A model generated the notes under the pieces. That model searched no databases. It was not told the origin of the DNA and saw only the letters and a program-made list of their open reading frames with translations. From contig NZ_JAEQBW010000003.1 of the NCBI RefSeq assembly GCF_016679925.1, forward strand, positions 248,001 to 312,000: a stretch of 64,000 nucleotides of DNA. The letters are read 5' to 3'. Below are positions 1 to 64,000 of this stretch, one piece after another. Every line of letters starts with the position of its first letter. Within the stretch, counting starts at the first letter, position 1. Source of the stretch: Marivirga aurantiaca. Lineage in GTDB: Bacteria > Bacteroidota > Bacteroidia > Cytophagales > Cyclobacteriaceae. A program made the position numbers and the translations under genes.

Positions 1-1
1 C

Positions 2-262
2 TTGCTTCAGGAAACTTATCCATTTAGTGAATTGGCCGAAAAAGGGGCAAATACATTTATATTCCCTACATTGGCTTCAGGAAATATTGCCTATAAGCTT
101 TTAATGGAACTGGGGAATGCTGAGGCCATAGGCCCTATTTTATTGGGCATGAATAAACCTGTTCATATATTGCAATTGGGAAGTTCAGTAAGGGAAATTG
201 TGAATATGGTGGCTATTTCTGTGGCAGATGCACAAAATCAATATACTGATAATAACTTATGA
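2..262 (+). CDS. maeB: NADP-dependent malic enzyme, C-terminal end (5' truncated by window)
   Basis: The frame is open from the window edge, so only the last 86 codons are visible. They match the phosphotransacetylase-like domain that follows the malic enzyme domain in MaeB proteins: an ANTFIFPTLASGNIAYKLL stretch, then GPILLG and KPVHILQLGSSVREIVNM, which are typical of that domain's end. MaeB oxidatively decarboxylates malate to pyruvate and makes NADPH; the PTA-like domain is regulatory. The stop TGA overlaps the ruvA ATG by four bases, implying translational coupling. A stand-alone phosphate acetyltransferase is the alternative, but a maeB-ruvA-sprA order is one I associate with Bacteroidota. 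Confidence 0.8.
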   Translation: MLQETYPFSELAEKGANTFIFPTLASGNIAYKLLMELGNAEAIGPILLGMNKPVHILQLGSSVREIVNMVAISVADAQNQYTDNNL

Positions 263-852
263 TCTCATTTCTTAAAGGCGAAATTATCACCTTGGAAGCT
301 ACCTACCTTGTTATTGAGGTAGGTGGCGTGGGATATCATGTCAATATTCCTCTTTCTGCTTTTGATGCATTTAAAAATCAAAAACAAGCCTTGGTACTTA
401 CTCATTACCATGTGAAAGAGGATTCGCATACATTGTATGGCTTTCATCAGGAAATGGAAAAATCGATGTTTCTTGATTTAATTAGCATCTCAGGAATAGG
501 ACCTTCTATTGCTTTGGGAATGCTTTCTTCTATGGCTCCGGCTGAAATAAAATCGGCCATTGTAGCAGAAAATGTAAAGCAAATTCAGGCTATTAAAGGA
601 ATAGGTGCAAAAACAGCCCAACGTGTCATCCTGGAATTAAAAGATAAATATAAAAAAGAGGGATTAGTGGCAGATTCTTCCAACTCATCTTTCCGATCGA
701 ACAATAGCAAGCGCAATGAAGCGTTATCTGCATTATTAAATTTGGGCTTTGCTAAAACTTCTGCCGAAAAAGTAATTAACAACATTTTGGAGAAAAATGG
801 CGAAAATATTACATTAGAGGAATTAATCAAGCAAGCCTTAAAGTCAGCCTAA
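259..852 (+). CDS. ruvA: Holliday junction branch migration protein RuvA
   Basis: This is the DNA-binding subunit of the RuvAB branch-migration complex, which holds the Holliday junction while the RuvB motor drives it. At 197 aa the length is normal. The N-terminal OB-fold domain spans about residues 1-62. Two helix-hairpin-helix motifs follow, visible as ISGIGPSIALGM and IKGIGAKTAQRV, which grip the DNA arms. A variable Ser/Asn-rich linker (about 138-150) leads to the C-terminal three-helix domain that contacts RuvB. The start overlaps the maeB stop by four bases and sprA begins 13 bp after the stop, so the three genes are probably co-transcribed. Confidence 0.95.
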   Translation: MISFLKGEIITLEATYLVIEVGGVGYHVNIPLSAFDAFKNQKQALVLTHYHVKEDSHTLYGFHQEMEKSMFLDLISISGIGPSIALGMLSSMAPAEIKSAIVAENVKQIQAIKGIGAKTAQRVILELKDKYKKEGLVADSSNSSFRSNNSKRNEALSALLNLGFAKTSAEKVINNILEKNGENITLEELIKQALKSA

Positions 853-865
853 ATCTGTTAAAATT

Positions 866-3800
866 TTGTTAAGTAAAAGGGTTCCTGTTCTTCTTTTTTT
901 ATGTTCTTTTATCCTTCCTGTCGGGCTTTATCTCGGTGGAAATTCCCTATATGCAAATAATTACGATTTTAATGCTTTTTTGTTTCAGGAGACTCAACAA
1001 AGCACCCAACAGCAACAAGACACCATTCCTAAAGACAGTACGGAAGCTGATAGTGTAAAGAATTACGAGCCAAGCAAAAGGCCCACATTTCAGTTTCAGG
1101 ATAGATATGGTGATCCATTTTCAAGCAACCAGGGACAAAGCCCCCTCCAATTAGGCGATCCTGCTGCTTTAAGCCTGGATGTTGAAATAGATACCGGCCT
1201 TAATTACACCATTTATGAAAAAATAGGAGATGTAAATTTCCGGCCTACCAGCTCTATGAGTTTTGAGGAGTTCTCCAGGTATCAGGACGAGAAAATTTTA
1301 AATGATTATTGGAAAGAAAGATCACTGGGATTGGATGGCGAAAGTGCTGTAAGTGGTCGTCAGCTGATTCCGCCACTTTATGTAAGCCCGGCTTTCGATC
1401 GTCTGTTTGGCGGTAGTTTTGTTGAAATTATTCCCAATGGTTTTATTACTCTAGATTTTGGGGGCAGGTTCACCAAAAATGAAAATCCTAACATTCCGGT
1501 ACAACAGCAACGCTATTCCAGTTTTGAATTTGACCAGCAAATTAACATGAATGCTGTGGGTAAAGTGGGCGAAAAGCTAGCTGTTACAGCTAATTTTGCC
1601 AACAATAATTCATTTGATTTTCAGAATGACCTTAAAGTGGAATACACCGGTTTTGAGGAAGAAATTATTAAAAAGATTGAAATTGGAAACGTGAGCATGC
1701 CTGTTAATAACAGCTTGATAACAGGTGCACAGAATTTGTTTGGTATTAAAACACAATTGCAGTTTGGTCATTTATTTGTTACCAGTGTGGCCTCTACCCA
1801 AAGAGGTACATCTGAAACCATTCGCGTAGAAGGTGGTGCTCAACGACAGGAATTTGATGTAAGAGCGTCTGATTACGATGAAAACCGACATTTCTTTTTG
1901 GGACATTTTTTCAGGGATAATTATGAAAACTGGCTGAGTTCAATGCCTCGTATTACTTCAGGTCTTGATGTCAGAAGAGTGGAAGTGTTTGTTATTAACA
2001 GAACTCAAAACACAAATAGCCTGCGAAGTGTGGCAGCTTTTATGGATTTAGGGGAAGCCAATCCTAATAATGTCAATAAAAATGAATTGTTGCTCCCATC
2101 CGTTTCTGCTGGTACTCCTACAAATAATGATGCGAATAGGTTATGGGATCAACTTCAACCCTTTAATAAAGACTATAATAATTTTCTTTCTTCTGTTGAA
2201 AGTTTAAGCCCTTCTCTTTCCCGCACAGTGGATTATGAAGCTATTAATGTTGCTCGTAAACTGGAGGCCACAGAATATACCATTGATAAGCAACTGGGCT
2301 ATATTTCCTTAAGGAGGCAATTGCAAAATGATGAAATGCTTGCAGTAGCTTATGAGTATAGCTATAATGGAGCCAGGTATCAGGTGGGAGAATTGGCAGA
2401 AAACTATGGCAACAGGCCAGATGATGAAGTGGTAATTTTGAAACTTTTAAGACCTTCCAAAATTAATACTGATGTGCCGAGCTGGGATTTAATGATGAAA
2501 AACATTTATAACCTTAACGGGAATCAAATTTCACAGGAAGGTTTTGAATTAAGAATCATTTACCGTGATGACAGAACAGGTCAGGATAATCCAAGTTTGC
2601 ATGAAAGCTCTCTACGTGATACCCCTCTCTTAAGATTATTTAATTTGGATAGTTTGAACCAAAATGGGGATCCGCAGCCAGATGGAAATTTTGATTATGT
2701 AAGTGGTGTAACAATCAATGAGGTAGATGGTAAAATAATCTTCCCTGTTTTAGAGCCTTTCGGTCAGAGATTAAGTGAATTATTCCGTCCTGATGAGCAA
2801 ACCTTTAGAGGGAAATATGTTTTCAATACATTGTATGAGTCTACAAAAAATGATGCACAACAGCTCACTTCTAAAGATAAATTCTTTATCAAAGGGCAGT
2901 ATCAAAGTGGATCTTCTTCCGAGATAGCATTGCCCGGTATCAATATATCACCTAATTCAGTACGGGTAAGTTCCGGTGGTACACAACTACAGGAAGGGCT
3001 GGATTATCGTGTAGATTATAATTTAGGAAGAGTGATTATTCTCAATGAGGGGATTCTTAGCTCCGGAAGGGATTTGGCTATTACTTTTGAAAAAGCAGAT
3101 TTATTTAATTTCCAATCAAGGACTCTGGTAGGTACTCGTTTTGATTATGTGTTAAGTGATAAGATAAATTTTGGAGCTACTGTTTTGCGGCACACTCAAC
3201 GGCCTCTTGGGGTATCCAGGTATAGCATAGGTTCCGAACCAACCAATAATACCAAATGGGGAATAGATATTAATTATAGTGATGAAATGCCATTTTTAAC
3301 TAAAATGGTTGATTTTATTCCTTTTATAGATACCAAAGAACCCTCCATTTTAACTTTTAGAGGAGAATTTGCACAAATGGTTCCAGGTACTTCCAACCAA
3401 GTGGATGGAGAAGGTACTTCTTATATTGATGATTTCGAACAGTCTATCACTGTTAATAATTTAGGAAGTGATATTAATGGATGGAAAATCTCTTCTACCC
3501 CCGCTACACCGGACAAGAAATTTGTAGGGACGGGAAAATTTGCAGAAAATAAAAAAAGGGCAAAATTGGCATGGTATTCTGTGGATAATATTTTTTATAG
3601 GAAGAATGGTGCCAATGTACCTGAATTAACTGATGAAGCACTAGAAAATCACTATGCCAGAAGTGTGGTGATTCAGGAAATTTATAAAAATAGGGATAGA
3701 AATATAGGGGTTAACCTATTGCCAACTTTCGACCTGGCTTACTTTCCGGAAGAAAGGGGAGTTTATAATTATAACTCCGATTTAACAGCCGAGGGAAAAT

Positions 3801-6800
3801 TGAAAAACCCAAAATCCAACTGGGCAGGTATTAGCAGGGCCATCACATCAGAGGTGGATTTTGACAAGAACAATATAGAATATATAGAATTTTGGTTAAT
3901 GGATCCTTTCATCGATTCCCCTCGGGGTGTAGTGGATGATGGTTCCCAGGATGCCGCTCCCAATACCACTGGCGGTAAACTTTACTTTAACCTGGGAAGC
4001 GTTTCTGAGGATGTACTGGGAGATGGTCAATTATCATATGAAAATGGTTTGCCTGCAGATTATGATGATTTAAGTGAGATAGAAATTACTGAATATGCAA
4101 GGGTGCCGGAAAATGCTCCTATCACGGATGTTTTTTCTAATGAAACCGGTGCCAGGGGAAATCAGGATGTCGGTTTGGATGGCGTAAGGAATGATCAGGA
4201 AGCTTCATTTTATTCTGAATTTGTTGACGAAGTTAATAGCAATGCCTCCTTGTCAGCCGAAGCCAAACAAAGAATATTGGACGATCCATCTGCCGATAAC
4301 TTCAAGTATTTCTTAGGAGATGATTTTGATGCCAGGCAAGCCCCACTTTTGGAAAGATATAAAAACTTCAACAATCCTGAAGGCAATACACCGGGACCCG
4401 CTGCAAATTTAGATTTTAACCCTTCAGGTAGTCGCTATCCGGATTCTGAGGATTTAAATGATGACAAAACCATTTCCACACTGGAAGAATTCTATGAATA
4501 TGAAGTAAACCTGACGAAGGATCAGCTGAGTGTGTCTTCTAATCCGTTGATTGTTGATGAGGCAGTATCCGATGAAGATGGAATAAAGTGGTACTTATTT
4601 AGAATACCCATCAGAAACCCAACCCGCACCCAGGGAGATATTCAAGGATTTAAAACTATTAGGTTTATCAGGACTATCTTAACAGACTTCGAACAACCCG
4701 TTGTGCTAAGAATGGCCGATTTTAGGTTAGTAGGTTCCCAATGGAGAAAATACGATGGTTCTTTGGCCAGAAGTGGGATTTCTGAAACACCTGAAGATAA
4801 AAGAAGCAATTTGGTAGTGTCAGTAGTAAATATTGAATCCAATTCCGAGAATGGTCCGGGTAAAGTTCCTTATACCTTGCCCCCCGGAATTCAAAGAGAC
4901 CAGGACGTAGCATCTGTCGCGAACCAGGTAAGACAAAATGAGCAATCAATTCAACTTTGCGTAGATGACTTTGAGGATGGTAAAGCGGTTGCAGCATTTA
5001 AGAATGTTAATTTTGATCTGGTAAATTATGGGAAGTTAAAAATGTTTTTACATGCGCAAAGCCCTAACGCCAATGATGATGAAATTACTGCTTTTGTAAG
5101 GTTTGGAACCGACTTTGACGATAACTACTATGAAATTGAACTTCCTCTTAAAGTAACGCCTTATCAAGCTACAGATCCCCGTGAAATTTGGCCTGAAGAA
5201 AATGAAATTGCCCTGGCATTTGATGAACTCTATAAACTTAAATCAAGAAGAAATAGATTTTTGGGAAGCCAAAATGTTTTGTTGCCCTATACAGAGGAAT
5301 TCGGGAAATACACATTGACTGTTAGAGGAAGGCCGGATATGAGTTCTCTCCAAACTATCATGATAGGCATGAGGAATCCGGCAGGTGGAGGTGGTTTGCC
5401 TAAGGATGTATGCATGTGGGCGAATGAAATGCGCGTAACAGAATTCGATCAAACATCAGGTTGGGCGGCCAATGCTTCCGTTAATACCAAGCTTGCTGAT
5501 TTTGCTAATATTACTGCCAGCACACGTTATACTTCAGTAGGTTTTGGAGGAATTGAAGAAAATATTTCACAAAGAACAAGAGAAAGTTCATTGGGATTTG
5601 ATGTGTCAGGTAATGTGAGCCTGGGGAAATTCTTCAAAGAAGAGTCAGGAATAAAAATCCCGATGTACCTGGGATATCAAACTTTTACTGCCACTCCATT
5701 TTATGATCCACGAGATCCTGACATCCCGCTTTCTGCTTCATTGGAAGGGTTTGATGATGCTGAGGAAAGAGAGGAGTATAGGCAAATTGTCATTGATCAG
5801 GAGGAAAGAAGAAGCATTAATTTTACCAATGTAAGAAAGGAAAGAAAGGATACTGAAAAAATTGTGTGGCCTATTGCCATATCTAATTTTGATTTCACCT
5901 ATGCGTACAATGACATAACCCGATCCAACCTTCAGACAGCTACCTATGAAACCCGAAATTATAAGGGTGCCATCGGATATAATTATGGTTTTCCTAATGC
6001 CAGTATTGCTCCCCTGGAAACAGTAGCATTCCTGAAATCTCCTTATCTGAAATTAATTAGAGATATCAACATTAACCCGCTACCGAGTACATTTAGCTTT
6101 AGGGGAGACCTTGACAGAAGTTTTGTTAAAACGCAGCTACGAAATGATATGCTGACCACACAAGGAATTGATGCCCAATTTGAAAAGAGCTTTACTCTGG
6201 CGAGGGCTTATAACCTTAATTGGAATCTGACACAAAATATTAATTTAAATTATACTGCACGTGCTTTTGCCATTGTGGATGAAGAGGAGGGCGAAATAAA
6301 TACAGAAGCCAAACGGGATTCCATTTTAACCAATTTAAGTAACCTGGGCAGAATGAAAAATTTTGATCAAAGTATAGTGGCAGGTTACAGTATTCCTTTG
6401 GACAAAATTCCATTTACTGATTGGGTAACTGCTGATGCGCGGTATAAAGTTGATTTTAACTGGACCTCAGGATCACTTAACCAGATAGATACTTTAGGCC
6501 ATATAATCCAAAATAGTAGTGAATGGGGGCTTAATTCCAGGCTGGATATGACCAAACTTTACAATAAAGTAAGAATCTTGAATAGTATTAATAATCCTCC
6601 GCGATTACGCGCCAACGAGGTGGACAGCACCTGGGCACAGCCAGGGGCTGGTGTAGTGAAAGGATTCCTAAACCTTTTGATGTCTCTAAAAAATGTTACA
6701 GCTAATTACTCGGAAAGAAGCGGGACATTATTGCCGGGATTTCGAAACAGGGCTTATTTGTTCGGTCTTGATTCTTCTATGACTGCACCCGGATTACCAT

Positions 6801-8023
6801 TCATTCTAGGAAGCCAGGATCCTTCTATTCGGACAACTGCAGCAGATAAAAATTGGCTGGCAAAGTCAGAATCTCAATCTACTCTGTTTACACAATCAAT
6901 TGTAAGAACGTTGGACGTAAAAGCCATGTTGGAACCAATGAATGATTTAACAGTCCAGATTGATTTTAATAGAGTAATCAATGAGAACTATTCAGAAACA
7001 TTTAGGTATAGCCAGGAACTGGATGAGTTTGCGAGTTTTACGCCTACCAGAAGTGGGAATTATAGTGTGAGTTATAATATGATCAAAACTTCTTTTGTAA
7101 AAACCTCTCAGGACAATTCACCTTTATTTGATCAGTTTAGGGAAAACAGGGAGGAAGTACACAAAAGGTTATCTGAGGCAAATCCTAACAAAGGAGAATA
7201 CCTTTTAAATCAACAGGATGTATTGATTCCTGCCTTTTTAGCGGCTTATACTGAGACAGATGCATCACAGGTTTCATTAAATCCATTCCCTAAATTCCCT
7301 TTGCCCAATTGGCGTATCGATTATAAAGGATTGTCAAATATAAAAGCAATCAAAAAGATTTTTCCTTCTGTAACGATAAGCCATGCCTACAATGCGAGCT
7401 TCAATGTGAGTAATTTTATAAGTAATGGAAGGTACGATTCGCAAAATCAAAATCTTACGTTAAATAGCAATATTGAGAATTATCCATTTCCAAGTATTCA
7501 GTCAGATAGCGGGAATTTCATACCCGTCTATAATATTGGCCAGGTGTTGATTTCTGAACGATTTTCACCGTTGATTGGAGTGAATTTACGTACTAAAGGT
7601 AGGTTTACAGCGAAACTAGAATATAAAAAAGAGAGGAACCTGGCACTAAGCACCGAAACATCTCAGTTAACTGACCAAAAAAGTAATGATTTTGTAATAG
7701 ATATTGGTTTTACAGATCCTTCATTTAAATTTCCATTTAAAATTAAAGGGAGAACAGTGGCCTTAAAGAATGACTTGACCATGCAATTGAGTGTTACTGT
7801 TCGAGATACAGAGGTTGTACAACGCTCAGTGGATGATGATAGAAATGTATTGGTAGATGGAAATATTAATTATCAGCTAAGGCCTACAGTAAACTATACT
7901 GTGAGCGAAAAGTTAAACCTCAATTTTTATTATCAGAGAAGCTTTAATGAACCACGTGTTCAAAACTCATTTCCAACCACAAATACTTCCTTTGGTGTAC
8001 AAGTTAGATTTGGATTGCAATAA
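866..8023 (+). CDS. sprA: T9SS outer-membrane translocon protein SprA (Sov)
   Basis: At 2385 aa this has the size and order of the SprA/Sov family, the giant outer-membrane barrel through which type IX cargo leaves the cell. SprA is needed for gliding in Flavobacterium johnsoniae, and its homologue Sov for gingipain export in Porphyromonas. An N-terminal hydrophobic signal (about residues 4-30) is followed by a Gln/Thr-rich stretch and then long beta-rich sequence ending in an aromatic strand (FGVQVRFGLQ), as expected for an outer-membrane barrel. The start used is TTG, 13 bp after ruvA; no in-frame ATG lies near it. Placement after ruvA and before gcvH is a familiar Bacteroidota arrangement. 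A T9SS sorting-domain protein at about 37 kb is a plausible client. Confidence 0.93.
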   Translation: MLSKRVPVLLFLCSFILPVGLYLGGNSLYANNYDFNAFLFQETQQSTQQQQDTIPKDSTEADSVKNYEPSKRPTFQFQDRYGDPFSSNQGQSPLQLGDPAALSLDVEIDTGLNYTIYEKIGDVNFRPTSSMSFEEFSRYQDEKILNDYWKERSLGLDGESAVSGRQLIPPLYVSPAFDRLFGGSFVEIIPNGFITLDFGGRFTKNENPNIPVQQQRYSSFEFDQQINMNAVGKVGEKLAVTANFANNNSFDFQNDLKVEYTGFEEEIIKKIEIGNVSMPVNNSLITGAQNLFGIKTQLQFGHLFVTSVASTQRGTSETIRVEGGAQRQEFDVRASDYDENRHFFLGHFFRDNYENWLSSMPRITSGLDVRRVEVFVINRTQNTNSLRSVAAFMDLGEANPNNVNKNELLLPSVSAGTPTNNDANRLWDQLQPFNKDYNNFLSSVESLSPSLSRTVDYEAINVARKLEATEYTIDKQLGYISLRRQLQNDEMLAVAYEYSYNGARYQVGELAENYGNRPDDEVVILKLLRPSKINTDVPSWDLMMKNIYNLNGNQISQEGFELRIIYRDDRTGQDNPSLHESSLRDTPLLRLFNLDSLNQNGDPQPDGNFDYVSGVTINEVDGKIIFPVLEPFGQRLSELFRPDEQTFRGKYVFNTLYESTKNDAQQLTSKDKFFIKGQYQSGSSSEIALPGINISPNSVRVSSGGTQLQEGLDYRVDYNLGRVIILNEGILSSGRDLAITFEKADLFNFQSRTLVGTRFDYVLSDKINFGATVLRHTQRPLGVSRYSIGSEPTNNTKWGIDINYSDEMPFLTKMVDFIPFIDTKEPSILTFRGEFAQMVPGTSNQVDGEGTSYIDDFEQSITVNNLGSDINGWKISSTPATPDKKFVGTGKFAENKKRAKLAWYSVDNIFYRKNGANVPELTDEALENHYARSVVIQEIYKNRDRNIGVNLLPTFDLAYFPEERGVYNYNSDLTAEGKLKNPKSNWAGISRAITSEVDFDKNNIEYIEFWLMDPFIDSPRGVVDDGSQDAAPNTTGGKLYFNLGSVSEDVLGDGQLSYENGLPADYDDLSEIEITEYARVPENAPITDVFSNETGARGNQDVGLDGVRNDQEASFYSEFVDEVNSNASLSAEAKQRILDDPSADNFKYFLGDDFDARQAPLLERYKNFNNPEGNTPGPAANLDFNPSGSRYPDSEDLNDDKTISTLEEFYEYEVNLTKDQLSVSSNPLIVDEAVSDEDGIKWYLFRIPIRNPTRTQGDIQGFKTIRFIRTILTDFEQPVVLRMADFRLVGSQWRKYDGSLARSGISETPEDKRSNLVVSVVNIESNSENGPGKVPYTLPPGIQRDQDVASVANQVRQNEQSIQLCVDDFEDGKAVAAFKNVNFDLVNYGKLKMFLHAQSPNANDDEITAFVRFGTDFDDNYYEIELPLKVTPYQATDPREIWPEENEIALAFDELYKLKSRRNRFLGSQNVLLPYTEEFGKYTLTVRGRPDMSSLQTIMIGMRNPAGGGGLPKDVCMWANEMRVTEFDQTSGWAANASVNTKLADFANITASTRYTSVGFGGIEENISQRTRESSLGFDVSGNVSLGKFFKEESGIKIPMYLGYQTFTATPFYDPRDPDIPLSASLEGFDDAEEREEYRQIVIDQEERRSINFTNVRKERKDTEKIVWPIAISNFDFTYAYNDITRSNLQTATYETRNYKGAIGYNYGFPNASIAPLETVAFLKSPYLKLIRDININPLPSTFSFRGDLDRSFVKTQLRNDMLTTQGIDAQFEKSFTLARAYNLNWNLTQNINLNYTARAFAIVDEEEGEINTEAKRDSILTNLSNLGRMKNFDQSIVAGYSIPLDKIPFTDWVTADARYKVDFNWTSGSLNQIDTLGHIIQNSSEWGLNSRLDMTKLYNKVRILNSINNPPRLRANEVDSTWAQPGAGVVKGFLNLLMSLKNVTANYSERSGTLLPGFRNRAYLFGLDSSMTAPGLPFILGSQDPSIRTTAADKNWLAKSESQSTLFTQSIVRTLDVKAMLEPMNDLTVQIDFNRVINENYSETFRYSQELDEFASFTPTRSGNYSVSYNMIKTSFVKTSQDNSPLFDQFRENREEVHKRLSEANPNKGEYLLNQQDVLIPAFLAAYTETDASQVSLNPFPKFPLPNWRIDYKGLSNIKAIKKIFPSVTISHAYNASFNVSNFISNGRYDSQNQNLTLNSNIENYPFPSIQSDSGNFIPVYNIGQVLISERFSPLIGVNLRTKGRFTAKLEYKKERNLALSTETSQLTDQKSNDFVIDIGFTDPSFKFPFKIKGRTVALKNDLTMQLSVTVRDTEVVQRSVDDDRNVLVDGNINYQLRPTVNYTVSEKLNLNFYYQRSFNEPRVQNSFPTTNTSFGVQVRFGLQ

Positions 8024-8028
8024 TAGTT

Positions 8029-8057
8029 TTTGCATCCAAAAAAAGAGTGTATTTTTG
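8029..8057 (+). promoter_or_regulatory. Candidate Bacteroidota-type promoter for gcvH
   Basis: TTTG at 8029-8032 and TATTTTTG at 8050-8057 are 17 bp apart. They match the phylum's primary sigma consensus (-33 TTTG, -7 TAnnTTTG). The gcvH ATG lies 42 bp after the -7 element. This would give gcvH and its follower a start separate from sprA read-through. Confidence 0.45.
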
Positions 8058-8099
8058 AAAAAAATTAAGCAGTCAAGTAATCAAAAAACGTAATTATTT

Positions 8100-8480
8100 A
8101 TGAATATTCCTGAAAATTTGAAGTATACTAAGGATCACGAATGGGTGAGAGTAGAAGGAGATAATGCCTTTATTGGCATTACAGATTTCGCACAGCGTGA
8201 ATTAGGGGACATTGTCTACGTGGAAGTGGAAACCATTGACGAAACCATTGAAGAAGGAGATGTATTTGGAACTGTTGAAGCAGTAAAAACAGTTTCAGAT
8301 TTATTTATGCCTGTTTCAGGTACAGTATTGGAATTTAACGAAGCTTTGGAAGACAGCCCTGAATCTGTAAATGAAGATCCTTATGAAAAAGGATGGATGA
8401 TAAAAATTAAGTTGTCAGATAAAGGTTCTGTTGATACCCTGCTTTCTGCTCAGGACTATAAAGAGCTTGTTGGCGAATAA
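8100..8480 (+). CDS. gcvH: Glycine cleavage system H protein
   Basis: GcvH is the small lipoylated carrier that shuttles the methylamine intermediate between the P, T and L proteins of glycine cleavage. Length 126 aa is normal. The lipoyl attachment motif VEAVKTVSD is present, with the modified lysine at about residue 63, and the N-terminal [10 protein letters not shown] is classic for the family. It sits 76 bp after sprA behind a candidate promoter, and the VanZ-like gene starts 2 bp after its stop, so those two are co-transcribed. The genes for P, T and L proteins are not in this window. No glycine riboswitch is visible upstream. Confidence 0.96.
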
Positions 8481-8482
8481 AT

Positions 8483-8854
8483 ATGTTTCTCAGGTATAAC
8501 CTGTTTGCGATCCTTTGGATTTTGTTAATCTTGCTGTTGGGACTGGCACCGGGAGAATCCATGCCTGCTACTAATATTTGGGACTTTCTTAGTTTTGATA
8601 AAGTAGCTCATTTTTCCGTCTTTGCTATCCTTGCTTTTTTACTAATTATTGGCTTTACCAAACAGTATACTTTCAGATTCGTTAGATATAAAGCAGAAAT
8701 ATTGGCCATAGTTTTTAGCGTGATATATGGCATTGCTATTGAGGTGGCTCAATCGTTCATTCCAGGCAGAGGAGTGGAGTATGCCGATGTTTTCGCTAAC
8801 TCTTTAGGTGCTTTATCAGGTTGGTTAATATTTTATTTGATATATAAAGCATAA
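8483..8854 (+). CDS. VanZ-like family membrane protein
   Basis: This 123-aa protein has four predicted membrane helices (about residues 5-22, 40-60, 75-92 and 102-120). It carries the VanZ-like signature: DKVAHFSVFAILAF in helix two, IEVAQSFIPGR before the third loop, and YADVFANSLGALSG in the last helix. VanZ of enterococci gives low-level teicoplanin resistance, but most family members, including this type found next to gcvH in Bacteroidota, have no assigned function, and resistance should not be assumed. It starts 2 bp after gcvH and is followed by an 85-bp AT-rich gap before tonB. Confidence 0.85.
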   Translation: MFLRYNLFAILWILLILLLGLAPGESMPATNIWDFLSFDKVAHFSVFAILAFLLIIGFTKQYTFRFVRYKAEILAIVFSVIYGIAIEVAQSFIPGRGVEYADVFANSLGALSGWLIFYLIYKA

Positions 8855-8939
8855 TTATGCTTTAAGAATAAAAGCTTTTTATTAAATTGGAATTTATTTA
8901 TAGAAGTAATAGTTTTACTATTGTAAACATTTGTAAATT

Positions 8940-9620
8940 ATGGAACTAAAAAAGAATCCTAAAGCAGATATAAACAAGAAATCGACACTTTTCCTGATGA
9001 TGGGATTAGTAGTTTCACTTTCTTTGGTTTTTGCTGCTTTTGAATACAAATCTTATGATGATGGTCCTGCAATGGATTTAGGTCAGTTGGATGACACCAT
9101 GGAAGATATTATGGAAATTCCTCCAACGGAACAACCACCACCACCACCACCAAAAAAACAACTTCCTGAAATCGTGGAAATTCCTGATGAAGAAGAGATA
9201 GAAGAGGAAATCGATATCGATCTTGATTTGGAAATGACAGAAGATTCAGAAATTGAAGAGATGATTTTTGAAGAAGATCCGGGTGAAGAGGAAGTGGACA
9301 AGGTATTTACCATTGTTGAACAACAAGCTGAGCCTAAAGGTGGTATCCAGGCTTTCTACGACTATGTAGGAAGGGAATTATCTGATAAATATCCTCGTCA
9401 GGCTCAAAGAATGGGTATTGAAGGAGTGGTATACGTTCAGTTCGTAATTGAGAGAGATGGATCATTAACTGACGTTCAGGCCGTTAAAGGTATTGGCGGA
9501 GGTTGTGACGAAGTAGCAGTTGAGGTTGTTAAAAACTCACCTAAATGGTCTCCTGGTAAGCAAAGAGGCCGGGCAGTTCGTTCTCAAAGGGTAATACCTA
9601 TCAGATTCGTATTGAATTAA
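8940..9620 (+). CDS. tonB: Energy transducer TonB
   Basis: TonB couples the inner-membrane proton-motive force to outer-membrane TonB-dependent receptors such as the SusC protein at 54 kb. The 226-aa protein has an N-terminal membrane anchor (about 16-35), a Pro-rich segment near residues 60-75, and a strongly acidic Glu/Asp/Ile periplasmic linker (about 80-125). A C-terminal TonB domain (about 140-226) shows GVVYVQFVIERDGSL and PIRFVLN. ExbB and ExbD are not adjacent. A strong terminator follows 20 bp after the stop, so the sprA-to-tonB block ends here. The acidic linker also produces a spurious Ser-rich reading frame on the opposite strand. Confidence 0.9.
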   Translation: MELKKNPKADINKKSTLFLMMGLVVSLSLVFAAFEYKSYDDGPAMDLGQLDDTMEDIMEIPPTEQPPPPPPKKQLPEIVEIPDEEEIEEEIDIDLDLEMTEDSEIEEMIFEEDPGEEEVDKVFTIVEQQAEPKGGIQAFYDYVGRELSDKYPRQAQRMGIEGVVYVQFVIERDGSLTDVQAVKGIGGGCDEVAVEVVKNSPKWSPGKQRGRAVRSQRVIPIRFVLN

Positions 9621-9640
9621 TCCATTATTATATACATTAC

Positions 9641-9667
9641 AAAAGCCGGACTTGTCCGGCTTTTTTT
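9641..9667 (+). terminator. Rho-independent terminator after tonB
   Basis: AAAAGCCGGA at 9641-9650 pairs perfectly with TCCGGCTTTT at 9655-9664 around a CTTG loop. A T-run continues to 9667. The perfect 10-bp stem makes this one of the clearest terminators in the window. Confidence 0.88.
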
Positions 9668-9695
9668 ATGCCCTAATTTTATTAATTCACTTGAG

Positions 9696-9869
9696 TTGAT
9701 TCCGGATCAAGCAATAATATTTGAAGCTTGGCAAGCTCTACTATACAGAAAGCCCGAGTCAAAGGTTCAATTATTGAAAATCCGTAGAGTTCTGGGGGCT
9801 CTGCGGATAGGTGAGGAGCCAAGATCAAATTCTGAAGTAGCCGCTGTTCTGCAATATGCCAATGGCTGA
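9696..9869 (+). other. Unassigned open frame without ATG, possible gene remnant
   Basis: The intergenic gap 9668-9924 holds one frame that stays open from inside the terminator to TGA at 9867-9869. From TTG at 9696 it would encode 57 residues containing IIFEAWQALLYRKPES, then a basic stretch and VAAVLQYANG. Codon content looks protein-like, with charged and aliphatic residues spaced as in helices, but there is no ATG and I recognise no family. It could be the 3' remnant of a lost gene or chance. Nothing else is visible in this gap. Confidence 0.25.
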
Positions 9870-9924
9870 CTTTAGGCGGTTCCCTAATAGTGAATTCTAA
9901 AGATGATAGCTTAACTGGGATTCT

Positions 9925-11121
9925 CTATTCATAAAGCAAGTACTTTTCTCTGATTGCTTTATAACTTTCCAATTCATTTTGCCATGAGAGCTTAATTTCT
10001 TCCTCAGTAAAACCTGATTCTATCTGTTTTTGTAACTGCATAGTTCCAGCTAACTTGACGAAGAAATTATTGAAAAAAGCTGTTTTGTCTGGAAAGGCTT
10101 CATAAAATTCGATAAGGTACACCAAACTTAATCCACTTTCATAAGTTTTCGATTCCAACAATAGCCCATAACATTTCTCATCTTTGTAAGGAGGGTGAGT
10201 ACTACTTCCCGGCATGGAAACGGGGGTAAAAGTATGAGGATACTTTTTTAATTCAGGGTGACCAATTTGCTGAAAAGGAAACTCGGTTCCACGTCCAACA
10301 CTTATGACTGTCCCTTCAAATAAACAGAGGCTGGGATAGAGGGCAATACTTAAATCATTAGGCAAATTAGGGGAAGGCTGAACAGGTAAAGAATACGGCA
10401 TTTGATGCTGATAATTTTTTACAGGAATGACAGTTACTTCACAAGTCAGTTCATTTTTTAACCATTTTTCACCATTGATCATCAGTGCTAATTCCCCCAC
10501 AGTAAGTCCATGTAGAATGGGGATGGGGTGCATGCCTACAAATGACTGGTGTTTCATTTCCAGTATTGGGCCATCAACATACATGCCATTTGGGTTGGGT
10601 CTGTCCAATATGATTAATCTTTTACTGTTTTCTGCACAAGCCTCCATTACATAGTGCATGGTACTGATGTAGGTATAAAATCTGGTGCCTACATCCTGGA
10701 TATCAAAAATAACCACATCAATATTTTCCAACTGTTGAGGGAGCATTTTTTTATTGGTACCGTATAATGAAATGATAGGTAGCTTGGTTTTGGTGTCAAA
10801 ACCTGATTCAACGCTGGCTCCGGCATCGGCATCTCCCCGGAAACCATGCTCTGGAGCAAATACTGTTTTAATTGCTACGCCCAGGCTTTTTAATGTGTCT
10901 ACCAGATGAACAGATCCAACAATGGAAGTTTGGTTCACCACCAGGCCCACCCTTTTATCCTTTAGCAAGGGCAGGTAATCATTGATTTGGTGAGCAGCAG
11001 GAATAATGGATTTTGTGGCTTCAGTAGTTTGTGCATGGCAACCATACAAAGCTTGTGTAAAAATAAGGCAAGAGATCATAATGACTTTACCAATGATATT
11101 GTAATTTGCAGCTTTAATCAT
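9925..11121 (-). CDS. DUF1343 family lipoprotein, NamZ-like exo-beta-N-acetylmuramidase
   Basis: The DUF1343 family includes NamZ, an exo-acting muramidase releasing N-acetylmuramic acid from peptidoglycan fragments, so a role in cell-wall turnover or scavenging is likely. The 398-aa sequence shows the family core: KDKRVGLVVNQTS, TVFAPEHGFRGDADAG, ISLYGTNKKM, VVIFDIQDVGTRFYTYI and LDRPNPNG. The N-terminus has a hydrophobic segment ending in LYGC with the cysteine at about residue 28, suggesting a lipoprotein. The ATG lies only 22 bp from the divergent permease start, so its promoter must overlap that gene. Specificity is inferred from the family. Confidence 0.88.
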   Translation of the reverse strand: MIKAANYNIIGKVIMISCLIFTQALYGCHAQTTEATKSIIPAAHQINDYLPLLKDKRVGLVVNQTSIVGSVHLVDTLKSLGVAIKTVFAPEHGFRGDADAGASVESGFDTKTKLPIISLYGTNKKMLPQQLENIDVVIFDIQDVGTRFYTYISTMHYVMEACAENSKRLIILDRPNPNGMYVDGPILEMKHQSFVGMHPIPILHGLTVGELALMINGEKWLKNELTCEVTVIPVKNYQHQMPYSLPVQPSPNLPNDLSIALYPSLCLFEGTVISVGRGTEFPFQQIGHPELKKYPHTFTPVSMPGSSTHPPYKDEKCYGLLLESKTYESGLSLVYLIEFYEAFPDKTAFFNNFFVKLAGTMQLQKQIESGFTEEEIKLSWQNELESYKAIREKYLLYE

Positions 11122-11143
11122 ACATCAAAAATAACGGATATTC

Positions 11144-12361
11144 TTGAATCTTCCTGACTTTATAGCAAAACGTACCATTAATTCGAAAACAGGTCAATTT
11201 TCGAGTAGCATACACCGGATAGCTGTTGCCAGTATATCAATTGGTTTGGCTATTATGCTCATAGCTTTATTGATAATGGGAGGCTTTCAAAATACCATCA
11301 AGGAGAAAGTTTACAGCTTTGCAGGACATCTGCAAGTGACAAAATATACTTTAAGCAATTCCTTTGAAGAGTCCCCCACTTCAACGGATACTGATTTTTA
11401 TAATAATTTTGAACAATACCCATATGTTCGTCATGTTCAATCTTTTGCTTTTAAGGCAGGGTTGTTAAAAACAAATGAAGCTGTTGAGGGTGTTTTAATA
11501 AAGGGAATAGGTGAGGATTATGATACCACCCTTTTTGCTTCAAACCTGGTTAAAGGCAGGTTTCCTAAACTTAATGGGGAGGAATATTCTACCGAGGTAA
11601 TAGTGAGTAGTAAAATTGCAGATTTGCTTTTGCTTGAGGTAGGCGAGAAAGTATTGATGTACTTTGTGCAAAACCCACCACGCTTTAGACAATTGGAGAT
11701 TGTGGGCATCTATCAAACCGGAATGGAAGAGTTTGACGAACGTCTGATTATTGGGGATATCAGGATGCTTCAAAAATTAAACAACTGGGAGGAAGATCAG
11801 GTGGGAGGCTATGAAGTTTTTTTGCATGATGCTGATGATGAAGAAATGGCCGAAGAAGCTATTTTTGGCCTGGTGGAAAGCGATCAGTATGTTACCAGGG
11901 TTAGCAATAAGTACAGACAATATTTCGAATGGCTGGAATTGCTCAATCAAAATGTGAGACTGTTTCTCGGCTTGATATTATTCGTGGCGTCATTCAACAT
12001 GATAGCAGTTATTTTTATATTGATCATGGAACGTGTACCCATGATAGGAATACTCAAGGCTGTTGGTGCAAAGAATAGCCTCATCAGGAATATTTTCTTT
12101 TATAGTGGTCTAAGGCTTACAATAAGAGGGTTGTTCTGGGGTAATTTTATAGGTTTGTCTTTCTGCGCACTTCAGGATTATTTCAAATTCATCCCTTTGG
12201 ATCAGGAAAATTACTACATGAGCTATGTGCCAATAGAATGGAATTTCCCGGTAATTATTGGACTTAATTTACTGGTATTGGTTGTTATTTCCCTTACACT
12301 CACTTTGCCTACATGGCTTACCAGCCGAATGAAACCCATTAAAGCCATTAGGTTTGATTAA
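11144..12361 (+). CDS. ABC transporter permease, FtsX/LolC-LolE-like
   Basis: This 405-aa protein has the MacB/FtsX permease layout: a cytoplasmic N-terminus and helix one (about 27-47), a large periplasmic domain (about 50-270), then three C-terminal helices (about 275-300, 315-340 and 370-392). The motif VPMIGILKAVGAKN lies between helices two and three, as in LolC/LolE lipoprotein-release subunits. The start is TTG; the encoded NLPDFIAKRTINSKT matches the usual N-terminus of the Bacteroidota members, which supports it. No ATPase gene is adjacent. Export of lipoproteins to the outer membrane is the likely role by homology. It converges with the SDR gene, with 4 bp between the stops. Confidence 0.85.
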   Translation: MNLPDFIAKRTINSKTGQFSSSIHRIAVASISIGLAIMLIALLIMGGFQNTIKEKVYSFAGHLQVTKYTLSNSFEESPTSTDTDFYNNFEQYPYVRHVQSFAFKAGLLKTNEAVEGVLIKGIGEDYDTTLFASNLVKGRFPKLNGEEYSTEVIVSSKIADLLLLEVGEKVLMYFVQNPPRFRQLEIVGIYQTGMEEFDERLIIGDIRMLQKLNNWEEDQVGGYEVFLHDADDEEMAEEAIFGLVESDQYVTRVSNKYRQYFEWLELLNQNVRLFLGLILFVASFNMIAVIFILIMERVPMIGILKAVGAKNSLIRNIFFYSGLRLTIRGLFWGNFIGLSFCALQDYFKFIPLDQENYYMSYVPIEWNFPVIIGLNLLVLVVISLTLTLPTWLTSRMKPIKAIRFD

Positions 12362-12365
12362 AATT

Positions 12366-13121
12366 TTATCCTCCTTTATTTACCATCGTGGAGGTTGCCT
12401 GAGCAGTAGGGAAAATCAATACATCAGCTAAATTGACATGGGCAGGTCGAGTCACCATAAAAAGAATCAAATCTGCAATGTCTTCAGGTTTGAGCGCATC
12501 AAAATTTTCGTAAACTTTTTTGGAGCGATCTTGATCTCCTTTGAACCTGACAAGTGAAAATTCAGTTTCTACCAAACCGGGAGCTACTTGCGAAACTTTG
12601 ATGCCATACTTGTTCAAATCAATCCGCATTGAGTTGTTGATGGCGTCTACTGCATGTTTTGAAGCACAATAAACATTTCCATTCTGATAAGCTTCTTTAC
12701 CGGCAACAGATCCAATATTAATGATATGTCCGGTTTTATTTTCAATCATTTTTTTGATAATAGGCTGGGAAACATAAAGCAGGCCCTTCACATTAATGTC
12801 AATCATTGCATTCCAGTCATCCAGATTTCCATCTTCTATGGAAGCTAGGCCATGTGCATTTCCTGCATTATTTATTAAAACATCTATTTTTCGCCATTCT
12901 TTAGGTAAATTATTGATAGCATCCAGAACTGCAGATTGATCACGTACATCAAAGTTAAGGGTATGAACTTCAGTGACATTTTTTAAATCTGTCTTTAACT
13001 GATCCAGCCTTTCCTGCCTTCTGCCGGTAGCAATTATTTTGAAACCGTTTTTGGCCAGAAGGATGGCTGTTGCGTGGCCTATACCTGATGTAGCGCCCGT
13101 GATAAATGCTGTTTTTGACAT
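12366..13121 (-). CDS. SDR family NAD(P)-dependent oxidoreductase (YdfG-like)
   Basis: A classical short-chain dehydrogenase/reductase. The Rossmann motif TGATSGIG is at residues 9-16, NNAG near residue 80, and the catalytic YCASK follows an upstream serine in NIGSVAG. Similarity in length and motifs is to the YdfG/serine 3-dehydrogenase group, which reduces small hydroxy acids and malonic semialdehyde, but the substrate cannot be read from the sequence. I place the start at the ATG at 13121 behind an A-rich region. A longer frame would begin with TTG at 13148, inside a mobile repeat, and would add nine non-family residues. Confidence 0.9.
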   Translation of the reverse strand: MSKTAFITGATSGIGHATAILLAKNGFKIIATGRRQERLDQLKTDLKNVTEVHTLNFDVRDQSAVLDAINNLPKEWRKIDVLINNAGNAHGLASIEDGNLDDWNAMIDINVKGLLYVSQPIIKKMIENKTGHIINIGSVAGKEAYQNGNVYCASKHAVDAINNSMRIDLNKYGIKVSQVAPGLVETEFSLVRFKGDQDRSKKVYENFDALKPEDIADLILFMVTRPAHVNLADVLIFPTAQATSTMVNKGG

Positions 13122-13145
13122 GTTTTTAATTTTAAATGTTAGATT

Positions 13146-13236
13146 CAATGTCGTTAAGTTAAGACAAACTTCCTTCTCCTTTGGAGAAGGATGGAAGGTT
13201 GAGGTTTTAGTTTAATGCTTAACTAAACGACATTGA
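13146..13236. mobile_element. MITE-like 91-bp element, copy 1
   Basis: The element begins CAATGTCGTTAAGTTAAG and ends with TTAACTAAACGACATTG plus one base, which are inverted ends with one mismatch. The core is a CCTTCTCC/GGAGAAGG hairpin followed by a GGTTGAGG block shared with the copies at 31520 and 63480. The flanking 9-mers TGTTAGATT (13137-13145) and TAATAGATT (13237-13245) agree at seven of nine positions, a probable decayed target duplication. It lies immediately upstream of the SDR gene. Confidence 0.75.
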
Positions 13237-13300
13237 TAATAGATTGTATACTTTAAACAGGAGAGTGAAGGATTTTCATTTTTTCTTATCTTTAAATTCT

Positions 13301-14149
13301 TTATTGATTTATCCCGACTACAAATCGGTTTTTTCCTTGCATATCTTTTATAACTGCAAGTTCTTTAAAACCATGAAGTTCCATTACAAGTTTTACTTCC
13401 TCTCCAAATTTTTCATTTATTTCAAAATATAGATAAGCACCATATTTCAGGTTTTGTTTCGCTAAATAAGCAATTCTTTTATAAAAAACCAGAGGATCAT
13501 TGTCATGCACAAAAAGTGCCTGGGCAGGATCATACTCTTTGACTTTTTCCTCCATCGCCATCTTTTCACTTTCCAGTACATAGGGAGGGTTGCTTACCCA
13601 AATTTCTGCAGGAGGTAATTCAGGGCTTTCTTCTAAAATATCAATATTGAGGAAATTAACTTTAGCCCTGTTAAGTTCTGCATTTCTTTTGGCCGTTGCC
13701 AGTGCTGCTATGCTAATATCCAGCCCATAGATTTTGACTCCCGGCCTTTCTTTGGCAATAGTAATAGGAATTATTCCACTCCCCGTTCCTATATCCACCA
13801 CCACCTCATCTGCTAAATCAGGATGGTCTTTTAATATTAGGTCAACCAATTCTTCTGTTTCCTGCCTGGGGATTAATACATTCTTATTCACCAGGAACTG
13901 TCGATTGTAAAATTCTACCTTGCCTAAAATGTGCTGAATAGGTTCATGCTTCTTTAGTCTTTCAATGGCCTCATTTAAAAGTTCTTCTTCCACAGCTGAG
14001 AGGATTACCTCTTTTTCCACCAATACATCCATTTTGGAGATTTTTCCAATATCCTCTAAAAGCCAATAACTAAGTGATTCAGCTTCCTGCTCGTTTTCAA
14101 ATTTCTTTAACCGCTCGGCTATTTCTTTAAAGCGTATTTTACTGTTCAT
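13301..14149 (-). CDS. prmC: Peptide chain release factor N5-glutamine methyltransferase PrmC
   Basis: PrmC (HemK) methylates the glutamine of the GGQ motif in release factors RF1 and RF2 using S-adenosylmethionine. The 282-aa protein has the N-terminal helical domain that recognises the release factor (about 1-75) and a Rossmann methyltransferase domain with DIGTGSG at about 119-125. The catalytic motif NPPY is at about 187-190, and PRQETEELV just upstream of the fold is also diagnostic. It is divergent from ribD with about 50 bp between the starts, and is read away from the repeat at 13146. Confidence 0.96.
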   Translation of the reverse strand: MNSKIRFKEIAERLKKFENEQEAESLSYWLLEDIGKISKMDVLVEKEVILSAVEEELLNEAIERLKKHEPIQHILGKVEFYNRQFLVNKNVLIPRQETEELVDLILKDHPDLADEVVVDIGTGSGIIPITIAKERPGVKIYGLDISIAALATAKRNAELNRAKVNFLNIDILEESPELPPAEIWVSNPPYVLESEKMAMEEKVKEYDPAQALFVHDNDPLVFYKRIAYLAKQNLKYGAYLYFEINEKFGEEVKLVMELHGFKELAVIKDMQGKNRFVVGINQ

Positions 14150-14200
14150 CTCATTCAGGTTCTACACAAAGTTCTTCATTTTTTGGTTACTTTTGCCATT

Positions 14201-15292
14201 ATGTGGCAAGAAGATGAACAATTTATGGGCCGGGCTCTTCAACTGGCGCAAAATGGCAAGGCAACTGTTAGTCCGAACCCTATGGTGGGTTGTGTAATTG
14301 TGCATGAGGGGAAGATTATAGGTGAGGGTTGGCATCAGAAAGCTGGTGAGCCGCATGCAGAGGTTTTGGCTATTCAATCTGTAAAAGATCCTGCTTTATT
14401 ATCTCAATCTACTGTTTATGTAACTTTAGAGCCCTGTGCTCACTTTGGTAAAACGCCTCCTTGTGCCCATTTACTGGTAGATAAGAAGGTGAAAAAAGTT
14501 GTTATAGGATGCACGGATCCTAATCCATTAGTGTCAGGGAAAGGTATAAGGATATTAAAAAATGAGGGAATTGAAGTAGTACAGGATGTATTGGAGAAGG
14601 AATGTATTCAACTGAACCATACATTTTTTACTGCTATCGGGAAAGGCAGGCCCTACATCATATTAAAATGGGCGCAAACAGCAGATGGATATATAGCCAG
14701 GGCCAACTTTGATGCCAAATGGATAAGTAGTGTGCTCTCCAGGCAGTTGGTGCATAAATGGCGCAGTGAATGCGATGCGATTTTAGTGGGAAAGAATACT
14801 GTAAAATATGACAATCCCCAACTCAATACACGCGAATGGGGCGGCAAAGATCCTATCCGTTTGGTGATTGATCATCATTGCCAATTGCCAAATAATTTAC
14901 ATGTATTTGATGGCTCAGTACCTACTTTCATTTTTAATATGAAGGAGGAAAAAGAAAAAACAAATACCCGATGGGTTAAACTGAATGAGCAAAACTTTAT
15001 TCAGGAGATGCTAAATTTTCTGCAAACACTTAAAATTCAATCTATACTGATTGAGGGGGGAGCAAATACGCTACAACAATTCATTGATGCTCAATTGTGG
15101 GATGAAGCCAGGGTTTTCATCTCTCCCAATAAATTCGGTGAGGGAATTAAAGTGCCGGAACTAAAAAATGCTTCCCTCGTAAAACAAAAAATTATTGAAG
15201 AGGATGTTTTTAATATTCTGCAAAACAACCTGAATACTTATCTATTATCTAAAATCTTAAATTCTAAATCAAGATGTCCGAATCATTATTAA
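14201..15292 (+). CDS. ribD: Bifunctional riboflavin biosynthesis protein RibD (deaminase/reductase)
   Basis: RibD performs two steps of riboflavin synthesis: deamination of the pyrimidine intermediate, then reduction of its ribose side chain with NADPH. The N-terminal deaminase domain (about 1-145) has the zinc motif HAE at residue 52 and PCAHFGKTPPC with cysteines near 79 and 88. The reductase domain (about 148-355) shows ILKWAQTADGYIA and ILIEGGANTLQ. I chose the ATG at 14201; a TTG six codons earlier adds no family sequence. The end overlaps msrC by 19 bp in another frame, so the two may be translationally coupled. Other rib genes are not in the window. Confidence 0.95.
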   Translation: MWQEDEQFMGRALQLAQNGKATVSPNPMVGCVIVHEGKIIGEGWHQKAGEPHAEVLAIQSVKDPALLSQSTVYVTLEPCAHFGKTPPCAHLLVDKKVKKVVIGCTDPNPLVSGKGIRILKNEGIEVVQDVLEKECIQLNHTFFTAIGKGRPYIILKWAQTADGYIARANFDAKWISSVLSRQLVHKWRSECDAILVGKNTVKYDNPQLNTREWGGKDPIRLVIDHHCQLPNNLHVFDGSVPTFIFNMKEEKEKTNTRWVKLNEQNFIQEMLNFLQTLKIQSILIEGGANTLQQFIDAQLWDEARVFISPNKFGEGIKVPELKNASLVKQKIIEEDVFNILQNNLNTYLLSKILNSKSRCPNHY

Positions 15293-15756
15293 TTGATCAC
15301 TCAGCAAGCAAAGAAGAAAAATACAATGCTTTAATTCCTCAAATCAAGGCATTGGTTGAGGGAGAAGAAGATACAATTGCCAATTTGGCGAATATTTCAG
15401 CAGCTTTAAAAGAGGCTATGAATTTCTTTTGGGTGGGCTTTTATATGGTGAAAGGTGATGAATTGGTACTGGGTCCGTTTCAAGGGCCAATTGCTTGCAC
15501 ACGGATTAAAAAAGGGAAAGGGGTTTGTGGCACAGTATGGGCTGAGGGAAAAACTATTGTAGTACCTGATGTGGATGCTTTTCCCGGACACATAGCCTGT
15601 AGTTCTGCTTCAAGATCAGAAATAGTTTTGCCTGCTTTTAAAAATGGTGAAGTGGCTTTGGTGTTGGATATTGACAGTAGCGAACTTAATACTTTTGACA
15701 GCATTGATCAGATATATCTGGAGGATTTAATGATTATAGTTGGCAAATTTTTGTAA
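15274..15756 (+). CDS. msrC: Free methionine-(R)-sulfoxide reductase (GAF domain)
   Basis: This GAF-fold enzyme reduces free L-methionine-(R)-sulfoxide, repairing oxidised methionine with thioredoxin as electron donor. The 160-aa protein is essentially one GAF domain. All three cysteines used in the family's catalytic and resolving chemistry are present: Cys75 in GPIACTRI, Cys85 in GVCGTVW and Cys109 in HIACSSASRSEIV. The short flanking motif SEIVLP is also characteristic. Its ATG lies inside the 3' end of ribD, with 19 bp of overlap in a different frame. Given the intact cysteines, a non-catalytic GAF sensor is unlikely. Confidence 0.92.
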   Translation: MSESLLIDHSASKEEKYNALIPQIKALVEGEEDTIANLANISAALKEAMNFFWVGFYMVKGDELVLGPFQGPIACTRIKKGKGVCGTVWAEGKTIVVPDVDAFPGHIACSSASRSEIVLPAFKNGEVALVLDIDSSELNTFDSIDQIYLEDLMIIVGKFL

Positions 15757-15946
15757 GCGACTTTTATGCTTGTTTCCTATTGATTCAGTGATTACAATCA
15801 GTATTTCATCTTAAATGCTTATCCTTTTGATTTACTGGGAATTATGTATTTTTTCCTTTTTTAACCACTAATTTCCGTATAACAGAGTAAATAATTTTAT
15901 AAATTGATTTTTACAAAATTTGTGTAGATACTAAAGGTGATATTTT

Positions 15947-17284
15947 ATGGCAAAGGCTAAGAAAGAGAAAAAGGTGTTTGTGCTTGACACTTCTGTGATT
16001 ATTTATTCCCACGATTCGATCATGAATTTCGCAGAACATGATGTAGCAATTCCGATTACAGTTTTGGAAGAGCTTGACCAGTTTAAGAAAGGAAATGACA
16101 CCAAAAATTTTGAGGCGAGAGAGTTTATCAGGATGATAGACAAATTGGCTAACGGACAATCATTGAATGAATGGAATTCCCTTAATGGCAAAAGCAAAGG
16201 CAACTTTAAAGTGCTCATGCCTAATGGCAAGAAAGTAGAGTCAGACGATATCTTTTTGGAAGATATTCCCGATCATAAGATACTGGGAAGTGCTTTGCAA
16301 CTTCAGCAGCAACTTCCTGATAAATCAGTGATTTTGGTTACTAAAGATATTAATCTAAGACTTAAAGCCAAGAGTTGTGGGCTTCGGGCCGAGGATTATG
16401 AAACGGGGAAGATCAAAAATGTAAGTGATCTGCATTCGGGCAAACAACAGATGGACAATGTCGCTTCCGATGTGATCAATAAGTTATATGATGAATATAG
16501 CTGTGAAGTGAAGGAAGTGTTTGGAGATAAAAAACCTCAGAACAATACTTTTTTTATTCTGAAAAGCGATAAGAACTCAGCTCTTGGTTTTTACAATCCG
16601 CTTTCCGGTAAGTTGGATAAGGTAGAGAAGAAAGCTGTATACGGAGTGAAACCCAGAAATGCAGAACAAGCATTTGCCATACATGCTTTGCTTAATCCGG
16701 ATATTAAATTAATTACTTTGCAAGGAGTGGCCGGAACGGGTAAAACTTTAATTGCCCTTGCATCCGCTTTGGAGTTGCGCAAAGAATTTAAACAAATATA
16801 CCTGGCCCGACCCATAGTGCCATTGTCCAATAAAGACATCGGTTTTTTACCGGGAGACATTAAATCCAAGCTGAATCCTTATATGGAGCCATTGTGGGAT
16901 AATTTAAAATTTATTCAACATCAATTCCAGGAGCATGAAAGGGAATTCCTTAATATTACTGATATGGTAAATAAGGAAAAGCTGATGATCCAGCCATTGG
17001 CCTACATTAGGGGAAGAAGTTTATCGAATATATTCTTTATAGTAGATGAAGCTCAAAACCTCACCCCGCATGAGGTGAAAACAATTATTACCAGGGCTGG
17101 GGAGAACACTAAAATTGTTTTTACAGGGGATGTAAATCAAATTGATACCCCTTATCTGGATTCACAGTCTAACGGTTTATCTTATTTAATTGACAAAGTA
17201 AAAGGACATGAACTATATGCACATATAACCCTGGAGAAAGGAGAAAGGTCTGAATTGGCTAATTTGGCAAATGACGTTTTGTAG
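15947..17284 (+). CDS. PIN domain / PhoH-like ATPase fusion
   Basis: A 445-aa two-domain protein. The N-terminal PIN nuclease-like domain (about 8-145) begins VFVLDTSVII with the acidic Asp14 and continues VLEELDQFK. The C-terminal PhoH-like P-loop ATPase (about 235-445) has Walker A GVAGTGKT at 260-267 and Walker B FIVDEAQNLTPHE near residue 370. Fusions of this kind (PhoH2/YlaK type) are described as RNA-unwinding and RNA-cleaving enzymes, so RNA metabolism is likely, though substrates are unknown here. About 190 bp of AT-rich sequence without clear signals precedes it. It appears monocistronic. Confidence 0.92.
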   Translation: MAKAKKEKKVFVLDTSVIIYSHDSIMNFAEHDVAIPITVLEELDQFKKGNDTKNFEAREFIRMIDKLANGQSLNEWNSLNGKSKGNFKVLMPNGKKVESDDIFLEDIPDHKILGSALQLQQQLPDKSVILVTKDINLRLKAKSCGLRAEDYETGKIKNVSDLHSGKQQMDNVASDVINKLYDEYSCEVKEVFGDKKPQNNTFFILKSDKNSALGFYNPLSGKLDKVEKKAVYGVKPRNAEQAFAIHALLNPDIKLITLQGVAGTGKTLIALASALELRKEFKQIYLARPIVPLSNKDIGFLPGDIKSKLNPYMEPLWDNLKFIQHQFQEHEREFLNITDMVNKEKLMIQPLAYIRGRSLSNIFFIVDEAQNLTPHEVKTIITRAGENTKIVFTGDVNQIDTPYLDSQSNGLSYLIDKVKGHELYAHITLEKGERSELANLANDVL

Positions 17285-17555
17285 GTTTTGAGGTAAAATT
17301 AATACTTTTATACCTGTTGGCAGTTGGTTTTATAATGAGACATTGTCACGGCTTAATTTATATGGGGATAAGCGATGTAAGAGTATTTGATTAATTAAAA
17401 AGATTATTGGGATTTTCTTCCTAATATTGTGCGATAATTATTAAATATTATAACTGTATTTCTTGAGAAATTATTGCAGATTAATTATTTTTACCAGAGT
17501 CGAAAAGAACTTAAATAATAATAGCATCGTTGTAAAAGTACATCAATAAAAAAAT

Positions 17556-18626
17556 ATGCAATTAGTAAAAGATAAAGTAACTGATAACAACTTCTTCCCC
17601 ACATTGAAGAAGCGAGTTGATGATTATTTCAAAACGAATAACCTCAACACCTGGGGAAACCACAAACTCTATACAAAAGCCACCATTTTATTAGTGTCTT
17701 TTATATCGCTTTATGCGTTAATAGTTTTTGTGTCTATGCCGGTTTGGCTAACTCTCGTATTATGTGGTGTTTTTGGTCTTAATTTGGCAGCCATCGGCTT
17801 CAATGTGATGCACGATGGAGCACACGGAAGTTTTTCAAATAATAAACATGTGAATTACATGATGGGACTTACCCTCAATCTAATGGGAGGCGTAGTGTTC
17901 ATCTGGAAAAATAAACACAATAAAAATCACCACTCTTTTACCAATATTGAGGGAATGGATGATGACATTAATATTGGCCCATTTATCAGGGTTTCCACTC
18001 ACCAGGAAAGAAGATGGTATCATAAGTTTCAGCATATCTATGCTTATCCTTTGTATGCTACATCTTACACGTTTTGGGTGTTTTGGCAAGATTTTAAAAA
18101 ATATTTCACTCGTAAAGTAGCTGAGACAGAATTGGCTCATATGAGCTTCAAAGAACATGCTATTTTCTGGTTGACTAAAATTGCTTATCTAGGCACATTC
18201 TTTGTGATACCTATTTTAATCCATGGCTTCTTAGCTACTCTTTTGGGTTATTTGATAGTAACGGCAGTAACCGGTTATACTATTGGGGTAGTGTTTCAGC
18301 TAGCTCACGTTGTACAGGAAACGGATTTTCATGACAGACCCATTCAGGGTGAAAAAATTATACCGACAGAATGGGCTATTCATCAAATCAGGACTACAGC
18401 TAATTTCGGCACTAAAAGTAAAGTGCTAAACTGGTATACTGGAGGATTGAATTTTCAAGTGGAACACCACCTTTTCCCACGTGTAAGTCATGTGCATTAC
18501 CCGGCTATCAATAAATTAGTAAGAGAGACATGTGCTCAATTTAATGTTGCTTACAACGAATTCCCGAGCATGTTGGATGCAATGAAATCGCATACGCGTC
18601 ACTTAAAGGTGATAGGCGCTGCCTAG
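17556..18626 (+). CDS. Membrane fatty acid desaturase (front-end/linoleoyl-CoA type)
   Basis: A di-iron membrane desaturase of 356 aa. All three histidine boxes are present: HDGAH at 86-90, HNKNHH at 121-126 and QVEHH at about 301-305. The glutamine in the third box is typical of front-end (delta-5/delta-6) desaturases, while the cytochrome b5 domain found in eukaryotic versions is absent. Helices surround the boxes at about 42-80, 103-118, 200-215 and 218-245. The enzyme introduces double bonds into membrane acyl chains and may adjust fluidity in the cold, by inference. The regiospecificity cannot be decided from sequence alone. A terminator follows the stop. Confidence 0.9.
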   Translation: MQLVKDKVTDNNFFPTLKKRVDDYFKTNNLNTWGNHKLYTKATILLVSFISLYALIVFVSMPVWLTLVLCGVFGLNLAAIGFNVMHDGAHGSFSNNKHVNYMMGLTLNLMGGVVFIWKNKHNKNHHSFTNIEGMDDDINIGPFIRVSTHQERRWYHKFQHIYAYPLYATSYTFWVFWQDFKKYFTRKVAETELAHMSFKEHAIFWLTKIAYLGTFFVIPILIHGFLATLLGYLIVTAVTGYTIGVVFQLAHVVQETDFHDRPIQGEKIIPTEWAIHQIRTTANFGTKSKVLNWYTGGLNFQVEHHLFPRVSHVHYPAINKLVRETCAQFNVAYNEFPSMLDAMKSHTRHLKVIGAA

Positions 18627-18653
18627 TAAAATAAGAATTAATAAAATATGAAG

Positions 18654-18687
18654 AGTGCTATCTTATAAGAAGGTAGCACTTTTTTTA
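18654..18687 (+). terminator. Terminator shared by desaturase and convergent acpH-like gene
   Basis: AGTGCTATCTT at 18654-18664 pairs with AAGGTAGCACT at 18670-18680, with one G-T pair and an ATAAG loop. A T-run follows and ends in the stop codon of the convergent gene. It sits 28 bp after the desaturase stop. Confidence 0.8.
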
Positions 18688-19275
18688 TGCCCTGAAACTT
18701 TTGATAGTCTGATTTGAGAATTCGATCAATTCAGGGAAAAATAAATGAAATTCTGCTCTGAATTCTTCATGGTAAAACTTTAGTTCCTTCACCGATTGCT
18801 CCATTTTGGAATTGAATTTAGTGCGGGAAGCCATTCCTTTCATTACACGCTGAATACCATCCAAATACTGATAGTTGTATAACCAATCATGTTGGATCAT
18901 AAAAGGCAACATTTTTTGAGTTGGAAGGGGTAGTTTGTCGAAATTGGACTGTAATAGACTGTACTGTTCATTCACATATACCCTGAGACTTTTCGTATGA
19001 AATTTCTCCCAGTCCAGTGCAAGAAAATGATCATAATAAATATCAACGATTACACCGGAATAATGCCTGTAAATAGGTTGTAATCTTTTCTTGCTTTGTA
19101 GTACGATAGGGTGGTTATCAGTAAATTCATCAATAGCCCTATGTAATAAAATTCCTTGTTGTATTTTAGGAGGGAAATTTTCGAAGCCGGCACCTTTAAT
19201 GAAGTCAGCAATAAAATTACCAATTGCTAATTCCGGATCGTTGCCTGAAAGATATAAGTGAGCTAGAAAATTCAT
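18685..19275 (-). CDS. Acyl carrier protein phosphodiesterase-like protein (AcpH family)
   Basis: The 196-aa protein matches the AcpH family. It begins MNFLAHLYLSGNDPELAIGN and has the HRAIDEFTDNHP motif near residue 45 plus YYDHFLALDW, which supply the histidines and aspartates of an HD-like metal site. AcpH removes 4'-phosphopantetheine from holo-ACP, returning apo-ACP. The family is broad and the activity has been shown mainly for E. coli AcpH, so the name here is by homology. It converges on the desaturase gene and shares its terminator. Upstream lies a 310-bp region without a recognised gene. Confidence 0.82.
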   Translation of the reverse strand: MNFLAHLYLSGNDPELAIGNFIADFIKGAGFENFPPKIQQGILLHRAIDEFTDNHPIVLQSKKRLQPIYRHYSGVIVDIYYDHFLALDWEKFHTKSLRVYVNEQYSLLQSNFDKLPLPTQKMLPFMIQHDWLYNYQYLDGIQRVMKGMASRTKFNSKMEQSVKELKFYHEEFRAEFHLFFPELIEFSNQTIKSFRA

Positions 19276-19585
19276 TCAAATTGAATATAAAAACAAAAAA
19301 AACAAATCCACTATACTTCGAAAGAGAAATTCTTTTTTGTTAGCCTATTACAATATTGCATGTCTTCTTCTAAAGGTTATGAAAGCAGTAGGGTGTTTAG
19401 ATAAAGTCTGATGTCGGATTTCATAAAAACTTTTTGATAGTTATTGAAAATCAAATAATTACCTTTCTTTGGTATGTAATTGCCTCATAGGTTGTAGGTA
19501 ATTTGAAATCGGTTTATGCTTTATTTATCAATCCTTTGTATATTGCTCTATTATAGTTTTTGTACCATTCTATTAAGAATAAGAA
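19276..19585. other. Intergenic region, no gene recognised
   Basis: This AT-rich stretch separates the divergent acpH-like and TerB-like genes. I see no open frame of note, no stable inverted repeat and no tRNA. Promoters for both genes are expected here, but I cannot point to a convincing pair of elements. Confidence 0.5.
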
Positions 19586-20023
19586 ATGATCATTTTTCAC
19601 AAAGATTTGAGTTTTGAAAATATTAAATCACATTTAGTGCATTTACATCAATTGGCCAAAATTGATAATCAAATCGTAAGGGAAGAGAAGAGGTACCTCT
19701 ATGAACTGGGAAGAAAAAATGGGATTTCAGAAAAATTAGTAGATAAGATTATCAGGGAGTCCGAGGACCATCCATTTTTACTTCCCGTAAGCAAGAAAGA
19801 ACGTATCATTTTTGTTTATGAATATATTAAAATGATGTTGGTGGATAATAAATTGGATGAAAGAGAGGCTAAAATGTGTATGTTAATAGCCGAAAAAATG
19901 GGTTTTAAGAAAGCTCTGGTGGGTAGCATTACCAATTCAATTGTTTCTGCCAAAGACGATGATGCCGACCCTGTCCTTACTGATGAAGAACTGGAAATTT
20001 ATATAAGTAATCCTGAAATTTAA
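19586..20023 (+). CDS. TerB-like helical domain protein
   Basis: A 145-aa soluble, mostly helical protein with no signal peptide. Its pattern resembles the TerB/DjlA-N fold: an early helix with LAKIDNQIVREEKRYLYELG, then a second half with MLVDNKLDEREAKMCMLIAEKMG. This gives two acidic half-repeats of the EF-like type seen in TerB domains, each spaced as x-D-x-x-x-x-x-E. TerB proteins are linked to tellurite resistance and membrane-associated stress systems, but stand-alone copies in Bacteroidota have no defined role, and no ter operon is near. The amidohydrolase begins 18 bp after its stop, suggesting co-transcription. Confidence 0.6.
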   Translation: MIIFHKDLSFENIKSHLVHLHQLAKIDNQIVREEKRYLYELGRKNGISEKLVDKIIRESEDHPFLLPVSKKERIIFVYEYIKMMLVDNKLDEREAKMCMLIAEKMGFKKALVGSITNSIVSAKDDDADPVLTDEELEIYISNPEI

Positions 20024-20041
20024 TTGATCAAAATAAACACT

Positions 20042-21346
20042 ATGCAAAAGATGTACAAATTGTTTTTATGTTCCTGTCTATTACTATGTCTATGTCTTTC
20101 TGGTTTTTCCCTGACTGCGCAAAATACCTATATTCATTGTGGTAACCTGATTGATGTAGAAAGCGGTAAAATCAATGAAAAAATGACCATTGTAGTAGAA
20201 GGTGATATTATTCAAAGTGTGGAAAAAGGATTTTCTAAGGTACCTGATACTGCAACCTTGATTGACTTATCCGAAATGACTGTAATGCCCGGTCTGTTTG
20301 ATATGCATGTTCATTTGGAAAGTGAAACTTCCAAAGATAATTATATGGACGACTTCATTAAAAATGAAGCTGATATAGCTTTTGAATCAACAGTTTATGC
20401 AAAAAAGACTTTATTGGCTGGCTTTACAACAGTAAGGGATTTGGGAGGAAGTGGGGTGAATACCAGCTTAAGGGATGCAATCAGAAAAGGTTATGTAGAG
20501 GGACCCCGAATCTTTTCTGCTGGTAAATCAATTGCTACTACTGGCGGTCATGCGGATCCTACCAATGGTTATAAAGCAGATTTGATGGGTGATCCTGGTG
20601 CTGATGAAGGAGTAATTAATGGCGTGGAGGAAGCGAGAAAAGCAGTACGCCAAAGATATAAAAATGGTGCTGATGTAATAAAAATCACTGCTACAGGAGG
20701 AGTGTTAAGTGTAGCTAAAAGTGGCCAAAACCCACAATTTTTCGAGGATGAAATTAGAGCAATCGTGGAAACAGCCAACGATTATGGCATGCTGACAGCA
20801 GCGCATGCCCATGGAGATGAGGGAATGCAACGGGCTGTCAGGGCAGGTATTAAAACCATTGAACATGGCACTTTGATGTCTGATGAGACAATGGAGCTTA
20901 TGAAGCAGTATGATACTTATTATGTACCCACTATAACAGCCGGAAAAACGGTTGCCGAATTGGCAGAAATCCCTAATTATTATCCTGAGCTTGTAGTTCC
21001 TAAAGCGAAGGAAATAGGACCAAAGATCCAGAGTACTTTTGCCAGGGCCTATAAAAAAGGTGTGAAGATAGCTTTTGGTACCGATGCCGGGGTTTACAAA
21101 CACGGAGAAAACGGTAGGGAATTCGCTTATATGGTAGAAGTGGGTATGCCTCCTATGGAGGCTATACAATCTGCTACTATTACTCCTGCCAGGCTACTGA
21201 AGGTGGATGATCAGTTGGGTTCTATCAAAGGAGGTAAAATTGCTGATATAATCGCTGTGCATGATAATCCAATTGAAAATATTAAGACAATGGAAGATGT
21301 CAAGTTTGTAATGAAAGAAGGCAAGGTCTATAAAAACAATTTATAA
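20042..21346 (+). CDS. Exported metal-dependent amidohydrolase
   Basis: This belongs to the imidazolonepropionase-like/Xaa-Pro dipeptidase group of the amidohydrolase superfamily. The N-terminus is a signal peptide rich in Leu and Cys (about residues 4-26, ending near SLTAQ). The TIM-barrel metal site shows MPGLFDMHVHLE, TATGGVLS with a preceding DVIKIT lysine candidate, AHAHGDEG, IEHGTL and FGTDAG. The C-terminus returns to the composite beta domain (GSIKGGKIADIIAV). Such enzymes hydrolyse small amides or dipeptides in the periplasm; the substrate is unknown. I chose the ATG at 20042; an upstream TTG at 20024, directly after the previous stop, is a less likely start. Confidence 0.86.
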   Translation: MQKMYKLFLCSCLLLCLCLSGFSLTAQNTYIHCGNLIDVESGKINEKMTIVVEGDIIQSVEKGFSKVPDTATLIDLSEMTVMPGLFDMHVHLESETSKDNYMDDFIKNEADIAFESTVYAKKTLLAGFTTVRDLGGSGVNTSLRDAIRKGYVEGPRIFSAGKSIATTGGHADPTNGYKADLMGDPGADEGVINGVEEARKAVRQRYKNGADVIKITATGGVLSVAKSGQNPQFFEDEIRAIVETANDYGMLTAAHAHGDEGMQRAVRAGIKTIEHGTLMSDETMELMKQYDTYYVPTITAGKTVAELAEIPNYYPELVVPKAKEIGPKIQSTFARAYKKGVKIAFGTDAGVYKHGENGREFAYMVEVGMPPMEAIQSATITPARLLKVDDQLGSIKGGKIADIIAVHDNPIENIKTMEDVKFVMKEGKVYKNNL

Positions 21347-21512
21347 GATTTTAGTGGCTGTTGTTGGAGTCTTCAATGATGTGGGGTAGAAAATATGATG
21401 TGCCTGCTATGTAAATACAATGTGTATAAACCTTATCTGATACTGAACGACTATTCCTTTTTGTTAGCCCTCATACTTAGGTGCAAAGCTGTGGTTTTCT
21501 AAAATATAATAG

Positions 21513-21520
21513 TACTTTTG
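21513..21520 (+). promoter_or_regulatory. Candidate -7 element for the M42 peptidase gene
   Basis: TACTTTTG fits the Bacteroidota -7 consensus TAnnTTTG and lies 100 bp before the ATG at 21621. No good -33 TTTG is at the usual distance, so support is partial. Confidence 0.3.
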
Positions 21521-21620
21521 TGACCCGGATATCCCCCTTTTTATTTAAAGCAATATATGGGATATCAAGAACGTATATTCTATTAATTCCGCAGTAGAAT
21601 CAATTAAAAAAGCACAAAAA

Positions 21621-22697
21621 ATGGATAAAATAGCAGAAGATTTCCTTTTCAAATATCTGAACAATGCATCACCTACAGGATTTGAGACCTCAGGTCAAAA
21701 GTTATGGTTAGAATATATTAAACCTTATACTGATGAATTTATACAGGATAATTATGGTACTGTAGCGGCAATTATCAATCCTGACGCACCGTATAAAGTG
21801 GTAATCGAAGCACATGCAGATGAGATTTCCTGGTTTGTGAATTATATTTCAGATGATGGTTATATCTATGTCATAAGAAATGGTGGGTCAGATCACCAGA
21901 TTGCCCCTTCCAAAAGAGTAAATATCTATACTGATAAAGGAATTGTGAAAGGGATCTTTGGTTGGCCGGCCATTCACGTACGCAATAAAGAAAATGATAT
22001 AAAGCCAGAACTAAAAAACATCTTTGTAGACATCGGAGCCTCCAGTAAAGCCGAAGTGGAAGAAATGGGTGTACATGTAGGATGTGTACTTACCTTTGAC
22101 GATGAGCTAATGTATCTCAAAGATAAAAAATACATTGTTGGCAGGGCGTTGGATAATAGGATAGGAGGCTTTATGATTGCTGAAGTGGCCAGAATGATCA
22201 GTGAGAATAAAAAAGAACTTCCTTTTGCTTTGTATATAGTGAATGCAGTGCAGGAAGAAGTTGGCCTGAGAGGGGCACAAATGATCTCCGAGAGGATTCA
22301 ACCTGATGTGGCTGTTATTACCGATGTGTGTCATGATACTCACTCTCCCTTATACAATAAAATAGAAAGTGGTGATCAAAAGGCTGGAAATGGGCCTGTT
22401 CTTACTTACGGGCCGGCAGTTCAAAATAATTTATTGAAAATGCTGATTAAAGTTGCTGAAAAAAATCAGATTAAATTTCAAAGATCTGCAGCAAGTCGTG
22501 CTACAGGAACTGATACGGATGCTTTTGCCTACTCTAATGATGGAGTTCCTTCTGCACTAGTATCACTTCCTCTTAAGTATATGCACACTACAGTGGAAAT
22601 GGTACATTCCGAAGATGTACAAAACGTAATTAATTTATTGTATTATTTCGTCATTAATCTTAAGAATAAACACAATTTTAAATACGATCTTTCTTAA
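21621..22697 (+). CDS. M42 family metallo-aminopeptidase
   Basis: A 358-aa member of the M42 (glutamyl aminopeptidase/PepA-like, TET) family of di-zinc aminopeptidases. Metal and catalytic positions are visible in order: AHADEIS (His), GRALDNRIGG (bridging Asp), QEEVGLRGA (Glu general base and Glu ligand), DVCHDTH (Asp) and the late HTTVEMVH (His). The N-terminus ASPTGFETSGQKLW is typical. These enzymes form large oligomers and trim peptides in the cytoplasm. It stands alone between two gaps; 274 bp upstream hold only a candidate -7 element at 21513-21520 (TACTTTTG). The annotation is secure at family level, less so for residue preference. Confidence 0.9.
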   Translation: MDKIAEDFLFKYLNNASPTGFETSGQKLWLEYIKPYTDEFIQDNYGTVAAIINPDAPYKVVIEAHADEISWFVNYISDDGYIYVIRNGGSDHQIAPSKRVNIYTDKGIVKGIFGWPAIHVRNKENDIKPELKNIFVDIGASSKAEVEEMGVHVGCVLTFDDELMYLKDKKYIVGRALDNRIGGFMIAEVARMISENKKELPFALYIVNAVQEEVGLRGAQMISERIQPDVAVITDVCHDTHSPLYNKIESGDQKAGNGPVLTYGPAVQNNLLKMLIKVAEKNQIKFQRSAASRATGTDTDAFAYSNDGVPSALVSLPLKYMHTTVEMVHSEDVQNVINLLYYFVINLKNKHNFKYDLS

Positions 22698-22763
22698 TGC
22701 TCTAAAATCTTACTTCTGACAGCAATTCTTTGATAATTGATGAATAGTTCCCTTGCAGCCAAT

Positions 22764-22771
22764 TATCTTTG
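22764..22771 (+). promoter_or_regulatory. Candidate -7 element for first YfiR-like gene
   Basis: TATCTTTG fits the Bacteroidota -7 consensus TAnnTTTG exactly and lies 30 bp before the ATG at 22802. A convincing -33 TTTG at 17-23 bp upstream is not visible, so this is only partial support. Confidence 0.4.
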
Positions 22772-22801
22772 TAATGTACAAAGTAATAAAAAAATAAAAA
22801 G

Positions 22802-23320
22802 ATGAAGAAAATTAGTAAAGTTTTGATTGTAGTTGTCCTGATGGCTTTTGGGTTCACCCTCAATTCTGCAGACAGACCTATACACGAAATTCATTCAATG
22901 CTAATGTTTAATTTTATTAAATATGTGGAGTGGCCGGAGCAATCAAAAACAGGCGAATTTGTTATCGCAGTAGTAGGTGATGAAGATGTTTACAACACAA
23001 TCACTAATTTTTATTTGAAGAGACCAATTAAAGGGCAGGATGTAAAAGTAATAGGTACTTCAGATTTTAATTCCATTAGCAATGCACATGTTATTTATTT
23101 GTCAGATAATTCGAGCAAGGAGTTTGATGCTATTCATCAAAAATTTGCAGGAAAGCCTACTCTTATTATCACTGATAAATCGGGCTTGGGAAAGAAAGGA
23201 AGTTGTATTAATTTTCAGGAAGTAAATGGTAAACTGAAATTTGAAATTAATCAAGAATCAATACAAAGGAATAATTTGAAGGTATCAAGTCAATTAGCCA
23301 GTATGGGTATTTTACTTTAG
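22802..23320 (+). CDS. YfiR-like (DUF4154) exported protein, copy 1
   Basis: A 172-aa exported protein with a signal peptide (about 1-23), then a YfiR/DUF4154 domain: FNFIKYVEWPEQSK near the start, AHVIYLSDNSS in the middle and ITDKSGLGKKGSCINF towards the end. In Pseudomonas, YfiR is a periplasmic repressor of the diguanylate cyclase YfiN, controlled by disulfides. Here a single cysteine remains, so that redox switch cannot work in the same way. No GGDEF protein is in the window. The next gene is a clear paralogue (about 60% identity over the mature part by my count). Function in Bacteroidota is unknown. Confidence 0.85.
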   Translation: MKKISKVLIVVVLMAFGFTLNSADRPIHEIHSMLMFNFIKYVEWPEQSKTGEFVIAVVGDEDVYNTITNFYLKRPIKGQDVKVIGTSDFNSISNAHVIYLSDNSSKEFDAIHQKFAGKPTLIITDKSGLGKKGSCINFQEVNGKLKFEINQESIQRNNLKVSSQLASMGILL

Positions 23321-23346
23321 AAATAATTGGTTTAGTTTAGTTTTTT

Positions 23347-23388
23347 ACCCTGGCAGGTTATACTATGTATGAATTGCCGGGGTTTTTG
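23347..23388 (+). terminator. Terminator between the two YfiR-like genes
   Basis: ACCCTGGCA at 23347-23355 pairs with TGCCGGGGT at 23375-23383 with one G-T pair. A T-run follows. The loop is about 19 nt. It lies 27 bp after the first stop, so the two paralogues are probably transcribed separately. Confidence 0.7.
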
Positions 23389-23482
23389 TTTAATAAAGAG
23401 AGCGTTTAAAGTATCAAAATCCCTATTCATAAGCTGAATGAGCTAGTTTGACGGAAATTCATTAACAAGGTATTTAAATACT

Positions 23483-23490
23483 TAAATTTG
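23483..23490 (+). promoter_or_regulatory. Candidate -7 element for second YfiR-like gene
   Basis: TAAATTTG matches TAnnTTTG and lies 44 bp before the ATG at 23535. No good -33 element is visible at the usual distance. Together with the terminator upstream, it suggests that copy 2 has its own promoter. Confidence 0.38.
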
Positions 23491-23534
23491 TATTAAGTTT
23501 ATATAATGGTTGTGGGATTTATAAAGCGATAATT

Positions 23535-24059
23535 ATGAAAAAGATATATCAACTCGTTATAATTTTTATTGCGATGAATGTTCTGGTGATTACACCTGAA
23601 CTTAAGGCGCAAAGACCCATGCACGAAATTCATTCGATGCTTATTTTTAATTTTATTAAGTATATCGACTGGCCTGATGCTGCTAAATCCGGTGATTTTA
23701 TCATTGCCGTATATGGTGATGATGATGTATATGAGCAATTAAATAAATTTTATTCCAACAGGCCTATTAAAGGACAAAGCGCACAGATTATTAATGTAAG
23801 TAGTGTGGAGGAATTAAGCAGTGCTCACGTAATCTACCTTTCTGGTAGCAAAAGCAGAGATTTTGAATCTTTACAAACCAAATTCTCCGGTAAGCCTACT
23901 TTGTTGATTACTGACAAATCCGGACTTGGCAAAAAAGGTTCCTGTATCAATTTTAGAGAAGTTGGAGGTAAGCTGAAATTTGAAATTAACCAGGCTTCCT
24001 TCGATAGCAATCAATTGAAAATATCCAATCAATTGGTGACCATGGGAATTATGATTTAA
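23535..24059 (+). CDS. YfiR-like (DUF4154) exported protein, copy 2
   Basis: A 174-aa paralogue of the preceding gene with its own signal peptide (ending near ELKAQ) and the same landmarks: MHEIHSMLIFNFIKYIDWP, GKPTLLITDKSGLGKKG and GKLKFEINQ. The signal peptides and the segment around residues 70-110 have diverged most, while the ITDKSGLGKKGSCINF block is identical in both, marking it as the functional core. Only one cysteine is present. A terminator and a separate -7 candidate (TAAATTTG at 23483-23490) lie between the copies, so they may be regulated independently. Function is not known. Confidence 0.85.
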   Translation: MKKIYQLVIIFIAMNVLVITPELKAQRPMHEIHSMLIFNFIKYIDWPDAAKSGDFIIAVYGDDDVYEQLNKFYSNRPIKGQSAQIINVSSVEELSSAHVIYLSGSKSRDFESLQTKFSGKPTLLITDKSGLGKKGSCINFREVGGKLKFEINQASFDSNQLKISNQLVTMGIMI

Positions 24060-24085
24060 GAATTTAACAATAACATTTTAAATAG

Positions 24086-24115
24086 GGCTGCGTCATTATA
24101 GGCGGAGCCTTTTTT
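24086..24115 (+). terminator. Terminator abutting the next start codon
   Basis: GGCTGCGTC at 24086-24094 pairs with GGCGGAGCC at 24101-24109, with one mismatch and one wobble, around ATTATA. Six Ts run straight into the ATG at 24116. It serves the second YfiR-like gene and may also gate expression of the downstream gene. Confidence 0.65.
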
Positions 24116-24916
24116 ATGTCTGAAATGCCACTCATCGATCAAATAGGTAATGTAATTAATCTTGACAGCCCCGCTACAAGAATCATTAGTTTGGTGCCTT
24201 CCCAAACAGAATTGTTATATGAGCTGGGGCTTGATGAGCAAGTAGTAGGGATAACAAAATTTTGTGTACATCCTCAGGAGTGGAGAAAAAGAAAAACAAT
24301 AGTGGGTGGTACCAAGAACCACCACATAGATAAAATCAAAGCGCTTAAGCCGGATTTAATTATTGCCAATAAGGAAGAAAACACTAAAACAATCATTGAG
24401 AAATTGTACAAATTATGTCCTGTATATGTTTCTGATATTGCTGATCTGCCTGGTTCCTTTCAAATGATGATGGATGTTGGTGCACTAACTGATAAGAAAG
24501 AAGAGGCTGAAAAGATTGTCGGAAAAATTCAGGCTTCTTTTGATGGGCTGGAGAAGATGGAGAAACCTTTCAGAGTAGCTTATTGTATCTGGAAAGACCC
24601 ATGGATGTGGGTGGGCTATGACACTTTTATTGATCATTTGCTACAAAAATGCGGCTTTGTTAATGTTGTAGATAAAGCAAGGTATCCCTCAATTACAATT
24701 GAGGAAATCCGCAATTTGCAGCCGGATTTACTATTGTTGTCTTCCGAACCATATCCCTTCAAGGAGAAACACATCAAATCTATTATGGAAAAACTGCCGG
24801 AAACTACCATTAGCCTGGTAGATGGGGAAATGTTCAGTTGGTATGGTAGCCGATTAATGAAAGCAGCACCTTATTTTCAATCATTTCTTAGAGAGCTGCA
24901 TTCCCACACTTTCTAA
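24116..24916 (+). CDS. BtuF/TroA-like periplasmic-binding fold protein without signal peptide
   Basis: The 266-aa sequence has the helical-backbone metal receptor fold of vitamin B12/iron-siderophore binding proteins: RIISLVPSQTELLYELGL, VVGITKFCVHP, KPDLIIANKEENT and later LQPDLLLLSSEPYPFKEKH. Unlike BtuF it has no signal peptide or lipobox, so as read it is cytoplasmic. No ABC permease or ATPase is adjacent. The ATG follows the T-run of a terminator directly; MPLIDQ at 24125 is an alternative start and does not create a signal. The 3' end overlaps the convergent aroA by 36 bp. A corrinoid-binding or chaperone role is possible but unproven. Confidence 0.75.
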   Translation: MSEMPLIDQIGNVINLDSPATRIISLVPSQTELLYELGLDEQVVGITKFCVHPQEWRKRKTIVGGTKNHHIDKIKALKPDLIIANKEENTKTIIEKLYKLCPVYVSDIADLPGSFQMMMDVGALTDKKEEAEKIVGKIQASFDGLEKMEKPFRVAYCIWKDPWMWVGYDTFIDHLLQKCGFVNVVDKARYPSITIEEIRNLQPDLLLLSSEPYPFKEKHIKSIMEKLPETTISLVDGEMFSWYGSRLMKAAPYFQSFLRELHSHTF

Positions 24917-26131
24917 ATCCTTCCAGAAGCCGGGGTAAGATTTATTGACTACTTCAATATCCTGAATGGCAAGATTGGTCATTAATGCCAGAGGGGCAAA
25001 ACTCATCGCCATTCTGTGATCTTCATAAGTATTAATTTCTATTTTGTCTTTTGTCTGAAATCCTGCGCTTTTTAATGACCATTGTGCTTCATTCGTTTCT
25101 ATTAAATCACAGTTGAATTTTCTTAATTCAATTTGTAAAGCGGCAATCCTGTCAGTTTCTTTAATGCGTAGGCTTTCAAGACCGGTAATTTCCAAATCAA
25201 CCTTTAATGCCGCACAACAAGTTAACACTGTTTGTGCAAGATCCGGGCACTTCTTGAAATCTAGGGTTAAATGATTGCTTAAAGGCTTACTCGCTTTTTT
25301 AACGAGCGCACCTTCATGAGTGAATTGTGTGGTCACACCTAGTTGTTTCATTATATCAACAATGGCCTGATCACCCTGAAAACTATCTTTCAATAAACCT
25401 TTCAGGCTTATTTCTGATTGCAATTGGGATAGGGCAATGAAAGAAAACCAATAACTGGCAGCTGACCAATCTGATTCCACTTCATGAATAATAGCGTTGT
25501 ATTTTTGAGGAACAATTGTGAGTGCATACCCATTTCTTTCTACCTTAATTCCTGCTTTCTCCATCAGTTGGATTGTCATTTCAATGTAAGGGATACTGTA
25601 AACAGGTGGTTGAATGTCAATTTTCAATCCGGAGGGCAATGTGGGGGCTATCATTAATAATGCTGAAATGTATTGACTGCTTATGTTACCCGGAACTGTT
25701 ATCTGCCCGGATTTTTGTACCTGGAAAGGCTTGATTTCCATGGGAGGATAGTCTTCTTTTTTGAGGTAATTGATTTCGGCTCCAATTAATCGCAAAGCAT
25801 TTACCAAGGTGCCTATGGGTCTTTGTTGCATCCGCTCAGTACCCGTTAATATGACTGGCCGATGAGTGGATACAGCCAAATAAGCAGTTAAAAAACGCAT
25901 GGCAGTTCCGGCATCCAGTACATCAAATGTTTTGTTGGTTTGTTGCTGGAGTAAAAGGCGCGTCAAAGTTTGGGTGTCTCTTGCTTCGGATAAGTTATGG
26001 ATCTCAAAATCCTCCTCACATAAAGCACTTAGTATCAAAAGCCTGTTCGATTCACTTTTGGAGCTGGGTAAATTGATCGTCTGAAACTTATGGTTCGCAG
26101 AGCTTTTATATTGATTAATAAAATAGTTCAA
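24881..26131 (-). CDS. aroA: 3-phosphoshikimate 1-carboxyvinyltransferase (EPSP synthase)
   Basis: AroA joins shikimate-3-phosphate and phosphoenolpyruvate in the sixth step of the shikimate pathway. The 416-aa protein shows the substrate-binding motif LPSSKSESNR (Lys25, Ser26, Arg30), DAGTAMRFLTA, the PEP-site region SDWSAASYWF, KETDRIAAL and TYEDHRMAMSFAP. The usual N-terminal LPGSKSxSNR appears as LPSSKSESNR, a variant seen in this phylum. It belongs with aroB and the two DAHP synthase genes just upstream on the same strand, although a small plus-strand gene lies between. Its end overlaps the convergent BtuF-like gene by 36 bp. Confidence 0.93.
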   Translation of the reverse strand: MNYFINQYKSSANHKFQTINLPSSKSESNRLLILSALCEEDFEIHNLSEARDTQTLTRLLLQQQTNKTFDVLDAGTAMRFLTAYLAVSTHRPVILTGTERMQQRPIGTLVNALRLIGAEINYLKKEDYPPMEIKPFQVQKSGQITVPGNISSQYISALLMIAPTLPSGLKIDIQPPVYSIPYIEMTIQLMEKAGIKVERNGYALTIVPQKYNAIIHEVESDWSAASYWFSFIALSQLQSEISLKGLLKDSFQGDQAIVDIMKQLGVTTQFTHEGALVKKASKPLSNHLTLDFKKCPDLAQTVLTCCAALKVDLEITGLESLRIKETDRIAALQIELRKFNCDLIETNEAQWSLKSAGFQTKDKIEINTYEDHRMAMSFAPLALMTNLAIQDIEVVNKSYPGFWKDLESVGMQLSKK

Positions 26132-26203
26132 AATAATCTATTTAAGTTTAAACGAATTCTCTAATGATTGCGTTATTTTACAAATAATTCAATCTAATAT
26201 ATT

Positions 26204-26437
26204 ATGAGCACCTCAAGCAAATCTTTATTCTCGTTTCTGGCTGGTGTTGCCACAACAGCCGCAGCAAGTGTTTTTTTTAAAACTGAAAATGGCAGAAAAG
26301 TTTGTCAATCTTTGGCAAACACTTTAAAAAACCTTAAAACTAAATCCAATTCAAGTGCCGGTATAGATTGGATTAATGAATTAGGTGATTCTGAAATGGA
26401 CATTGCCAGAAAATTTAAATCAAAACTTAAGTTTTAA
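26204..26437 (+). CDS. Small YtxH-like protein
   Basis: A 77-aa protein with an N-terminal hydrophobic segment rich in Ala and Val (about 8-25: FSFLAGVATTAAASVFF), followed by KTENGRKV and a basic amphipathic tail. This is the pattern of YtxH-domain proteins, whose short anchors end in a T-x-x-G-K/R motif. Their function is poorly defined; some are linked to stress. It is the only plus-strand gene inside the aro cluster: divergent from aroA with 72 bp between starts, and overlapping the convergent aroB end by 18 bp. The frame, ATG and A-rich upstream region support a real gene. Confidence 0.65.
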   Translation: MSTSSKSLFSFLAGVATTAAASVFFKTENGRKVCQSLANTLKNLKTKSNSSAGIDWINELGDSEMDIARKFKSKLKF

Positions 26438-27448
26438 GGTATGGTCAAGGGCTTTCAGGATTAGTACTTCATCCACTGAAATATTAAAAGTTGCTTTTCC
26501 CGGCTTCTCCAATAAGCTCATAAATACCTCACCACTTTGATTCTTCTTATCTTGTTTGCAAAGCCTCAAAATCTTAGGATATGAGGTTTTCTCGATTTCC
26601 GGAATTTTATAGGCTGCCCTAATATATTCTTCAATTTCCTCCTGATCCGATTTCCCAAGCATTCCCTTTTTGTTGGATAAGTAGGCTTCTGCAACCATTC
26701 CCCATGCGACTGCTTCCCCATGCAATAGTTCTTGCTGGTTTGTTAAACAATAAGATTCGATGGCATGGCCAATAGTATGTCCAAAATTAAGTATTTTTCT
26801 CAATCCCTTTTCTGTAGGATCTGCTTTCACCACCTTTTCTTTGATCGTCACGGAATGCTTTATCAATTCTACATTGATGTTACTATACCCCGCTTCTTTC
26901 AGAGCCTTCCAGTGATCCATATCAGCGATCAGCCCATGCTTAAGCATTTCTGCAAAGCCTGAAAGCAATTGATTATCGGGCAGTGTATGATGGAACACCG
27001 TATCTATCATCACACATAGAGGTTCATAGAATAAGCCAATATGATTTTTGTACCCTTCAAAATCCACACCTGTTTTCCCACCAACGCTGGCATCCACTTG
27101 TGAAAGCAAGGTTGTGGGGATATTGATGAAATTGATCCCGCGTTTATAGGTTCCGGCACAAAACCCACCCATATCAGTAATCACTCCACCACCCAGATTG
27201 ATTAATAAAGCATTTCTATCCGCTTCATGTTTTGTAAGTATTTCCCAAATAAGTGTACAAGTTGCCAAAGTCTTATTTGTTTCCCCATTTGGTACACTTA
27301 TTAATACATGAGTCCCTAAATAAGGCTTTAGTAAAGAATAGCAATGTTTTTCAGTTTCGTTATCAACCAATACGAATAATTGTGTATGCTTGATTTTTGA
27401 TAAAACCGCTTTAATCTCTTTAATCTCGCTAAAATATAGTTCACTCAT
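26420..27448 (-). CDS. aroB: 3-dehydroquinate synthase
   Basis: AroB converts DAHP to 3-dehydroquinate, the second shikimate-pathway step, using NAD and a divalent metal. The 342-aa sequence has the diagnostic ALLINLGGGVITDMGGF, the motif IPTTLLSQVDASVGGKTG and the metal-ligand region with GFAEMLKHGLI and NFGHTIGHAIE. Its start overlaps the stop of the DAHP synthase-chorismate mutase gene by four bases (ATGA), so both are on one transcript controlled by the leader at 28674. The length is slightly under the usual 350-370 aa but all core motifs are intact. It converges with the small YtxH-like gene. Confidence 0.95.
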   Translation of the reverse strand: MSELYFSEIKEIKAVLSKIKHTQLFVLVDNETEKHCYSLLKPYLGTHVLISVPNGETNKTLATCTLIWEILTKHEADRNALLINLGGGVITDMGGFCAGTYKRGINFINIPTTLLSQVDASVGGKTGVDFEGYKNHIGLFYEPLCVMIDTVFHHTLPDNQLLSGFAEMLKHGLIADMDHWKALKEAGYSNINVELIKHSVTIKEKVVKADPTEKGLRKILNFGHTIGHAIESYCLTNQQELLHGEAVAWGMVAEAYLSNKKGMLGKSDQEEIEEYIRAAYKIPEIEKTSYPKILRLCKQDKKNQSGEVFMSLLEKPGKATFNISVDEVLILKALDHTLKLKF

Positions 27449-28545
27449 ATAGTTTTTGCTACTTCTTTTTCCAAGGCCATTTGTTTTTCCTGTCGTTTGA
27501 TGGATTCATCATGTATGGCCACCAAAAAACTTTTCATAAATTTTTCGCTCATGTCTTTTTGTTTGCCCAAGTCAATTCTGTTTTGCAAAACATTTTTCCA
27601 GCGGTCACCCTGGTAAACAGCTAACTGATGGGCTTTTTTGTAAGCTCCCACCTGGTCGATCACATGAAACCTATCAGACAATAAATCTATTAATTTTTGG
27701 TCAATATGATCTATGGCATTTCGCATTTCTTTTAAGTTTGATGGGATTTCAGCTTCCAGATCAATTTTCTCCTTAAATGAGATTTCTTTTAAAATGGTCA
27801 GGAGTTGTTCAGGGGTTACCTGCTGTCTGGCATCACTCCATGCTTCCTTAGGATTGGGGTGTGTTTCAATCATCAATCCGTCCATCCCGAAGTTCAAAGC
27901 ACGCTGGGAAATATCCTTGATCATTTCCCATTTGCCACCGATATGGCTGGGGTCATTAATAATCTCAATATCAGGTAATTCCAGTTTTAACTGCATGGCC
28001 AGGTTCCAGTTGGGCTTGTTTCTGTAGATCTTATCATAGGGATCGGCAAAGCCCCTGTGGATGGCTGCTAGTTTGTTGAGGCCGGCATCATGCATTCTTT
28101 CCAGTGCGCCTACCCAAAGTGCCAAATCCGGATTGATTGGGTTTTTAACCATGACGGGGATGTCAACACCTCTGAGGGAGTCCGCTATTTCCTGTACAGA
28201 GAATGGATTAACAGTTGTTCGGGCACCAATCCATAGTACATCAATCTGATGTTTCAGGGCAGCTTCCACATGGGCCGCATTGGCGACTTCAATGCAAACA
28301 GGGATTTTCAATCGATTCCTGACCTCTTGTAGCCATGGCAAAGCGGTATCACCAAGTCCTTCGAAATTACCCGGCCGGGTACGAGGTTTCCAGACCCCAC
28401 CACGGAACATGCCTATTTGTGGCTCCCTTTCAAAGCTGTTGCAGAGGTCGTCCAGTTGTTTTTCTGTTTCCACACTACAGGGACCGGCTATTACCACATG
28501 TTTCCCCAGGCCCAGGCCCCAATCTTTCATTTTTAGCGTTTTCAT
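27445..28545 (-). CDS. DAHP synthase-chorismate mutase fusion, leader-controlled copy
   Basis: This 366-aa bifunctional enzyme has an N-terminal type I-beta DAHP synthase (about 10-260), with VIAGPCSVE, WKPRTRPGNFEG, LWIGARTTVNPF, VKNPINPD, IHRGF and DPSHIGG. The C-terminal AroQ-type chorismate mutase (about 275-365) shows MRNAIDHIDQKLIDLLSDR and QNRIDLGKQKD. It starts the shikimate pathway and also makes prephenate towards Phe and Tyr, so end-product control is expected. I place the start at the ATG at 28545; a longer frame would add 25 basic residues that overlap the attenuator's 3' side. aroB follows with a four-base overlap. Confidence 0.93.
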   Translation of the reverse strand: MKTLKMKDWGLGLGKHVVIAGPCSVETEKQLDDLCNSFEREPQIGMFRGGVWKPRTRPGNFEGLGDTALPWLQEVRNRLKIPVCIEVANAAHVEAALKHQIDVLWIGARTTVNPFSVQEIADSLRGVDIPVMVKNPINPDLALWVGALERMHDAGLNKLAAIHRGFADPYDKIYRNKPNWNLAMQLKLELPDIEIINDPSHIGGKWEMIKDISQRALNFGMDGLMIETHPNPKEAWSDARQQVTPEQLLTILKEISFKEKIDLEAEIPSNLKEMRNAIDHIDQKLIDLLSDRFHVIDQVGAYKKAHQLAVYQGDRWKNVLQNRIDLGKQKDMSEKFMKSFLVAIHDESIKRQEKQMALEKEVAKTI

Positions 28546-28618
28546 TTTTTGATGTTTTAAGTTCTGTTTCAATTTTAAAAGAGGCATCCTCCTTCGCTTT
28601 TTGGGCTTCGGAGAATAC

Positions 28619-28650
28619 AAAAAAAAAGCCCGACTCTTTCGAATCGGGCT
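28619..28650 (-). terminator. Attenuator terminator upstream of DAHP synthase gene
   Basis: On the minus strand AGCCCGATTC pairs with GAGTCGGGCT around a GAAA loop (10 bp, one G-T pair), followed by nine Ts. It stands between the leader peptide stop at 28674 and the gene start at 28545. The leader segment GAGTCGG (about 28693-28699) can instead pair with the terminator's 5' arm CCGATTC, giving the alternative antiterminator. Confidence 0.87.
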
Positions 28651-28673
28651 TGTGTATGATTTAAATTATTTAA

Positions 28674-28754
28674 TTACATAGTAATACAAGGGCCGACTCG
28701 CAGAAGCGGGATAAAATAAAAGTAAAAATAAAATCGTCCTTGTAGATTTAACAT
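28674..28754 (-). CDS. Phe/Tyr attenuator leader peptide (26 aa)
   Basis: On the minus strand an ATG at 28754 opens a 26-codon frame ending in TAA at 28674-28676. Residues 8-14 are FYFYFYF, encoded TTT TAT TTT TAC TTT TAT TTT: seven consecutive codons for the end products of the downstream enzyme. The terminator 5' arm begins 23 nt after the stop. A ribosome stalled on the run would leave GAGTCGG free to form the antiterminator; one reaching the stop would cover it and let the terminator form. This is the layout of classical pheA-type attenuators. A candidate promoter with CAAA/TAAATGTA (plus-strand reading, 28785 and 28759) would start the RNA almost at the ATG; that part is weak. Confidence 0.85.
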   Translation of the reverse strand: MLNLQGRFYFYFYFIPLLRVGPCITM

Positions 28755-28941
28755 GCCTTAAATGTAATCACTAGTTTTTTAAAACAAAATAAAATTCTTG
28801 TTTTTTTAATTGCGCTATTGAGATTGCATGGTTTTCCTTAGCTTTCCAAACTTTTGCAGCCTATCATTCTTTCGACATAGAAATGAGAGGTTTGGGATAG
28901 CAGAGGAAATGACCTAAGAGAATCGCCTATAATAGCTGCCA

Positions 28942-30012
28942 TTATTCACCCTCATGGTAAATATCCGTTTGAATCCTGATAGACTCATCGTGTATTGCCT
29001 GGTATAAGGTTTTCACAAATTCAGGATTTAGGTTAAGTTGATTGCCCCACTCAGGTCGGTTCTGCAAAATAGTGTTCCAGCGCTCTAACTGGAAAATAGC
29101 CACGTTTTTATCTTTTTTATAAGTACCTACTTTTTTTACTAATTCCAATCTTCTTGCCAGTACTTCCAGTAATTCCTTATCGGTTTCATCAATCTCATCT
29201 CTGAAATGATCCAGTTCATTTTGAAATTTTTCACTGGGAAAGGTCAAATCCCTAATTTGCAATTTATCCAACAACACTCTCAGGTTGGCAGGAGTCAGCT
29301 GTTGAGCAGCATCACTCCAGGCTGCAGCCGGATCTCTGTGGGATTCTATGATCAAGCCATCGTACCTCAGGTTCATCGCTTTTTGGGCAATTTCAAATAG
29401 AAGGTCTCTTTTGCCTGCAATATGGCTTGGGTCACAAATCAATAACAATTCCGGGTACCTGGATTTCAGGTCGATGGGGATTTGCCATAGCGGAATATTG
29501 CGGTAAATACTTTCCTGATAAGTAGAAAAACCTCTGTGAATGGCTCCTAATTTTGTGATGCCGGCCTGATGAAATCTTTCCAAAGCTCCAATCCATAAGT
29601 TTAAATCGGGATTAATGGGGTTTTTTACAAATACAGTTTTATCGGTTGCATTTTTCAGGGCATCGGCTATTTCCTGTACATTGAATGGATTTACAGTGGT
29701 GCGGGCGCCAACCCATAAGATATCAATATCATTTTCCAGCGCCATTTCCACATGCTGAGCGGAAGCTACTTCAATAGCAAATTGAACCTTAAAGATTTCT
29801 TTGGCTTTCTTAATCCATGGAAAAGCTTTTTTGCCTACACCTTCAAAACTGTTGGGGCGGGTTCTGGGTTTCCATATTCCTGCCCTGATGGTGGTAATGC
29901 CCTGATTCACCAGCCCTTCCACTGTTTCCATCATTTGTTCTTCAGTTTCTGCACTGCATGGACCTGCTATGATCCACGGCTTTTCACCCTCGTACCACTG
30001 TTTGATTTCCAT
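28942..30012 (-). CDS. DAHP synthase-chorismate mutase fusion, second copy
   Basis: A 356-aa paralogue of the gene at 27445 with the same two domains: DAHP synthase (about 8-255; IIAGPCSAETEEQ, WKPRTRPNSFEG, LWVGARTTVNPF, DPSHIAGKRD) and chorismate mutase (about 265-350; FRDEIDETDKELLEVLARR). It differs clearly in sequence from its neighbour, so the duplication is old. It lies upstream of the leader of the other copy, about 190 bp away, and no aromatic-codon leader or attenuator is visible before its own ATG. The two copies may therefore be a regulated and a basal isoenzyme, or be sensitive to different end products. That division is inference. Confidence 0.92.
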   Translation of the reverse strand: MEIKQWYEGEKPWIIAGPCSAETEEQMMETVEGLVNQGITTIRAGIWKPRTRPNSFEGVGKKAFPWIKKAKEIFKVQFAIEVASAQHVEMALENDIDILWVGARTTVNPFNVQEIADALKNATDKTVFVKNPINPDLNLWIGALERFHQAGITKLGAIHRGFSTYQESIYRNIPLWQIPIDLKSRYPELLLICDPSHIAGKRDLLFEIAQKAMNLRYDGLIIESHRDPAAAWSDAAQQLTPANLRVLLDKLQIRDLTFPSEKFQNELDHFRDEIDETDKELLEVLARRLELVKKVGTYKKDKNVAIFQLERWNTILQNRPEWGNQLNLNPEFVKTLYQAIHDESIRIQTDIYHEGE

Positions 30013-30287
30013 ATCAATTTTTTAATTCGCTGCAATTTAGACAGATTTAACAAAATGCTTAGCAGGCTGTTTAATAAAATATGCAGCTTAATGTTACTTG
30101 GGAGAAATGACAAGGATCAAGCTGGAATGGATGAAAAGGATGATTTCTCTTACTATTTAAACTTACTTTTATCAGTTTTCTGAAGCAATTTATCTGTGAA
30201 ATTAGAGGAAGATAGAGTTTGAAACTTGTTATAAAAGTATTTGTAAAATCTGTGCCAAATATGGTAAAAATCTAATTTTTCATTACC

Positions 30288-30295
30288 TATATTTG
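30288..30295 (+). promoter_or_regulatory. Candidate -7 element for proline dehydrogenase gene
   Basis: TATATTTG fits the Bacteroidota -7 consensus exactly and lies 20 bp before the ATG at 30316. The -33 element is not obvious. Confidence 0.35.
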
Positions 30296-30315
30296 CATTT
30301 TTAACCGCTGTTACC

Positions 30316-31509
30316 ATGGAAGTTACTACTAATCCCATATTTGAAAATGTATCCATTGCTTTCTCTTCAAAATCAGACAAGCAATTAAGAAAAGCCTATT
30401 TGTTGTTTTCTGTTATGAACAGAAGATGGTTGGTGAATTTGGGTAAGTTATCAGTCAAACTGGGTTTTGCTTTAAGGTTGCCCATTTCGGGATTAATACG
30501 TAATACCATTTACGATCAGTTTTGCGGAGGTGTGGATATTGATGACAGCCAGGGCACGATTGATGAATTGGCTAAATATAATATCGGCTCTATTTTGGAT
30601 TATTCGATTGAAGGGGCAGATACAGACAGAGGGTTTGAGGAGACTACACAGGAAATCCTGCGAACAATAGAAAGGTCGGCAGGAGATTCCAATATTCCTT
30701 TTTGTGTTTTTAAAATCACAGGAATTGCCATGACCAATGTGTTTGAAAAAGTGCAAAACAAAGTTAAACTTACTGATAAGGAGCACATTAGTTTTGAGGC
30801 TAGCAAACAAAGAATTGAAGCCATATGCGAATTTGCTTACAAAAAAAATGTAAGGTTATTTGTGGATGCAGAAGAAAGCTGGATTCAGAAAACCGTAGAT
30901 GAAATCGTCTATGACATGATGAGCAAGTACAATAAAGAGAAAGTCATTGTCTATAATACCTTTCAAATGTACCGATGGGATATGATGGATAATTTAAAAG
31001 AAGCTCATAAAAATGCTACAAAAGAAGGATACCACCTTGGCGTGAAATTAGTAAGAGGTGCTTATATGGAAAAAGAAGCAGAAAGAGCTGAGAGAAAAGG
31101 CTATCCCAATCCTATTCAGCCATCTAAAACAGCAACTGATCTGGATTATAATACGGCATTGGAATATTGTATAGAAAATATTGAGAATATTGCTTTATGC
31201 TCCGGTTCCCATAATCAATACAGTAACTACTTTTTAACTGTGCAAATGGAAAAAGCCGGATTGGCACCTAATGATGAGCGGGTTTATTCAGCTCAGTTAT
31301 ATGGTATGAGCGATAATATTTCCTTTAACCTGGCTGACAAAGGATATAATGTGGCCAAATATGTGCCCTATGGTCCTGTAAAAGCAGTAATGCCTTATTT
31401 ATTTAGAAGAGCAGAGGAAAACACTGCCATGGCCGGGCAAAGCAGCAGGGAGTTTTTGATGATCAAAGAAGAATTGCAGCGAAGAAAAGAAGCCCGAAAA
31501 CAGAAGTAA
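30316..31509 (+). CDS. Proline dehydrogenase
   Basis: This FAD-dependent enzyme oxidises proline to 1-pyrroline-5-carboxylate, the first step of proline catabolism. It is a stand-alone ProDH of 397 aa without the P5C dehydrogenase half found in PutA. The barrel shows SILDYSIEGAD, FCVFKITGIA, VRLFVDAEESWIQ, YNTFQMYRWD, HLGVKLVRGAYMEKE and the C-terminal RRAEENTAMAGQSSRE, which carries the arginines that hold the proline carboxylate. A -7-like element lies 20 bp upstream. A MITE-like repeat begins 11 bp after the stop. P5C dehydrogenase is not in the window. Confidence 0.93.
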   Translation: MEVTTNPIFENVSIAFSSKSDKQLRKAYLLFSVMNRRWLVNLGKLSVKLGFALRLPISGLIRNTIYDQFCGGVDIDDSQGTIDELAKYNIGSILDYSIEGADTDRGFEETTQEILRTIERSAGDSNIPFCVFKITGIAMTNVFEKVQNKVKLTDKEHISFEASKQRIEAICEFAYKKNVRLFVDAEESWIQKTVDEIVYDMMSKYNKEKVIVYNTFQMYRWDMMDNLKEAHKNATKEGYHLGVKLVRGAYMEKEAERAERKGYPNPIQPSKTATDLDYNTALEYCIENIENIALCSGSHNQYSNYFLTVQMEKAGLAPNDERVYSAQLYGMSDNISFNLADKGYNVAKYVPYGPVKAVMPYLFRRAEENTAMAGQSSREFLMIKEELQRRKEARKQK

Positions 31510-31519
31510 GGTGTATAGT

Positions 31520-31610
31520 CAATGCTATTAAGTTAGGATAAATTTCCTTCTCCCTCCGGAGAAGGATGCAAGGTTGAGGTTTAAATTAAAACTTAACTTA
31601 ATAGCATTTG
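31520..31610. mobile_element. MITE-like 91-bp element, copy 2
   Basis: The inverted ends are CAATGCTATTAAGTTA and TAACTTAATAGCATT (31594-31608) plus two bases. The core hairpin CTTCTCC/GGAGAAG and the block GATGCAAGGTTGAGGTTT match the other copies. The flanks GTGTATAGT (31511-31519) and GTGGATAGT (31611-31619) differ at one of nine bases, a good 9-bp target duplication. It lies between the proline dehydrogenase and lysS genes. Confidence 0.85.
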
Positions 31611-31657
31611 GTGGATAGTGAAGAGGTGTACATGCCTGAATATTGATAATAAAATAT

Positions 31658-31665
31658 TAAATTTG
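31658..31665 (+). promoter_or_regulatory. Candidate -7 element for lysS
   Basis: TAAATTTG matches TAnnTTTG and lies 60 bp before the ATG at 31725, downstream of the MITE copy. No clear -33 partner is seen at the usual distance. Confidence 0.35.
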
Positions 31666-31724
31666 CAGTTTCCAAAACAATATGAATTCCAGCAAGGGTT
31701 CTATAAAATAAAAATCACAGTAAG

Positions 31725-33452
31725 ATGCAATTAAGCGAACAGGAATTAGAGAGAAGGAAAAGCAGGGAAGAATTACAAAATATGGGGATCAATCCCTACC
31801 CGGCAGAGACATTTGAAATCAATGTAAGTGCCAAAGACATTAAAAAGAATTACGAAACCAATAAAATTGATTATAAAAACATCAGCATTGCCGGTCGCTT
31901 AATGAGTAAGAGGATCATGGGGAAAGCCTCATTTGCTGAAATTCAGGATAGCACAGGCCGTGTCCAGTTGTATGTGAGCAGAGATGAAATCTGCCCTGAT
32001 GAAAATAAAGACTTATACAATACGGTATTTAAAAAGCACCTTGATATCGGAGACATCATAGGCGTTAAAGGTTATGTATTCACTACACAGGTGGGTGAAA
32101 TTTCTATTCATGTAACAGAGCTGACTGTATTGTCTAAATCTTTGCGTCCGTTGCCTATTACCAAGGAGGTAAAAGATGATGCGGGGAATATTAAAAGATA
32201 TGATGCTTTTACAGATGCTGAGCAGCGTTATCGTCAGCGTTATGTGGATTTGATAGTTAATCCGGAAGTGCGTGAGACTTTCAAAAAACGATCGAAGCTA
32301 GTGAATTCTATGCGGCAGTTTCTTGACGGCAGAGGTTACCTTGAGGTTGAAACGCCTATTCTACAACCATTATATGGTGGAGCAGCTGCAAGGCCTTTTA
32401 AAACGCACCATAATACGCTGGACATGACTTTGTATCTGCGTATTGCCAATGAATTGTACCTGAAAAGATTAATAGTAGGTGGTTTTGATGGCGTTTTTGA
32501 ATTTGCCAAAGATTTCAGGAATGAAGGAATGTCCCGCTTTCATAATCCGGAATTTACGCAAGTTGAATTATATGTAGCTTACAAAGACTACCAGTGGATG
32601 ATGGATTTAGTGGAGGAAATGGTAGAGAAAGTAGCCATGGATATTCACGGAACCACAGAAGTGCAGGTAGGTAAAAATATGATCAATTTCCAGAGACCAT
32701 GGAAACGTTATACTATGTATGAAGCCATTGAGCATTTTACAGGTGTTGATATTTCAGAAATGAATGAAGAGGAGTTGAGGGCAACGGCCAAGCAATTGCA
32801 TGTGCCTGTAGATGAATCAATGGGTAAAGGCAAATTGATAGATGAAATTTTTGGAGAGAAATGTGAAGGCCAGCTGATTCAGCCAACCTTTATCACTGAT
32901 TATCCAATTGAAATGTCTCCGTTGGCTAAAAAGCATCCGACTAAAGAAGGTCTGGTAGAGCGATTTGAAGCCATTTGTAATGGTAAAGAGATTTGTAATG
33001 CATTCTCTGAGCTCAACGATCCTATTGACCAGCGTCAGCGTTTTGAAGAACAGTTGGAATTAGGCAAAAGAGGAGATGATGAAGCTATGGTATTGGATGA
33101 AGACTTCCTGCGTGCTTTGGAATATGGTATGCCGCCAACAGCAGGTTTAGGAATAGGGATTGACAGGTTAGCCATGATTATGACCAACAGCAATTCTATT
33201 CAGGATGTGTTGTTCTTCCCGCAGATGAAGGCTGAGAAAATGGCCAAGGTAACCACAGCGGCCGACTTTGTAGCAGCTGGTGTACCGCAGGAATGGGTGC
33301 CGGTTATTATGGAAGCAGGTATTCAAACTATTGAGCAACTGAAAGCTAGCAAGCATACCAAGCTACATCATGAAATCAGTGGCTTAAAGAAAAAAATGAA
33401 ACTTGATCTACCTACTGTAACACCCGATGAGGTGAAAGTATGGGTGAGCTAA
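31725..33452 (+). CDS. lysS: Lysine--tRNA ligase (class II)
   Basis: LysS charges tRNA-Lys. The N-terminal OB-fold anticodon-binding domain (about 45-165) shows [18 protein letters not shown]. The class II core (about 180-500) has motif 2 [20 protein letters not shown] and motif 3 [11 protein letters not shown]. At 575 aa it is about 70 residues longer than E. coli LysS. The extra C-terminal segment (after about residue 505) is helical with a helix-hairpin-helix-like pattern and is a feature I associate with Bacteroidota enzymes. It is followed 38 bp later by a terminator and seems monocistronic. Confidence 0.96.
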
Positions 33453-33490
33453 GTATAGCTGAATTATTAGAGGATAATGTTGAAATTGAG

Positions 33491-33516
33491 AAGCCGGTGA
33501 AAGCCGGCTTTTTTTT
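33491..33516 (+). terminator. Terminator after lysS
   Basis: AAGCCGG at 33491-33497 pairs perfectly with CCGGCTT at 33504-33510 around a six-base loop. Eight Ts follow from 33509. Confidence 0.87.
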
Positions 33517-33614
33517 GCAGTGGCTGAGGATATCATTTGCGTCATTTCCTGGCAATTTAGCTTAACCTAAGAGTTTGTATAAGCGTTATCAAATTAAACA
33601 CTTATACAGAACCT

Positions 33615-34358
33615 ATGAATTATAAACTATCTTGTTTTGCTCTACTTCTTTTAATCGTGTTTTCATATCCTTCGATAGCTCAATGGACTATTGATGTAGA
33701 ATCTGGCTTAGCTTTCGAAAATTATAATAAAGTACGCATACCCAACGAACAGGGGACATTGTTTAATTTTACCGATGATTTTGAACTGGAAGGACCTGTT
33801 ATACCCTTTCGGGCAAGGGTAGGATTTACTTTTTATGATAAAAACCACCTGATACTGCTTTACGCTCCCCTGTCTCTTAATTATACAGGAAAGGCTCCTT
33901 ATGATATCAATTTTCAGGAATCAACTTTTGGGGAAGGACAAAATATTGATGGATTTTATAAATTTAACAGCTACAGGCTTACCTACCGCAGAGACTTTAT
34001 AAGAAATGAGAATTGGATAGTAGGATTAGGTTTTACTGCTAAAATAAGGGATGCCAGCGTCAGTCTTGAAAATGATGCAGGACTTTCTGATCGTAAAGAT
34101 GACCTGGGTTTTGTTCCATTATTACATGCTTTTGCAGAATATCAGTTTTCTGATTATAGTATATATTTTGAAGGAGATGGTTTGGCTGGCGGACCGGGCA
34201 GGGCTTTTGATTTATTTCTCGGAGGCAGAATATTATTGACTGAGGAAATTTCTGCCAAGGCGGGTTATCGCTTGTTGGAGGGAGGAGCCAATATTGACGA
34301 AGTGTACAATTTTACCTGGATTGACTACGCAGTAGTGGGCTTGATCTTACAGTTTTAA
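33615..34358 (+). CDS. Exported outer-membrane beta-barrel-like protein, function unknown
   Basis: A 247-aa protein with a signal peptide (about 1-22, ending IAQ) and no recognisable enzyme motif. The mature sequence alternates short aromatic strands (RARVGFTFYDKNHLILLYAP, YRLTYRRDF, WIVGLGFTAKIRD, AFAEYQFSDYSIYFEGDG) and ends in VVGLILQF. A terminal aromatic strand is the usual sign of an outer-membrane barrel recognised by Bam. The size suggests an 8-10-strand barrel. I do not recognise the family beyond that. It is flanked by the lysS terminator and the MarR-GNAT gene and is probably monocistronic. Confidence 0.65.
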   Translation: MNYKLSCFALLLLIVFSYPSIAQWTIDVESGLAFENYNKVRIPNEQGTLFNFTDDFELEGPVIPFRARVGFTFYDKNHLILLYAPLSLNYTGKAPYDINFQESTFGEGQNIDGFYKFNSYRLTYRRDFIRNENWIVGLGFTAKIRDASVSLENDAGLSDRKDDLGFVPLLHAFAEYQFSDYSIYFEGDGLAGGPGRAFDLFLGGRILLTEEISAKAGYRLLEGGANIDEVYNFTWIDYAVVGLILQF

Positions 34359-34427
34359 GAAAATGTAAGATTACTATTTCACGAAGATTTTTTTAGTAAA
34401 GAGTACCATTTCATATTTTTTAGCTAT

Positions 34428-34449
34428 ATTACATAATCAATTATGTAAT
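34428..34449. promoter_or_regulatory. Perfect palindrome, likely MarR operator
   Basis: ATTACATAAT and ATTATGTAAT are perfect 10-bp inverted repeats with a CA spacer, ending 5 bp before the ATG of the MarR-GNAT gene. Length and symmetry suit a MarR dimer, so autorepression by occlusion of the start region is the likely role. Confidence 0.65.
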
Positions 34450-34454
34450 TAGTG

Positions 34455-35408
34455 ATGAATATATACAATCAAATTGGAAAAGTGGCTTTAGGAAGCCGCC
34501 TCCGCAGACTTAGTGATCAAATAGCAGAAGAAGCTTTTCATGTCTACAGACTTTATGGTATTGATTTGCAGCCGAAATGGTTCCCGGTTTTTTATATGCT
34601 CTCGCACGGGGAAGAAAAAACCATTACAACCATTGCAACAGAAATAGGCCATTCTCAACCTTCCGTGAGTAAAATAGTGAGAGAAATGATCAGGAAAGGC
34701 ATCGTTGTTGAAAAGAAAGACCAGACAGATAAGCGGAGAAATATCATTGCATTATCTGATAAAGGTAAAGAGATGACTGCTAAAATAGAAGATCAGTATA
34801 AAGATGTAAATGTTGTGATTGAAGAAGTATTGTCACAAACTCATTCTGACTTGTGGAATGCAATTGAAGAGTGGGAATATCTCTTAAACCAAAAGAATTT
34901 ACTGAAAAGGGTAACAGAGCGCAAAAAAGAAAGAGAATCCGCAGACGTTAAAATTATTGATTATGAGCCCCAATATCGCTCCGTCTTTAAATCCTTAAAT
35001 GAGGAATGGATCTCTGCTTATTTTAAAATGGAAGAATCTGACTATAAAGCACTTGATAATCCTGATAGTTATATTCTTGAGAGAGGAGGCCATATATTAG
35101 TTGCTTTATACAAAGGAGAGCCGGTGGGCGTATGTGCATTAATCAAAATGGAAAACAGTGAATATGATTTTGAATTAGCTAAAATGGCAGTTTCACCGAA
35201 AGCACAAGGTAAAAATATAGGGTTTCTAATAGGTCAAGCCATTATTAACAAGGCGAAAGTGTTAAATGCTTCTAAAATCTATTTAGAAAGCAATACGGTG
35301 TTAAAACCTGCTATCAATCTTTATCACAAATTAGGATTTCAAAAGGTAGTTGGAAAGATAACTCCTTATGAACGTTGCAATATCCAGATGGAACTGATAA
35401 TTGAATAA
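34455..35408 (+). CDS. MarR-family regulator fused to a GNAT acetyltransferase
   Basis: The N-terminal half (about 1-150) is a MarR winged helix: TTIATEIGHSQPSVSKIVREM is the recognition region and KKDQTDKRRNIIALSDKGKEM the beta wing with its conserved Asp-Arg pair. The C-terminal half (about 160-317) is a GNAT domain with MAVSPKAQGKNIGFLIGQAI as the acetyl-CoA pyrophosphate loop and IYLESNTVLKPAINLYHKLGF. The fusion is a known architecture, but the acetyl acceptor is unknown. I start at the ATG at 34455; a GTG lies one codon earlier. A perfect palindrome stands 5 bp upstream, so autoregulation is likely. Confidence 0.88.
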   Translation: MNIYNQIGKVALGSRLRRLSDQIAEEAFHVYRLYGIDLQPKWFPVFYMLSHGEEKTITTIATEIGHSQPSVSKIVREMIRKGIVVEKKDQTDKRRNIIALSDKGKEMTAKIEDQYKDVNVVIEEVLSQTHSDLWNAIEEWEYLLNQKNLLKRVTERKKERESADVKIIDYEPQYRSVFKSLNEEWISAYFKMEESDYKALDNPDSYILERGGHILVALYKGEPVGVCALIKMENSEYDFELAKMAVSPKAQGKNIGFLIGQAIINKAKVLNASKIYLESNTVLKPAINLYHKLGFQKVVGKITPYERCNIQMELIIE

Positions 35409-35532
35409 TTTACAGGTGGTGGGAACTTGAATTTAAATCGAGAGACTTTAAGATTAGAATATTACAATCTGTAAGATGCTTTTTTTTCATTATTTATGCT
35501 TATTTTTCATGGGTTCTTATACTTGACTCTCA

Positions 35533-36378
35533 ATGAAAAAATTGCTATTTATTCCGATAATACTTTGTTGTTTTATGGTAACGTCATGCGATGAGCTTTT
35601 CGAGGATGAGCCAAGCGAGTATGAGGGTCCAATAACGATTAGAAACCTGGAGGCAATTGATGTTGATCAATTTCATTATACAATACAATGGGAAGTGCTT
35701 GATGGAAATGGCGAGATAATTGATCCCAATGATGTTACTTTTCAATATGAGGAAAACTATGGTTTCCAAGGCAGCAGTAGTGGCCGTGGGCAGGGAAATA
35801 CTTATACTCCGGATATCAACAGAAAGGAACAAGGGGAAAGAATCAATGTGATTCAGATATGTGGGTCTGAAATCAAAGTAAAGATTACGGCTTCTGTTCA
35901 GGGAGCTGATGACCAAATGCTGGAAAATTTTGCTGAAATAAGTGTTTTCCCTCCGGTTTGTGACTATGAGTTGTATTCTGTAGGGGAACAGAGTGGTTCT
36001 AATTCCAGTGTTTGCGATTTTGGAAGTCAGTTCACATACAGGGTCAAGAACCTTACATATGGGTCATATTTTGAAGATGAGTTTGGGTTTGATCAATTAT
36101 TCGATGATAACACAGGATATAACGGCTCAAAGTCATTTAAAATAGAAATAGCGGAAGTTAGCATTTTGGATGCTACTAATTCAGTTGTAGATGTTCAGCC
36201 ACTTTATAGAATGGCTGATTTGTCTCCAAGCAATGGCTTTCAAATCTTAGGGCCACAAGTAAGTAAGGTGAACTGCCAGCAACCTGCTCTTATTTCTTTC
36301 AAAATTGATTTTAATCTTTTAGATAATCAACAATCTGTTATTGTTGGAGAAACTATAAATAAGCAGTTTGATTTCTAA
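35533..36378 (+). CDS. Hypothetical lipoprotein
   Basis: A 281-aa protein with a lipoprotein signal: hydrophobic residues 3-17, then VTSC with Cys19 as the acylated residue, followed by acidic DELFEDEPSEYEG. An acidic patch after the cysteine is typical of surface-exported Bacteroidota lipoproteins. The rest shows alternating beta-strand patterns and several cysteines (near residues 115, 140 and 158) that could form disulfides. I recognise no domain. It sits 124 bp after the MarR-GNAT gene, and the sorting-domain protein starts 101 bp later on the same strand. Confidence 0.6.
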   Translation: MKKLLFIPIILCCFMVTSCDELFEDEPSEYEGPITIRNLEAIDVDQFHYTIQWEVLDGNGEIIDPNDVTFQYEENYGFQGSSSGRGQGNTYTPDINRKEQGERINVIQICGSEIKVKITASVQGADDQMLENFAEISVFPPVCDYELYSVGEQSGSNSSVCDFGSQFTYRVKNLTYGSYFEDEFGFDQLFDDNTGYNGSKSFKIEIAEVSILDATNSVVDVQPLYRMADLSPSNGFQILGPQVSKVNCQQPALISFKIDFNLLDNQQSVIVGETINKQFDF

Positions 36379-36479
36379 GGGAGATTATTTGAAGTCCACT
36401 GTCATCTACCGTTTTGCACCATCATAGAAATGTCAGGGTCAGAGCCATGGGAGTCTGATATTACTAAACATTAAATATA

Positions 36480-37799
36480 ATGCGAAAGATAATCTTACTA
36501 TTAACAACTCTTCTCTCATATGGGTTTTCTTACGGGCAAAACTGGGAATCTATAAAAGCAGAAATATCTCCGGTGATAGAACTACCTCATGAATATGATA
36601 CTGTTTACAGGCAAGCACTTTCCACTAGAGGCTGGGAAGACGGGGTGCACATTTCAGAAGATGGTTTAAATTTATATTGTACTTATGTACCAATCGACCT
36701 TCTTTCTTTTGTATTAAATGGAGATTTGCCTAATGATTTTAGCGCACAATATTTAAGAGGGGCTCCTACCTTTGGAATGGATTTACTAACCAATCCAATT
36801 GGTGCCACTGAATGGTTACACTCTGATATCCTATACGCTCAGAGAAATACAGTCATGGATCCATTTAGCTCATGGACTTTATCAGATATGGCAAGAGTAT
36901 TTTATAGTGAAGGTGCCCCATCTCCATCTTTTACGGCTAACTCCACTTTGGTGGAGTTTATGGTTTTTACAAGTAATGATAACGCCACAAACAATACTGA
37001 TATTTGGCTTATTAAAAACACTTCCAAAAACCCTTCAGGTACTGGTGCACCAATGCCTTTTCCGATCAACACTTTGAACAATGAAGACAACCCTCATTTG
37101 GTAAGGATAGATAATAACAATCTCATTTTATTTTTTGATAGCGATAATTTGCCAGGGGGGAAAGGAGATATTGATATTTGGTTTTCAGAAAGTAATGATA
37201 ATGGAGCTACATGGAATTCCCCATCAAACCTAAACTCCATAAATACAATTCAAAAAGAACATCAGCCATTTTTACATAAGGATTTACATACAGACAATTG
37301 GTTTCTCTATTATTCCTCATTTCATACTGATGGTAAATTAGCTATTTTTAGGGCAGAGCAATTGATTGATAATGACTGGTACAGTTGGGGAGACCCACAA
37401 TTGGTATTAAGTGCAGGAAATTCAGCAGGAGTTGGAGAACCTACATTGACAGAAAACGGGGATATCTCTTTTGTTGTAGTTTATGCTGATCCCGATATGA
37501 ATTCAATATATGATCGTTTTGATGCTGACCCATGGTTTCTTGAAAGGGGAAATACAATAACTGGCCATAATGAAATAGTAATGACAACTTTTATTTATCC
37601 GAATCCAGTAAAGGATATAATTAAAATTGATTCAGAGGATCAAATCAGACAAATAAAAATAAGCAGCAGCACTGGAAAGCTTGTTTTTACCGGCACAAAT
37701 AAAATTATTAAAGTGGATCACCTATCCAGTGGAATGTATTATTTGGATATTCAGTTTGAATCAGGAGAAACAGAACAAAGAAAGCTAATCAAACAATAA
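36480..37799 (+). CDS. Secreted protein with T9SS type A sorting domain, propeller-like
   Basis: A 439-aa protein with a signal peptide (about 1-19) and a C-terminal type IX sorting domain (about 370-439): IYPNPVKDIIKID, IKISSSTGKLVF and the closing LSSGMYYLDIQFESGE with QRKLIKQ. That domain directs export through SprA and attachment to or release from the surface. The central part has repeated blocks such as DIWFSESNDNGATWNSP that look like BNR/sialidase-type beta-propeller repeats. No catalytic arginine triad is evident, so it may be a binding or structural protein. It is one visible client of the secretion system in this window. Confidence 0.75.
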   Translation: MRKIILLLTTLLSYGFSYGQNWESIKAEISPVIELPHEYDTVYRQALSTRGWEDGVHISEDGLNLYCTYVPIDLLSFVLNGDLPNDFSAQYLRGAPTFGMDLLTNPIGATEWLHSDILYAQRNTVMDPFSSWTLSDMARVFYSEGAPSPSFTANSTLVEFMVFTSNDNATNNTDIWLIKNTSKNPSGTGAPMPFPINTLNNEDNPHLVRIDNNNLILFFDSDNLPGGKGDIDIWFSESNDNGATWNSPSNLNSINTIQKEHQPFLHKDLHTDNWFLYYSSFHTDGKLAIFRAEQLIDNDWYSWGDPQLVLSAGNSAGVGEPTLTENGDISFVVVYADPDMNSIYDRFDADPWFLERGNTITGHNEIVMTTFIYPNPVKDIIKIDSEDQIRQIKISSSTGKLVFTGTNKIIKVDHLSSGMYYLDIQFESGETEQRKLIKQ

Positions 37800-37897
37800 G
37801 AACATAGCCCAAGCAGAGAAGCAGAAAAGGATTCTGTAGATGTGGAAGTTTTTTTAGCATCCTGTATAGTCGTAAAATAGTTTAATTTCTTTTTGAA

Positions 37898-38851
37898 TTA
37901 TCCTTCCTTAACAACCTCAATAACTATTTTCCCTCGACTGTGCCCTTTTTCACTATAGCGATGTGCTTCGGCAATATCAGCTAAACTGTAGGTGCTGTCG
38001 ATAACGGGCTTAAGCTGACCATCTTCTACCAATGCTTTTAAGAAGTTAAGCTCTTCAATGGAAGGTTTCACCACAATTAGTTTCTGTTGCTTTTTAGAAA
38101 AAAAGGAGGATACATATCCGGGCAAGAAACCTAGAGGTTTAGGATTGGCAGTAACGTAAGTCCCATGGGCAGCAAGCACTTTCTTGCATTCTCCAAAACT
38201 GACATTGCCCACGAATTCCAGAATAACATCATATTTTTTGTCACTCTTACTGAAATCTTCCTCCTTATAATTAATGGTATGGGTAGCACCCAGGGTTTTA
38301 ACAAATTCGGTATTTTTACCACTACAAACCCCTGTTACTTCTGCTCCCAGGGCTGCGGCAATTTGCACAGCTAAAGTGCCTACACCACCGGAGGCACCAT
38401 TAATTAACACTTTATCACCTTTTTTTACAGAGGCTTTGTTGTATAACGATTGAAATGCCGTAAGTCCAGCTAAAGGAATGGAAGCAGCCTCTTTATAGCT
38501 AAGATTTCTGGGCATTATGCCCATGCTTTTCTCGGGTGCTGCTACAAATTCTGCATAAGCTCCTCCGTTTGTACCGCCTAACTGTCCCCATACCCGATCC
38601 CCTGCTTTAAATAGGGTGACTGCTGTACCTGTCTCAACTACTTCCCCCGCAAAATCTTTCCCTAATTTCATCGGAAACTTAAAACTTGTAACAAATTTGA
38701 GATTGCCTTGCCGCAATTTCCAGTCCACCGGGTTTACAGCGGAGGCATGTATTTTCACTAGTACATCTTTTTCATTCACCTTAGGTTGAGTGAAGTCACC
38801 AATTTTTAATTCGTCTGCAGATCCATAACGCTTGATATAAACAGCTTTCAT
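37898..38851 (-). CDS. NADP-dependent zinc-free alcohol dehydrogenase / quinone oxidoreductase family
   Basis: A medium-chain dehydrogenase/reductase of about 317 aa. The N-terminal GroES-like domain shows VLVKIHASAVNPVDWKLRQG, and the Rossmann fold shows VLINGASGGVGTLAVQIA with the AxxGxxG dinucleotide motif. Zinc ligands of true alcohol dehydrogenases are missing, placing it with NADPH:quinone oxidoreductases and 2-alkenal reductases. The substrate is likely a quinone or enone, by family. I chose the ATG at 38851, which begins MKAVYIKRYGS; a longer frame adds nine residues that do not belong to the family. It stands alone. Confidence 0.87.
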   Translation of the reverse strand: MKAVYIKRYGSADELKIGDFTQPKVNEKDVLVKIHASAVNPVDWKLRQGNLKFVTSFKFPMKLGKDFAGEVVETGTAVTLFKAGDRVWGQLGGTNGGAYAEFVAAPEKSMGIMPRNLSYKEAASIPLAGLTAFQSLYNKASVKKGDKVLINGASGGVGTLAVQIAAALGAEVTGVCSGKNTEFVKTLGATHTINYKEEDFSKSDKKYDVILEFVGNVSFGECKKVLAAHGTYVTANPKPLGFLPGYVSSFFSKKQQKLIVVKPSIEELNFLKALVEDGQLKPVIDSTYSLADIAEAHRYSEKGHSRGKIVIEVVKEG

Positions 38852-39366
38852 GTGTATAAGTTTATTGTCAGTGATCACCCCGATAAGTCGGGGCAGGCTA
38901 TGTAATTCAATAAATTTTATTCATCCTCGGTTGGTATGTTAAGGATTCTAAAATTTATGCTCATTTCATGATAGATGATTTTATGTGCGAGGAATTTTAA
39001 TTCCTTATGTAAAAATTAAATGCCCAACACCAACTTTTTAAATGCTGAATTTAAGGTGTCTGTTAAAAATAGATTGAAGGAATTTAAAACCTATGTCTCT
39101 TCATTAAAAATACGATGCTTTGGGTGTTATTGTTCGGAAAAAAAAGAGTGGAAGAATGGTGAAAAGGGGAGTGAATATTGAACTTATGATTCAAGCTATA
39201 GCTCTTGAGGAAATAGAGGTAAGAAGCTGTGTTTTGCTTCTGATTGTAGAAGGATTAAATTTAGTCTGTTAAAGATTAAAATTTGACTATTAGAGGATTT
39301 AACATTTAAGGCTTACCACAAAACGAAAATACTTACGTTAATAAGGCCTACAAAAATTAAGAATAG
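38852..39366. other. Intergenic region with one short palindrome
   Basis: About 515 bp without a recognised gene. CCCCGA and TCGGGG form a six-bp inverted repeat around TAAG at 38878-38893, just upstream of the oxidoreductase gene. Further on there are only short frames, including one of about 38 codons, with no family resemblance. No tRNA or stable long hairpin is seen. Confidence 0.45.
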
Positions 39367-40770
39367 ATGAACAAACAATTACAAGACGATCTAACAAAGC
39401 TTGCCGAACTTTTGGACGCAGTAAAACTTCAGGGACTTGAATTTCTGGCACAAATTGGTGACCGCCCCACTTCAACAAAATCGCTAATCAAGGAAGAGGA
39501 AAGTCTTAATGAGGTTGGTTTAGGCGGAACTGACACCTTACAATTGTTTAACGAAAAATTTGAATCTCTAATAGTGGGCTCCAGTGGCCCAAGGTACTGG
39601 GGATTTGTAACAGGTGGTTCAACTCCGGCTTCCATAGCAGGCGATTGGCTCACTTCAGTGTATGACCAAAACACTCAAACAACCAAAGGACAAGGAGATG
39701 TTTCAGCAACTATTGAGGTTGAAACGATAAAATTGCTTTTAGATCTTTTCAACTTGCCAAATGATTTCTTTGGTGGGTTTGTCACAGGCGCTACAATGTC
39801 TAATTTCACTTGTCTTGCTGTAGCAAGGCAATGGATAGGGAAGGAAATGGGGAAAGATTTTGCGAAAGAGGGTGTGTCCGGGGATATCAAAATCCTTAGT
39901 GCTTTACCTCATTCGTCTGCTGTAAAATCGCTTTCAATGTTGGGGATTGGGAGTAATAATATTAATAAGCTAAAGGTAATGGAGGGGAACCGTGAAAGTA
40001 CTGATATTGAGGATTTGGAAAGACAAATCAACGAGCTCAATGGGCAGCCATTTATCCTTATCAGTAGTGGAGGAACAGTCAATACAGTGGATTTTGATGA
40101 TTTTGAAGCGATCTCAAAACTTAAGGAAAAACATAATTTTTGGTGGCATATTGATGGAGCATTTGGTGCATTTGCCGCTTGTTCTCCCAAATATAAACAC
40201 CTAATGAAGGGATGGGAAAATGCAGATAGCATTACTGTAGATTGTCATAAATGGTTAAATGTGCCTTATGAAAGTGCGGTTTTTCTTGTGAAAGACCAAT
40301 ATAAGCTTTTACAGGTAGAAACCTTTCAGAATTCCAATGCACCTTATTTGGGTGACCCATTTGACAATTTTAATTATCTTAACTTTTTGCCGGAAAACTC
40401 AAGACGTTTAAAAGCTTTGCCGACCTGGTTTTCGCTGAAAGCCTACGGGAGAAAAGGTTACCAGGAGATCGTGGAAAATTCAGTGGAAATGGCACAGCTG
40501 TTAGGAGGATATATTGAAGCGCATAAATCATTTGAATTGTTGGCACCTGTACGACTCAATAATATTTGTTTTACATTAGCGGGGGACGAAAACCAGGATA
40601 AAGTATTTGATTTTTTGAAAGGGTTAAATGAAACAGGAAAAGTATTTATGACTCCCACTATTTATAAAGGAAAAAATGGAATAAGAGCTTCTTTTGTTAA
40701 TTGGAGAACAAATTCAAAAGACATTGAACTTGTGTTTGCAGAAATGAATAAACTAATGCAAATAGAGTAA
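39367..40770 (+). CDS. PLP-dependent group II decarboxylase
   Basis: A 467-aa pyridoxal-phosphate enzyme of the aromatic L-amino acid/glutamate decarboxylase family. FVTGATMSNFTCLAVAR holds the phosphate, HIDGAFGAF carries the aspartate at about residue 263 that pairs with the cofactor nitrogen, and DCHKWLNVPYES contains the Schiff-base lysine at about 295. The N-terminus has PRYWGFVTGGSTPASIAGDWL. Substrate preference cannot be read from the sequence; tyrosine, tryptophan, glutamate and others occur in the family. A stretch of 83 bp separates it from the FGE-like gene on the same strand. Confidence 0.88.
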   Translation: MNKQLQDDLTKLAELLDAVKLQGLEFLAQIGDRPTSTKSLIKEEESLNEVGLGGTDTLQLFNEKFESLIVGSSGPRYWGFVTGGSTPASIAGDWLTSVYDQNTQTTKGQGDVSATIEVETIKLLLDLFNLPNDFFGGFVTGATMSNFTCLAVARQWIGKEMGKDFAKEGVSGDIKILSALPHSSAVKSLSMLGIGSNNINKLKVMEGNRESTDIEDLERQINELNGQPFILISSGGTVNTVDFDDFEAISKLKEKHNFWWHIDGAFGAFAACSPKYKHLMKGWENADSITVDCHKWLNVPYESAVFLVKDQYKLLQVETFQNSNAPYLGDPFDNFNYLNFLPENSRRLKALPTWFSLKAYGRKGYQEIVENSVEMAQLLGGYIEAHKSFELLAPVRLNNICFTLAGDENQDKVFDFLKGLNETGKVFMTPTIYKGKNGIRASFVNWRTNSKDIELVFAEMNKLMQIE

Positions 40771-40853
40771 GGGATCGAGATGGAAACAATTGGACAAGTA
40801 CTGGTACAACTGAATTAAATCACCCAAATAAAGCAGCCAATAAACTACAGTTA

Positions 40854-41552
40854 ATGAATAAAGACTTACCAATAGCCTTCCTTAAAGCAATAAATGACCA
40901 AATGGTAGAAATACCGGGCGGGGAAATTGAGCTAAGGGATGATCGGATTAAGCACAAGTGGAAAGTAGCTCTCAAACCATTTTTAATGGCTAAATTTCCT
41001 GTAAGTCAGGAGCTGTATTTTGAAATTACCAAAGAGTCCCCGGCTTCTATTAAAGGAGAACAAAATCCTGTAGAAAATGTATCCTGGAAAGACGCCATAA
41101 GCTTTTGCAACCTGCTTTCTGAAAAGGCTGGTTTAGAAGTTTGTTATCATTTTAATACTGAAGACGAAAACATTTCCTTTGATCCAAAAGCGAATGGATA
41201 TCGCTTACCTACTGAAGCAGAATGGGAATATGCTTGTAAGGCCGGTACAACAGGAATTAGATATGGTGAGATTGATGAGATTGCCTGGTATAAAGAAAAT
41301 TCAGACGGAAGGACTCATGAAGTAGGAACAAAAGAACCCAATGAATGGGGATTATTTGATATGTTGGGCAATGTGTGGGAGTGGTGTTCTGATATTTATG
41401 ATGAGACAGTGTATGGTTCCTACCGTATTTTCCGAGGTGGAGGCTGGTGCGATGAGGCCAGAGGTTGTATGGCAACAAACAGGAGGCGTAGCCATCCAAC
41501 TTCGTTTAAAATTGATGACCTGGGATTTAGGTTAGCCAAAAATTTGGGGTAG
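40854..41552 (+). CDS. SUMF1/FGE-sulfatase domain protein
   Basis: A 232-aa single-domain protein without signal peptide. It has the family landmarks KFPVSQELYFEIT, NPVENVSWKDAISFCNLLS, YRLPTEAEWEYACKAGTT, GNVWEWCSD, FRGGGWCDEARGC and DLGFRLAK. Formylglycine-generating enzymes use two cysteines spaced by five near the C-terminus; here the candidates in GGGWCDEARGC are spaced by six, and no sulfatase is nearby. It may instead be one of the many binding-fold homologues, so the enzymatic name is only by domain. YqjF follows 22 bp later. Confidence 0.8.
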   Translation: MNKDLPIAFLKAINDQMVEIPGGEIELRDDRIKHKWKVALKPFLMAKFPVSQELYFEITKESPASIKGEQNPVENVSWKDAISFCNLLSEKAGLEVCYHFNTEDENISFDPKANGYRLPTEAEWEYACKAGTTGIRYGEIDEIAWYKENSDGRTHEVGTKEPNEWGLFDMLGNVWEWCSDIYDETVYGSYRIFRGGGWCDEARGCMATNRRRSHPTSFKIDDLGFRLAKNLG

Positions 41553-41574
41553 TATAAACCTTCTATTTAAAGAA

Positions 41575-42291
41575 ATGAAAATTCGCAATTTATTAAATAC
41601 TACGGCACACCGGCCATGGAATCTGCCAAAAGGGAGCTGGAAATATTATCAGGAATGGAACAATGCAATATTTCTTCATTGGCAGGTTGACTACGAAGAA
41701 TTAAGAGAATTTGTACCCGGAGATTTAGAAATTGATCTTTTTGAGGGGAAGCCATGGGTTTCTATAGTGGCTTTCAGAATGGAGAAAATACGTCCTAGAA
41801 ATTTGCCAGCCTTTGCTCCCATTTCAAATTTTGAGGAAATCAACATTAGAACCTATATAAAATCAGGTGTAAAAACAGGAGTTTACTTTTTAAGTATAGA
41901 AGGTGGAAAGCGTTTGTCCTGTAAAATAGCCAAACTATTTTCAGAATTGCCCTATCGTTTTTCCAGGATAGAAAGAGGTGACAATCGCTGTCAATCTGCC
42001 AATCGGGAATTTAATGACAGCTTGAATGTAAAATTTACGGTAGGGGAAGAAATAGCTGAGAAAAGTTTATTGGATAATTGGCTGACTGAAAGATATGCCC
42101 TTTTTCAGGATTCGACCAGTGCGATCAATCAATTTGAGATTCATCATTTGGAATGGCCGCTAAAAAGTTTAGCATTGGAGAATAGTGATATTAACTATTC
42201 CCGCTTTGGAAGCTTGTTAAACAATACTCCGGATAAAATGCATTATTCAGAAGGAGTAAAAGTACTTGCATGGGGTAAGGAGAGGATGTAA
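41575..42291 (+). CDS. YqjF family protein (DUF2071)
   Basis: The 238-aa sequence fits the YqjF/DUF2071 family, related in fold to acetoacetate decarboxylase: NAIFLHWQVDYEELREFVPGDLEIDLFEGKPWVSIVAFRMEK in the first third (quoted here only as a region at residues 25-65), then TYIKSGVKTGVYFLSIEG and a C-terminal KVLAWGKE. No function is established for this family. It lies 22 bp after the FGE-like gene and is probably co-transcribed with it and with the DUF2809 gene that follows after about 150 bp. Confidence 0.8.
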   Translation: MKIRNLLNTTAHRPWNLPKGSWKYYQEWNNAIFLHWQVDYEELREFVPGDLEIDLFEGKPWVSIVAFRMEKIRPRNLPAFAPISNFEEINIRTYIKSGVKTGVYFLSIEGGKRLSCKIAKLFSELPYRFSRIERGDNRCQSANREFNDSLNVKFTVGEEIAEKSLLDNWLTERYALFQDSTSAINQFEIHHLEWPLKSLALENSDINYSRFGSLLNNTPDKMHYSEGVKVLAWGKERM

Positions 42292-42443
42292 ACTTATTTT
42301 CTCTCGTAAAATCCCGGATTCAAAATTATCCACTTTGCATCCTTTATTAGGAACTTTGTGTAAGCGGCTTTCATGTTATATTTGTCATATATATATAAGT
42401 ATTCAGTTTGAGAGAATACTAATGAACTCACTAATTGATTTTA

Positions 42444-42854
42444 ATGATAAGGAAGAATAGAATCAAATATGCTGTTATAGTATTGGTAATTATAATTCTG
42501 GGCATTTGCTCCAGAAAATTCTCCAATCAGCTTCCGTTCTTTATAGCAGATAACAGTGGGGATTTCCTCTGGGCAGCCATGGTATATTTCGGTTTTCGCT
42601 GCTTTTTTATTAACAAAAGCTTGGCATGGGCTTTTGTTGCTGGCTTAGCCTTCAGTTTTTTCATTGAATTGAGTCAGCTCTACCAAGCAGATTGGATAAT
42701 AAGCCTAAGACACACCACCCTGGGAGGGCTGGTTTTAGGGAAAGGGTTTTTATGGGTAGATTTGTTACGATACTTCTTCGGGATAATTATCGCCTGGCTT
42801 GCTGATTTTTTTATTTTGAAGCCCGGGGCCGGAATTAGCAGGAAATACTACTAA
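42444..42854 (+). CDS. DUF2809 family membrane protein
   Basis: A small integral membrane protein of about 136 aa with four predicted helices (about 6-24, 37-53, 60-76 and 104-122). The family pattern is visible as GDFLWAAMVYFGF, FSFFIELSQLYQADWI and HTTLGGLVLGKGFLWVDLLRYFFG. DUF2809 proteins are uncharacterised but resemble VanZ-like proteins in the ELSQ motif of the third helix. I start at the ATG at 42444; the frame is open from a TTG three codons earlier. It is the last gene of the plus-strand run before convergent yjbQ. Confidence 0.78.
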   Translation: MIRKNRIKYAVIVLVIIILGICSRKFSNQLPFFIADNSGDFLWAAMVYFGFRCFFINKSLAWAFVAGLAFSFFIELSQLYQADWIISLRHTTLGGLVLGKGFLWVDLLRYFFGIIIAWLADFFILKPGAGISRKYY

Positions 42855-42904
42855 TTTCTGCTATAAAAATTAGTATATTCACAGTTGTATTTAGTAACCC
42901 AACC

Positions 42905-43327
42905 TTATCCCCCCATTACAGTAATGGTCAGTTTCCTTCCCGAGGCATTATTTCGGTGCTCACAAAGATAAACGCCCTGCCAGGTGCCGGTAAGTAGCTT
43001 GCCTTTGGCAAGCGGCACACTTACTGAACTTCCTAATAATGATGACTTTATATGTGCGGGCATATCATCCGGCCCTTCCTGTGTATGCTCAAAATAAGCG
43101 GCATTTTCAGGCACCATTTTATTGAAATGGCGCTCAAAATCACCTCTTACAGTAGGGTCAGCATTTTCGTTTAATGTTAAACCCGCAGAAGTGTGGTGGA
43201 TGAAAATATGTACAATTCCGGCACTAAAATGCCTTAGTTGAGGCATATGCTTTTCAATTTCCTGCTCAATAAGATGAAAACCTCTTGGATAGGGCTTCAA
43301 TTGGAAGCTTACTTGTTCTACTTGCAT
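42905..43327 (-). CDS. YjbQ family protein (UPF0047)
   Basis: A 140-aa protein of the YjbQ/UPF0047 family. The conserved FIHHTSAGLTLNENADPTV and GTWQGVYLCEHRN supply the histidines and glutamate of a metal-binding site. The E. coli member has weak thiamine-phosphate synthase activity, which explains the name secondary thiamine-phosphate synthase, but the physiological role is unsettled. It converges with the DUF2809 gene, with 50 bp between stops, and 235 bp separate it from the next plus-strand gene. Confidence 0.9.
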   Translation of the reverse strand: MQVEQVSFQLKPYPRGFHLIEQEIEKHMPQLRHFSAGIVHIFIHHTSAGLTLNENADPTVRGDFERHFNKMVPENAAYFEHTQEGPDDMPAHIKSSLLGSSVSVPLAKGKLLTGTWQGVYLCEHRNNASGRKLTITVMGG

Positions 43328-43562
43328 AAGTTTTTAGATCAGTTTACTAAGGAATTAATTCCTTATCGAACGAAAGCTAATCATCTAAAGTTAACCCTTG
43401 CTCGATTTTATGTGTTGTTATGAACTGGTTTGGATATGAATAGCTCGACTTTGATTGCTTGGGCCTTGCCTAAAATACTTCCCTAAATGCTAACCAAAAT
43501 TTCTTTATCAGCGTGATAATAAGAAAGGAGATTAAGTACATATGTAAATCCTAATTGTTATC

Positions 43563-44063
43563 ATGCAGCGTTATCACCAACAATCACTTACCGTTTTTCG
43601 AGGAATCCTCTTAATAGCTATTATTCTTATAGGCAATATAACCTTTGCCTCAGCTCAGCAAGTGGATTTGAAGCAAAATGAACAGCTCAAGAAAAACGTA
43701 TACCAGCAAATTTTGAATGACAGAGGGCTATTTAATGACTTTATGAATGAGATGAGCCAGAATGAGCAGTCAATGGATTGGATGAAGTCCAATATGCAAA
43801 TGATGAGCCATGTGTATAATCAGGAGCAAATGCAGATGATGATGGAGCATAACCCTGAAATGAAGCAGCAGATGATGCGTAACATGAGAAATATGATGAA
43901 AAGGGATTCAGTTATGCACCATCAAATGCACAATATGATGTATGAGGATCCTGAAATGCGCCAGCAAATGATGCAAATGATGAAGAGTAAGCAGGATGAG
44001 GATTCGATTGACCATCAAATGAGGAATCCGCAAAAAATGGACAGTGATCATCATAAGAATTAA
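43563..44063 (+). CDS. Exported Met/His-rich protein
   Basis: A 166-aa protein with a signal peptide (about 10-32, ending SAQQ). The mature part is exceptionally rich in Met, Gln and His, with runs such as MKSNMQMMSHVYNQEQMQMM, HHQMHNMMY and MRQQMMQMMKSK, and it ends DSDHHKN. Clustered methionines and histidines in exported proteins are typical of copper or silver binding (as in CopA/PcoE/SilE-type proteins), so periplasmic metal binding is a reasonable guess. No sequence family can be named, and no copper pump is adjacent. It is followed after 39 bp by a small SHOCT-domain membrane protein on the same strand. Confidence 0.65.
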   Translation: MQRYHQQSLTVFRGILLIAIILIGNITFASAQQVDLKQNEQLKKNVYQQILNDRGLFNDFMNEMSQNEQSMDWMKSNMQMMSHVYNQEQMQMMMEHNPEMKQQMMRNMRNMMKRDSVMHHQMHNMMYEDPEMRQQMMQMMKSKQDEDSIDHQMRNPQKMDSDHHKN

Positions 44064-44102
44064 ACAGATTTGACTTTTTTATTTGAACCTAATTTTATCA
44101 TT

Positions 44103-44327
44103 ATGGAAAACTTTGAACGAAATGGAATGGGGATGACCTGGGGAGTGGTTTTAGGCGTTATAATCATTATTTTAATCGTATGGTTTGTCTTGAAAGCGAT
44201 CAATAAAAAAAAGAAACGTAGCCGTACCCAAGGAGAAACTCCTTTAAATGTTCTAAAGGAAAGATATGCATCAGGAGAGATTGATAAAGAAGAATATGAA
44301 AGAAGAAAGAAAGGTTTAATGTCATAA
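44103..44327 (+). CDS. Small membrane protein with SHOCT domain
   Basis: About 74 aa from the ATG at 44103. One membrane helix (about 9-31: WGVVLGVIIIILIVWFVLK) is followed by a basic patch and a SHOCT motif, PLNVLKERYASGEIDKEEYE, the short C-terminal oligomerisation helix pair of that family. An upstream in-frame start at 44070 would add eleven residues and is less likely. It lies 39 bp after the Met-rich gene; SHOCT proteins often accompany metal-efflux operons, which agrees with but does not prove a metal role. Confidence 0.75.
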   Translation: MENFERNGMGMTWGVVLGVIIIILIVWFVLKAINKKKKRSRTQGETPLNVLKERYASGEIDKEEYERRKKGLMS

Positions 44328-44376
44328 ATTAAGAAATGAAATTCTTTCAGAAGTGTCAGATTCAACTGTTAGTTTA

Positions 44377-44410
44377 AAACCCGCAAGGTTATCCGAAACC
44401 TTGCGGGTTT
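44377..44410. terminator. Bidirectional terminator
   Basis: AAACCCGCAAGGTT at 44377-44390 is perfectly inverted at 44397-44410 around ATCCGA. With A-runs and T-runs on both sides it can stop the SHOCT gene from the left and the sigma-factor operon from the right, whose last gene ends 13 bp away. Confidence 0.88.
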
Positions 44411-44422
44411 ATAGTAAATGGC

Positions 44423-45667
44423 TTATTGCATTTCCCCTTGGGTTATTTTCAGTTGTTGTAAAGCTTGTTTTTCATCCAACTTTCCTGATTTCAGCTCTTT
44501 TAGGACCTTACCATTGATTTGGAGCTCAAGGTTTTCAGGAATACCACAATCGGTACATTTTGTAATGGCCACTTTGAAGATTAATTGTTCATTGTCTTTT
44601 AAGCTGGTGATGTTTTTACCATATTCAAGGATGTTGGCTTTCAGCTCAGCCTCAAATTGTGGGTACAATTTTTTTACCAGATCATCCCGTTGCTGCTGGT
44701 TCAGGCTTTCTTTTTGTTGAGTAGGAACCCTCCATAAATCTTTTCCGGCTTGTATAGAAGAAACCATATCCATATAAAAGATGACCCCCATCCCCTCTAT
44801 TTGCTCATGAAAAATAGGGGACTGTACATAATAGGTTTCCGATAAATCCGATTGGTAAAGTCTTTGAAGAATGCTTTGCAATAAGGCTAAATCTTTGGCC
44901 AATGGACTGTCTTCATTTCCTAAATTTATGGTAATTCGGCTTTCCGCTTCTTTTCTGTCGATTTTACCGGACTGATAGGCTTTGATATCCTTCATAGTTA
45001 TTTCAGCTGAGAGTTTCCCTCTCTTCCTGGCGTCCACTCCTTGCGAATTGTAATAAAATCTATGATGGTTGCCTTTCTCCATTACCAATATTTTTTCCTC
45101 GTCTTTTACCTGGCTTATTAGGTGGCCGTAATCCAATAAAAAACTTTTAATACTTTCAATTTTTTGCTCCTGTCTTACTTCTCTAATGCTGTCTGTGTTC
45201 ATCACTTTTGCCCTGGCACGTTTAGCAATAGTATGTGCTCTTTGCTCAAGTTCCTGCTGACGCTCTTGTAATTCCTTTCTTCTCTCTTGCCTTTCTGCTT
45301 CCCGTTCTTGATTATCTATTTCTTCCTCCTCTTCTTCTTCTATAATTAATTCCAATCTCTCTACTGCTTCCATTCCTTTTACAATAGCTTCAGAAAAATC
45401 AGGCATTGGAGGTAATTCGGGACTGAATTCGTAGAAAACCATGTTGTTGGCTGGTAAGTTTAAGATCACCCCAAAACCTTCTATGTATTGTGCTTCATCT
45501 CCATTCGTATGATTGTTCCAATGGCTTCTTTGGTTTTCATTGACCAGACTTTTTAATACGGTTTGAGCTACTTTCAGATCCTTTTCCATTTTTTGCTGAT
45601 CCACTTGCTGCGCCAATAAGATATTGGCAGTAAACAGTAAGCCTATTATGATGATGTACTTTTTCAT
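44423..45667 (-). CDS. Exported coiled-coil protein with duplicated domain
   Basis: A 414-aa exported protein (signal peptide about 1-20, ending LLAQ), last of the sigma-factor operon. Two halves repeat the same blocks: YIEGFGVILNL against QIEGMGVIFYM, LLDYGHLISQVKDEEKILVM against ILEYGKNITSLKDNEQLIFK, and KAYQSGKIDRKEAESRI against KELKSGKLDEKQALQQL. Between them lies a highly charged Glu/Arg-rich coiled coil (about residues 95-145). I recognise no family. Start chosen at the ATG at 45667, which begins the signal peptide. Its place beside an anti-sigma-like protein suggests a periplasmic partner or target of an envelope-stress response. Confidence 0.6.
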   Translation of the reverse strand: MKKYIIIIGLLFTANILLAQQVDQQKMEKDLKVAQTVLKSLVNENQRSHWNNHTNGDEAQYIEGFGVILNLPANNMVFYEFSPELPPMPDFSEAIVKGMEAVERLELIIEEEEEEEIDNQEREAERQERRKELQERQQELEQRAHTIAKRARAKVMNTDSIREVRQEQKIESIKSFLLDYGHLISQVKDEEKILVMEKGNHHRFYYNSQGVDARKRGKLSAEITMKDIKAYQSGKIDRKEAESRITINLGNEDSPLAKDLALLQSILQRLYQSDLSETYYVQSPIFHEQIEGMGVIFYMDMVSSIQAGKDLWRVPTQQKESLNQQQRDDLVKKLYPQFEAELKANILEYGKNITSLKDNEQLIFKVAITKCTDCGIPENLELQINGKVLKELKSGKLDEKQALQQLKITQGEMQ

Positions 45668-45698
45668 TTTTGTAGTATTTAAGTGTTTTTTAATATTT

Positions 45699-46463
45699 TT
45701 AATAAGCAGTTTCCTGACCATTGTTGCTGGCCAAAGTGTTTAAAATTTGTCCTGTTTCCAGCTTAAACAGATCTTTATCAGATTCCATCAGTTCCATTTT
45801 AGCAAACAGGTAATCCATGTCGTCTTTGCGTTGTTTTTGCATATAGCCTGCAAAATCTGTGAGCAGGTTTTCCATGTAGACTTTTTGGTGTTGGTTGCTT
45901 TCTTCCCAATAAGCTTGCATCATTTCTGCATTGCTATTTTCCATTGCCTTCAGGTAGTTGTTGATCAACTTCTTGTTTTCAGCTCTGTTGGTGGCTATAA
46001 AACTATCCATTTCTTCAGTGCGTTTGGTCTCCAATTTTTCCTCGTAACTTACCAGTGCATTGGAAATCAATTCCTTCACTTCCTGTTCCCTAATGGTTTC
46101 ATCAAGCTGTTTTTCCTGGTCAAATGCCATACGAAATTTGCCATCTGCATTGCTGATTTCCAGCCCGGTGAATTTTCCGGCCACCATCAAAAGTAAAAGG
46201 GATGCAGCCACTGCCATAAACCACTTTAAACCAGTGGATTGTTGTAACTTTATTTCGTTTTTATGGACGTTGAAAAAGGGAGGTGCACTTACATCCTCAT
46301 CTTTCAATTGGCTCAGTATGGCCTGTCCGTGTTGGAGTGCTTCCAATTCCTTTCGTAAAGCCGGATTCTTTGCCAATTCTGCTTCAAAGATTTTTCTTTC
46401 CTCGATTTCCATCTCATCATAGAGATAATCCATCAATTGCCCTTTCCATTCTTCAGTCTTCAT
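45699..46463 (-). CDS. Anti-sigma-factor-like membrane protein
   Basis: A 254-aa protein with an N-terminal cytoplasmic part (about 1-75) rich in charged helices (LMDYLYDEMEIEERKIFEAEL), as in the zinc-less anti-sigma domain of ECF partners. One membrane helix follows (about 79-98: LKWFMAVAASLLLLMVAGKF), then a large helical periplasmic domain. No HxxxCxxC motif is visible. The start overlaps the sigma gene end by 11 bp and the next exported gene lies 31 bp beyond its stop. Order and topology fit a transmembrane anti-sigma factor that holds the ECF sigma until an envelope signal arrives. Confidence 0.7.
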   Translation of the reverse strand: MKTEEWKGQLMDYLYDEMEIEERKIFEAELAKNPALRKELEALQHGQAILSQLKDEDVSAPPFFNVHKNEIKLQQSTGLKWFMAVAASLLLLMVAGKFTGLEISNADGKFRMAFDQEKQLDETIREQEVKELISNALVSYEEKLETKRTEEMDSFIATNRAENKKLINNYLKAMENSNAEMMQAYWEESNQHQKVYMENLLTDFAGYMQKQRKDDMDYLFAKMELMESDKDLFKLETGQILNTLASNNGQETAY

Positions 46464-47073
46464 AGCTAACAGTCTTTTCAGTGATATTTTCTTTTTCCAA
46501 TAATTTTTTCATTTGCGCAAATGCATAATACAAGCGGGATTTTACCGTGTTTTCAGACACTTTTAAAATTTCGGCAATCTCCCTGAACTTAAGTCCCTCA
46601 TATTCTTTCATAATGAGTACCTCACGCTGATCGTAATTCAGCTTTTTGATGCACTTCTTCAGGATTGCCCCCAACTCAGTTTGCATATAAGTTTTTTCAG
46701 GATTGGAAAGATGAGGTGTTGAGATCTCCCATGCCGGACTGTTCTCATCTTCCTTTTTAGGTAACAGTTGATCAAAGCTCAGCCATTTATGTCTTTTTCC
46801 CCTTCTGCTTTCTTGTCTGCAAGTATTGGCAACAATAGTATATATCCACCACTTAAACTTGGAACAGTCCTTCAGCTTCTGAATATTGCCATGCATTGCA
46901 ATAAAAGTTTGCTGAGCGGCTTCCTTTGCCAAATCTCCATCTCCAAAATATTTATAGGCGTAGTTGTAAATGCGCGGGTACCATAGTTTTACCAATTGAC
47001 CTTGCGCATGGCCATCACCGCTTTGGGCCAATTCTATTAAATCCAATGATGTTTCTTTTTGCACCGCGTACAT
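46453..47073 (-). CDS. ECF-type RNA polymerase sigma factor
   Basis: A 206-aa group 4 sigma factor. Region 2 (about 20-90) shows YNYAYKYFGDGDLAKEAAQQTF and FKWWIYTIVANTCRQESRR. Region 4 (about 140-195) shows YDQREVLIMKEYEGLKFREI and then the helix-turn-helix EILKVSENTVKSRLYYA. The start is the ATG at 47073; a GTG two codons earlier is also open. It heads the operon with the anti-sigma-like gene and the exported protein. ECF factors respond to envelope signals; the inducing signal cannot be deduced from this sequence. Confidence 0.92.
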   Translation of the reverse strand: MYAVQKETSLDLIELAQSGDGHAQGQLVKLWYPRIYNYAYKYFGDGDLAKEAAQQTFIAMHGNIQKLKDCSKFKWWIYTIVANTCRQESRRGKRHKWLSFDQLLPKKEDENSPAWEISTPHLSNPEKTYMQTELGAILKKCIKKLNYDQREVLIMKEYEGLKFREIAEILKVSENTVKSRLYYAFAQMKKLLEKENITEKTVSYED

Positions 47074-47427
47074 ATTCACCTATTCAATATAAAAACTTAA
47101 TTAAATCTAGGATGCAACCAATGATAAAAAAGTTCTAAAGCAGGGAAATTAATATTTCTACTTGAGTTGGGAGAGTAGCAGACAAACCTAATTATCCACT
47201 TTAGCTAAGGCAAAAGGCGGTTTTTCTGTAATTAAAAAAAGCTTGTTTCCATGAGAATTTTACCATGGTTGCAGAATTTTTTGGATGTCTACTTTTTGTC
47301 TACCCCTTAATTGCAACGAATACCTTCAGTTTGCATCTATTAGTAGACTTGAATCTTGTAGTGATAAAATAAAATTGAGTATGGAGTCAGAAGTTAAATT
47401 GATAATCTTATTTAAAAAAATGAAAGA
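47074..47427. other. Divergent intergenic region of sigma factor and histidine kinase genes
   Basis: About 350 bp between divergent starts. It is AT-rich with several A- and T-runs and should contain promoters for both directions. I see no TAnnTTTG element with a good partner, no long inverted repeat and no additional open frame. Confidence 0.4.
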
Positions 47428-48168
47428 ATGAAAATAGAAAATTTTCCATTGAACAAAAATATATTAAGAGAAAGCCCTGAGAAAGAGGGACATTGTGTGC
47501 GGCAATTGGCACAACTCAAAAATGAAAACAAAATGTTAAAGGAAGCTTCTTATCTGACGGCACATGATCTTAAATCTCCCCTGAATGCCATTGAGGGACT
47601 TATTGAGCTGTTGCACTTTGATTTTCCAAATCATGAAAATCATACTCTTGATAAATTAAGGTTTACTGTACATCATATGAAAGATTTTGTGGAGGACATG
47701 CTGGCTCAAGCTTCGGTAGGCAATGTATTGACACCTACCTCCGAAATCTACCTGGGACAATTAGTACGGGAAATTGTTGAGGCAGATCAATTGGAGAAGA
47801 AATTAATGTTGCAGTTGCCTGAAATTTGGCCTGTGGTGACTGCTCCTAAAGCCTTGCTTCAAACCATTTTCAGGAATTTACTGACCAATGCTATTTCCCA
47901 TTCCGATAAAGGAATTTGTAAGGTGCAAATTGTGATCAAGGAATTTGCCCATAAGTACATGATTTCTTTTTCAGATAATGGGCCTGGTATGGATGAAGAT
48001 AGTATAGAGCGTTTAATGTTTCCTTTTCAAAAAGGAGAACATTCTGCTAATGGACATGGTGTGGGCTTATACGCTGTAAAGAATGCTTTGCAGCTAATGG
48101 GAGAAACATTTAATGTACACTCTGAACCAGGGAGAGGTACCGAATTTATATTTAGTTTACAGAAATAA
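47428..48168 (+). CDS. Soluble sensor histidine kinase
   Basis: A compact 246-aa histidine kinase with no transmembrane segment and no separate sensor domain. The dimerisation helix carries TAHDLKSPLNAIEGLIELL with His46. The ATPase half has the N box NLLTNAISHSDKG, G1 FSDNGPGMDE and G2 GHGVGLYAVKNAL, ending PGRGTEFIFSL. A short N-terminal coiled region (about 22-42) may link it to a partner. No response regulator is adjacent to it, so it may work on a distant one or on the LuxR-type protein at 51.5 kb. An inverted repeat that looks like a terminator follows 88 bp after the stop. Confidence 0.87.
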   Translation: MKIENFPLNKNILRESPEKEGHCVRQLAQLKNENKMLKEASYLTAHDLKSPLNAIEGLIELLHFDFPNHENHTLDKLRFTVHHMKDFVEDMLAQASVGNVLTPTSEIYLGQLVREIVEADQLEKKLMLQLPEIWPVVTAPKALLQTIFRNLLTNAISHSDKGICKVQIVIKEFAHKYMISFSDNGPGMDEDSIERLMFPFQKGEHSANGHGVGLYAVKNALQLMGETFNVHSEPGRGTEFIFSLQK

Positions 48169-48255
48169 TTTTGTATATTCTGTTCAATGGAATATGGAAG
48201 AAACAATTTAATGGTTTATGAATGCTGTTTAAAAAAAAGAAAGATGAAAAAATAA

Positions 48256-48314
48256 AAAAGCCCCAAAGAAGTGAACAGTTTTGAAGAAGATTCTACTTTT
48301 TAAACGGGGCTTTT
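48256..48314 (+). terminator. Long inverted repeat, probable terminator of the soluble kinase gene
   Basis: AAAAGCCCC at 48256-48264 pairs with GGGGCTTTT at 48306-48314, and inside it AAGAAGT can pair with ACTTTTT with one G-T pair. The loop is about 25 nt. It stands 88 bp after the kinase stop. The unusual loop size leaves room for another role. Confidence 0.55.
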
Positions 48315-48361
48315 ATGTTTCCTAAACATTACAAACATACAAGCTATTTTTATGGCTGAAA

Positions 48362-48378
48362 TCCCCCTTAGTCGGGGA
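48362..48378 (+). promoter_or_regulatory. Operator-like 17-bp motif, site 1 (before kinase gene)
   Basis: The sequence is TCCCCCTTAGTCGGGGA. It shares TCCCC-N7-GGGGA with the site at 63634 and invariant positions with all five sites. It lies about 180 bp before the kinase ATG. Its centre differs from the others, so it is the weakest member. Confidence 0.5.
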
Positions 48379-48559
48379 AATTTTTTATACCTACCTTCAC
48401 TAAAACTGTAAGAGAGAAGAGGAGAACGGAGGAGTATTTAAAATTGAAAAGGATTATAGTAGAGGATATTATTTCTTAATATCACGCAGAATGAGGGATA
48501 TAGAATGTTGTGAATTATAAGAGTTTTGTACGATATTCAATAAAAAATGGAGAAGAGAG

Positions 48560-51484
48560 ATGCCGAAAAATAAGCTTTTGATTGTTCTATTCCTTGCCTT
48601 TGGCTTATTCTACTGGAGACCGGTTTACTCACAGGAATTTATAAAAAAGCATATCAATTATGAGGATGGCTTGTCAAATAGCCAAATCACTACTATAAAG
48701 CAAGATGATTGGGGTTACATCTGGGTAGGAACTGAAGGAGGAGGCGTTTTCAGATGGGATGGAAAAGACTTACAACCATTATCAGATAGTGTAAAATATG
48801 ATATCATAAGAGATATTGCCCCTTCTGTTGAAGGCTTTTTTTGGGGAGCTTCAAACGGAAAATTATTCAAAATTAACCCACAGCATGTGTTTGAGCAATT
48901 ACCTTTGTCCAATTATCATCCTTATGCGGGCGATCAAATCCAGCACATGTATCCCATGAATGCGGGTGTTTTGACAATCTCCTTTAAGGGAAGCTTAAAC
49001 CTTATTAATAATAAGGGAGAAATTCTTGATAACTTAAACTTACCCAGCCGGGAACCTGGCTTTAAAGTCATTCAAAAAGGAGATGTTCTACATCTTTTCA
49101 ACATGGATCTTTATGTTTCACTGAAAATTATTGAAAATAGGCTGCATGTTATTCATCAGATGCCATTTTCAGCATTAATGCAAAATATAGGCTTCCAAAC
49201 CAGCCCTTCCTTCATCCACCTTGCCAGTGAGGGCTGGTGGATTCAGAATGAGAATAAACTGTTGTTGTTAGATGATGACTTTAAAATTATTTCAACCTAT
49301 CATTTACCATTTAGTAGCAGGGTTACTGATCTGGAGGAATGGGAAGGCTATTTTTGGTTTGCCACAATTAATGGACTTTTCCAGACCGTAAAAGAAAATA
49401 AAGAATTTAAACTCATCACTCAAAACCTGGCTTTTTCCATTTATGATGTATTAAAAACCAAGGATGGACTGTGGATTGGAGCATTAAATGGATTGTATCA
49501 TTTTTCCAAACCATTGATATCTAAAATCAATTTATCTGAAGAAGATGGAGCGATGAGTAGCTATTTTGGTTATGCCACTGTTGGAGATGAAATTTGGGCA
49601 GGTGGCACTAATAAAGGAATCCATATATTCAATAGGAATAGAAGAGCGAAAATAGATTCAATAGATTTTGGGGAACGATACAGGAATGCTGTCAGGTGCT
49701 TTTTACCTGATGGGGATTCGGTGTGGGTCGGGAGTGGTCGGGGATTAGTAAAAATGGATCCATTTTCCAGGGAATATGACACATACCCAAATATGTCTTC
49801 CCCTGTTCTCAGTCTTGTTTATTACAAAAATGAATTAGCCATTGGTACTTCAAGAAATGGACTTTATTTATTTGATGGAAATAATTTCAGGAATTTCAAT
49901 ACCACACAGGGATTAGATAATGCCACTATTTGGTCAATGGCTGTATCCGGAGACTCTTTATGGATTGGTACGGAAAGAGGACTCTATTTAATGGAAGGTG
50001 ATTCAATTAAAGCGTTGAAGATCAATAAAAAGGTGGATGATTTGCCGATTACAGCCATTGAGAATATTGACAACCAAACAATCGCCATTGGCTATGCGCC
50101 AGGAGGTGTTGTATTGTATGATTTCACTAAGAGTAAAATAATCCATCATTTTACCGACCAAAATGGGTTGTCTAGTAATTTTATTTACTTTTTGAGAAAG
50201 ATAAATGGCAGGCTTTGGGTAGGAGGTAGTCTGGGGGTTGACATTGTGAACACAGAAAATGATTTTAAAAGTTTTCAATTGAGGGAATTTGCTCAGTTGG
50301 CTGGTGCAGAAACTTTTTCTAATGGCATAATTGCGTTGACTAATGAGGCCTGGGTGAGTACAATTGCAGGGGCTATTGTCATCCCTTATGATATTTTATC
50401 GCCTCAAAATTCCAAAGAATTTTATCCTGTTTATATAGAACGTCTGGAGCCTTTGTCTTTTTCTTCTACAGATGATTTTCAGAAGTTAGTAAATGATAAG
50501 GGAGAAATTGCCATTCCGTATGGCCATGGCAGCTTGAAAATTCACTTTAACACAGCTCATTTTGGCACTCAGTCCTTAAGTTTTGTTTACCAGATGGATG
50601 GTTATGATCCGGAATTAAGCAAACCTGTTAATGAGAAATTTGCTGTTTACAAACAGCTGCCTGCGGGAGAATATCATTTTAAAGTATGGAGATCCATCTC
50701 AGGAGAAAGAATTGGAGAACCTGCGCAACTCAGTTTTATTGTTACTACACCTTTTTACAGAACTGCGTGGTTTCGCTTGGTAGCAGTCATTATTTTTATA
50801 GGGTTGATCATTATTTACTTTGCTTATAGAACCCATGTGAAAACTCAAAAAACACTTCAGTGGGCAAAGGTGAGGGAAGAGGCCCAAAATGATTTACGAA
50901 AAGAAATGGCCATTGATTTTCATGATGAAATGGGCAATCATCTGGCTAAAATCATTAACTTATCCGGAGTGTTAAAGATGTGGGGATTGGCAGAGGAACA
51001 GAACAAAGTGGTGGATAAAATTGAAAAAGCGGCCAGTGCTTTGTTTGTTTCCACTAAAGATATGATTTGGTCACTCAAGAAGGAAAATAATAACCTGGAA
51101 GAGGTATATTTCAATGTAAGGGATTTTGCAGAGCAATTATTCGATAATAGCGATGTGAATTTGAGGACATATAAAAATGCGCCTGCAAAACATATAGTGA
51201 TGAATGCCAAAGCCGGGAGAGACTTGAGTCTGATTATGAAAGAAGCCTTAACGAATGTATACAAACATGCGAAAGCTAAAAATGTTGATTTAAAAATAGA
51301 AGTCTTGCCTGGGAATGAGGCTAAAATTTCTGTTTCAGACGATGGGAACGGTTGTATAAATGAAGGGCAAAGCAAAGGGAATGGTTTGAAGAACATGAAG
51401 CAAAGAGCTACGCGTTCAGGCTTTATTTTTAATTTTCAAGCCAAACCCGCAGAAGGCTTTAACATCAATATTATCATTAAATAA
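48560..51484 (+). CDS. Membrane histidine kinase with beta-propeller sensor and Y_Y_Y domain
   Basis: A 974-aa sensor kinase. After a signal peptide or anchor (about 5-25) comes a long periplasmic beta-propeller built of repeats such as WGYIWVGTEGGGVFRWDG, DGLWIGALNGLYHF and DSLWIGTERGLYL, to about residue 640. Then a Y_Y_Y domain (about 655-728) and one membrane helix (about 734-756). The cytoplasmic part is HisKA_3-type with DFHDEMGNHLAKI, phospho-acceptor His788, and an ATPase domain from about 885 with EALTNVYKHAK and GNGLKNMKQRA. Its likely partner is the LuxR-type regulator 19 bp downstream. Such proteins usually sense extracellular carbohydrate or other ligands; the signal here is unknown. 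Confidence 0.92.
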   Translation: MPKNKLLIVLFLAFGLFYWRPVYSQEFIKKHINYEDGLSNSQITTIKQDDWGYIWVGTEGGGVFRWDGKDLQPLSDSVKYDIIRDIAPSVEGFFWGASNGKLFKINPQHVFEQLPLSNYHPYAGDQIQHMYPMNAGVLTISFKGSLNLINNKGEILDNLNLPSREPGFKVIQKGDVLHLFNMDLYVSLKIIENRLHVIHQMPFSALMQNIGFQTSPSFIHLASEGWWIQNENKLLLLDDDFKIISTYHLPFSSRVTDLEEWEGYFWFATINGLFQTVKENKEFKLITQNLAFSIYDVLKTKDGLWIGALNGLYHFSKPLISKINLSEEDGAMSSYFGYATVGDEIWAGGTNKGIHIFNRNRRAKIDSIDFGERYRNAVRCFLPDGDSVWVGSGRGLVKMDPFSREYDTYPNMSSPVLSLVYYKNELAIGTSRNGLYLFDGNNFRNFNTTQGLDNATIWSMAVSGDSLWIGTERGLYLMEGDSIKALKINKKVDDLPITAIENIDNQTIAIGYAPGGVVLYDFTKSKIIHHFTDQNGLSSNFIYFLRKINGRLWVGGSLGVDIVNTENDFKSFQLREFAQLAGAETFSNGIIALTNEAWVSTIAGAIVIPYDILSPQNSKEFYPVYIERLEPLSFSSTDDFQKLVNDKGEIAIPYGHGSLKIHFNTAHFGTQSLSFVYQMDGYDPELSKPVNEKFAVYKQLPAGEYHFKVWRSISGERIGEPAQLSFIVTTPFYRTAWFRLVAVIIFIGLIIIYFAYRTHVKTQKTLQWAKVREEAQNDLRKEMAIDFHDEMGNHLAKIINLSGVLKMWGLAEEQNKVVDKIEKAASALFVSTKDMIWSLKKENNNLEEVYFNVRDFAEQLFDNSDVNLRTYKNAPAKHIVMNAKAGRDLSLIMKEALTNVYKHAKAKNVDLKIEVLPGNEAKISVSDDGNGCINEGQSKGNGLKNMKQRATRSGFIFNFQAKPAEGFNINIIIK

Positions 51485-51503
51485 CATTTAATCAGGCAAG
51501 CCA

Positions 51504-52127
51504 ATGTTCAAGAAGAAAATTATCATCATAGAAGATCAGGAAGATTTGCGCTACAGCTTTGAACTCATCATTAACGGATCAGATCAGTTCTTTGTGCATC
51601 AAACTTATCCTGACGCTGAAGAAGCCATAAAGGAAATCTCTAAAACAAAACCCGATATTGCCATGGTAGATTTGGAATTACCGGGAATGAATGGAATAGA
51701 GGCCATTCGTCAAATTAAAGAGAAAAGTCCCAAAACGGAATGTGTAATAGTGACTGTATATGAGGATTCTAACCTGGTGTTTGAAGGACTAAAAGCAGGA
51801 GCTGGAGGCTACATTATTAAGAATGCCAATTACCTGGAAATCATCCGGGCCCTTGAGGAAATTAGTAAAGGCGGGGCTCCCATGAGTTCCCAAATTGCCC
51901 GTATGGTGATTCAGAATTTTCATGTGAATCCCAACTCACCTTTATCACCTAGAGAAACGGATGTGCTGAAATTAATAGCAGAAGGAAAGAGTTATACGCA
52001 AATCTCAGAGGAGCTTTTTATCAGTAAGGAAACGGCACGATCACATATCAAAAATATTTATGTAAAATTGAATGTTAATTCTAAATCTGAAGCTATTTCC
52101 AAGGCCAGAAAAGACCATTTGATTTAG
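51504..52127 (+). CDS. LuxR/NarL-type response regulator
   Basis: A 207-aa response regulator, the probable partner of the kinase upstream (19 bp gap, same strand). The receiver domain (about 1-120) has the acidic pair Glu10-Asp11, phospho-acceptor Asp56 in MVDLELPG, Thr at about 84 in VIVTVYED and Lys at about 105 in YIIKNA. The C-terminal helix-turn-helix (about 140-205) shows LSPRETDVLKLIAEGKSYTQ and ISKETARSHIKNIYVKLNV. NarL-type regulators bind short inverted repeats as dimers. The 17-bp motif found upstream of several nearby genes is a good candidate for its site, but that link is inference. Confidence 0.93.
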   Translation: MFKKKIIIIEDQEDLRYSFELIINGSDQFFVHQTYPDAEEAIKEISKTKPDIAMVDLELPGMNGIEAIRQIKEKSPKTECVIVTVYEDSNLVFEGLKAGAGGYIIKNANYLEIIRALEEISKGGAPMSSQIARMVIQNFHVNPNSPLSPRETDVLKLIAEGKSYTQISEELFISKETARSHIKNIYVKLNVNSKSEAISKARKDHLI

Positions 52128-52167
52128 TGCAATTTTTATTGAGCCTGACTTTTTAAGTAGTCCTATT

Positions 52168-52184
52168 TCACCTAATTTGGGGGA
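52168..52184 (-). promoter_or_regulatory. Operator-like 17-bp motif, site 2 (before hydrolase gene)
   Basis: Read on the minus strand the site is TCCCCCAAATTAGGTGA. It differs at one position from the site before SusC. It lies 48 bp before the hydrolase ATG and 41 bp after the response-regulator stop. Confidence 0.65.
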
Positions 52185-52231
52185 TAGTTAAAAACCTTAA
52201 GGGAAGTACTTTGCAGAATTATTTATTACCC

Positions 52232-53140
52232 ATGGCCAAAAAAACATTTATCTATATTCTTATCCTGTCAGTCGCTTCAATTCCTTTAGGTTTTGCTCAA
52301 GGCTACACTATTGAGGCGAATGGAGCAAAACTCCATTACAAAATTTTTGGAAAAGGCGAGCCCTTGTTAATTATCAACGGAGGCCCGGGCATGAACAGCA
52401 ATGGTTTTGCCGAGATGGCCAAAAATTTGGCAGAAAATTACCAAACCATCATTTACGATCAAAGGGGAACAGGCCAATCTATCCTATCCAACAGGGATCA
52501 TACAGCCGTTACAATGGATTGGATGGTCAAGGATATGGAAGCCTTAAGAAAATATTTAAAACTGGAGGAATGGACTTTGTTGGGACATTCTTTTGGTGGC
52601 ATGTTGGCCTACTACTATGCTACCAAACACCCCGAAAGAGTAAAGGCTATGATCCAATCTTCATCTGGTGGAATGGACTTAGCATTGTTGTCCTTAATAA
52701 ATTTAAGAGATAAACTTTCAGAAATGGAATGGGACTCACTACAACATTATCAATCACAATTAAATGAGGGAGACACTTCTTACGCTACCCAATTAAAAAG
52801 AGGGGAATTTATGGCTCCGGCTTACTTGTATAACAGAAAACATATTCCTGTTTTGGCAGAACGGCTAACTCAGGGGGATTCCCAACTAAATGGATGGGTG
52901 TGGGCCGATTTAAGAAAGATTAATTTTGATACCAAAGAAACACTTTCTTCCTTTGAAAAGCCTGTGTTAATTATCCATGGCAGGAATGATTTACTGGATG
53001 AAGCAGTAGCTGAGACGGCTCATCAGATTTTGCCGAATTCCCAATTAGAGCTTTTAGATCGATGTGCGCATTATGGTTGGCTGGACAGGCCGGATGTTTA
53101 TTATAAGTTGATTGATACATTCATGTCTCATATAAATTAA
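52232..53140 (+). CDS. Exported alpha/beta hydrolase (proline iminopeptidase-like)
   Basis: A 302-aa exported hydrolase, signal peptide about 1-22 (ending GFAQG). The fold shows the oxyanion-region NGGPGMNSNGF, IIYDQRGTGQS and the nucleophile elbow LLGHSFGGM with the catalytic serine. The acid is in IHGRNDLLDE and the histidine in DRCAHYGWL. NGGPG and DQRGTGQS are typical of proline iminopeptidases of family S33. The peptidase specificity is inferred from the motifs. I chose the ATG at 52232; an upstream in-frame start adds seven residues without improving the signal. A 17-bp operator-like site lies 48 bp upstream, and the SnoaL-like gene follows after 6 bp. Confidence 0.88.
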   Translation: MAKKTFIYILILSVASIPLGFAQGYTIEANGAKLHYKIFGKGEPLLIINGGPGMNSNGFAEMAKNLAENYQTIIYDQRGTGQSILSNRDHTAVTMDWMVKDMEALRKYLKLEEWTLLGHSFGGMLAYYYATKHPERVKAMIQSSSGGMDLALLSLINLRDKLSEMEWDSLQHYQSQLNEGDTSYATQLKRGEFMAPAYLYNRKHIPVLAERLTQGDSQLNGWVWADLRKINFDTKETLSSFEKPVLIIHGRNDLLDEAVAETAHQILPNSQLELLDRCAHYGWLDRPDVYYKLIDTFMSHIN

Positions 53141-53146
53141 TAGAAA

Positions 53147-53635
53147 ATGCCATACACGATATCTAAATACAGGATGAAACAAGGTAGTTTTATGCTTTTA
53201 TGGATGATATTTATCGGGTCTTTTTCTTTAAAAGCACAAGTAAACTCAAATGACTCTTTACATATTCAACAAGAGATTCTTAAGCGCACAAAAGAAATGA
53301 CTATGCTGTTTAACAGCAAACAACTGGATCAAATAGCTCAATTTTATACTTCCGATTCTAAAATGATAGGCCCGAGAACAAATGTAAGCGGAGATCAAAT
53401 GAAAACTTACTGGCCAAAATTCTCAAATGCAAATAACTGGGAATTAGAGAATATAGAAATCCAGCCCTTAAGTTTGACTTTTGCTTCTCAAATTGGAATA
53501 TCTACAATAGAGTATACCCGGCCGGATGGAAATGTGGCGAAATCTATTACTAAGTTCTCACTTATTTGGCAGAAGACAAATGAAGGGTGGAAGATTAAAC
53601 AGGATTTTTTCTTTCCAATCCCACAAAATGAGTAA
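53147..53635 (+). CDS. Exported SnoaL/DUF4440-like protein, copy 1
   Basis: A 162-aa protein with a signal peptide (about 10-30, ending LKAQ) and one cystatin-like NTF2/SnoaL fold (about 37-158): FNSKQLDQIAQFYTSDSKMI, then GDQMKTYWPKF, and the final strands SLIWQKTNEGWKIKQDFFFP. It starts 6 bp after the hydrolase stop, so the two form an operon. SnoaL-like domains bind small ligands or act as isomerases and dehydratases, and no catalytic residues can be picked here. Two more such exported genes occur at 59602 and 60640. The alternative start MKQG at 53174 cannot be excluded. Confidence 0.75.
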   Translation: MPYTISKYRMKQGSFMLLWMIFIGSFSLKAQVNSNDSLHIQQEILKRTKEMTMLFNSKQLDQIAQFYTSDSKMIGPRTNVSGDQMKTYWPKFSNANNWELENIEIQPLSLTFASQIGISTIEYTRPDGNVAKSITKFSLIWQKTNEGWKIKQDFFFPIPQNE

Positions 53636-53952
53636 CTACTATAAATCCCGATATAGAATTTCCCCAATTACTTGTCCTTTAGCGCTGAAAATCAAAAACT
53701 CCCATTAGATTTTCGTTTCATTAGTCCTATAATTTCCCACTTTCTTAATGGGCCAACTACGGATGGCTTATAGCTGCCATTTTATTTAATCCCCCAAAAT
53801 AGGTGATAATTGAGGAATTAATACACCAAATATTGCGTGGTAGAAATGCTTTCAGTAATCCCCACATTTGAGAATTGAATAATTCTTCTGTGCAGTTAAT
53901 TGCGGCAGAATAATATTCTGTAAATCAAATTTTAACTTAAAGAAAAGAAAGT
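53636..53952. other. Regulatory gap upstream of SusC
   Basis: This 317-bp region carries no gene. It contains the 17-bp operator-like site at 53790-53806. The remainder is AT-rich with an A-rich ribosome-binding region just before the ATG. The promoter could not be pinned down. Confidence 0.5.
53790..53806 (+). promoter_or_regulatory. Operator-like 17-bp motif, site 3 (before SusC)
   Basis: The sequence is TCCCCCAAAATAGGTGA. It lies 147 bp before the SusC ATG and is followed by ATAATTGAGG, which partly matches the flank of site 2. The similarity continues outside the core for a few bases, consistent with a bound dimer. Confidence 0.65.
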
Positions 53953-56900
53953 ATGAAAAAGATTCTACTAACATGTTTTATGTTGGTGTTCGTGCTATAT
54001 GCATGGGCTCAAGATCGCACAGTGAGCGGGAAAGTGACTGATGCCAATACAGGCGAAGGTTTACCGGGGGTAAATGTACTGCTGAAAGGAACTGGCACTG
54101 GTGTGAATACGGATTTAGATGGGAATTACAAAATCTCAGTTCCTTCTGATGGAGGTACATTGGTTTTTTCTTTCATCGGAATGACAAAGCAGGAAGTTAA
54201 TGTGGGTGCAAGATCCGTTGTGGATATCCAGATGGTAACTGATGTGCAACAGTTGAGTGAAGTTATTGTGACGGGTATTGGTGTAGAGAGGCAGGCTAAG
54301 TCTTTAGGTTATTCCACTCAAAACTTAGATGCTGAAGAAATCACAAAAGCTGCTAACACAAATTTGTTGAATAGTCTGCAAGGGAAAGTTGCGGGAGTCC
54401 AGATTAGCCAGTCAACAGGAGCATTAGGTGGTGCCACCAGGATTGTAGTAAGAGGCCCGGCATCATTTACAAATGGGAACCAACCCCTATTTGTGATTGA
54501 TGGTGTGCCAATAGATAACACTCAAAGGCAGTCAACCGATTTAAGATCCGGTCCATCATTTTCTAATTCCGGAGTTGATATTAATCCTGATGATATCGCA
54601 TCAATGACTGTATTGAAGGGGCCTTCAGCAGCGGCACTTTATGGTTCAAGAGCAGCCAATGGAGTAATTTTAATTACCACCAAATCAGGAAAAGGAACGG
54701 ATGGTAAAATGGCCATTTCAATCAATTCAAGTGTGACATTCGACAATGTACTGCGTTATCCGGATTTCCAAAGGACTTATGCATCAGGTTCAGGGGGAGT
54801 GTATAATCCTGAAGGCTTTACAGGATGGGGACCTGAATTTGATGGTCAAACTGTGAGAAACCCTAATAATGAATGGGACGGACAGCCTGATTCAGTTAGT
54901 TTAACAGCCAAGGATCAATTTCTCGAGCAGTTTCTGAAAACAGGTACTACTATAAGTAATAGTATATCTGTTAGTGGAGGTAAAGAGGATACACATTACA
55001 GGATGTCATTCTCCAATGCAACTTCAGAAGGGATTGTACCAAGCACGGATTTAACCAGAACAACAGCATCTATAAAAGCCAGTACAAAATTGGCCAATAA
55101 TTTTAGATCTGAAGTTTCTGCTACTTATACTTTAACAGAATCAGGAAACCTTCCACCGGCTGGTCAAACGCAAGCTTCTTTCATGTGGCAGGCACTATAT
55201 ACAGGTGTGGATTTGGATATCAGTCCATGGACAACATACGAAGCACCGGATGGTTCTCAATTGGAATACGGGTCAGGATTTTGGAACAACCCCTATTGGG
55301 TAGTTAATAAAAACAGGACTTCTCAAAGGAGGGATCGTGTAAATGGAAAAGCTTTATTGGGATATGAATTTGCAGAAGGAATTGAATTAATAGCACGAGT
55401 GGGTACTGATGTGTATGTTGATGCCAGGAAAGGCAGAATAGCAATTAATACAGTGGGGAATGTAGATGGCGGATTCTATGAGGATCAATTCGTATATAAT
55501 CAATTGAACACTGATGTTTTCTTGAATGTAAACAAAAATGTAAGTGAGGATTTCAATATTTCAGGGATATTAGGAATAAATGATAATAGAAGAAGCGTTA
55601 AAAATGTTTTTTCATCAGCCGGAGCTATAGTAGTGCCGGATTTATACAATTACTCTAATATTGATGGACAACCTACTGCACAAAATAACTTAACCGAAAG
55701 AAGGCTGTTTGGTGCATATGGTAATATCAATTTAGGATATAAAGATTGGGCTTTCCTCGATTTTACTGCGAGAAATGATTGGTCCTCTACTTTGCCGGAA
55801 GGAAATAATTCGTTTTTCTACCCTTCAGTCTCGGGTTCGGTTATTCTTACAGAAGCAGTACCGGCTTTAGAGAATGATTACATGACTTATTTAAAGTTAA
55901 GAGGTAACTGGGGACAGGTAGGAAATGATGCTAATCCTTATGTACTGAATTCCGTTTACGGACAAGGAGCTGCTTTTGATGGCCTTTTCAATGGTATTAA
56001 CTTTCCATTTAATGGAGTAACAGGCTTTACAGCAGGTAATAGAATCGGTACTCCTGATTTACAACCTGAAATCACCACTTCATGGGAATTAGGAGCTGAA
56101 ATTGGCTTTTGGGATGACAGACTTACTTTGGATGCTACCTATTTCGATTCTAAATCCACCAATCAGATTTTCAATGTAAACATTGCTCCTTCATCAGGTT
56201 ATACAGCAGTAACCAGAAATGCTGGTTTAATGACTAACAAAGGAGTGGAATTATTATTGACAGGAACACCAGTAAGAACCAATAGTGGGTTCCGTTGGGA
56301 TATTCAGGCAAACTGGACCAAGATTGACAATAAAGTAGAAGAGCTCTTTGCTGATTTAGAGCAATTGAATGTAGGTCGCGCAGGTTTTGTCAGTGTTTCC
56401 TCAGTAGCTTATTTAGGCCAGCCTTACCCGGTTATTTACGGTAGGTCATGGAGAAGGAATGATGCCGGTGATATTATTGTAAGTGCGCAAACAGGCTTGC
56501 CAGAGCTTACTTCCGAGCAAAATCCCGTAGCAAAGGTAATTCCGGACTGGACAGGAGGCATTAGAAATAACTTTTCTTTCAAAGGAATAGATTTGTCAAT
56601 TTTATTTGAAATGAGAAAAGGAGGTTCTATTTATTCTTCATCTACCGCACATTGGAGAGTGAATGGATTTGCTAAAGAAACAGAGTTAGGAAGAGAGTCT
56701 GGATTAGTCTTTAATGGTGTTAATGAAGTGATTGGTAATGAAGGGGATACTTCCTATGTAAATAATAATTTTGTGGTAGACAATGAATCCTTCTGGAGTA
56801 GTTTCAGCCTTTTCGGAGATACTGAACTAGGCCTGGTGGATGCTTCATTTATCAAATTAAGAGAAGTTTCATTGGGTTATGCACTTCCTAAATCTATTCT

Positions 56901-57084
56901 GGAAAGAACACCATTTGGTAGTGTCTATGCATCAGTAGTAGGTCGTAATTTGTGGCTGAATACTCCTAATCCTTATATAGACCCCGAAGTAAGTATGTTT
57001 GGGGCTGCTGATAACCAGGGATATGAATATGCCACCATTCCAAGTACAAAAAGCTGGGGCTTTAATCTCAAGTTCACTTTTTAA
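53953..57084 (+). CDS. SusC/RagA family TonB-linked outer membrane protein
   Basis: A 1043-aa TonB-dependent transporter. After a signal peptide (about 1-19) comes the CarboxypepD_reg-like domain typical of SusC (about 22-108; VSGKVTDANTGEGLPGVNVL, FSFIGMTKQEV), the TonB-box/plug region (about 115-245; GVQISQSTGA, RIVVRGPASF, VLKGPSAAALYGSRAANG), and then the barrel ending SWGFNLKFTF. It forms the pedal bin importer with the SusD protein encoded 18 bp downstream, powered by TonB. No glycoside hydrolase is nearby, so the cargo need not be a glycan. An operator-like 17-bp site lies 147 bp upstream of the ATG. Confidence 0.95.
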   Translation: MKKILLTCFMLVFVLYAWAQDRTVSGKVTDANTGEGLPGVNVLLKGTGTGVNTDLDGNYKISVPSDGGTLVFSFIGMTKQEVNVGARSVVDIQMVTDVQQLSEVIVTGIGVERQAKSLGYSTQNLDAEEITKAANTNLLNSLQGKVAGVQISQSTGALGGATRIVVRGPASFTNGNQPLFVIDGVPIDNTQRQSTDLRSGPSFSNSGVDINPDDIASMTVLKGPSAAALYGSRAANGVILITTKSGKGTDGKMAISINSSVTFDNVLRYPDFQRTYASGSGGVYNPEGFTGWGPEFDGQTVRNPNNEWDGQPDSVSLTAKDQFLEQFLKTGTTISNSISVSGGKEDTHYRMSFSNATSEGIVPSTDLTRTTASIKASTKLANNFRSEVSATYTLTESGNLPPAGQTQASFMWQALYTGVDLDISPWTTYEAPDGSQLEYGSGFWNNPYWVVNKNRTSQRRDRVNGKALLGYEFAEGIELIARVGTDVYVDARKGRIAINTVGNVDGGFYEDQFVYNQLNTDVFLNVNKNVSEDFNISGILGINDNRRSVKNVFSSAGAIVVPDLYNYSNIDGQPTAQNNLTERRLFGAYGNINLGYKDWAFLDFTARNDWSSTLPEGNNSFFYPSVSGSVILTEAVPALENDYMTYLKLRGNWGQVGNDANPYVLNSVYGQGAAFDGLFNGINFPFNGVTGFTAGNRIGTPDLQPEITTSWELGAEIGFWDDRLTLDATYFDSKSTNQIFNVNIAPSSGYTAVTRNAGLMTNKGVELLLTGTPVRTNSGFRWDIQANWTKIDNKVEELFADLEQLNVGRAGFVSVSSVAYLGQPYPVIYGRSWRRNDAGDIIVSAQTGLPELTSEQNPVAKVIPDWTGGIRNNFSFKGIDLSILFEMRKGGSIYSSSTAHWRVNGFAKETELGRESGLVFNGVNEVIGNEGDTSYVNNNFVVDNESFWSSFSLFGDTELGLVDASFIKLREVSLGYALPKSILERTPFGSVYASVVGRNLWLNTPNPYIDPEVSMFGAADNQGYEYATIPSTKSWGFNLKFTF

Positions 57085-57102
57085 CTTTAAAATACAGAAA
57101 AC

Positions 57103-58530
57103 ATGACAACAATATTTAAAAATATAAAGAGGCTTTTCATGATGGGAACTATGTTTCTTTTATTGACTGCCTGTATTGAGGATATCACTGATTTAAATGA
57201 AAATCCGAATAATCCTACAGAGGTACCTGCCAACTTCTTGCTGCCTTCTGCGCAAGTGCAAGGCACTTATTATATGGGAGGAGAACTTAACAGGGCAACT
57301 TCTTTCTGGATACAGCATTGGGCAACAACCGGTGGGCAGTATCAAAGATTGGACCGTTATGATGTAACTGATGCCACTTTTAATACAGCATGGGGACAGC
57401 TATATGCAGGCGCAATTAATGATTTACAAATTATTATTGATGAATCCCCTGAATTACCGAATTACAGGGCGCAGGCAAGGATTATGAAAGCCTATTACTT
57501 TCAGATGGTGGCTGATCTTTGGGGGGATGTACCTTATTCCGAAGCTTTGAAAGGAGTAGAAGGTAATATTACACCAGGCTATGATGATCAGATGGCTATA
57601 TATACTGACTTAATTGAAGAACTGGATTTGGCCATAAGTGAAATAGATGAAGAGGGAGCTGTAATTGCAAGCGAAGATTTATTGGCCGGTGGTGACATGC
57701 TGTTATGGGAAAAATTTGCCAATTCAATAAAATTAAGGGTCTATATGCGTCTTTCTGAAATAGATGAGGCTACAGCACAGGAAGGTGTTTCGGAGATTTT
57801 TACAGGAAACGCGCCATTGTTGGAAGCTGGTGAAAATATTGAATTGGTGTTTGGTAGCAGACTGGAAACCAATGCCAATCCGCTATTTCAGCAGGAGTTT
57901 AACAGATCTACGGATTATGGGGTGTCTGAAACATTTGTTAGCCTTTTAAATGATTTGAACGATCCCAGAATTGCCACCTTTTTAAGACCAAATGTGAATG
58001 GAAATTATTCTGGTGTTCCCAATGGAAATCCTAATGATTTACCAACTGATGGAACAGGGGCTATAATTGTTTCAAGAATAGGCAGCACATTCGTTCAGGA
58101 AACTTCACCGGTGCCGTTAATGACCCACTATGATGTGAAATTTATAGAAGCAGAGGCAGCCATCAGGGGCTGGGTGAATCAGGCCAATGCTGAGCAGCTG
58201 TATAACGAGGCTGTTACTGCTGTTTTTGATTATTATGGAGTTAACGTTGGCAACTATCTTGATGCAGGGCAGCCTGCGGAATATGATGGAGCAAATGCTT
58301 TTGACCAGCTAATGACACAGCGTTATATCTCATTATTTGCAAGAGGTGTTGAGGCATATAACGAGTGGAGAAGAACGGGAATACCTGATATTACACCTGC
58401 AATTAATAATATCTCAGGAGGTCAGATACCTTTAAGGTTCCCTTATGTGAATGCAGAATTAACCAATAATCCCGGTAATGCACCTGCAGTCAATATTTTT
58501 AATGATCCGGTTAAATGGGATGTAAACTAA
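57103..58530 (+). CDS. SusD/RagB family nutrient-binding lipoprotein
   Basis: A 475-aa SusD-type lipoprotein. The signal ends LLLTAC with Cys24 as the lipid anchor, followed by IEDITDLNENPNNPTEVP, the usual SusD-like-2 opening. The body is helical TPR-like with WGQLYAGAINDLQIIID and ARIMKAYYFQMVADLWGDVP, and the late RYISLFARGVEAYNEWRRTG is diagnostic. It caps the SusC barrel at the cell surface and closes over the ligand. The gap to SusC is 18 bp and to the next lipoprotein 12 bp, so all three are one operon. Confidence 0.94.
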   Translation: MTTIFKNIKRLFMMGTMFLLLTACIEDITDLNENPNNPTEVPANFLLPSAQVQGTYYMGGELNRATSFWIQHWATTGGQYQRLDRYDVTDATFNTAWGQLYAGAINDLQIIIDESPELPNYRAQARIMKAYYFQMVADLWGDVPYSEALKGVEGNITPGYDDQMAIYTDLIEELDLAISEIDEEGAVIASEDLLAGGDMLLWEKFANSIKLRVYMRLSEIDEATAQEGVSEIFTGNAPLLEAGENIELVFGSRLETNANPLFQQEFNRSTDYGVSETFVSLLNDLNDPRIATFLRPNVNGNYSGVPNGNPNDLPTDGTGAIIVSRIGSTFVQETSPVPLMTHYDVKFIEAEAAIRGWVNQANAEQLYNEAVTAVFDYYGVNVGNYLDAGQPAEYDGANAFDQLMTQRYISLFARGVEAYNEWRRTGIPDITPAINNISGGQIPLRFPYVNAELTNNPGNAPAVNIFNDPVKWDVN

Positions 58531-58542
58531 AATAGAATAATC

Positions 58543-59364
58543 ATGAGAAATATTATATATAAGATTTTCATAATAGTAGGATTGGTAAACCTTACTTCCT
58601 GCTTCGAAGAAGAAGTGTTAACCGACCAGCTTAAGGAAGGTGCAAATGTTGCCGTATCAGGAACTTCAACTTATCTGAATGGTGAGACTACAGAAGTGAC
58701 TTTAGAGCTGGATTTTCAGGAATCGGATAATGCACAAATAAAAGAAGTACAGGTGACAAAGCAGTTGGTTACAGCCCAGGGAAACTCTGATGTTGTTTCA
58801 CTTGATCCTGTAAACGAATCGGGAGAATTGAACTTTACCACCCAGGAGTTGTTGGCAGATGTTCCGGTCAATGGAGTTATATTAAGTGAATCTGATTTAT
58901 CACCTGGAGACAGGTGGGTGTTTTCATTTACAATACTGATGGAAGATGGAAGAAGCCTGATTCCATTGCAAAATGCTGATTGGGCAATCAATTTCTCCTG
59001 TCCTTCCGTACTTGCAGGAATTTATAACTCCGTGGCTTCAGGTTCATTTGGGGATGGAGCAGGAGGATCTGCCGGGGCTTATGCTGGTTTGAACGCGACA
59101 GTTGAATTAACACAAACTGCTACAGATGGTGTTTATTCAATTGATGATATGTCTTTCGGACTTTATCCGCAAGGCTATGGCGACACAGCACCTTCAGGAA
59201 GGATTAGGGATATTTGCAATGATTTAAATGATTTAGGGGATACTGATCAATATGGGGATCCTTTTACAATGAATGGTACTGTTAATGCTGACGGAACCAT
59301 TGATTTGGAATGGAGTAATACATGGGGTGATGGCGGTACTGTTACACTTACTCCTGCGGGTTGA
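58543..59364 (+). CDS. Surface lipoprotein of the SusCD operon, SusE/F-like position
   Basis: A 273-aa lipoprotein with the signal ending NLTSC, acylated Cys20 and acidic FEEEVL directly after it. It occupies the SusE place in the operon. The mature sequence is beta-rich, and the second half contains SVASGSFGDGAGGSAGAYAG and a C-terminal block with repeated Asp-Gly turns (NGTVNADGTIDLEWSNTWGD) resembling bacterial Ig or calcium-binding beta domains. No carbohydrate-binding motif can be named. It is the last gene of the operon and is followed 26 bp later by a terminator. Confidence 0.68.
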   Translation: MRNIIYKIFIIVGLVNLTSCFEEEVLTDQLKEGANVAVSGTSTYLNGETTEVTLELDFQESDNAQIKEVQVTKQLVTAQGNSDVVSLDPVNESGELNFTTQELLADVPVNGVILSESDLSPGDRWVFSFTILMEDGRSLIPLQNADWAINFSCPSVLAGIYNSVASGSFGDGAGGSAGAYAGLNATVELTQTATDGVYSIDDMSFGLYPQGYGDTAPSGRIRDICNDLNDLGDTDQYGDPFTMNGTVNADGTIDLEWSNTWGDGGTVTLTPAG

Positions 59365-59390
59365 TAAGTTGGTAACAGTATAAAGCCTAT

Positions 59391-59416
59391 AGCAGTCTAC
59401 GCCTTAGTAGACTGCT
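59391..59416 (+). terminator. Terminator of the SusCD operon
   Basis: AGCAGTCTAC at 59391-59400 pairs perfectly with GTAGACTGCT at 59407-59416 around GCCTTA. A T-rich run follows. Confidence 0.87.
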
Positions 59417-59601
59417 TATTTTTTTACTCCTACCTCAAAGAGGCTAGTCATTTTTAGAGAATTTTGATGATAAGATGCCTGACATTTGCAATGTGCCGAC
59501 ATTCGACAATGGTGGAAACCTATAGCTTTGGAACGGAGTGTTATTTTCACTAGTTTGGTTTAAGGGAAGATTCAATTGAACAGTATAAATCGAAAAAAGG
59601 T

Positions 59602-60072
59602 ATGAAACCGAGCATACAAATAAAATATATACTAATGATAATAGGCTTGCTCAGTTTAGCAAGCTCCCCGGTCAAAGCGCAATCCAAATCTGCCATTGCC
59701 AAAATTGACAGCGTCCGAATGGCTATGCAAGAACTGGCGAGGAAAAATGAACTTTATAAAGTGGCGGAATTTTACACTCAAGATGCCATTGTAAATGGCT
59801 CGGATGGTTCCCTTTCAGGTATGGATGAAATAAAAAATTACTGGGAAAACCTGAGAGGAGAAGGGGTTGATTGGCATTGGGAAAAGCTGGAATACTCCGG
59901 TGTGGAGGATTATGTGACCCAGACAGGTCTTTCATTGCTAACACTTCAATATGGAGAAAGGAAAATTACTTATCACTCCACCTTTTCAGTAGTGTGGGAA
60001 AAGCAAGCTGATGGAAATTATAAAATTGTATCGGACTTTTACCGGATTGCTCCTAAGCAGGATTTGAAATAA
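59602..60072 (+). CDS. Exported SnoaL/DUF4440-like protein, copy 2
   Basis: A 156-aa protein with a signal peptide (about 8-27, ending VKAQ) and a SnoaL/NTF2-type fold: MQELARKNELYKVAEFYTQD, then GSDGSLSGMDEIKNYWENL and the terminal strands FSVVWEKQADGNYKIVSDFY. Layout and length match copy 1 at 53147, with AEFYTQDAI against AQFYTSDSK and KNYWENL against KTYWPKF, so they are paralogues though quite divergent. It has its own upstream region of about 185 bp after the SusCD terminator. The role is unknown; the co-location with SusCD suggests involvement in the same exported pathway. Confidence 0.75.
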   Translation: MKPSIQIKYILMIIGLLSLASSPVKAQSKSAIAKIDSVRMAMQELARKNELYKVAEFYTQDAIVNGSDGSLSGMDEIKNYWENLRGEGVDWHWEKLEYSGVEDYVTQTGLSLLTLQYGERKITYHSTFSVVWEKQADGNYKIVSDFYRIAPKQDLK

Positions 60073-60097
60073 TCCGGAATTGCCCGGAGGAAAAAGT

Positions 60098-60571
60098 TCA
60101 ATTGATTCTTTTCATAGGGAACAACACTTTCTTTATCTGACCCTCTCTTTCACCGGAAATTTCTGCTACGAGTGAATCAGAGGAAATCCTGGTATAAGAA
60201 ATAGCTTGAGGAAAATCATGCGCCTTGTTTTCAAACTTCATAAAGCTTTCGGAAATTTCCACCATTTTAAAAGCTACAGGCAATCCTTCATTTTGTTTTT
60301 TGACACTGGGGATGTAAAATAATTCCTCCTCTTTTTGGATCAACTGAATGGTTTCAAATACCATGGTATCCTTTCCTTTTACAGCATAGCTTTTGCCGGA
60401 AAACTCCAGTTCATTTACTTCAGTCCAGCTTTCATAGGTACTGCCTATGCTTGTTTTATTTTCCCAGCATCCTAGTAACCAACTCGCTTGTTGTATGGGG
60501 TCTTTCCGATTGCTTTCTTTCACTGCCAATAGCAGGAGGAAGGCCATGATAAGTGTTTTTATGGAGTACAT
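60098..60571 (-). CDS. DUF6265 family exported protein
   Basis: A 157-aa protein with a hydrophobic N-terminus (about 5-20, probably a signal) and a lipocalin-like beta pattern: ASWLLGCWENKTSIGSTYESW near the start, ELFYIPSVKKQNEGLPVAFK in the middle and FENKAHDFPQAISYTRI later. The WLLGCW opening and the AHDFPQ motif are those of DUF6265, a family without known function. It converges with the SnoaL-like gene at 59602 and precedes another SnoaL-like gene encoded on the same strand, whose start is 521 bp further right. Ligand binding in the periplasm is a guess from the fold. Confidence 0.7.
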   Translation of the reverse strand: MYSIKTLIMAFLLLLAVKESNRKDPIQQASWLLGCWENKTSIGSTYESWTEVNELEFSGKSYAVKGKDTMVFETIQLIQKEEELFYIPSVKKQNEGLPVAFKMVEISESFMKFENKAHDFPQAISYTRISSDSLVAEISGEREGQIKKVLFPMKRIN

Positions 60572-60639
60572 ATTCCTTTATTGAATGTTTTTGGGCACCT
60601 CTATTAGTCTTATAAAAAAGCTCTTGCTAAATATAAAAA

Positions 60640-61092
60640 TCACTGTTTTCTGTTGTTCCAGATATCATAATACATTTTCCATTCTCCCGCTTCCTTTTTC
60701 CAGATGATAAGGTATTTACCACTCCATGATACTGTTGATCCATCGGCTTTTTGTGTGGTTCCTTCATAATAGCCCGCATCGTAGGCGGTATCATCCATGA
60801 TGACAATTTCAACCGGAACAGCTTTGTGATGCAGGATTTTTACATTTTCAGGTAGCAACCATCGCTGTTTGATGGCTTCGCGTCCTTCAATGATATCAGT
60901 GCCTGGAGGCATGATTTTTCCATCGACAGTATAGCTATTGGCCAGGCTCTCAAAATCACCTGCTACGTAGAATTGTGAAAAGGCTTTACTTTTAAGAAGG
61001 ATAGCTTCTATCTCATCCTTGTCACCTACGTATTTTTGGCTATGCGCTGTATAGCATGAACAAATACAAAGTACTAATATCAGGTATCTCAT
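60640..61092 (-). CDS. Exported SnoaL/DUF4440-like protein, copy 3
   Basis: A 150-aa protein with a short signal (about 1-18, ending YTAHSQ) and a SnoaL-like domain: SKAFSQFYVAGDFESLANSY, DGKIMPPGTDIIEGREAIK and the closing YLIIWKKEAGEWKMYYDIWN. The DUF4440 signature is clearer here than in the other two copies. It is transcribed towards the DUF6265 gene, with 68 bp between the stop and that gene's start, so the two probably form an operon. Upstream lies a long repeat (61109-61307). Function is not assigned; steroid-isomerase-like or ligand-binding activity is possible. Confidence 0.78.
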   Translation of the reverse strand: MRYLILVLCICSCYTAHSQKYVGDKDEIEAILLKSKAFSQFYVAGDFESLANSYTVDGKIMPPGTDIIEGREAIKQRWLLPENVKILHHKAVPVEIVIMDDTAYDAGYYEGTTQKADGSTVSWSGKYLIIWKKEAGEWKMYYDIWNNRKQ

Positions 61093-61108
61093 TTTCTGTT
61101 TTTATTTA

Positions 61109-61307
61109 GGGAGTTCTTGATAAATGCTTCAATGTTCGAGAACCAAATAAAATCCCGATGCACCGGGACAAGGTTTGCTCGGAGTATGCGCGTGGGTGGA
61201 CAAAAAGGCGGGGAGCGCGTGGGACTGTGGTGTGGAAGCATCTTTTTGTCTTGATTTTTTCAATCTTTTGTATCAAGACAAAAGATGAAGAATAAAATTT
61301 GATTTAA
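61109..61307. repeat. Dispersed repeat with terminal hairpin, copy 1
   Basis: The sequence shares about 180 bp with 63005-63187 in the same orientation: TCTTGATAAAT near the start, ATCCCGATGCACCGGGACAA, a GC-rich block with AAAAAGGCGGGGAGCGCGTG, then a long hairpin and GATGAAGAATAAAATTT. The hairpin pairs CATCTTTTTGTCTTGAT at 61239-61255 with ATCAAGACAAAAGATG at 61272-61287. This repeat fills most of the 374-bp gap between the SnoaL-like and DinB genes; the remaining sequence up to 61466 is AT-rich without features. Confidence 0.8.
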
Positions 61308-61466
61308 AAATATTTGAAGTTAAGATTAAACTTCACTATTAAACGAAATTACTGTTTTTTGAGGTTTTATACTTAGTTTTAAATTTAAAGAAACACTAAT
61401 AAAAGCAAGGATTTCCAGTTTATAGGTAAAATTTATTTTTCATGAGGAGCCTATTTAATTCTTCAC

Positions 61467-62060
61467 TTATTTTCTCAATTTACCATTCAGCAAACTCACA
61501 TCAGGGTTAAAAGGATTGCCGGACATACGTCTTAAAGTGACGATTTGACCGCAATGCCATATACAATCTGCAATAGGGCCATTGATGAGGTTCCAAAAAG
61601 GTAGTTCGTTACCATTGGCAAATTTCAAATTGAAGCTTTCAAAGTCTTCATCACTACTGTTTTTGAGTTTCTTGTTGATTTTGTGAATATTTTTCAGCAC
61701 ACTCGCCCTTTTCTCTTCCACGCTAATTCCTTCTTCTGGCCCATCAGAAAGCTGATTTACAGCGTTTGAAATCATGATGGTCATGATATAAATATGATCT
61801 ATAGTTTCTGCAACAGAGCGGGAATCTTCCCCGGCTCTAAAATCAAAATCTTCTTTTTGCAAACCTTCTGTTGCCCAATAAAAGCGAAAGCCAAGTCCAT
61901 CCAACATTCTTGCAGCAACTGTTCCTGCATTATAATTTTCAGCATATTCAGGCACTTCTGAATAAGGTAAGGTGGAATCAGGTCCTTCCTGGGCTTTGCC
62001 CTGTACGGCTGAAATAAAAAGCAAAATGCAGATTGATAGGTGTTTAAGTATACGTATCAT
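61467..62060 (-). CDS. DinB-like exported protein
   Basis: A 197-aa member of the DinB/YfiT four-helix fold, exported by a signal peptide (about 1-22, ending VQGKAQE). It shows the family's spaced histidines: one in AETIDHIYIMTIM and one in ADCIWHCGQIVTLRR, which in DinB proteins bind a metal together with a third histidine. A leading YWATEGLQKEDFDFRAGEDSR is typical. Metal-dependent thiol transferase activity is known for some relatives only. The gene is divergent from the SGNH hydrolase gene; the 312 bp between the starts contain a structured element and a 17-bp operator-like site. Confidence 0.78.
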   Translation of the reverse strand: MIRILKHLSICILLFISAVQGKAQEGPDSTLPYSEVPEYAENYNAGTVAARMLDGLGFRFYWATEGLQKEDFDFRAGEDSRSVAETIDHIYIMTIMISNAVNQLSDGPEEGISVEEKRASVLKNIHKINKKLKNSSDEDFESFNLKFANGNELPFWNLINGPIADCIWHCGQIVTLRRMSGNPFNPDVSLLNGKLRK

Positions 62061-62084
62061 CAGAATTATTTTTTTATAAAATTA

Positions 62085-62283
62085 ACCTGAGTTCGACTAT
62101 TAATGATAGCGTCATGCCGCAAAATTAAGACTTACTTTTTTAAAAAGTCTTAATTTATGCGGTATCTCATACTATATACACTGAGATTACGGATAATTTT
62201 CTTTTTTATAAAAAATGTAAAAAGAAAATTTCCGAAATGACGTTCTAATGAGTTTTTACGCAAATTTAAAATCGAACTCAGGT
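62085..62283. repeat. 199-bp nested-palindrome element
   Basis: Perfect 12-bp inverted ends ACCTGAGTTCGA (62085-62096) and TCGAACTCAGGT (62272-62283) enclose two long hairpins. CCGCAAAATTAAGACTT at 62117-62133 pairs with 62145-62162 with one bulge. CGGATAATTTTCTTTTT at 62190-62206 pairs with 62219-62234 with one bulge. A further CGTCAT/ATGACG pair (about 62110 and 62237) links them into a branched shape. No target duplication is evident. It could be a MITE or a structured transcript. Confidence 0.7.
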
Positions 62284-62320
62284 AATATAGGTAAAGATAA
62301 GTTTTATAATTTTATTAAAA

Positions 62321-62337
62321 TCCCCCTAAATGAGTGA
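62321..62337 (+). promoter_or_regulatory. Operator-like 17-bp motif, site 4 (before SGNH hydrolase)
   Basis: The sequence is TCCCCCTAAATGAGTGA, located 35 bp before the ATG at 62373. It keeps the TCCCCC start, A9, T11 and the GTGA end of sites 2 and 3. Confidence 0.6.
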
Positions 62338-62372
62338 TTCTAATTGTTCTTTAATTTCACTCTTTTACATCA

Positions 62373-63005
62373 ATGTTAAATATGGCGGTAATTTTCTTTA
62401 GATTTTCATTTATCCTTTTGTCTGCACTGTTAGGCGGGGATTTCCATCATCCGGAAAAGGAACAGCCAATCCACATTCTTTTTGTAGGAAACAGCCTTAC
62501 CTACGCCAACGACTTGCCCGCGCTTTTTAAACAGGAGGCGAGGGAGAATAAAATTAAAGTGAAGGTGAAAACTTTAGCCAAACCTAATTATGCATTGGAG
62601 GATCATTGGCTGGACGGAACATTGCAATTGGAAATTGCAAAAGGAAAATATGACTATATCATCCTTCAGCAAGGACCCTCTTCCCGGCAGGATGGCAAGG
62701 ATATGTTACTAAACTATGGTAAAAAAATAAAGGAATTATGTGAGCTGAATGACTGTAAGCTTGCCTTTTTTATGGTGTGGCCTTCCAGACAATATTATTC
62801 CAGCTTTCCGGGAGTGATCAGTAATTATGAGTTTGCTGCGGAACAAACGGATGCCATTATCTGCCCGGTTGGTAAAGAATGGAAAACACACTTTGACCGA
62901 ACCGGTGATTTCTCATTTTTAAGTGAAGATGGCTTTCATCCATCACTTAAAGGAAGTAAGTCAGTCGCTAAAATTATTTTTAACTACCTGGGACTCTCTA
63001 AATAG
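62373..63005 (+). CDS. SGNH/GDSL-type hydrolase
   Basis: A 210-aa esterase-like protein. An N-terminal hydrophobic stretch (about 3-22) is probably a signal peptide. The SGNH blocks are visible: HILFVGNSLTYANDLP (block I with the nucleophile Ser in GNSLT), then DYIILQQGPSSRQDG, and near the end EDGFHPSLKGSKSVAKII, in which Asp and His complete the catalytic set. The ester substrate is unknown; acetyl or lipid esters are common in the family. The ATG at 62373 follows an operator-like 17-bp site by 35 bp. The stop codon overlaps the start of a dispersed repeat. Confidence 0.85.
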   Translation: MLNMAVIFFRFSFILLSALLGGDFHHPEKEQPIHILFVGNSLTYANDLPALFKQEARENKIKVKVKTLAKPNYALEDHWLDGTLQLEIAKGKYDYIILQQGPSSRQDGKDMLLNYGKKIKELCELNDCKLAFFMVWPSRQYYSSFPGVISNYEFAAEQTDAIICPVGKEWKTHFDRTGDFSFLSEDGFHPSLKGSKSVAKIIFNYLGLSK

Positions 63006-63187
63006 GGTACTCTTGATAAATACTCCAATGTTCGAAAACCAAATAATATCCCGATGCACCGGGACAAGGTTTGCTCGAGAAAGCGGGCGGGAGGACAAAA
63101 AGGCGGGGAGCGCGTGGAATTGCAGCGTGGAAGCATCTTTTTGTCCCGAGGACTCGGGACAAAAGATGAAGAATAAAATTTGGTTTA
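63005..63187. repeat. Dispersed repeat with terminal hairpin, copy 2
   Basis: Second copy of the repeat at 61109. Its hairpin pairs CATCTTTTTGTCCCGAG at 63134-63150 with CTCGGGACAAAAGATG at 63153-63168. Compared with copy 1, three stem pairs changed on both sides (T-A to C-G, T-A to C-G, T-A to G-C) and the stem, including its one-base bulge, is preserved. It follows the SGNH hydrolase stop directly. Confidence 0.8.
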
Positions 63188-63189
63188 AT

Positions 63190-63262
63190 CGGTGGCGCAC
63201 CGACCATCTCTCTCAAATAGCTATCTTTTCTGCTTTCGATCGGTGAGCCACCGACCGAGGGC
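63190..63262. repeat. GGTGGCGCACC palindromic repeat, copy 1
   Basis: GGTGGCGCACCGACC at the left end is inverted by GGTCGGTGAGCCACC-like sequence at the right end (here with one change), enclosing CAAATAGCTATCTTTTCTGC. The right end is itself a hairpin CGGTG/CACCG around AGC. The same unit recurs at 63418, so it is a tandemly arranged repeat pair. Confidence 0.7.
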
Positions 63263-63279
63263 TAACTACATACGAGATT

Positions 63280-63320
63280 TCTCCCCTCTTTCCTTGGGAG
63301 AGAGGAGAAGATTTGTCGAA
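63280..63320. repeat. Short inverted repeat with CTCCCCTC/GAGAGGAG core
   Basis: TTCTCCCCTCTTTCC and a following GGGAGAGAGGAGAAG form an imperfect hairpin around TT, followed by ATCAGGGGTGAGTC. It resembles the core of the 91-bp elements in layout (pyrimidine-rich arm, complementary arm, then GGTGAG-type block) but lacks their ends. It may be a decayed relative. Confidence 0.4.
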
Positions 63321-63417
63321 GACGAATCAGGGGTGAGTCTAAAAGGCGGCTTAGCAACTGGCCATCAGCGCTAGTTATATAGTTGACAAAAGATTAAGAG
63401 TATCTGATTCCATGGTC

Positions 63418-63590
63418 GGTGGCGCACCGACCATCTCATTCAAATAGCTATCTTTTCTGCTTTCGGTCGGTGAGCCACCCAATGCTATTAAGTTAAGACA
63501 ATTTTCCTTCTCTCTTTGGAGAAGGATGCAAGGTTGAGGTTTGAATAAAAGCTTGACTTAATAGCATTCTTGAGCCACCGACCGGGGCAA
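63418..63590. repeat. GGTGGCGCACC palindromic repeat, copy 2, interrupted by a MITE
   Basis: The unit starts GGTGGCGCACCGACC at about 63418 and reaches GGTCGGTGAGCCACC at 63479. There the 91-bp element is inserted, and TGAGCCACCGACCGG resumes at 63571. The 9 bases TGAGCCACC are found on both sides of the insertion. Confidence 0.75.
63480..63570. mobile_element. MITE-like 91-bp element, copy 3
   Basis: Ends CAATGCTATTAAGTTAAG and GCTTGACTTAATAGCATT (63551-63568) plus CT, with the shared hairpin core TTCTC/GAGAA and the block GATGCAAGGTTGAGGTTTG. The flanking TGAGCCACC is identical at 63471-63479 and 63571-63579. The empty site can be read from the uninterrupted repeat copy at 63240-63255, which has a single TGAGCCACC followed by GACCG. 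Confidence 0.9.
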
Positions 63591-63633
63591 ACTATCATTT
63601 CTCATAATTTCCCTAAGCAAGCCACAATCAAGT

Positions 63634-63650
63634 TCCCCCAAAATAGGGGA
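63634..63650 (+). promoter_or_regulatory. Operator-like 17-bp motif, site 5 (before last gene)
   Basis: The sequence is TCCCCCAAAATAGGGGA, a perfect TCCCC-N7-GGGGA dyad, 46 bp before the ATG at 63697. It differs from site 3 by one base. Confidence 0.65.
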
Positions 63651-63696
63651 GCGCTTATTGATTTCTTTTTCGCATTTTTAACAAAAAAAATATCTT

Positions 63697-64000
63697 ATGC
63701 GCAGCATTCTTTCTTTACTATTCATCTTCAGTTTCCTATCTCTTCAGGCACAAACTTTCCAATCGCATTTCAAGGAAGCTTCCTCAGCTTATAAGGCGGA
63801 AGACTATCCGCAAATGCTGGTAGAAATCAAAAAAGCGCATGCGCTACGACCGCAGCATCAAACGCTCATTTATTATTTGGCTATTGCGCATTCACTCAAT
63901 AACCATGTCGATTCAGCAAATTATTGGTTGAGGAAAGTCGTAAGCATTGATTCCAAAAATTATGACATTGATAAGCCTGATTTTGAAAATTTACTGGCTT
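63697..64000 (+). CDS. Exported TPR-like protein, N-terminal part (cut by window end)
   Basis: The frame starts with ATG at 63697 and is still open at the window edge (101 codons). It begins with a signal peptide (about 1-18, SLLFIFSFLSLQAQ). The next part is helical with a tetratricopeptide-like pattern: EASSAYKAEDYPQMLVEIKK, ALRPQHQTLIYYLAIAHSLN and SANYWLRKVVSID. The length and remaining domains are unknown. The 17-bp operator-like site ends 46 bp before the start, at a spacing close to that of the alpha/beta hydrolase gene, so it may belong to the same regulon. Confidence 0.72.
   Translation, partial: MRSILSLLFIFSFLSLQAQTFQSHFKEASSAYKAEDYPQMLVEIKKAHALRPQHQTLIYYLAIAHSLNNHVDSANYWLRKVVSIDSKNYDIDKPDFENLLA

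Follow-up and report, generated by a model that had tools for sequence, protein, structure and literature searches.

The question raised by this locus is whether a short reading frame in front of an operon for aromatic amino acid synthesis acts as a sensor of phenylalanine and tyrosine. The window, i.e., the whole stretch of 64,000 nucleotides analysed here, comes from a genome that groups with Marivirga, and the initial annotation described in it a complete Phe/Tyr transcription attenuator before the genes for a DAHP synthase-chorismate mutase and AroB. In our view this operon is very probably under classical transcription attenuation mediated by the ribosome, with charged tRNA-Phe, and probably tRNA-Tyr as well, as the signal.

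The leader peptide gene, its terminator and their distribution

The following elements make up the locus:

28942–30012, minus strand: second DAHP synthase-chorismate mutase paralogue, upstream, 47% identical to the regulated gene
28674–28754, minus strand: leader peptide gene, 26 codons and TAA, product MLNLQGRFYFYFYFIPLLRVGPCITM; the A of the ATG is at 28754
28713–28733, minus strand: control codons FYFYFYF, codons 8–14, from the translation and the alignment of the genus leaders
28676–28674, minus strand: stop codon TAA of the leader, read from the sequence
28619–28651, minus strand: intrinsic terminator with an 11-pair stem (28651–28626), a GAAA loop and a T run (28627–28619)
27445–28545, minus strand: DAHP synthase-chorismate mutase gene, taken as the regulated gene, 366 aa from the ATG at 28545
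26420–27448, minus strand: aroB, 3-dehydroquinate synthase (TIGR01357, 335 bits, curated cut-off 305)

The 26-codon frame with FYFYFYF at residues 8–14 is present as initially annotated, and its coordinates hold. Its stop had been placed 23 nt before a terminator of about 10 bp followed by nine Ts; the terminator scan gives a distance of 22–23 nt, a stem of 11 pairs, six of them G-C (about 10 pairs when counted from AGCCC), and nine T at 28627–28619. The terminator is conserved in the alignment of the 10 genus sequences. The proposed gene identities were borne out too: the first protein is a fusion of the Pfam domains DAHP_synth_1 (DAHP synthetase I) and CM_2 (type II chorismate mutase), the second scores above the TIGR01357 cut-off, and the two genes overlap by 4 nt. 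Genus orthologues of the DAHP synthase-chorismate mutase begin at the position of the ATG at 28545. The stretch 28545–28620 leaves the start ambiguous, however, since a further in-frame ATG, at 28587, abuts AAGGAGG and is also possible. Before the second paralogue, a scan of the same kind over 900 nt at each of 10 genus loci found no F/Y leader with a terminator.

A separate feature of the upstream regions is a near-perfect palindrome, GCTAACGAACGTTAGAT (GCTAACAAACGTTAGAT in two of them), lying roughly 95 nt before the leader ATG in eight of the 10 genus loci (L005–L012). It looks like a putative repressor operator; no copy was seen in L013 or in the 450 nt inspected for the window (L001).

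Conserved leader frames with Phe/Tyr runs and covarying stems were the two signs that the initial annotation proposed to look for in relatives. The first was found throughout: an F/Y-rich leader precedes the gene in 10 out of 10 genus genomes searched and in all 47 further family loci examined. The run is FYFYFYF in seven genus leaders (L005–L010 and L001, that of the window), FYFYFYY in L011 and L012 and FYFYFFYY in L013. The family search covered 148 genomes, 130 of them with a DAHP synthase match at the cut-off, and the 47 loci are the best-matching ones outside the genus, with proteins 52–62% identical (G123, which falls in this range, was left out; L091 and L092 carry leaders but are outside the set of 57). 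Leaders were picked as the most F/Y-rich short frame in the right stretch. The scan found a terminator behind all 57 (10 genus and 47 family leaders); in L066 there is no stop before it and the frame runs through the terminator. A typical family leader is MLIAAFAYFTFFYFYFRPQGRIGAAYCLVKN, and a common family run is YFTFFYFYF. A count of codon positions over 37 family runs was set aside because the runs had been picked by their F/Y pattern.

Beyond these close orthologues the distribution is uneven. A leader with a terminator occurs at six of 20 family loci whose best DAHP synthase-chorismate mutase is at most 51% identical to that of the window, and at one of 20 loci sampled from the remaining families of the order. 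In the rest of the class and phylum, 14 of 20 loci have a leader rich in F/Y (sometimes with W) and a terminator up to 7 kb upstream of the DAHP synthase-chorismate mutase gene, nine of them at about 4 kb and five at about 2 kb from where the fetched stretch ends. These distances fit an operon of the type pheA-aminotransferase-tyrA-DAHP synthase-chorismate mutase, the gene names being inferred from the layout.

In other families, Trp codons are mixed into some of the F/Y leaders that precede aromatic genes (e.g., FSFYYFWY and FFFYFWY; L167, L188 and others of L184–L203). Their composition suggests that they may sense all three aromatic amino acids.

Alternative pairings of the leader RNA

The anatomy and conservation described above are accompanied by alternative pairings that are present both in the sequence and in the energies of the RNA. 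They involve the following segments:

28732–28744, minus strand: region 1, 5' half of the 1:2 hairpin (anti-antiterminator), from folds and the consensus fold of 10 genus sequences
28685–28701, minus strand: region 2, GCGAGTCGGCCCTTGTA, partner of region 1 or region 3 in the folds
28699–28693, minus strand: GAGTCGG segment in the leader, complementary to CCGATTC of the terminator 5' arm
28640–28653, minus strand: region 3, ACAAG and CCGATTCG, antiterminator partner of region 2 with 8 + 5 pairs

Region 1 lies immediately before and at the first control codon and in the predicted folds of free RNA pairs with region 2. The pairing of GAGTCGG with the 5' arm of the terminator, already annotated, was recovered, and CCGATTC belongs both to region 3 and to this arm, so that pairing of region 2 with the whole of region 3 would prevent the terminator. 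The antiterminator is extended by a CTTGT/ACAAG pairing that was absent from the initial annotation. The fold of the leader RNA has a z value of −4.26, with none of 200 shuffles equally stable, and the 2:3 pairing of the window reaches −17.3 kcal/mol, a value equalled by 0 of 500 shuffles. When the two pairings were compared with 500 shuffles of the post-run segment of each leader, the 2:3 pairing fell within the best 5% in 55 of the 57 leaders (the exceptions being L006 and L012); the 1:2 pairing was better than shuffles in 32 of 57 only, and is clear in the genus consensus fold.

Covariation, the second proposed sign, was found in part. Two-sided changes affect one of 26 predicted pairs in the genus and three of 20 in the family, where the helices hardly vary. 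Since covariation is uninformative at this level while the helices vary greatly between families, we used a re-pairing test, in which the fit of each leader to its own terminator is compared with its fit to the terminators of others. The 15 divergent leaders, from outside the group of close orthologues, were chosen by aromatic run and terminator only. The true pairs sum to −241.0 kcal/mol, which was reached by none of 20,000 re-pairings. Taken singly, seven of the 15 leaders rank first of 28, L184 ranks 6th and L189 16th. Covariation is thus slight within the genus and family and clear between families.

These results bear on two other readings of the locus. The co-directional paralogue ends 187 nt before the leader, so the terminator might merely end transcription coming from upstream, or give constitutive partial termination, with the reading frame as a passenger. 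Such a reading leaves aside the conserved frame with its F/Y run, the second RNA segment complementary to the terminator arm and the outcome of the re-pairing test; the leader codons of a sister element, moreover, follow the content of its operon (see below), and we regard a passenger frame as very improbable. Also very improbable is that the main product of the leader would be a small RNA or peptide acting in trans. A trans role is reported for Sinorhizobium peTrpL (PMC7298713), and the terminated transcript would be about 136 nt long; the peptide outside the run, however, varies from lineage to lineage, whereas the pairing of the RNA is conserved.

Predicted transcription start and proposed mechanism

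Two promoter elements, which the initial annotation did not contain, lie upstream of the leader:

28785–28788, minus strand: TTTG, −33 element of the Bacteroidota promoter, at −34 to −31 from the predicted start
28759–28766, minus strand: TACATTTA, −7 element, 5/6 match to the consensus TAnnTTTG, at −12 to −5 from the leader ATG

Promoters of F. psychrophilum are described in passages of PMC9723704 as carrying TAnnTTTG at −12 to −5; those of B. fragilis also have TTTG near −33, a motif that according to excerpts of PMC7366714 was not found in F. johnsoniae. The −7 box of the window has A in place of the final G. In 51 of 57 leaders, a box with at least a 5/6 match stands exactly at −12 to −5 relative to the A of the ATG (strict match in 44), and TTTG starts at −36 to −31 in 43 of 57. 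A strict box at this distance precedes only three of the 2455 ATGs of the window, and Shine-Dalgarno-like 4-mers occur before only two of the 57 leader ATGs. From the placement of the box, the TTTG, the rarity of such boxes among the window ATGs and the few Shine-Dalgarno-like sites, we predict a leaderless mRNA, whose start should be at the leader AUG, within a base or two.

Translation of the leader from a longer 5' untranslated region would agree with the share of leaderless messages in F. psychrophilum, which at 5.5% are a small minority in passages of PMC9723704. The imperfect box of the window points the same way, as do more distant families with such leaders, where the nearest good box, where seen, is farther from the ATG (e.g., 16 nt). 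The fixed spacing of the box in the family, the frequent TTTG, the scarcity of strict boxes before other ATGs and that of Shine-Dalgarno-like sites all argue against a longer 5' region, and we consider it unlikely.

The start of transcription, the stalling, the read-through and the amino acids that count are what we infer for the leaderless attenuator, as follows. Transcription would begin at the leader AUG or one or two bases away from it, as the promoter placement suggests, so that a ribosome would load on the 5' end of the nascent leader RNA. With Phe and Tyr plentiful, it would pass FYFYFYF and reach the stop; the terminator would then form and transcription would end near 28619. With Phe or Tyr short, it would stall on the first codons of the run and cover region 1, region 2 would pair with region 3, and RNA polymerase would read into the enzyme genes. 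With no translation, both the 1:2 hairpin and the terminator would form.

This scheme was modelled by equilibrium folding of the RNA with a 30-nt ribosome footprint masked. With the A site on codon 8, 9, 10 or 11 of the window leader, the probability of the antiterminator is 0.82–0.86; with no ribosome, or with the ribosome on codons 12–15 or at the stop, that of the terminator is 0.97–0.98. In the model, then, the window RNA switches as attenuation requires. Nine of the 10 genus leaders go from little terminator on codons 8–11 to much on codons 13–15; L013 shows no switch, and the free RNAs of L007 and L010 reach only 0.46 and 0.57 terminator. A ribosome on codons 2–7 also largely antiterminates in the nine switching leaders, so the model fixes the point of release and does not single out the run.

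By the equilibrium criterion applied to full-length RNA, 11 of the 57 family leaders switch, of which seven belong to the genus, and the total over all 72 leaders is 16. One of the 11, L066, is an artefact in which the ribosome sits on the terminator. In most family leaders outside the genus the terminator wins at equilibrium and the model fails to discriminate; the switch there, if real, would therefore be kinetic. The RNA of 56 family leaders (L066 omitted) was also folded without the 3' arm of the terminator; compared with a ribosome at the stop, one in the run left the 5' arm more occupied in 34 and less occupied in none, and among 15 wider leaders the same comparison gave 11 higher and four lower values. 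The free window RNA without the 3' arm also pairs 2:3 (0.97), and GAGTCGG stays largely uncovered in the model when the ribosome has reached the stop.

Amino acids probably sensed, related leaders and known systems

In C. glutamicum, which provides the nearest characterised case, passages of PMC4046766 describe an F-Y-F leader, aroR, before the DAHP synthase gene aroF, and its attenuation is described in excerpts of a review (PMC11802643) as responding to limitation of Phe, not of Tyr. By this precedent the attenuator of the window might sense Phe only, its Tyr codons being carried along or just slowing the ribosome; F is also more numerous than Y in the common family run. In the window, however, F and Y strictly alternate, and modelled antitermination is about equal on codons 8, 9, 10 and 11. 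Because the run begins next to region 1, stalling on its first Phe codon and stalling on its first Tyr codon are predicted to have the same effect. Furthermore, a Tyr-rich attenuator elsewhere in this genome precedes a gene of the phenylalanine hydroxylase type, an enzyme that would produce Tyr. Sensing of Phe alone seems to us rather unlikely, and we predict, as the likelier of the two outcomes, a response to Tyr as well as to Phe.

This second attenuator came from a covariance model of the genus element run over the 148 family genomes, 68 of which were hit at E values up to 0.01:

L246:1048–1185 (G000:C33:245547–245684), in the same genome outside the window: second attenuator, covariance-model match, leader MKTTHNHYYYYHLFLTGIGNGMVMH

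It precedes a gene for a biopterin-dependent aromatic amino acid hydroxylase (phenylalanine-hydroxylase type), behind which follow a glutamine amidotransferase match, to judge by its position hisH, and matches to His_biosynth for two proteins that we take to be hisA and hisF. In sister species whose hydroxylase has no his genes behind it, the leaders read THNTYYYYYQ and KRNTYYYYYL. Eight of 11 extra model matches precede a hydroxylase. Three extra matches (L254–L256) do not look like such leaders and were rejected.

The hydroxylase loci were then surveyed in 73 of the 96 family genomes with a hydroxylase, the other 23 being outside the sample. The scan, which counted Y, F, H and W alike, found a leader rich in these residues with a terminator at 25 of the 73 loci and none at the other 48. 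It gave 0 of 73 hits in reverse complements, where the choice of strand was heuristic, and one of 73 in shuffles. L249 and L250 were dropped from this comparison as duplicates; in the leader scans as a whole, hits within coding sequence or of implausible shape (L166, L230 and extra frames in L190) were set aside by eye. His codons occur inside the aromatic cluster in 15 of 16 leaders with his genes downstream and in one of nine without (Fisher p = 7e-5, inflated by relatedness of the genomes); counted by genus the figures are 10 of 10 and one of six (p = 0.0014, less affected), the absence of his genes referring to the fetched downstream stretch only. Since the leader His codons track the his genes behind the hydroxylase, the comparison supports codon-specific stalling as the probable working principle in these genomes.

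Other amino acid operons were also inspected. Two Trp leaders in series, each with WWW, precede trpE at all nine genus loci examined (L212–L220); in the genome of the window (L219, G000:C30 about 504930–505236) each is followed by a terminator. TACATTTG starts 13 nt ahead of the first ATG. Before hisG (L128–L136) there is a His-rich leader ending in HAVHVFHHSS[F/L] or a close variant at nine of nine loci, with TACATTTG (TACTTTTG in L136) starting 14–15 nt ahead of the ATG. No clear intrinsic terminator was found at these nine loci, and a CATTCCTC...GAGGAAT hairpin spans the stop. At ilvD, six of the eight fetched loci were examined, and none of the six showed a convincingly shaped leader with four consecutive I/L/V residues.

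We think it likely that leader-peptide attenuation is a general, essentially leaderless device in Cyclobacteriaceae, whose control codons are rewritten as operons rearrange: F/Y runs before DAHP synthase-chorismate mutase, Tyr before phenylalanine hydroxylase, Tyr/His before hydroxylase operons with his genes, and two WWW leaders in series before trpE. The F-Y run of the window would then be an OR sensor of two amino acids, and the hydroxylase elements would be composite sensors of two unrelated ones. The pattern provides a rule by which small regulators that are so far unannotated can be found in the group and annotated, and the hydroxylase operons, where leader codons follow the genes behind, are a natural experiment that can show how sensors get rewired. 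Attenuation requires a ribosome close behind RNA polymerase. Flavobacteria are described in passages of PMC9723704 as being without Shine-Dalgarno sites, and these two points together make the conserved, apparently leaderless set a natural assay for transcription-translation coupling and leaderless initiation in Bacteroidota.

How does the attenuator relate to known systems? No Rfam family, T-box and riboswitches included, was found at gathering score in the whole window, nor was any in six related loci. At permissive settings the number of weak matches was 29, and Phe_leader, Thr_leader and Trp_leader were included. The match to Phe_leader (RF01859), the family of E. coli pheL-pheA, extends over the whole model with an E value of 0.012; at 27.2 bits against a gathering score of 55, membership was rejected. 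The pheL-pheA system has a leader rich in Phe codons, a terminator and a competing antiterminator, and the window shares the Phe-rich run, the terminator and the competing antiterminator. It differs from pheL-pheA in a run that mixes F and Y, in the lack of a Shine-Dalgarno-like site before the leader and in its target, which is the first enzyme of the pathway and not pheA.

With C. glutamicum aroR the locus shares an F/Y leader before a DAHP synthase gene. The aroR leader belongs to Actinobacteria and has a run of three residues, whereas the window has a run of seven, promoter motifs of the Bacteroidota type and a DAHP synthase fused to chorismate mutase whose gene overlaps aroB; convergence seems likelier than common descent. 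Attenuators of C. glutamicum, that of aroR included, were reportedly called leaderless by Neshat and colleagues in 2014. The three-hairpin attenuator of C. glutamicum ilvBNC is discussed as a leaderless message in excerpts of PMC11857589; it concerns branched-chain amino acids in Actinobacteria, and has in common with the window leaderless attenuation, which is predicted here.

The initial annotation regarded classical peptide attenuation as described mostly outside Bacteroidota. This kind of control is indeed little documented in the phylum, but passages of PMC9723704 report strong clues for leader-peptide attenuation before amino acid operons of F. psychrophilum, and conserved structured 5' elements without Rfam hits before pheA and hisG in Flavobacteriaceae. 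These elements are from the same phylum, differ from the window in operon and family, and are presented in a section that contains neither leader sequences nor codon runs nor alternative pairings. In the open-access literature, to the extent that its texts were accessible and with subscription journals mostly outside the search, we found neither a paper on a Phe/Tyr attenuator for Marivirga or its family nor an attenuator of phenylalanine hydroxylase; passages of PMC4833913, PMC1262725, PMC10272879 and PMC5784534 contained nothing decisive. The attenuator of the window is thus a genuine, conserved and classical one, of a kind known from E. coli pheL and C. glutamicum aroR and from the clues in Flavobacterium. 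What is new is a further member of an apparently systematic set, with a mixed Phe/Tyr run and an apparently leaderless start.
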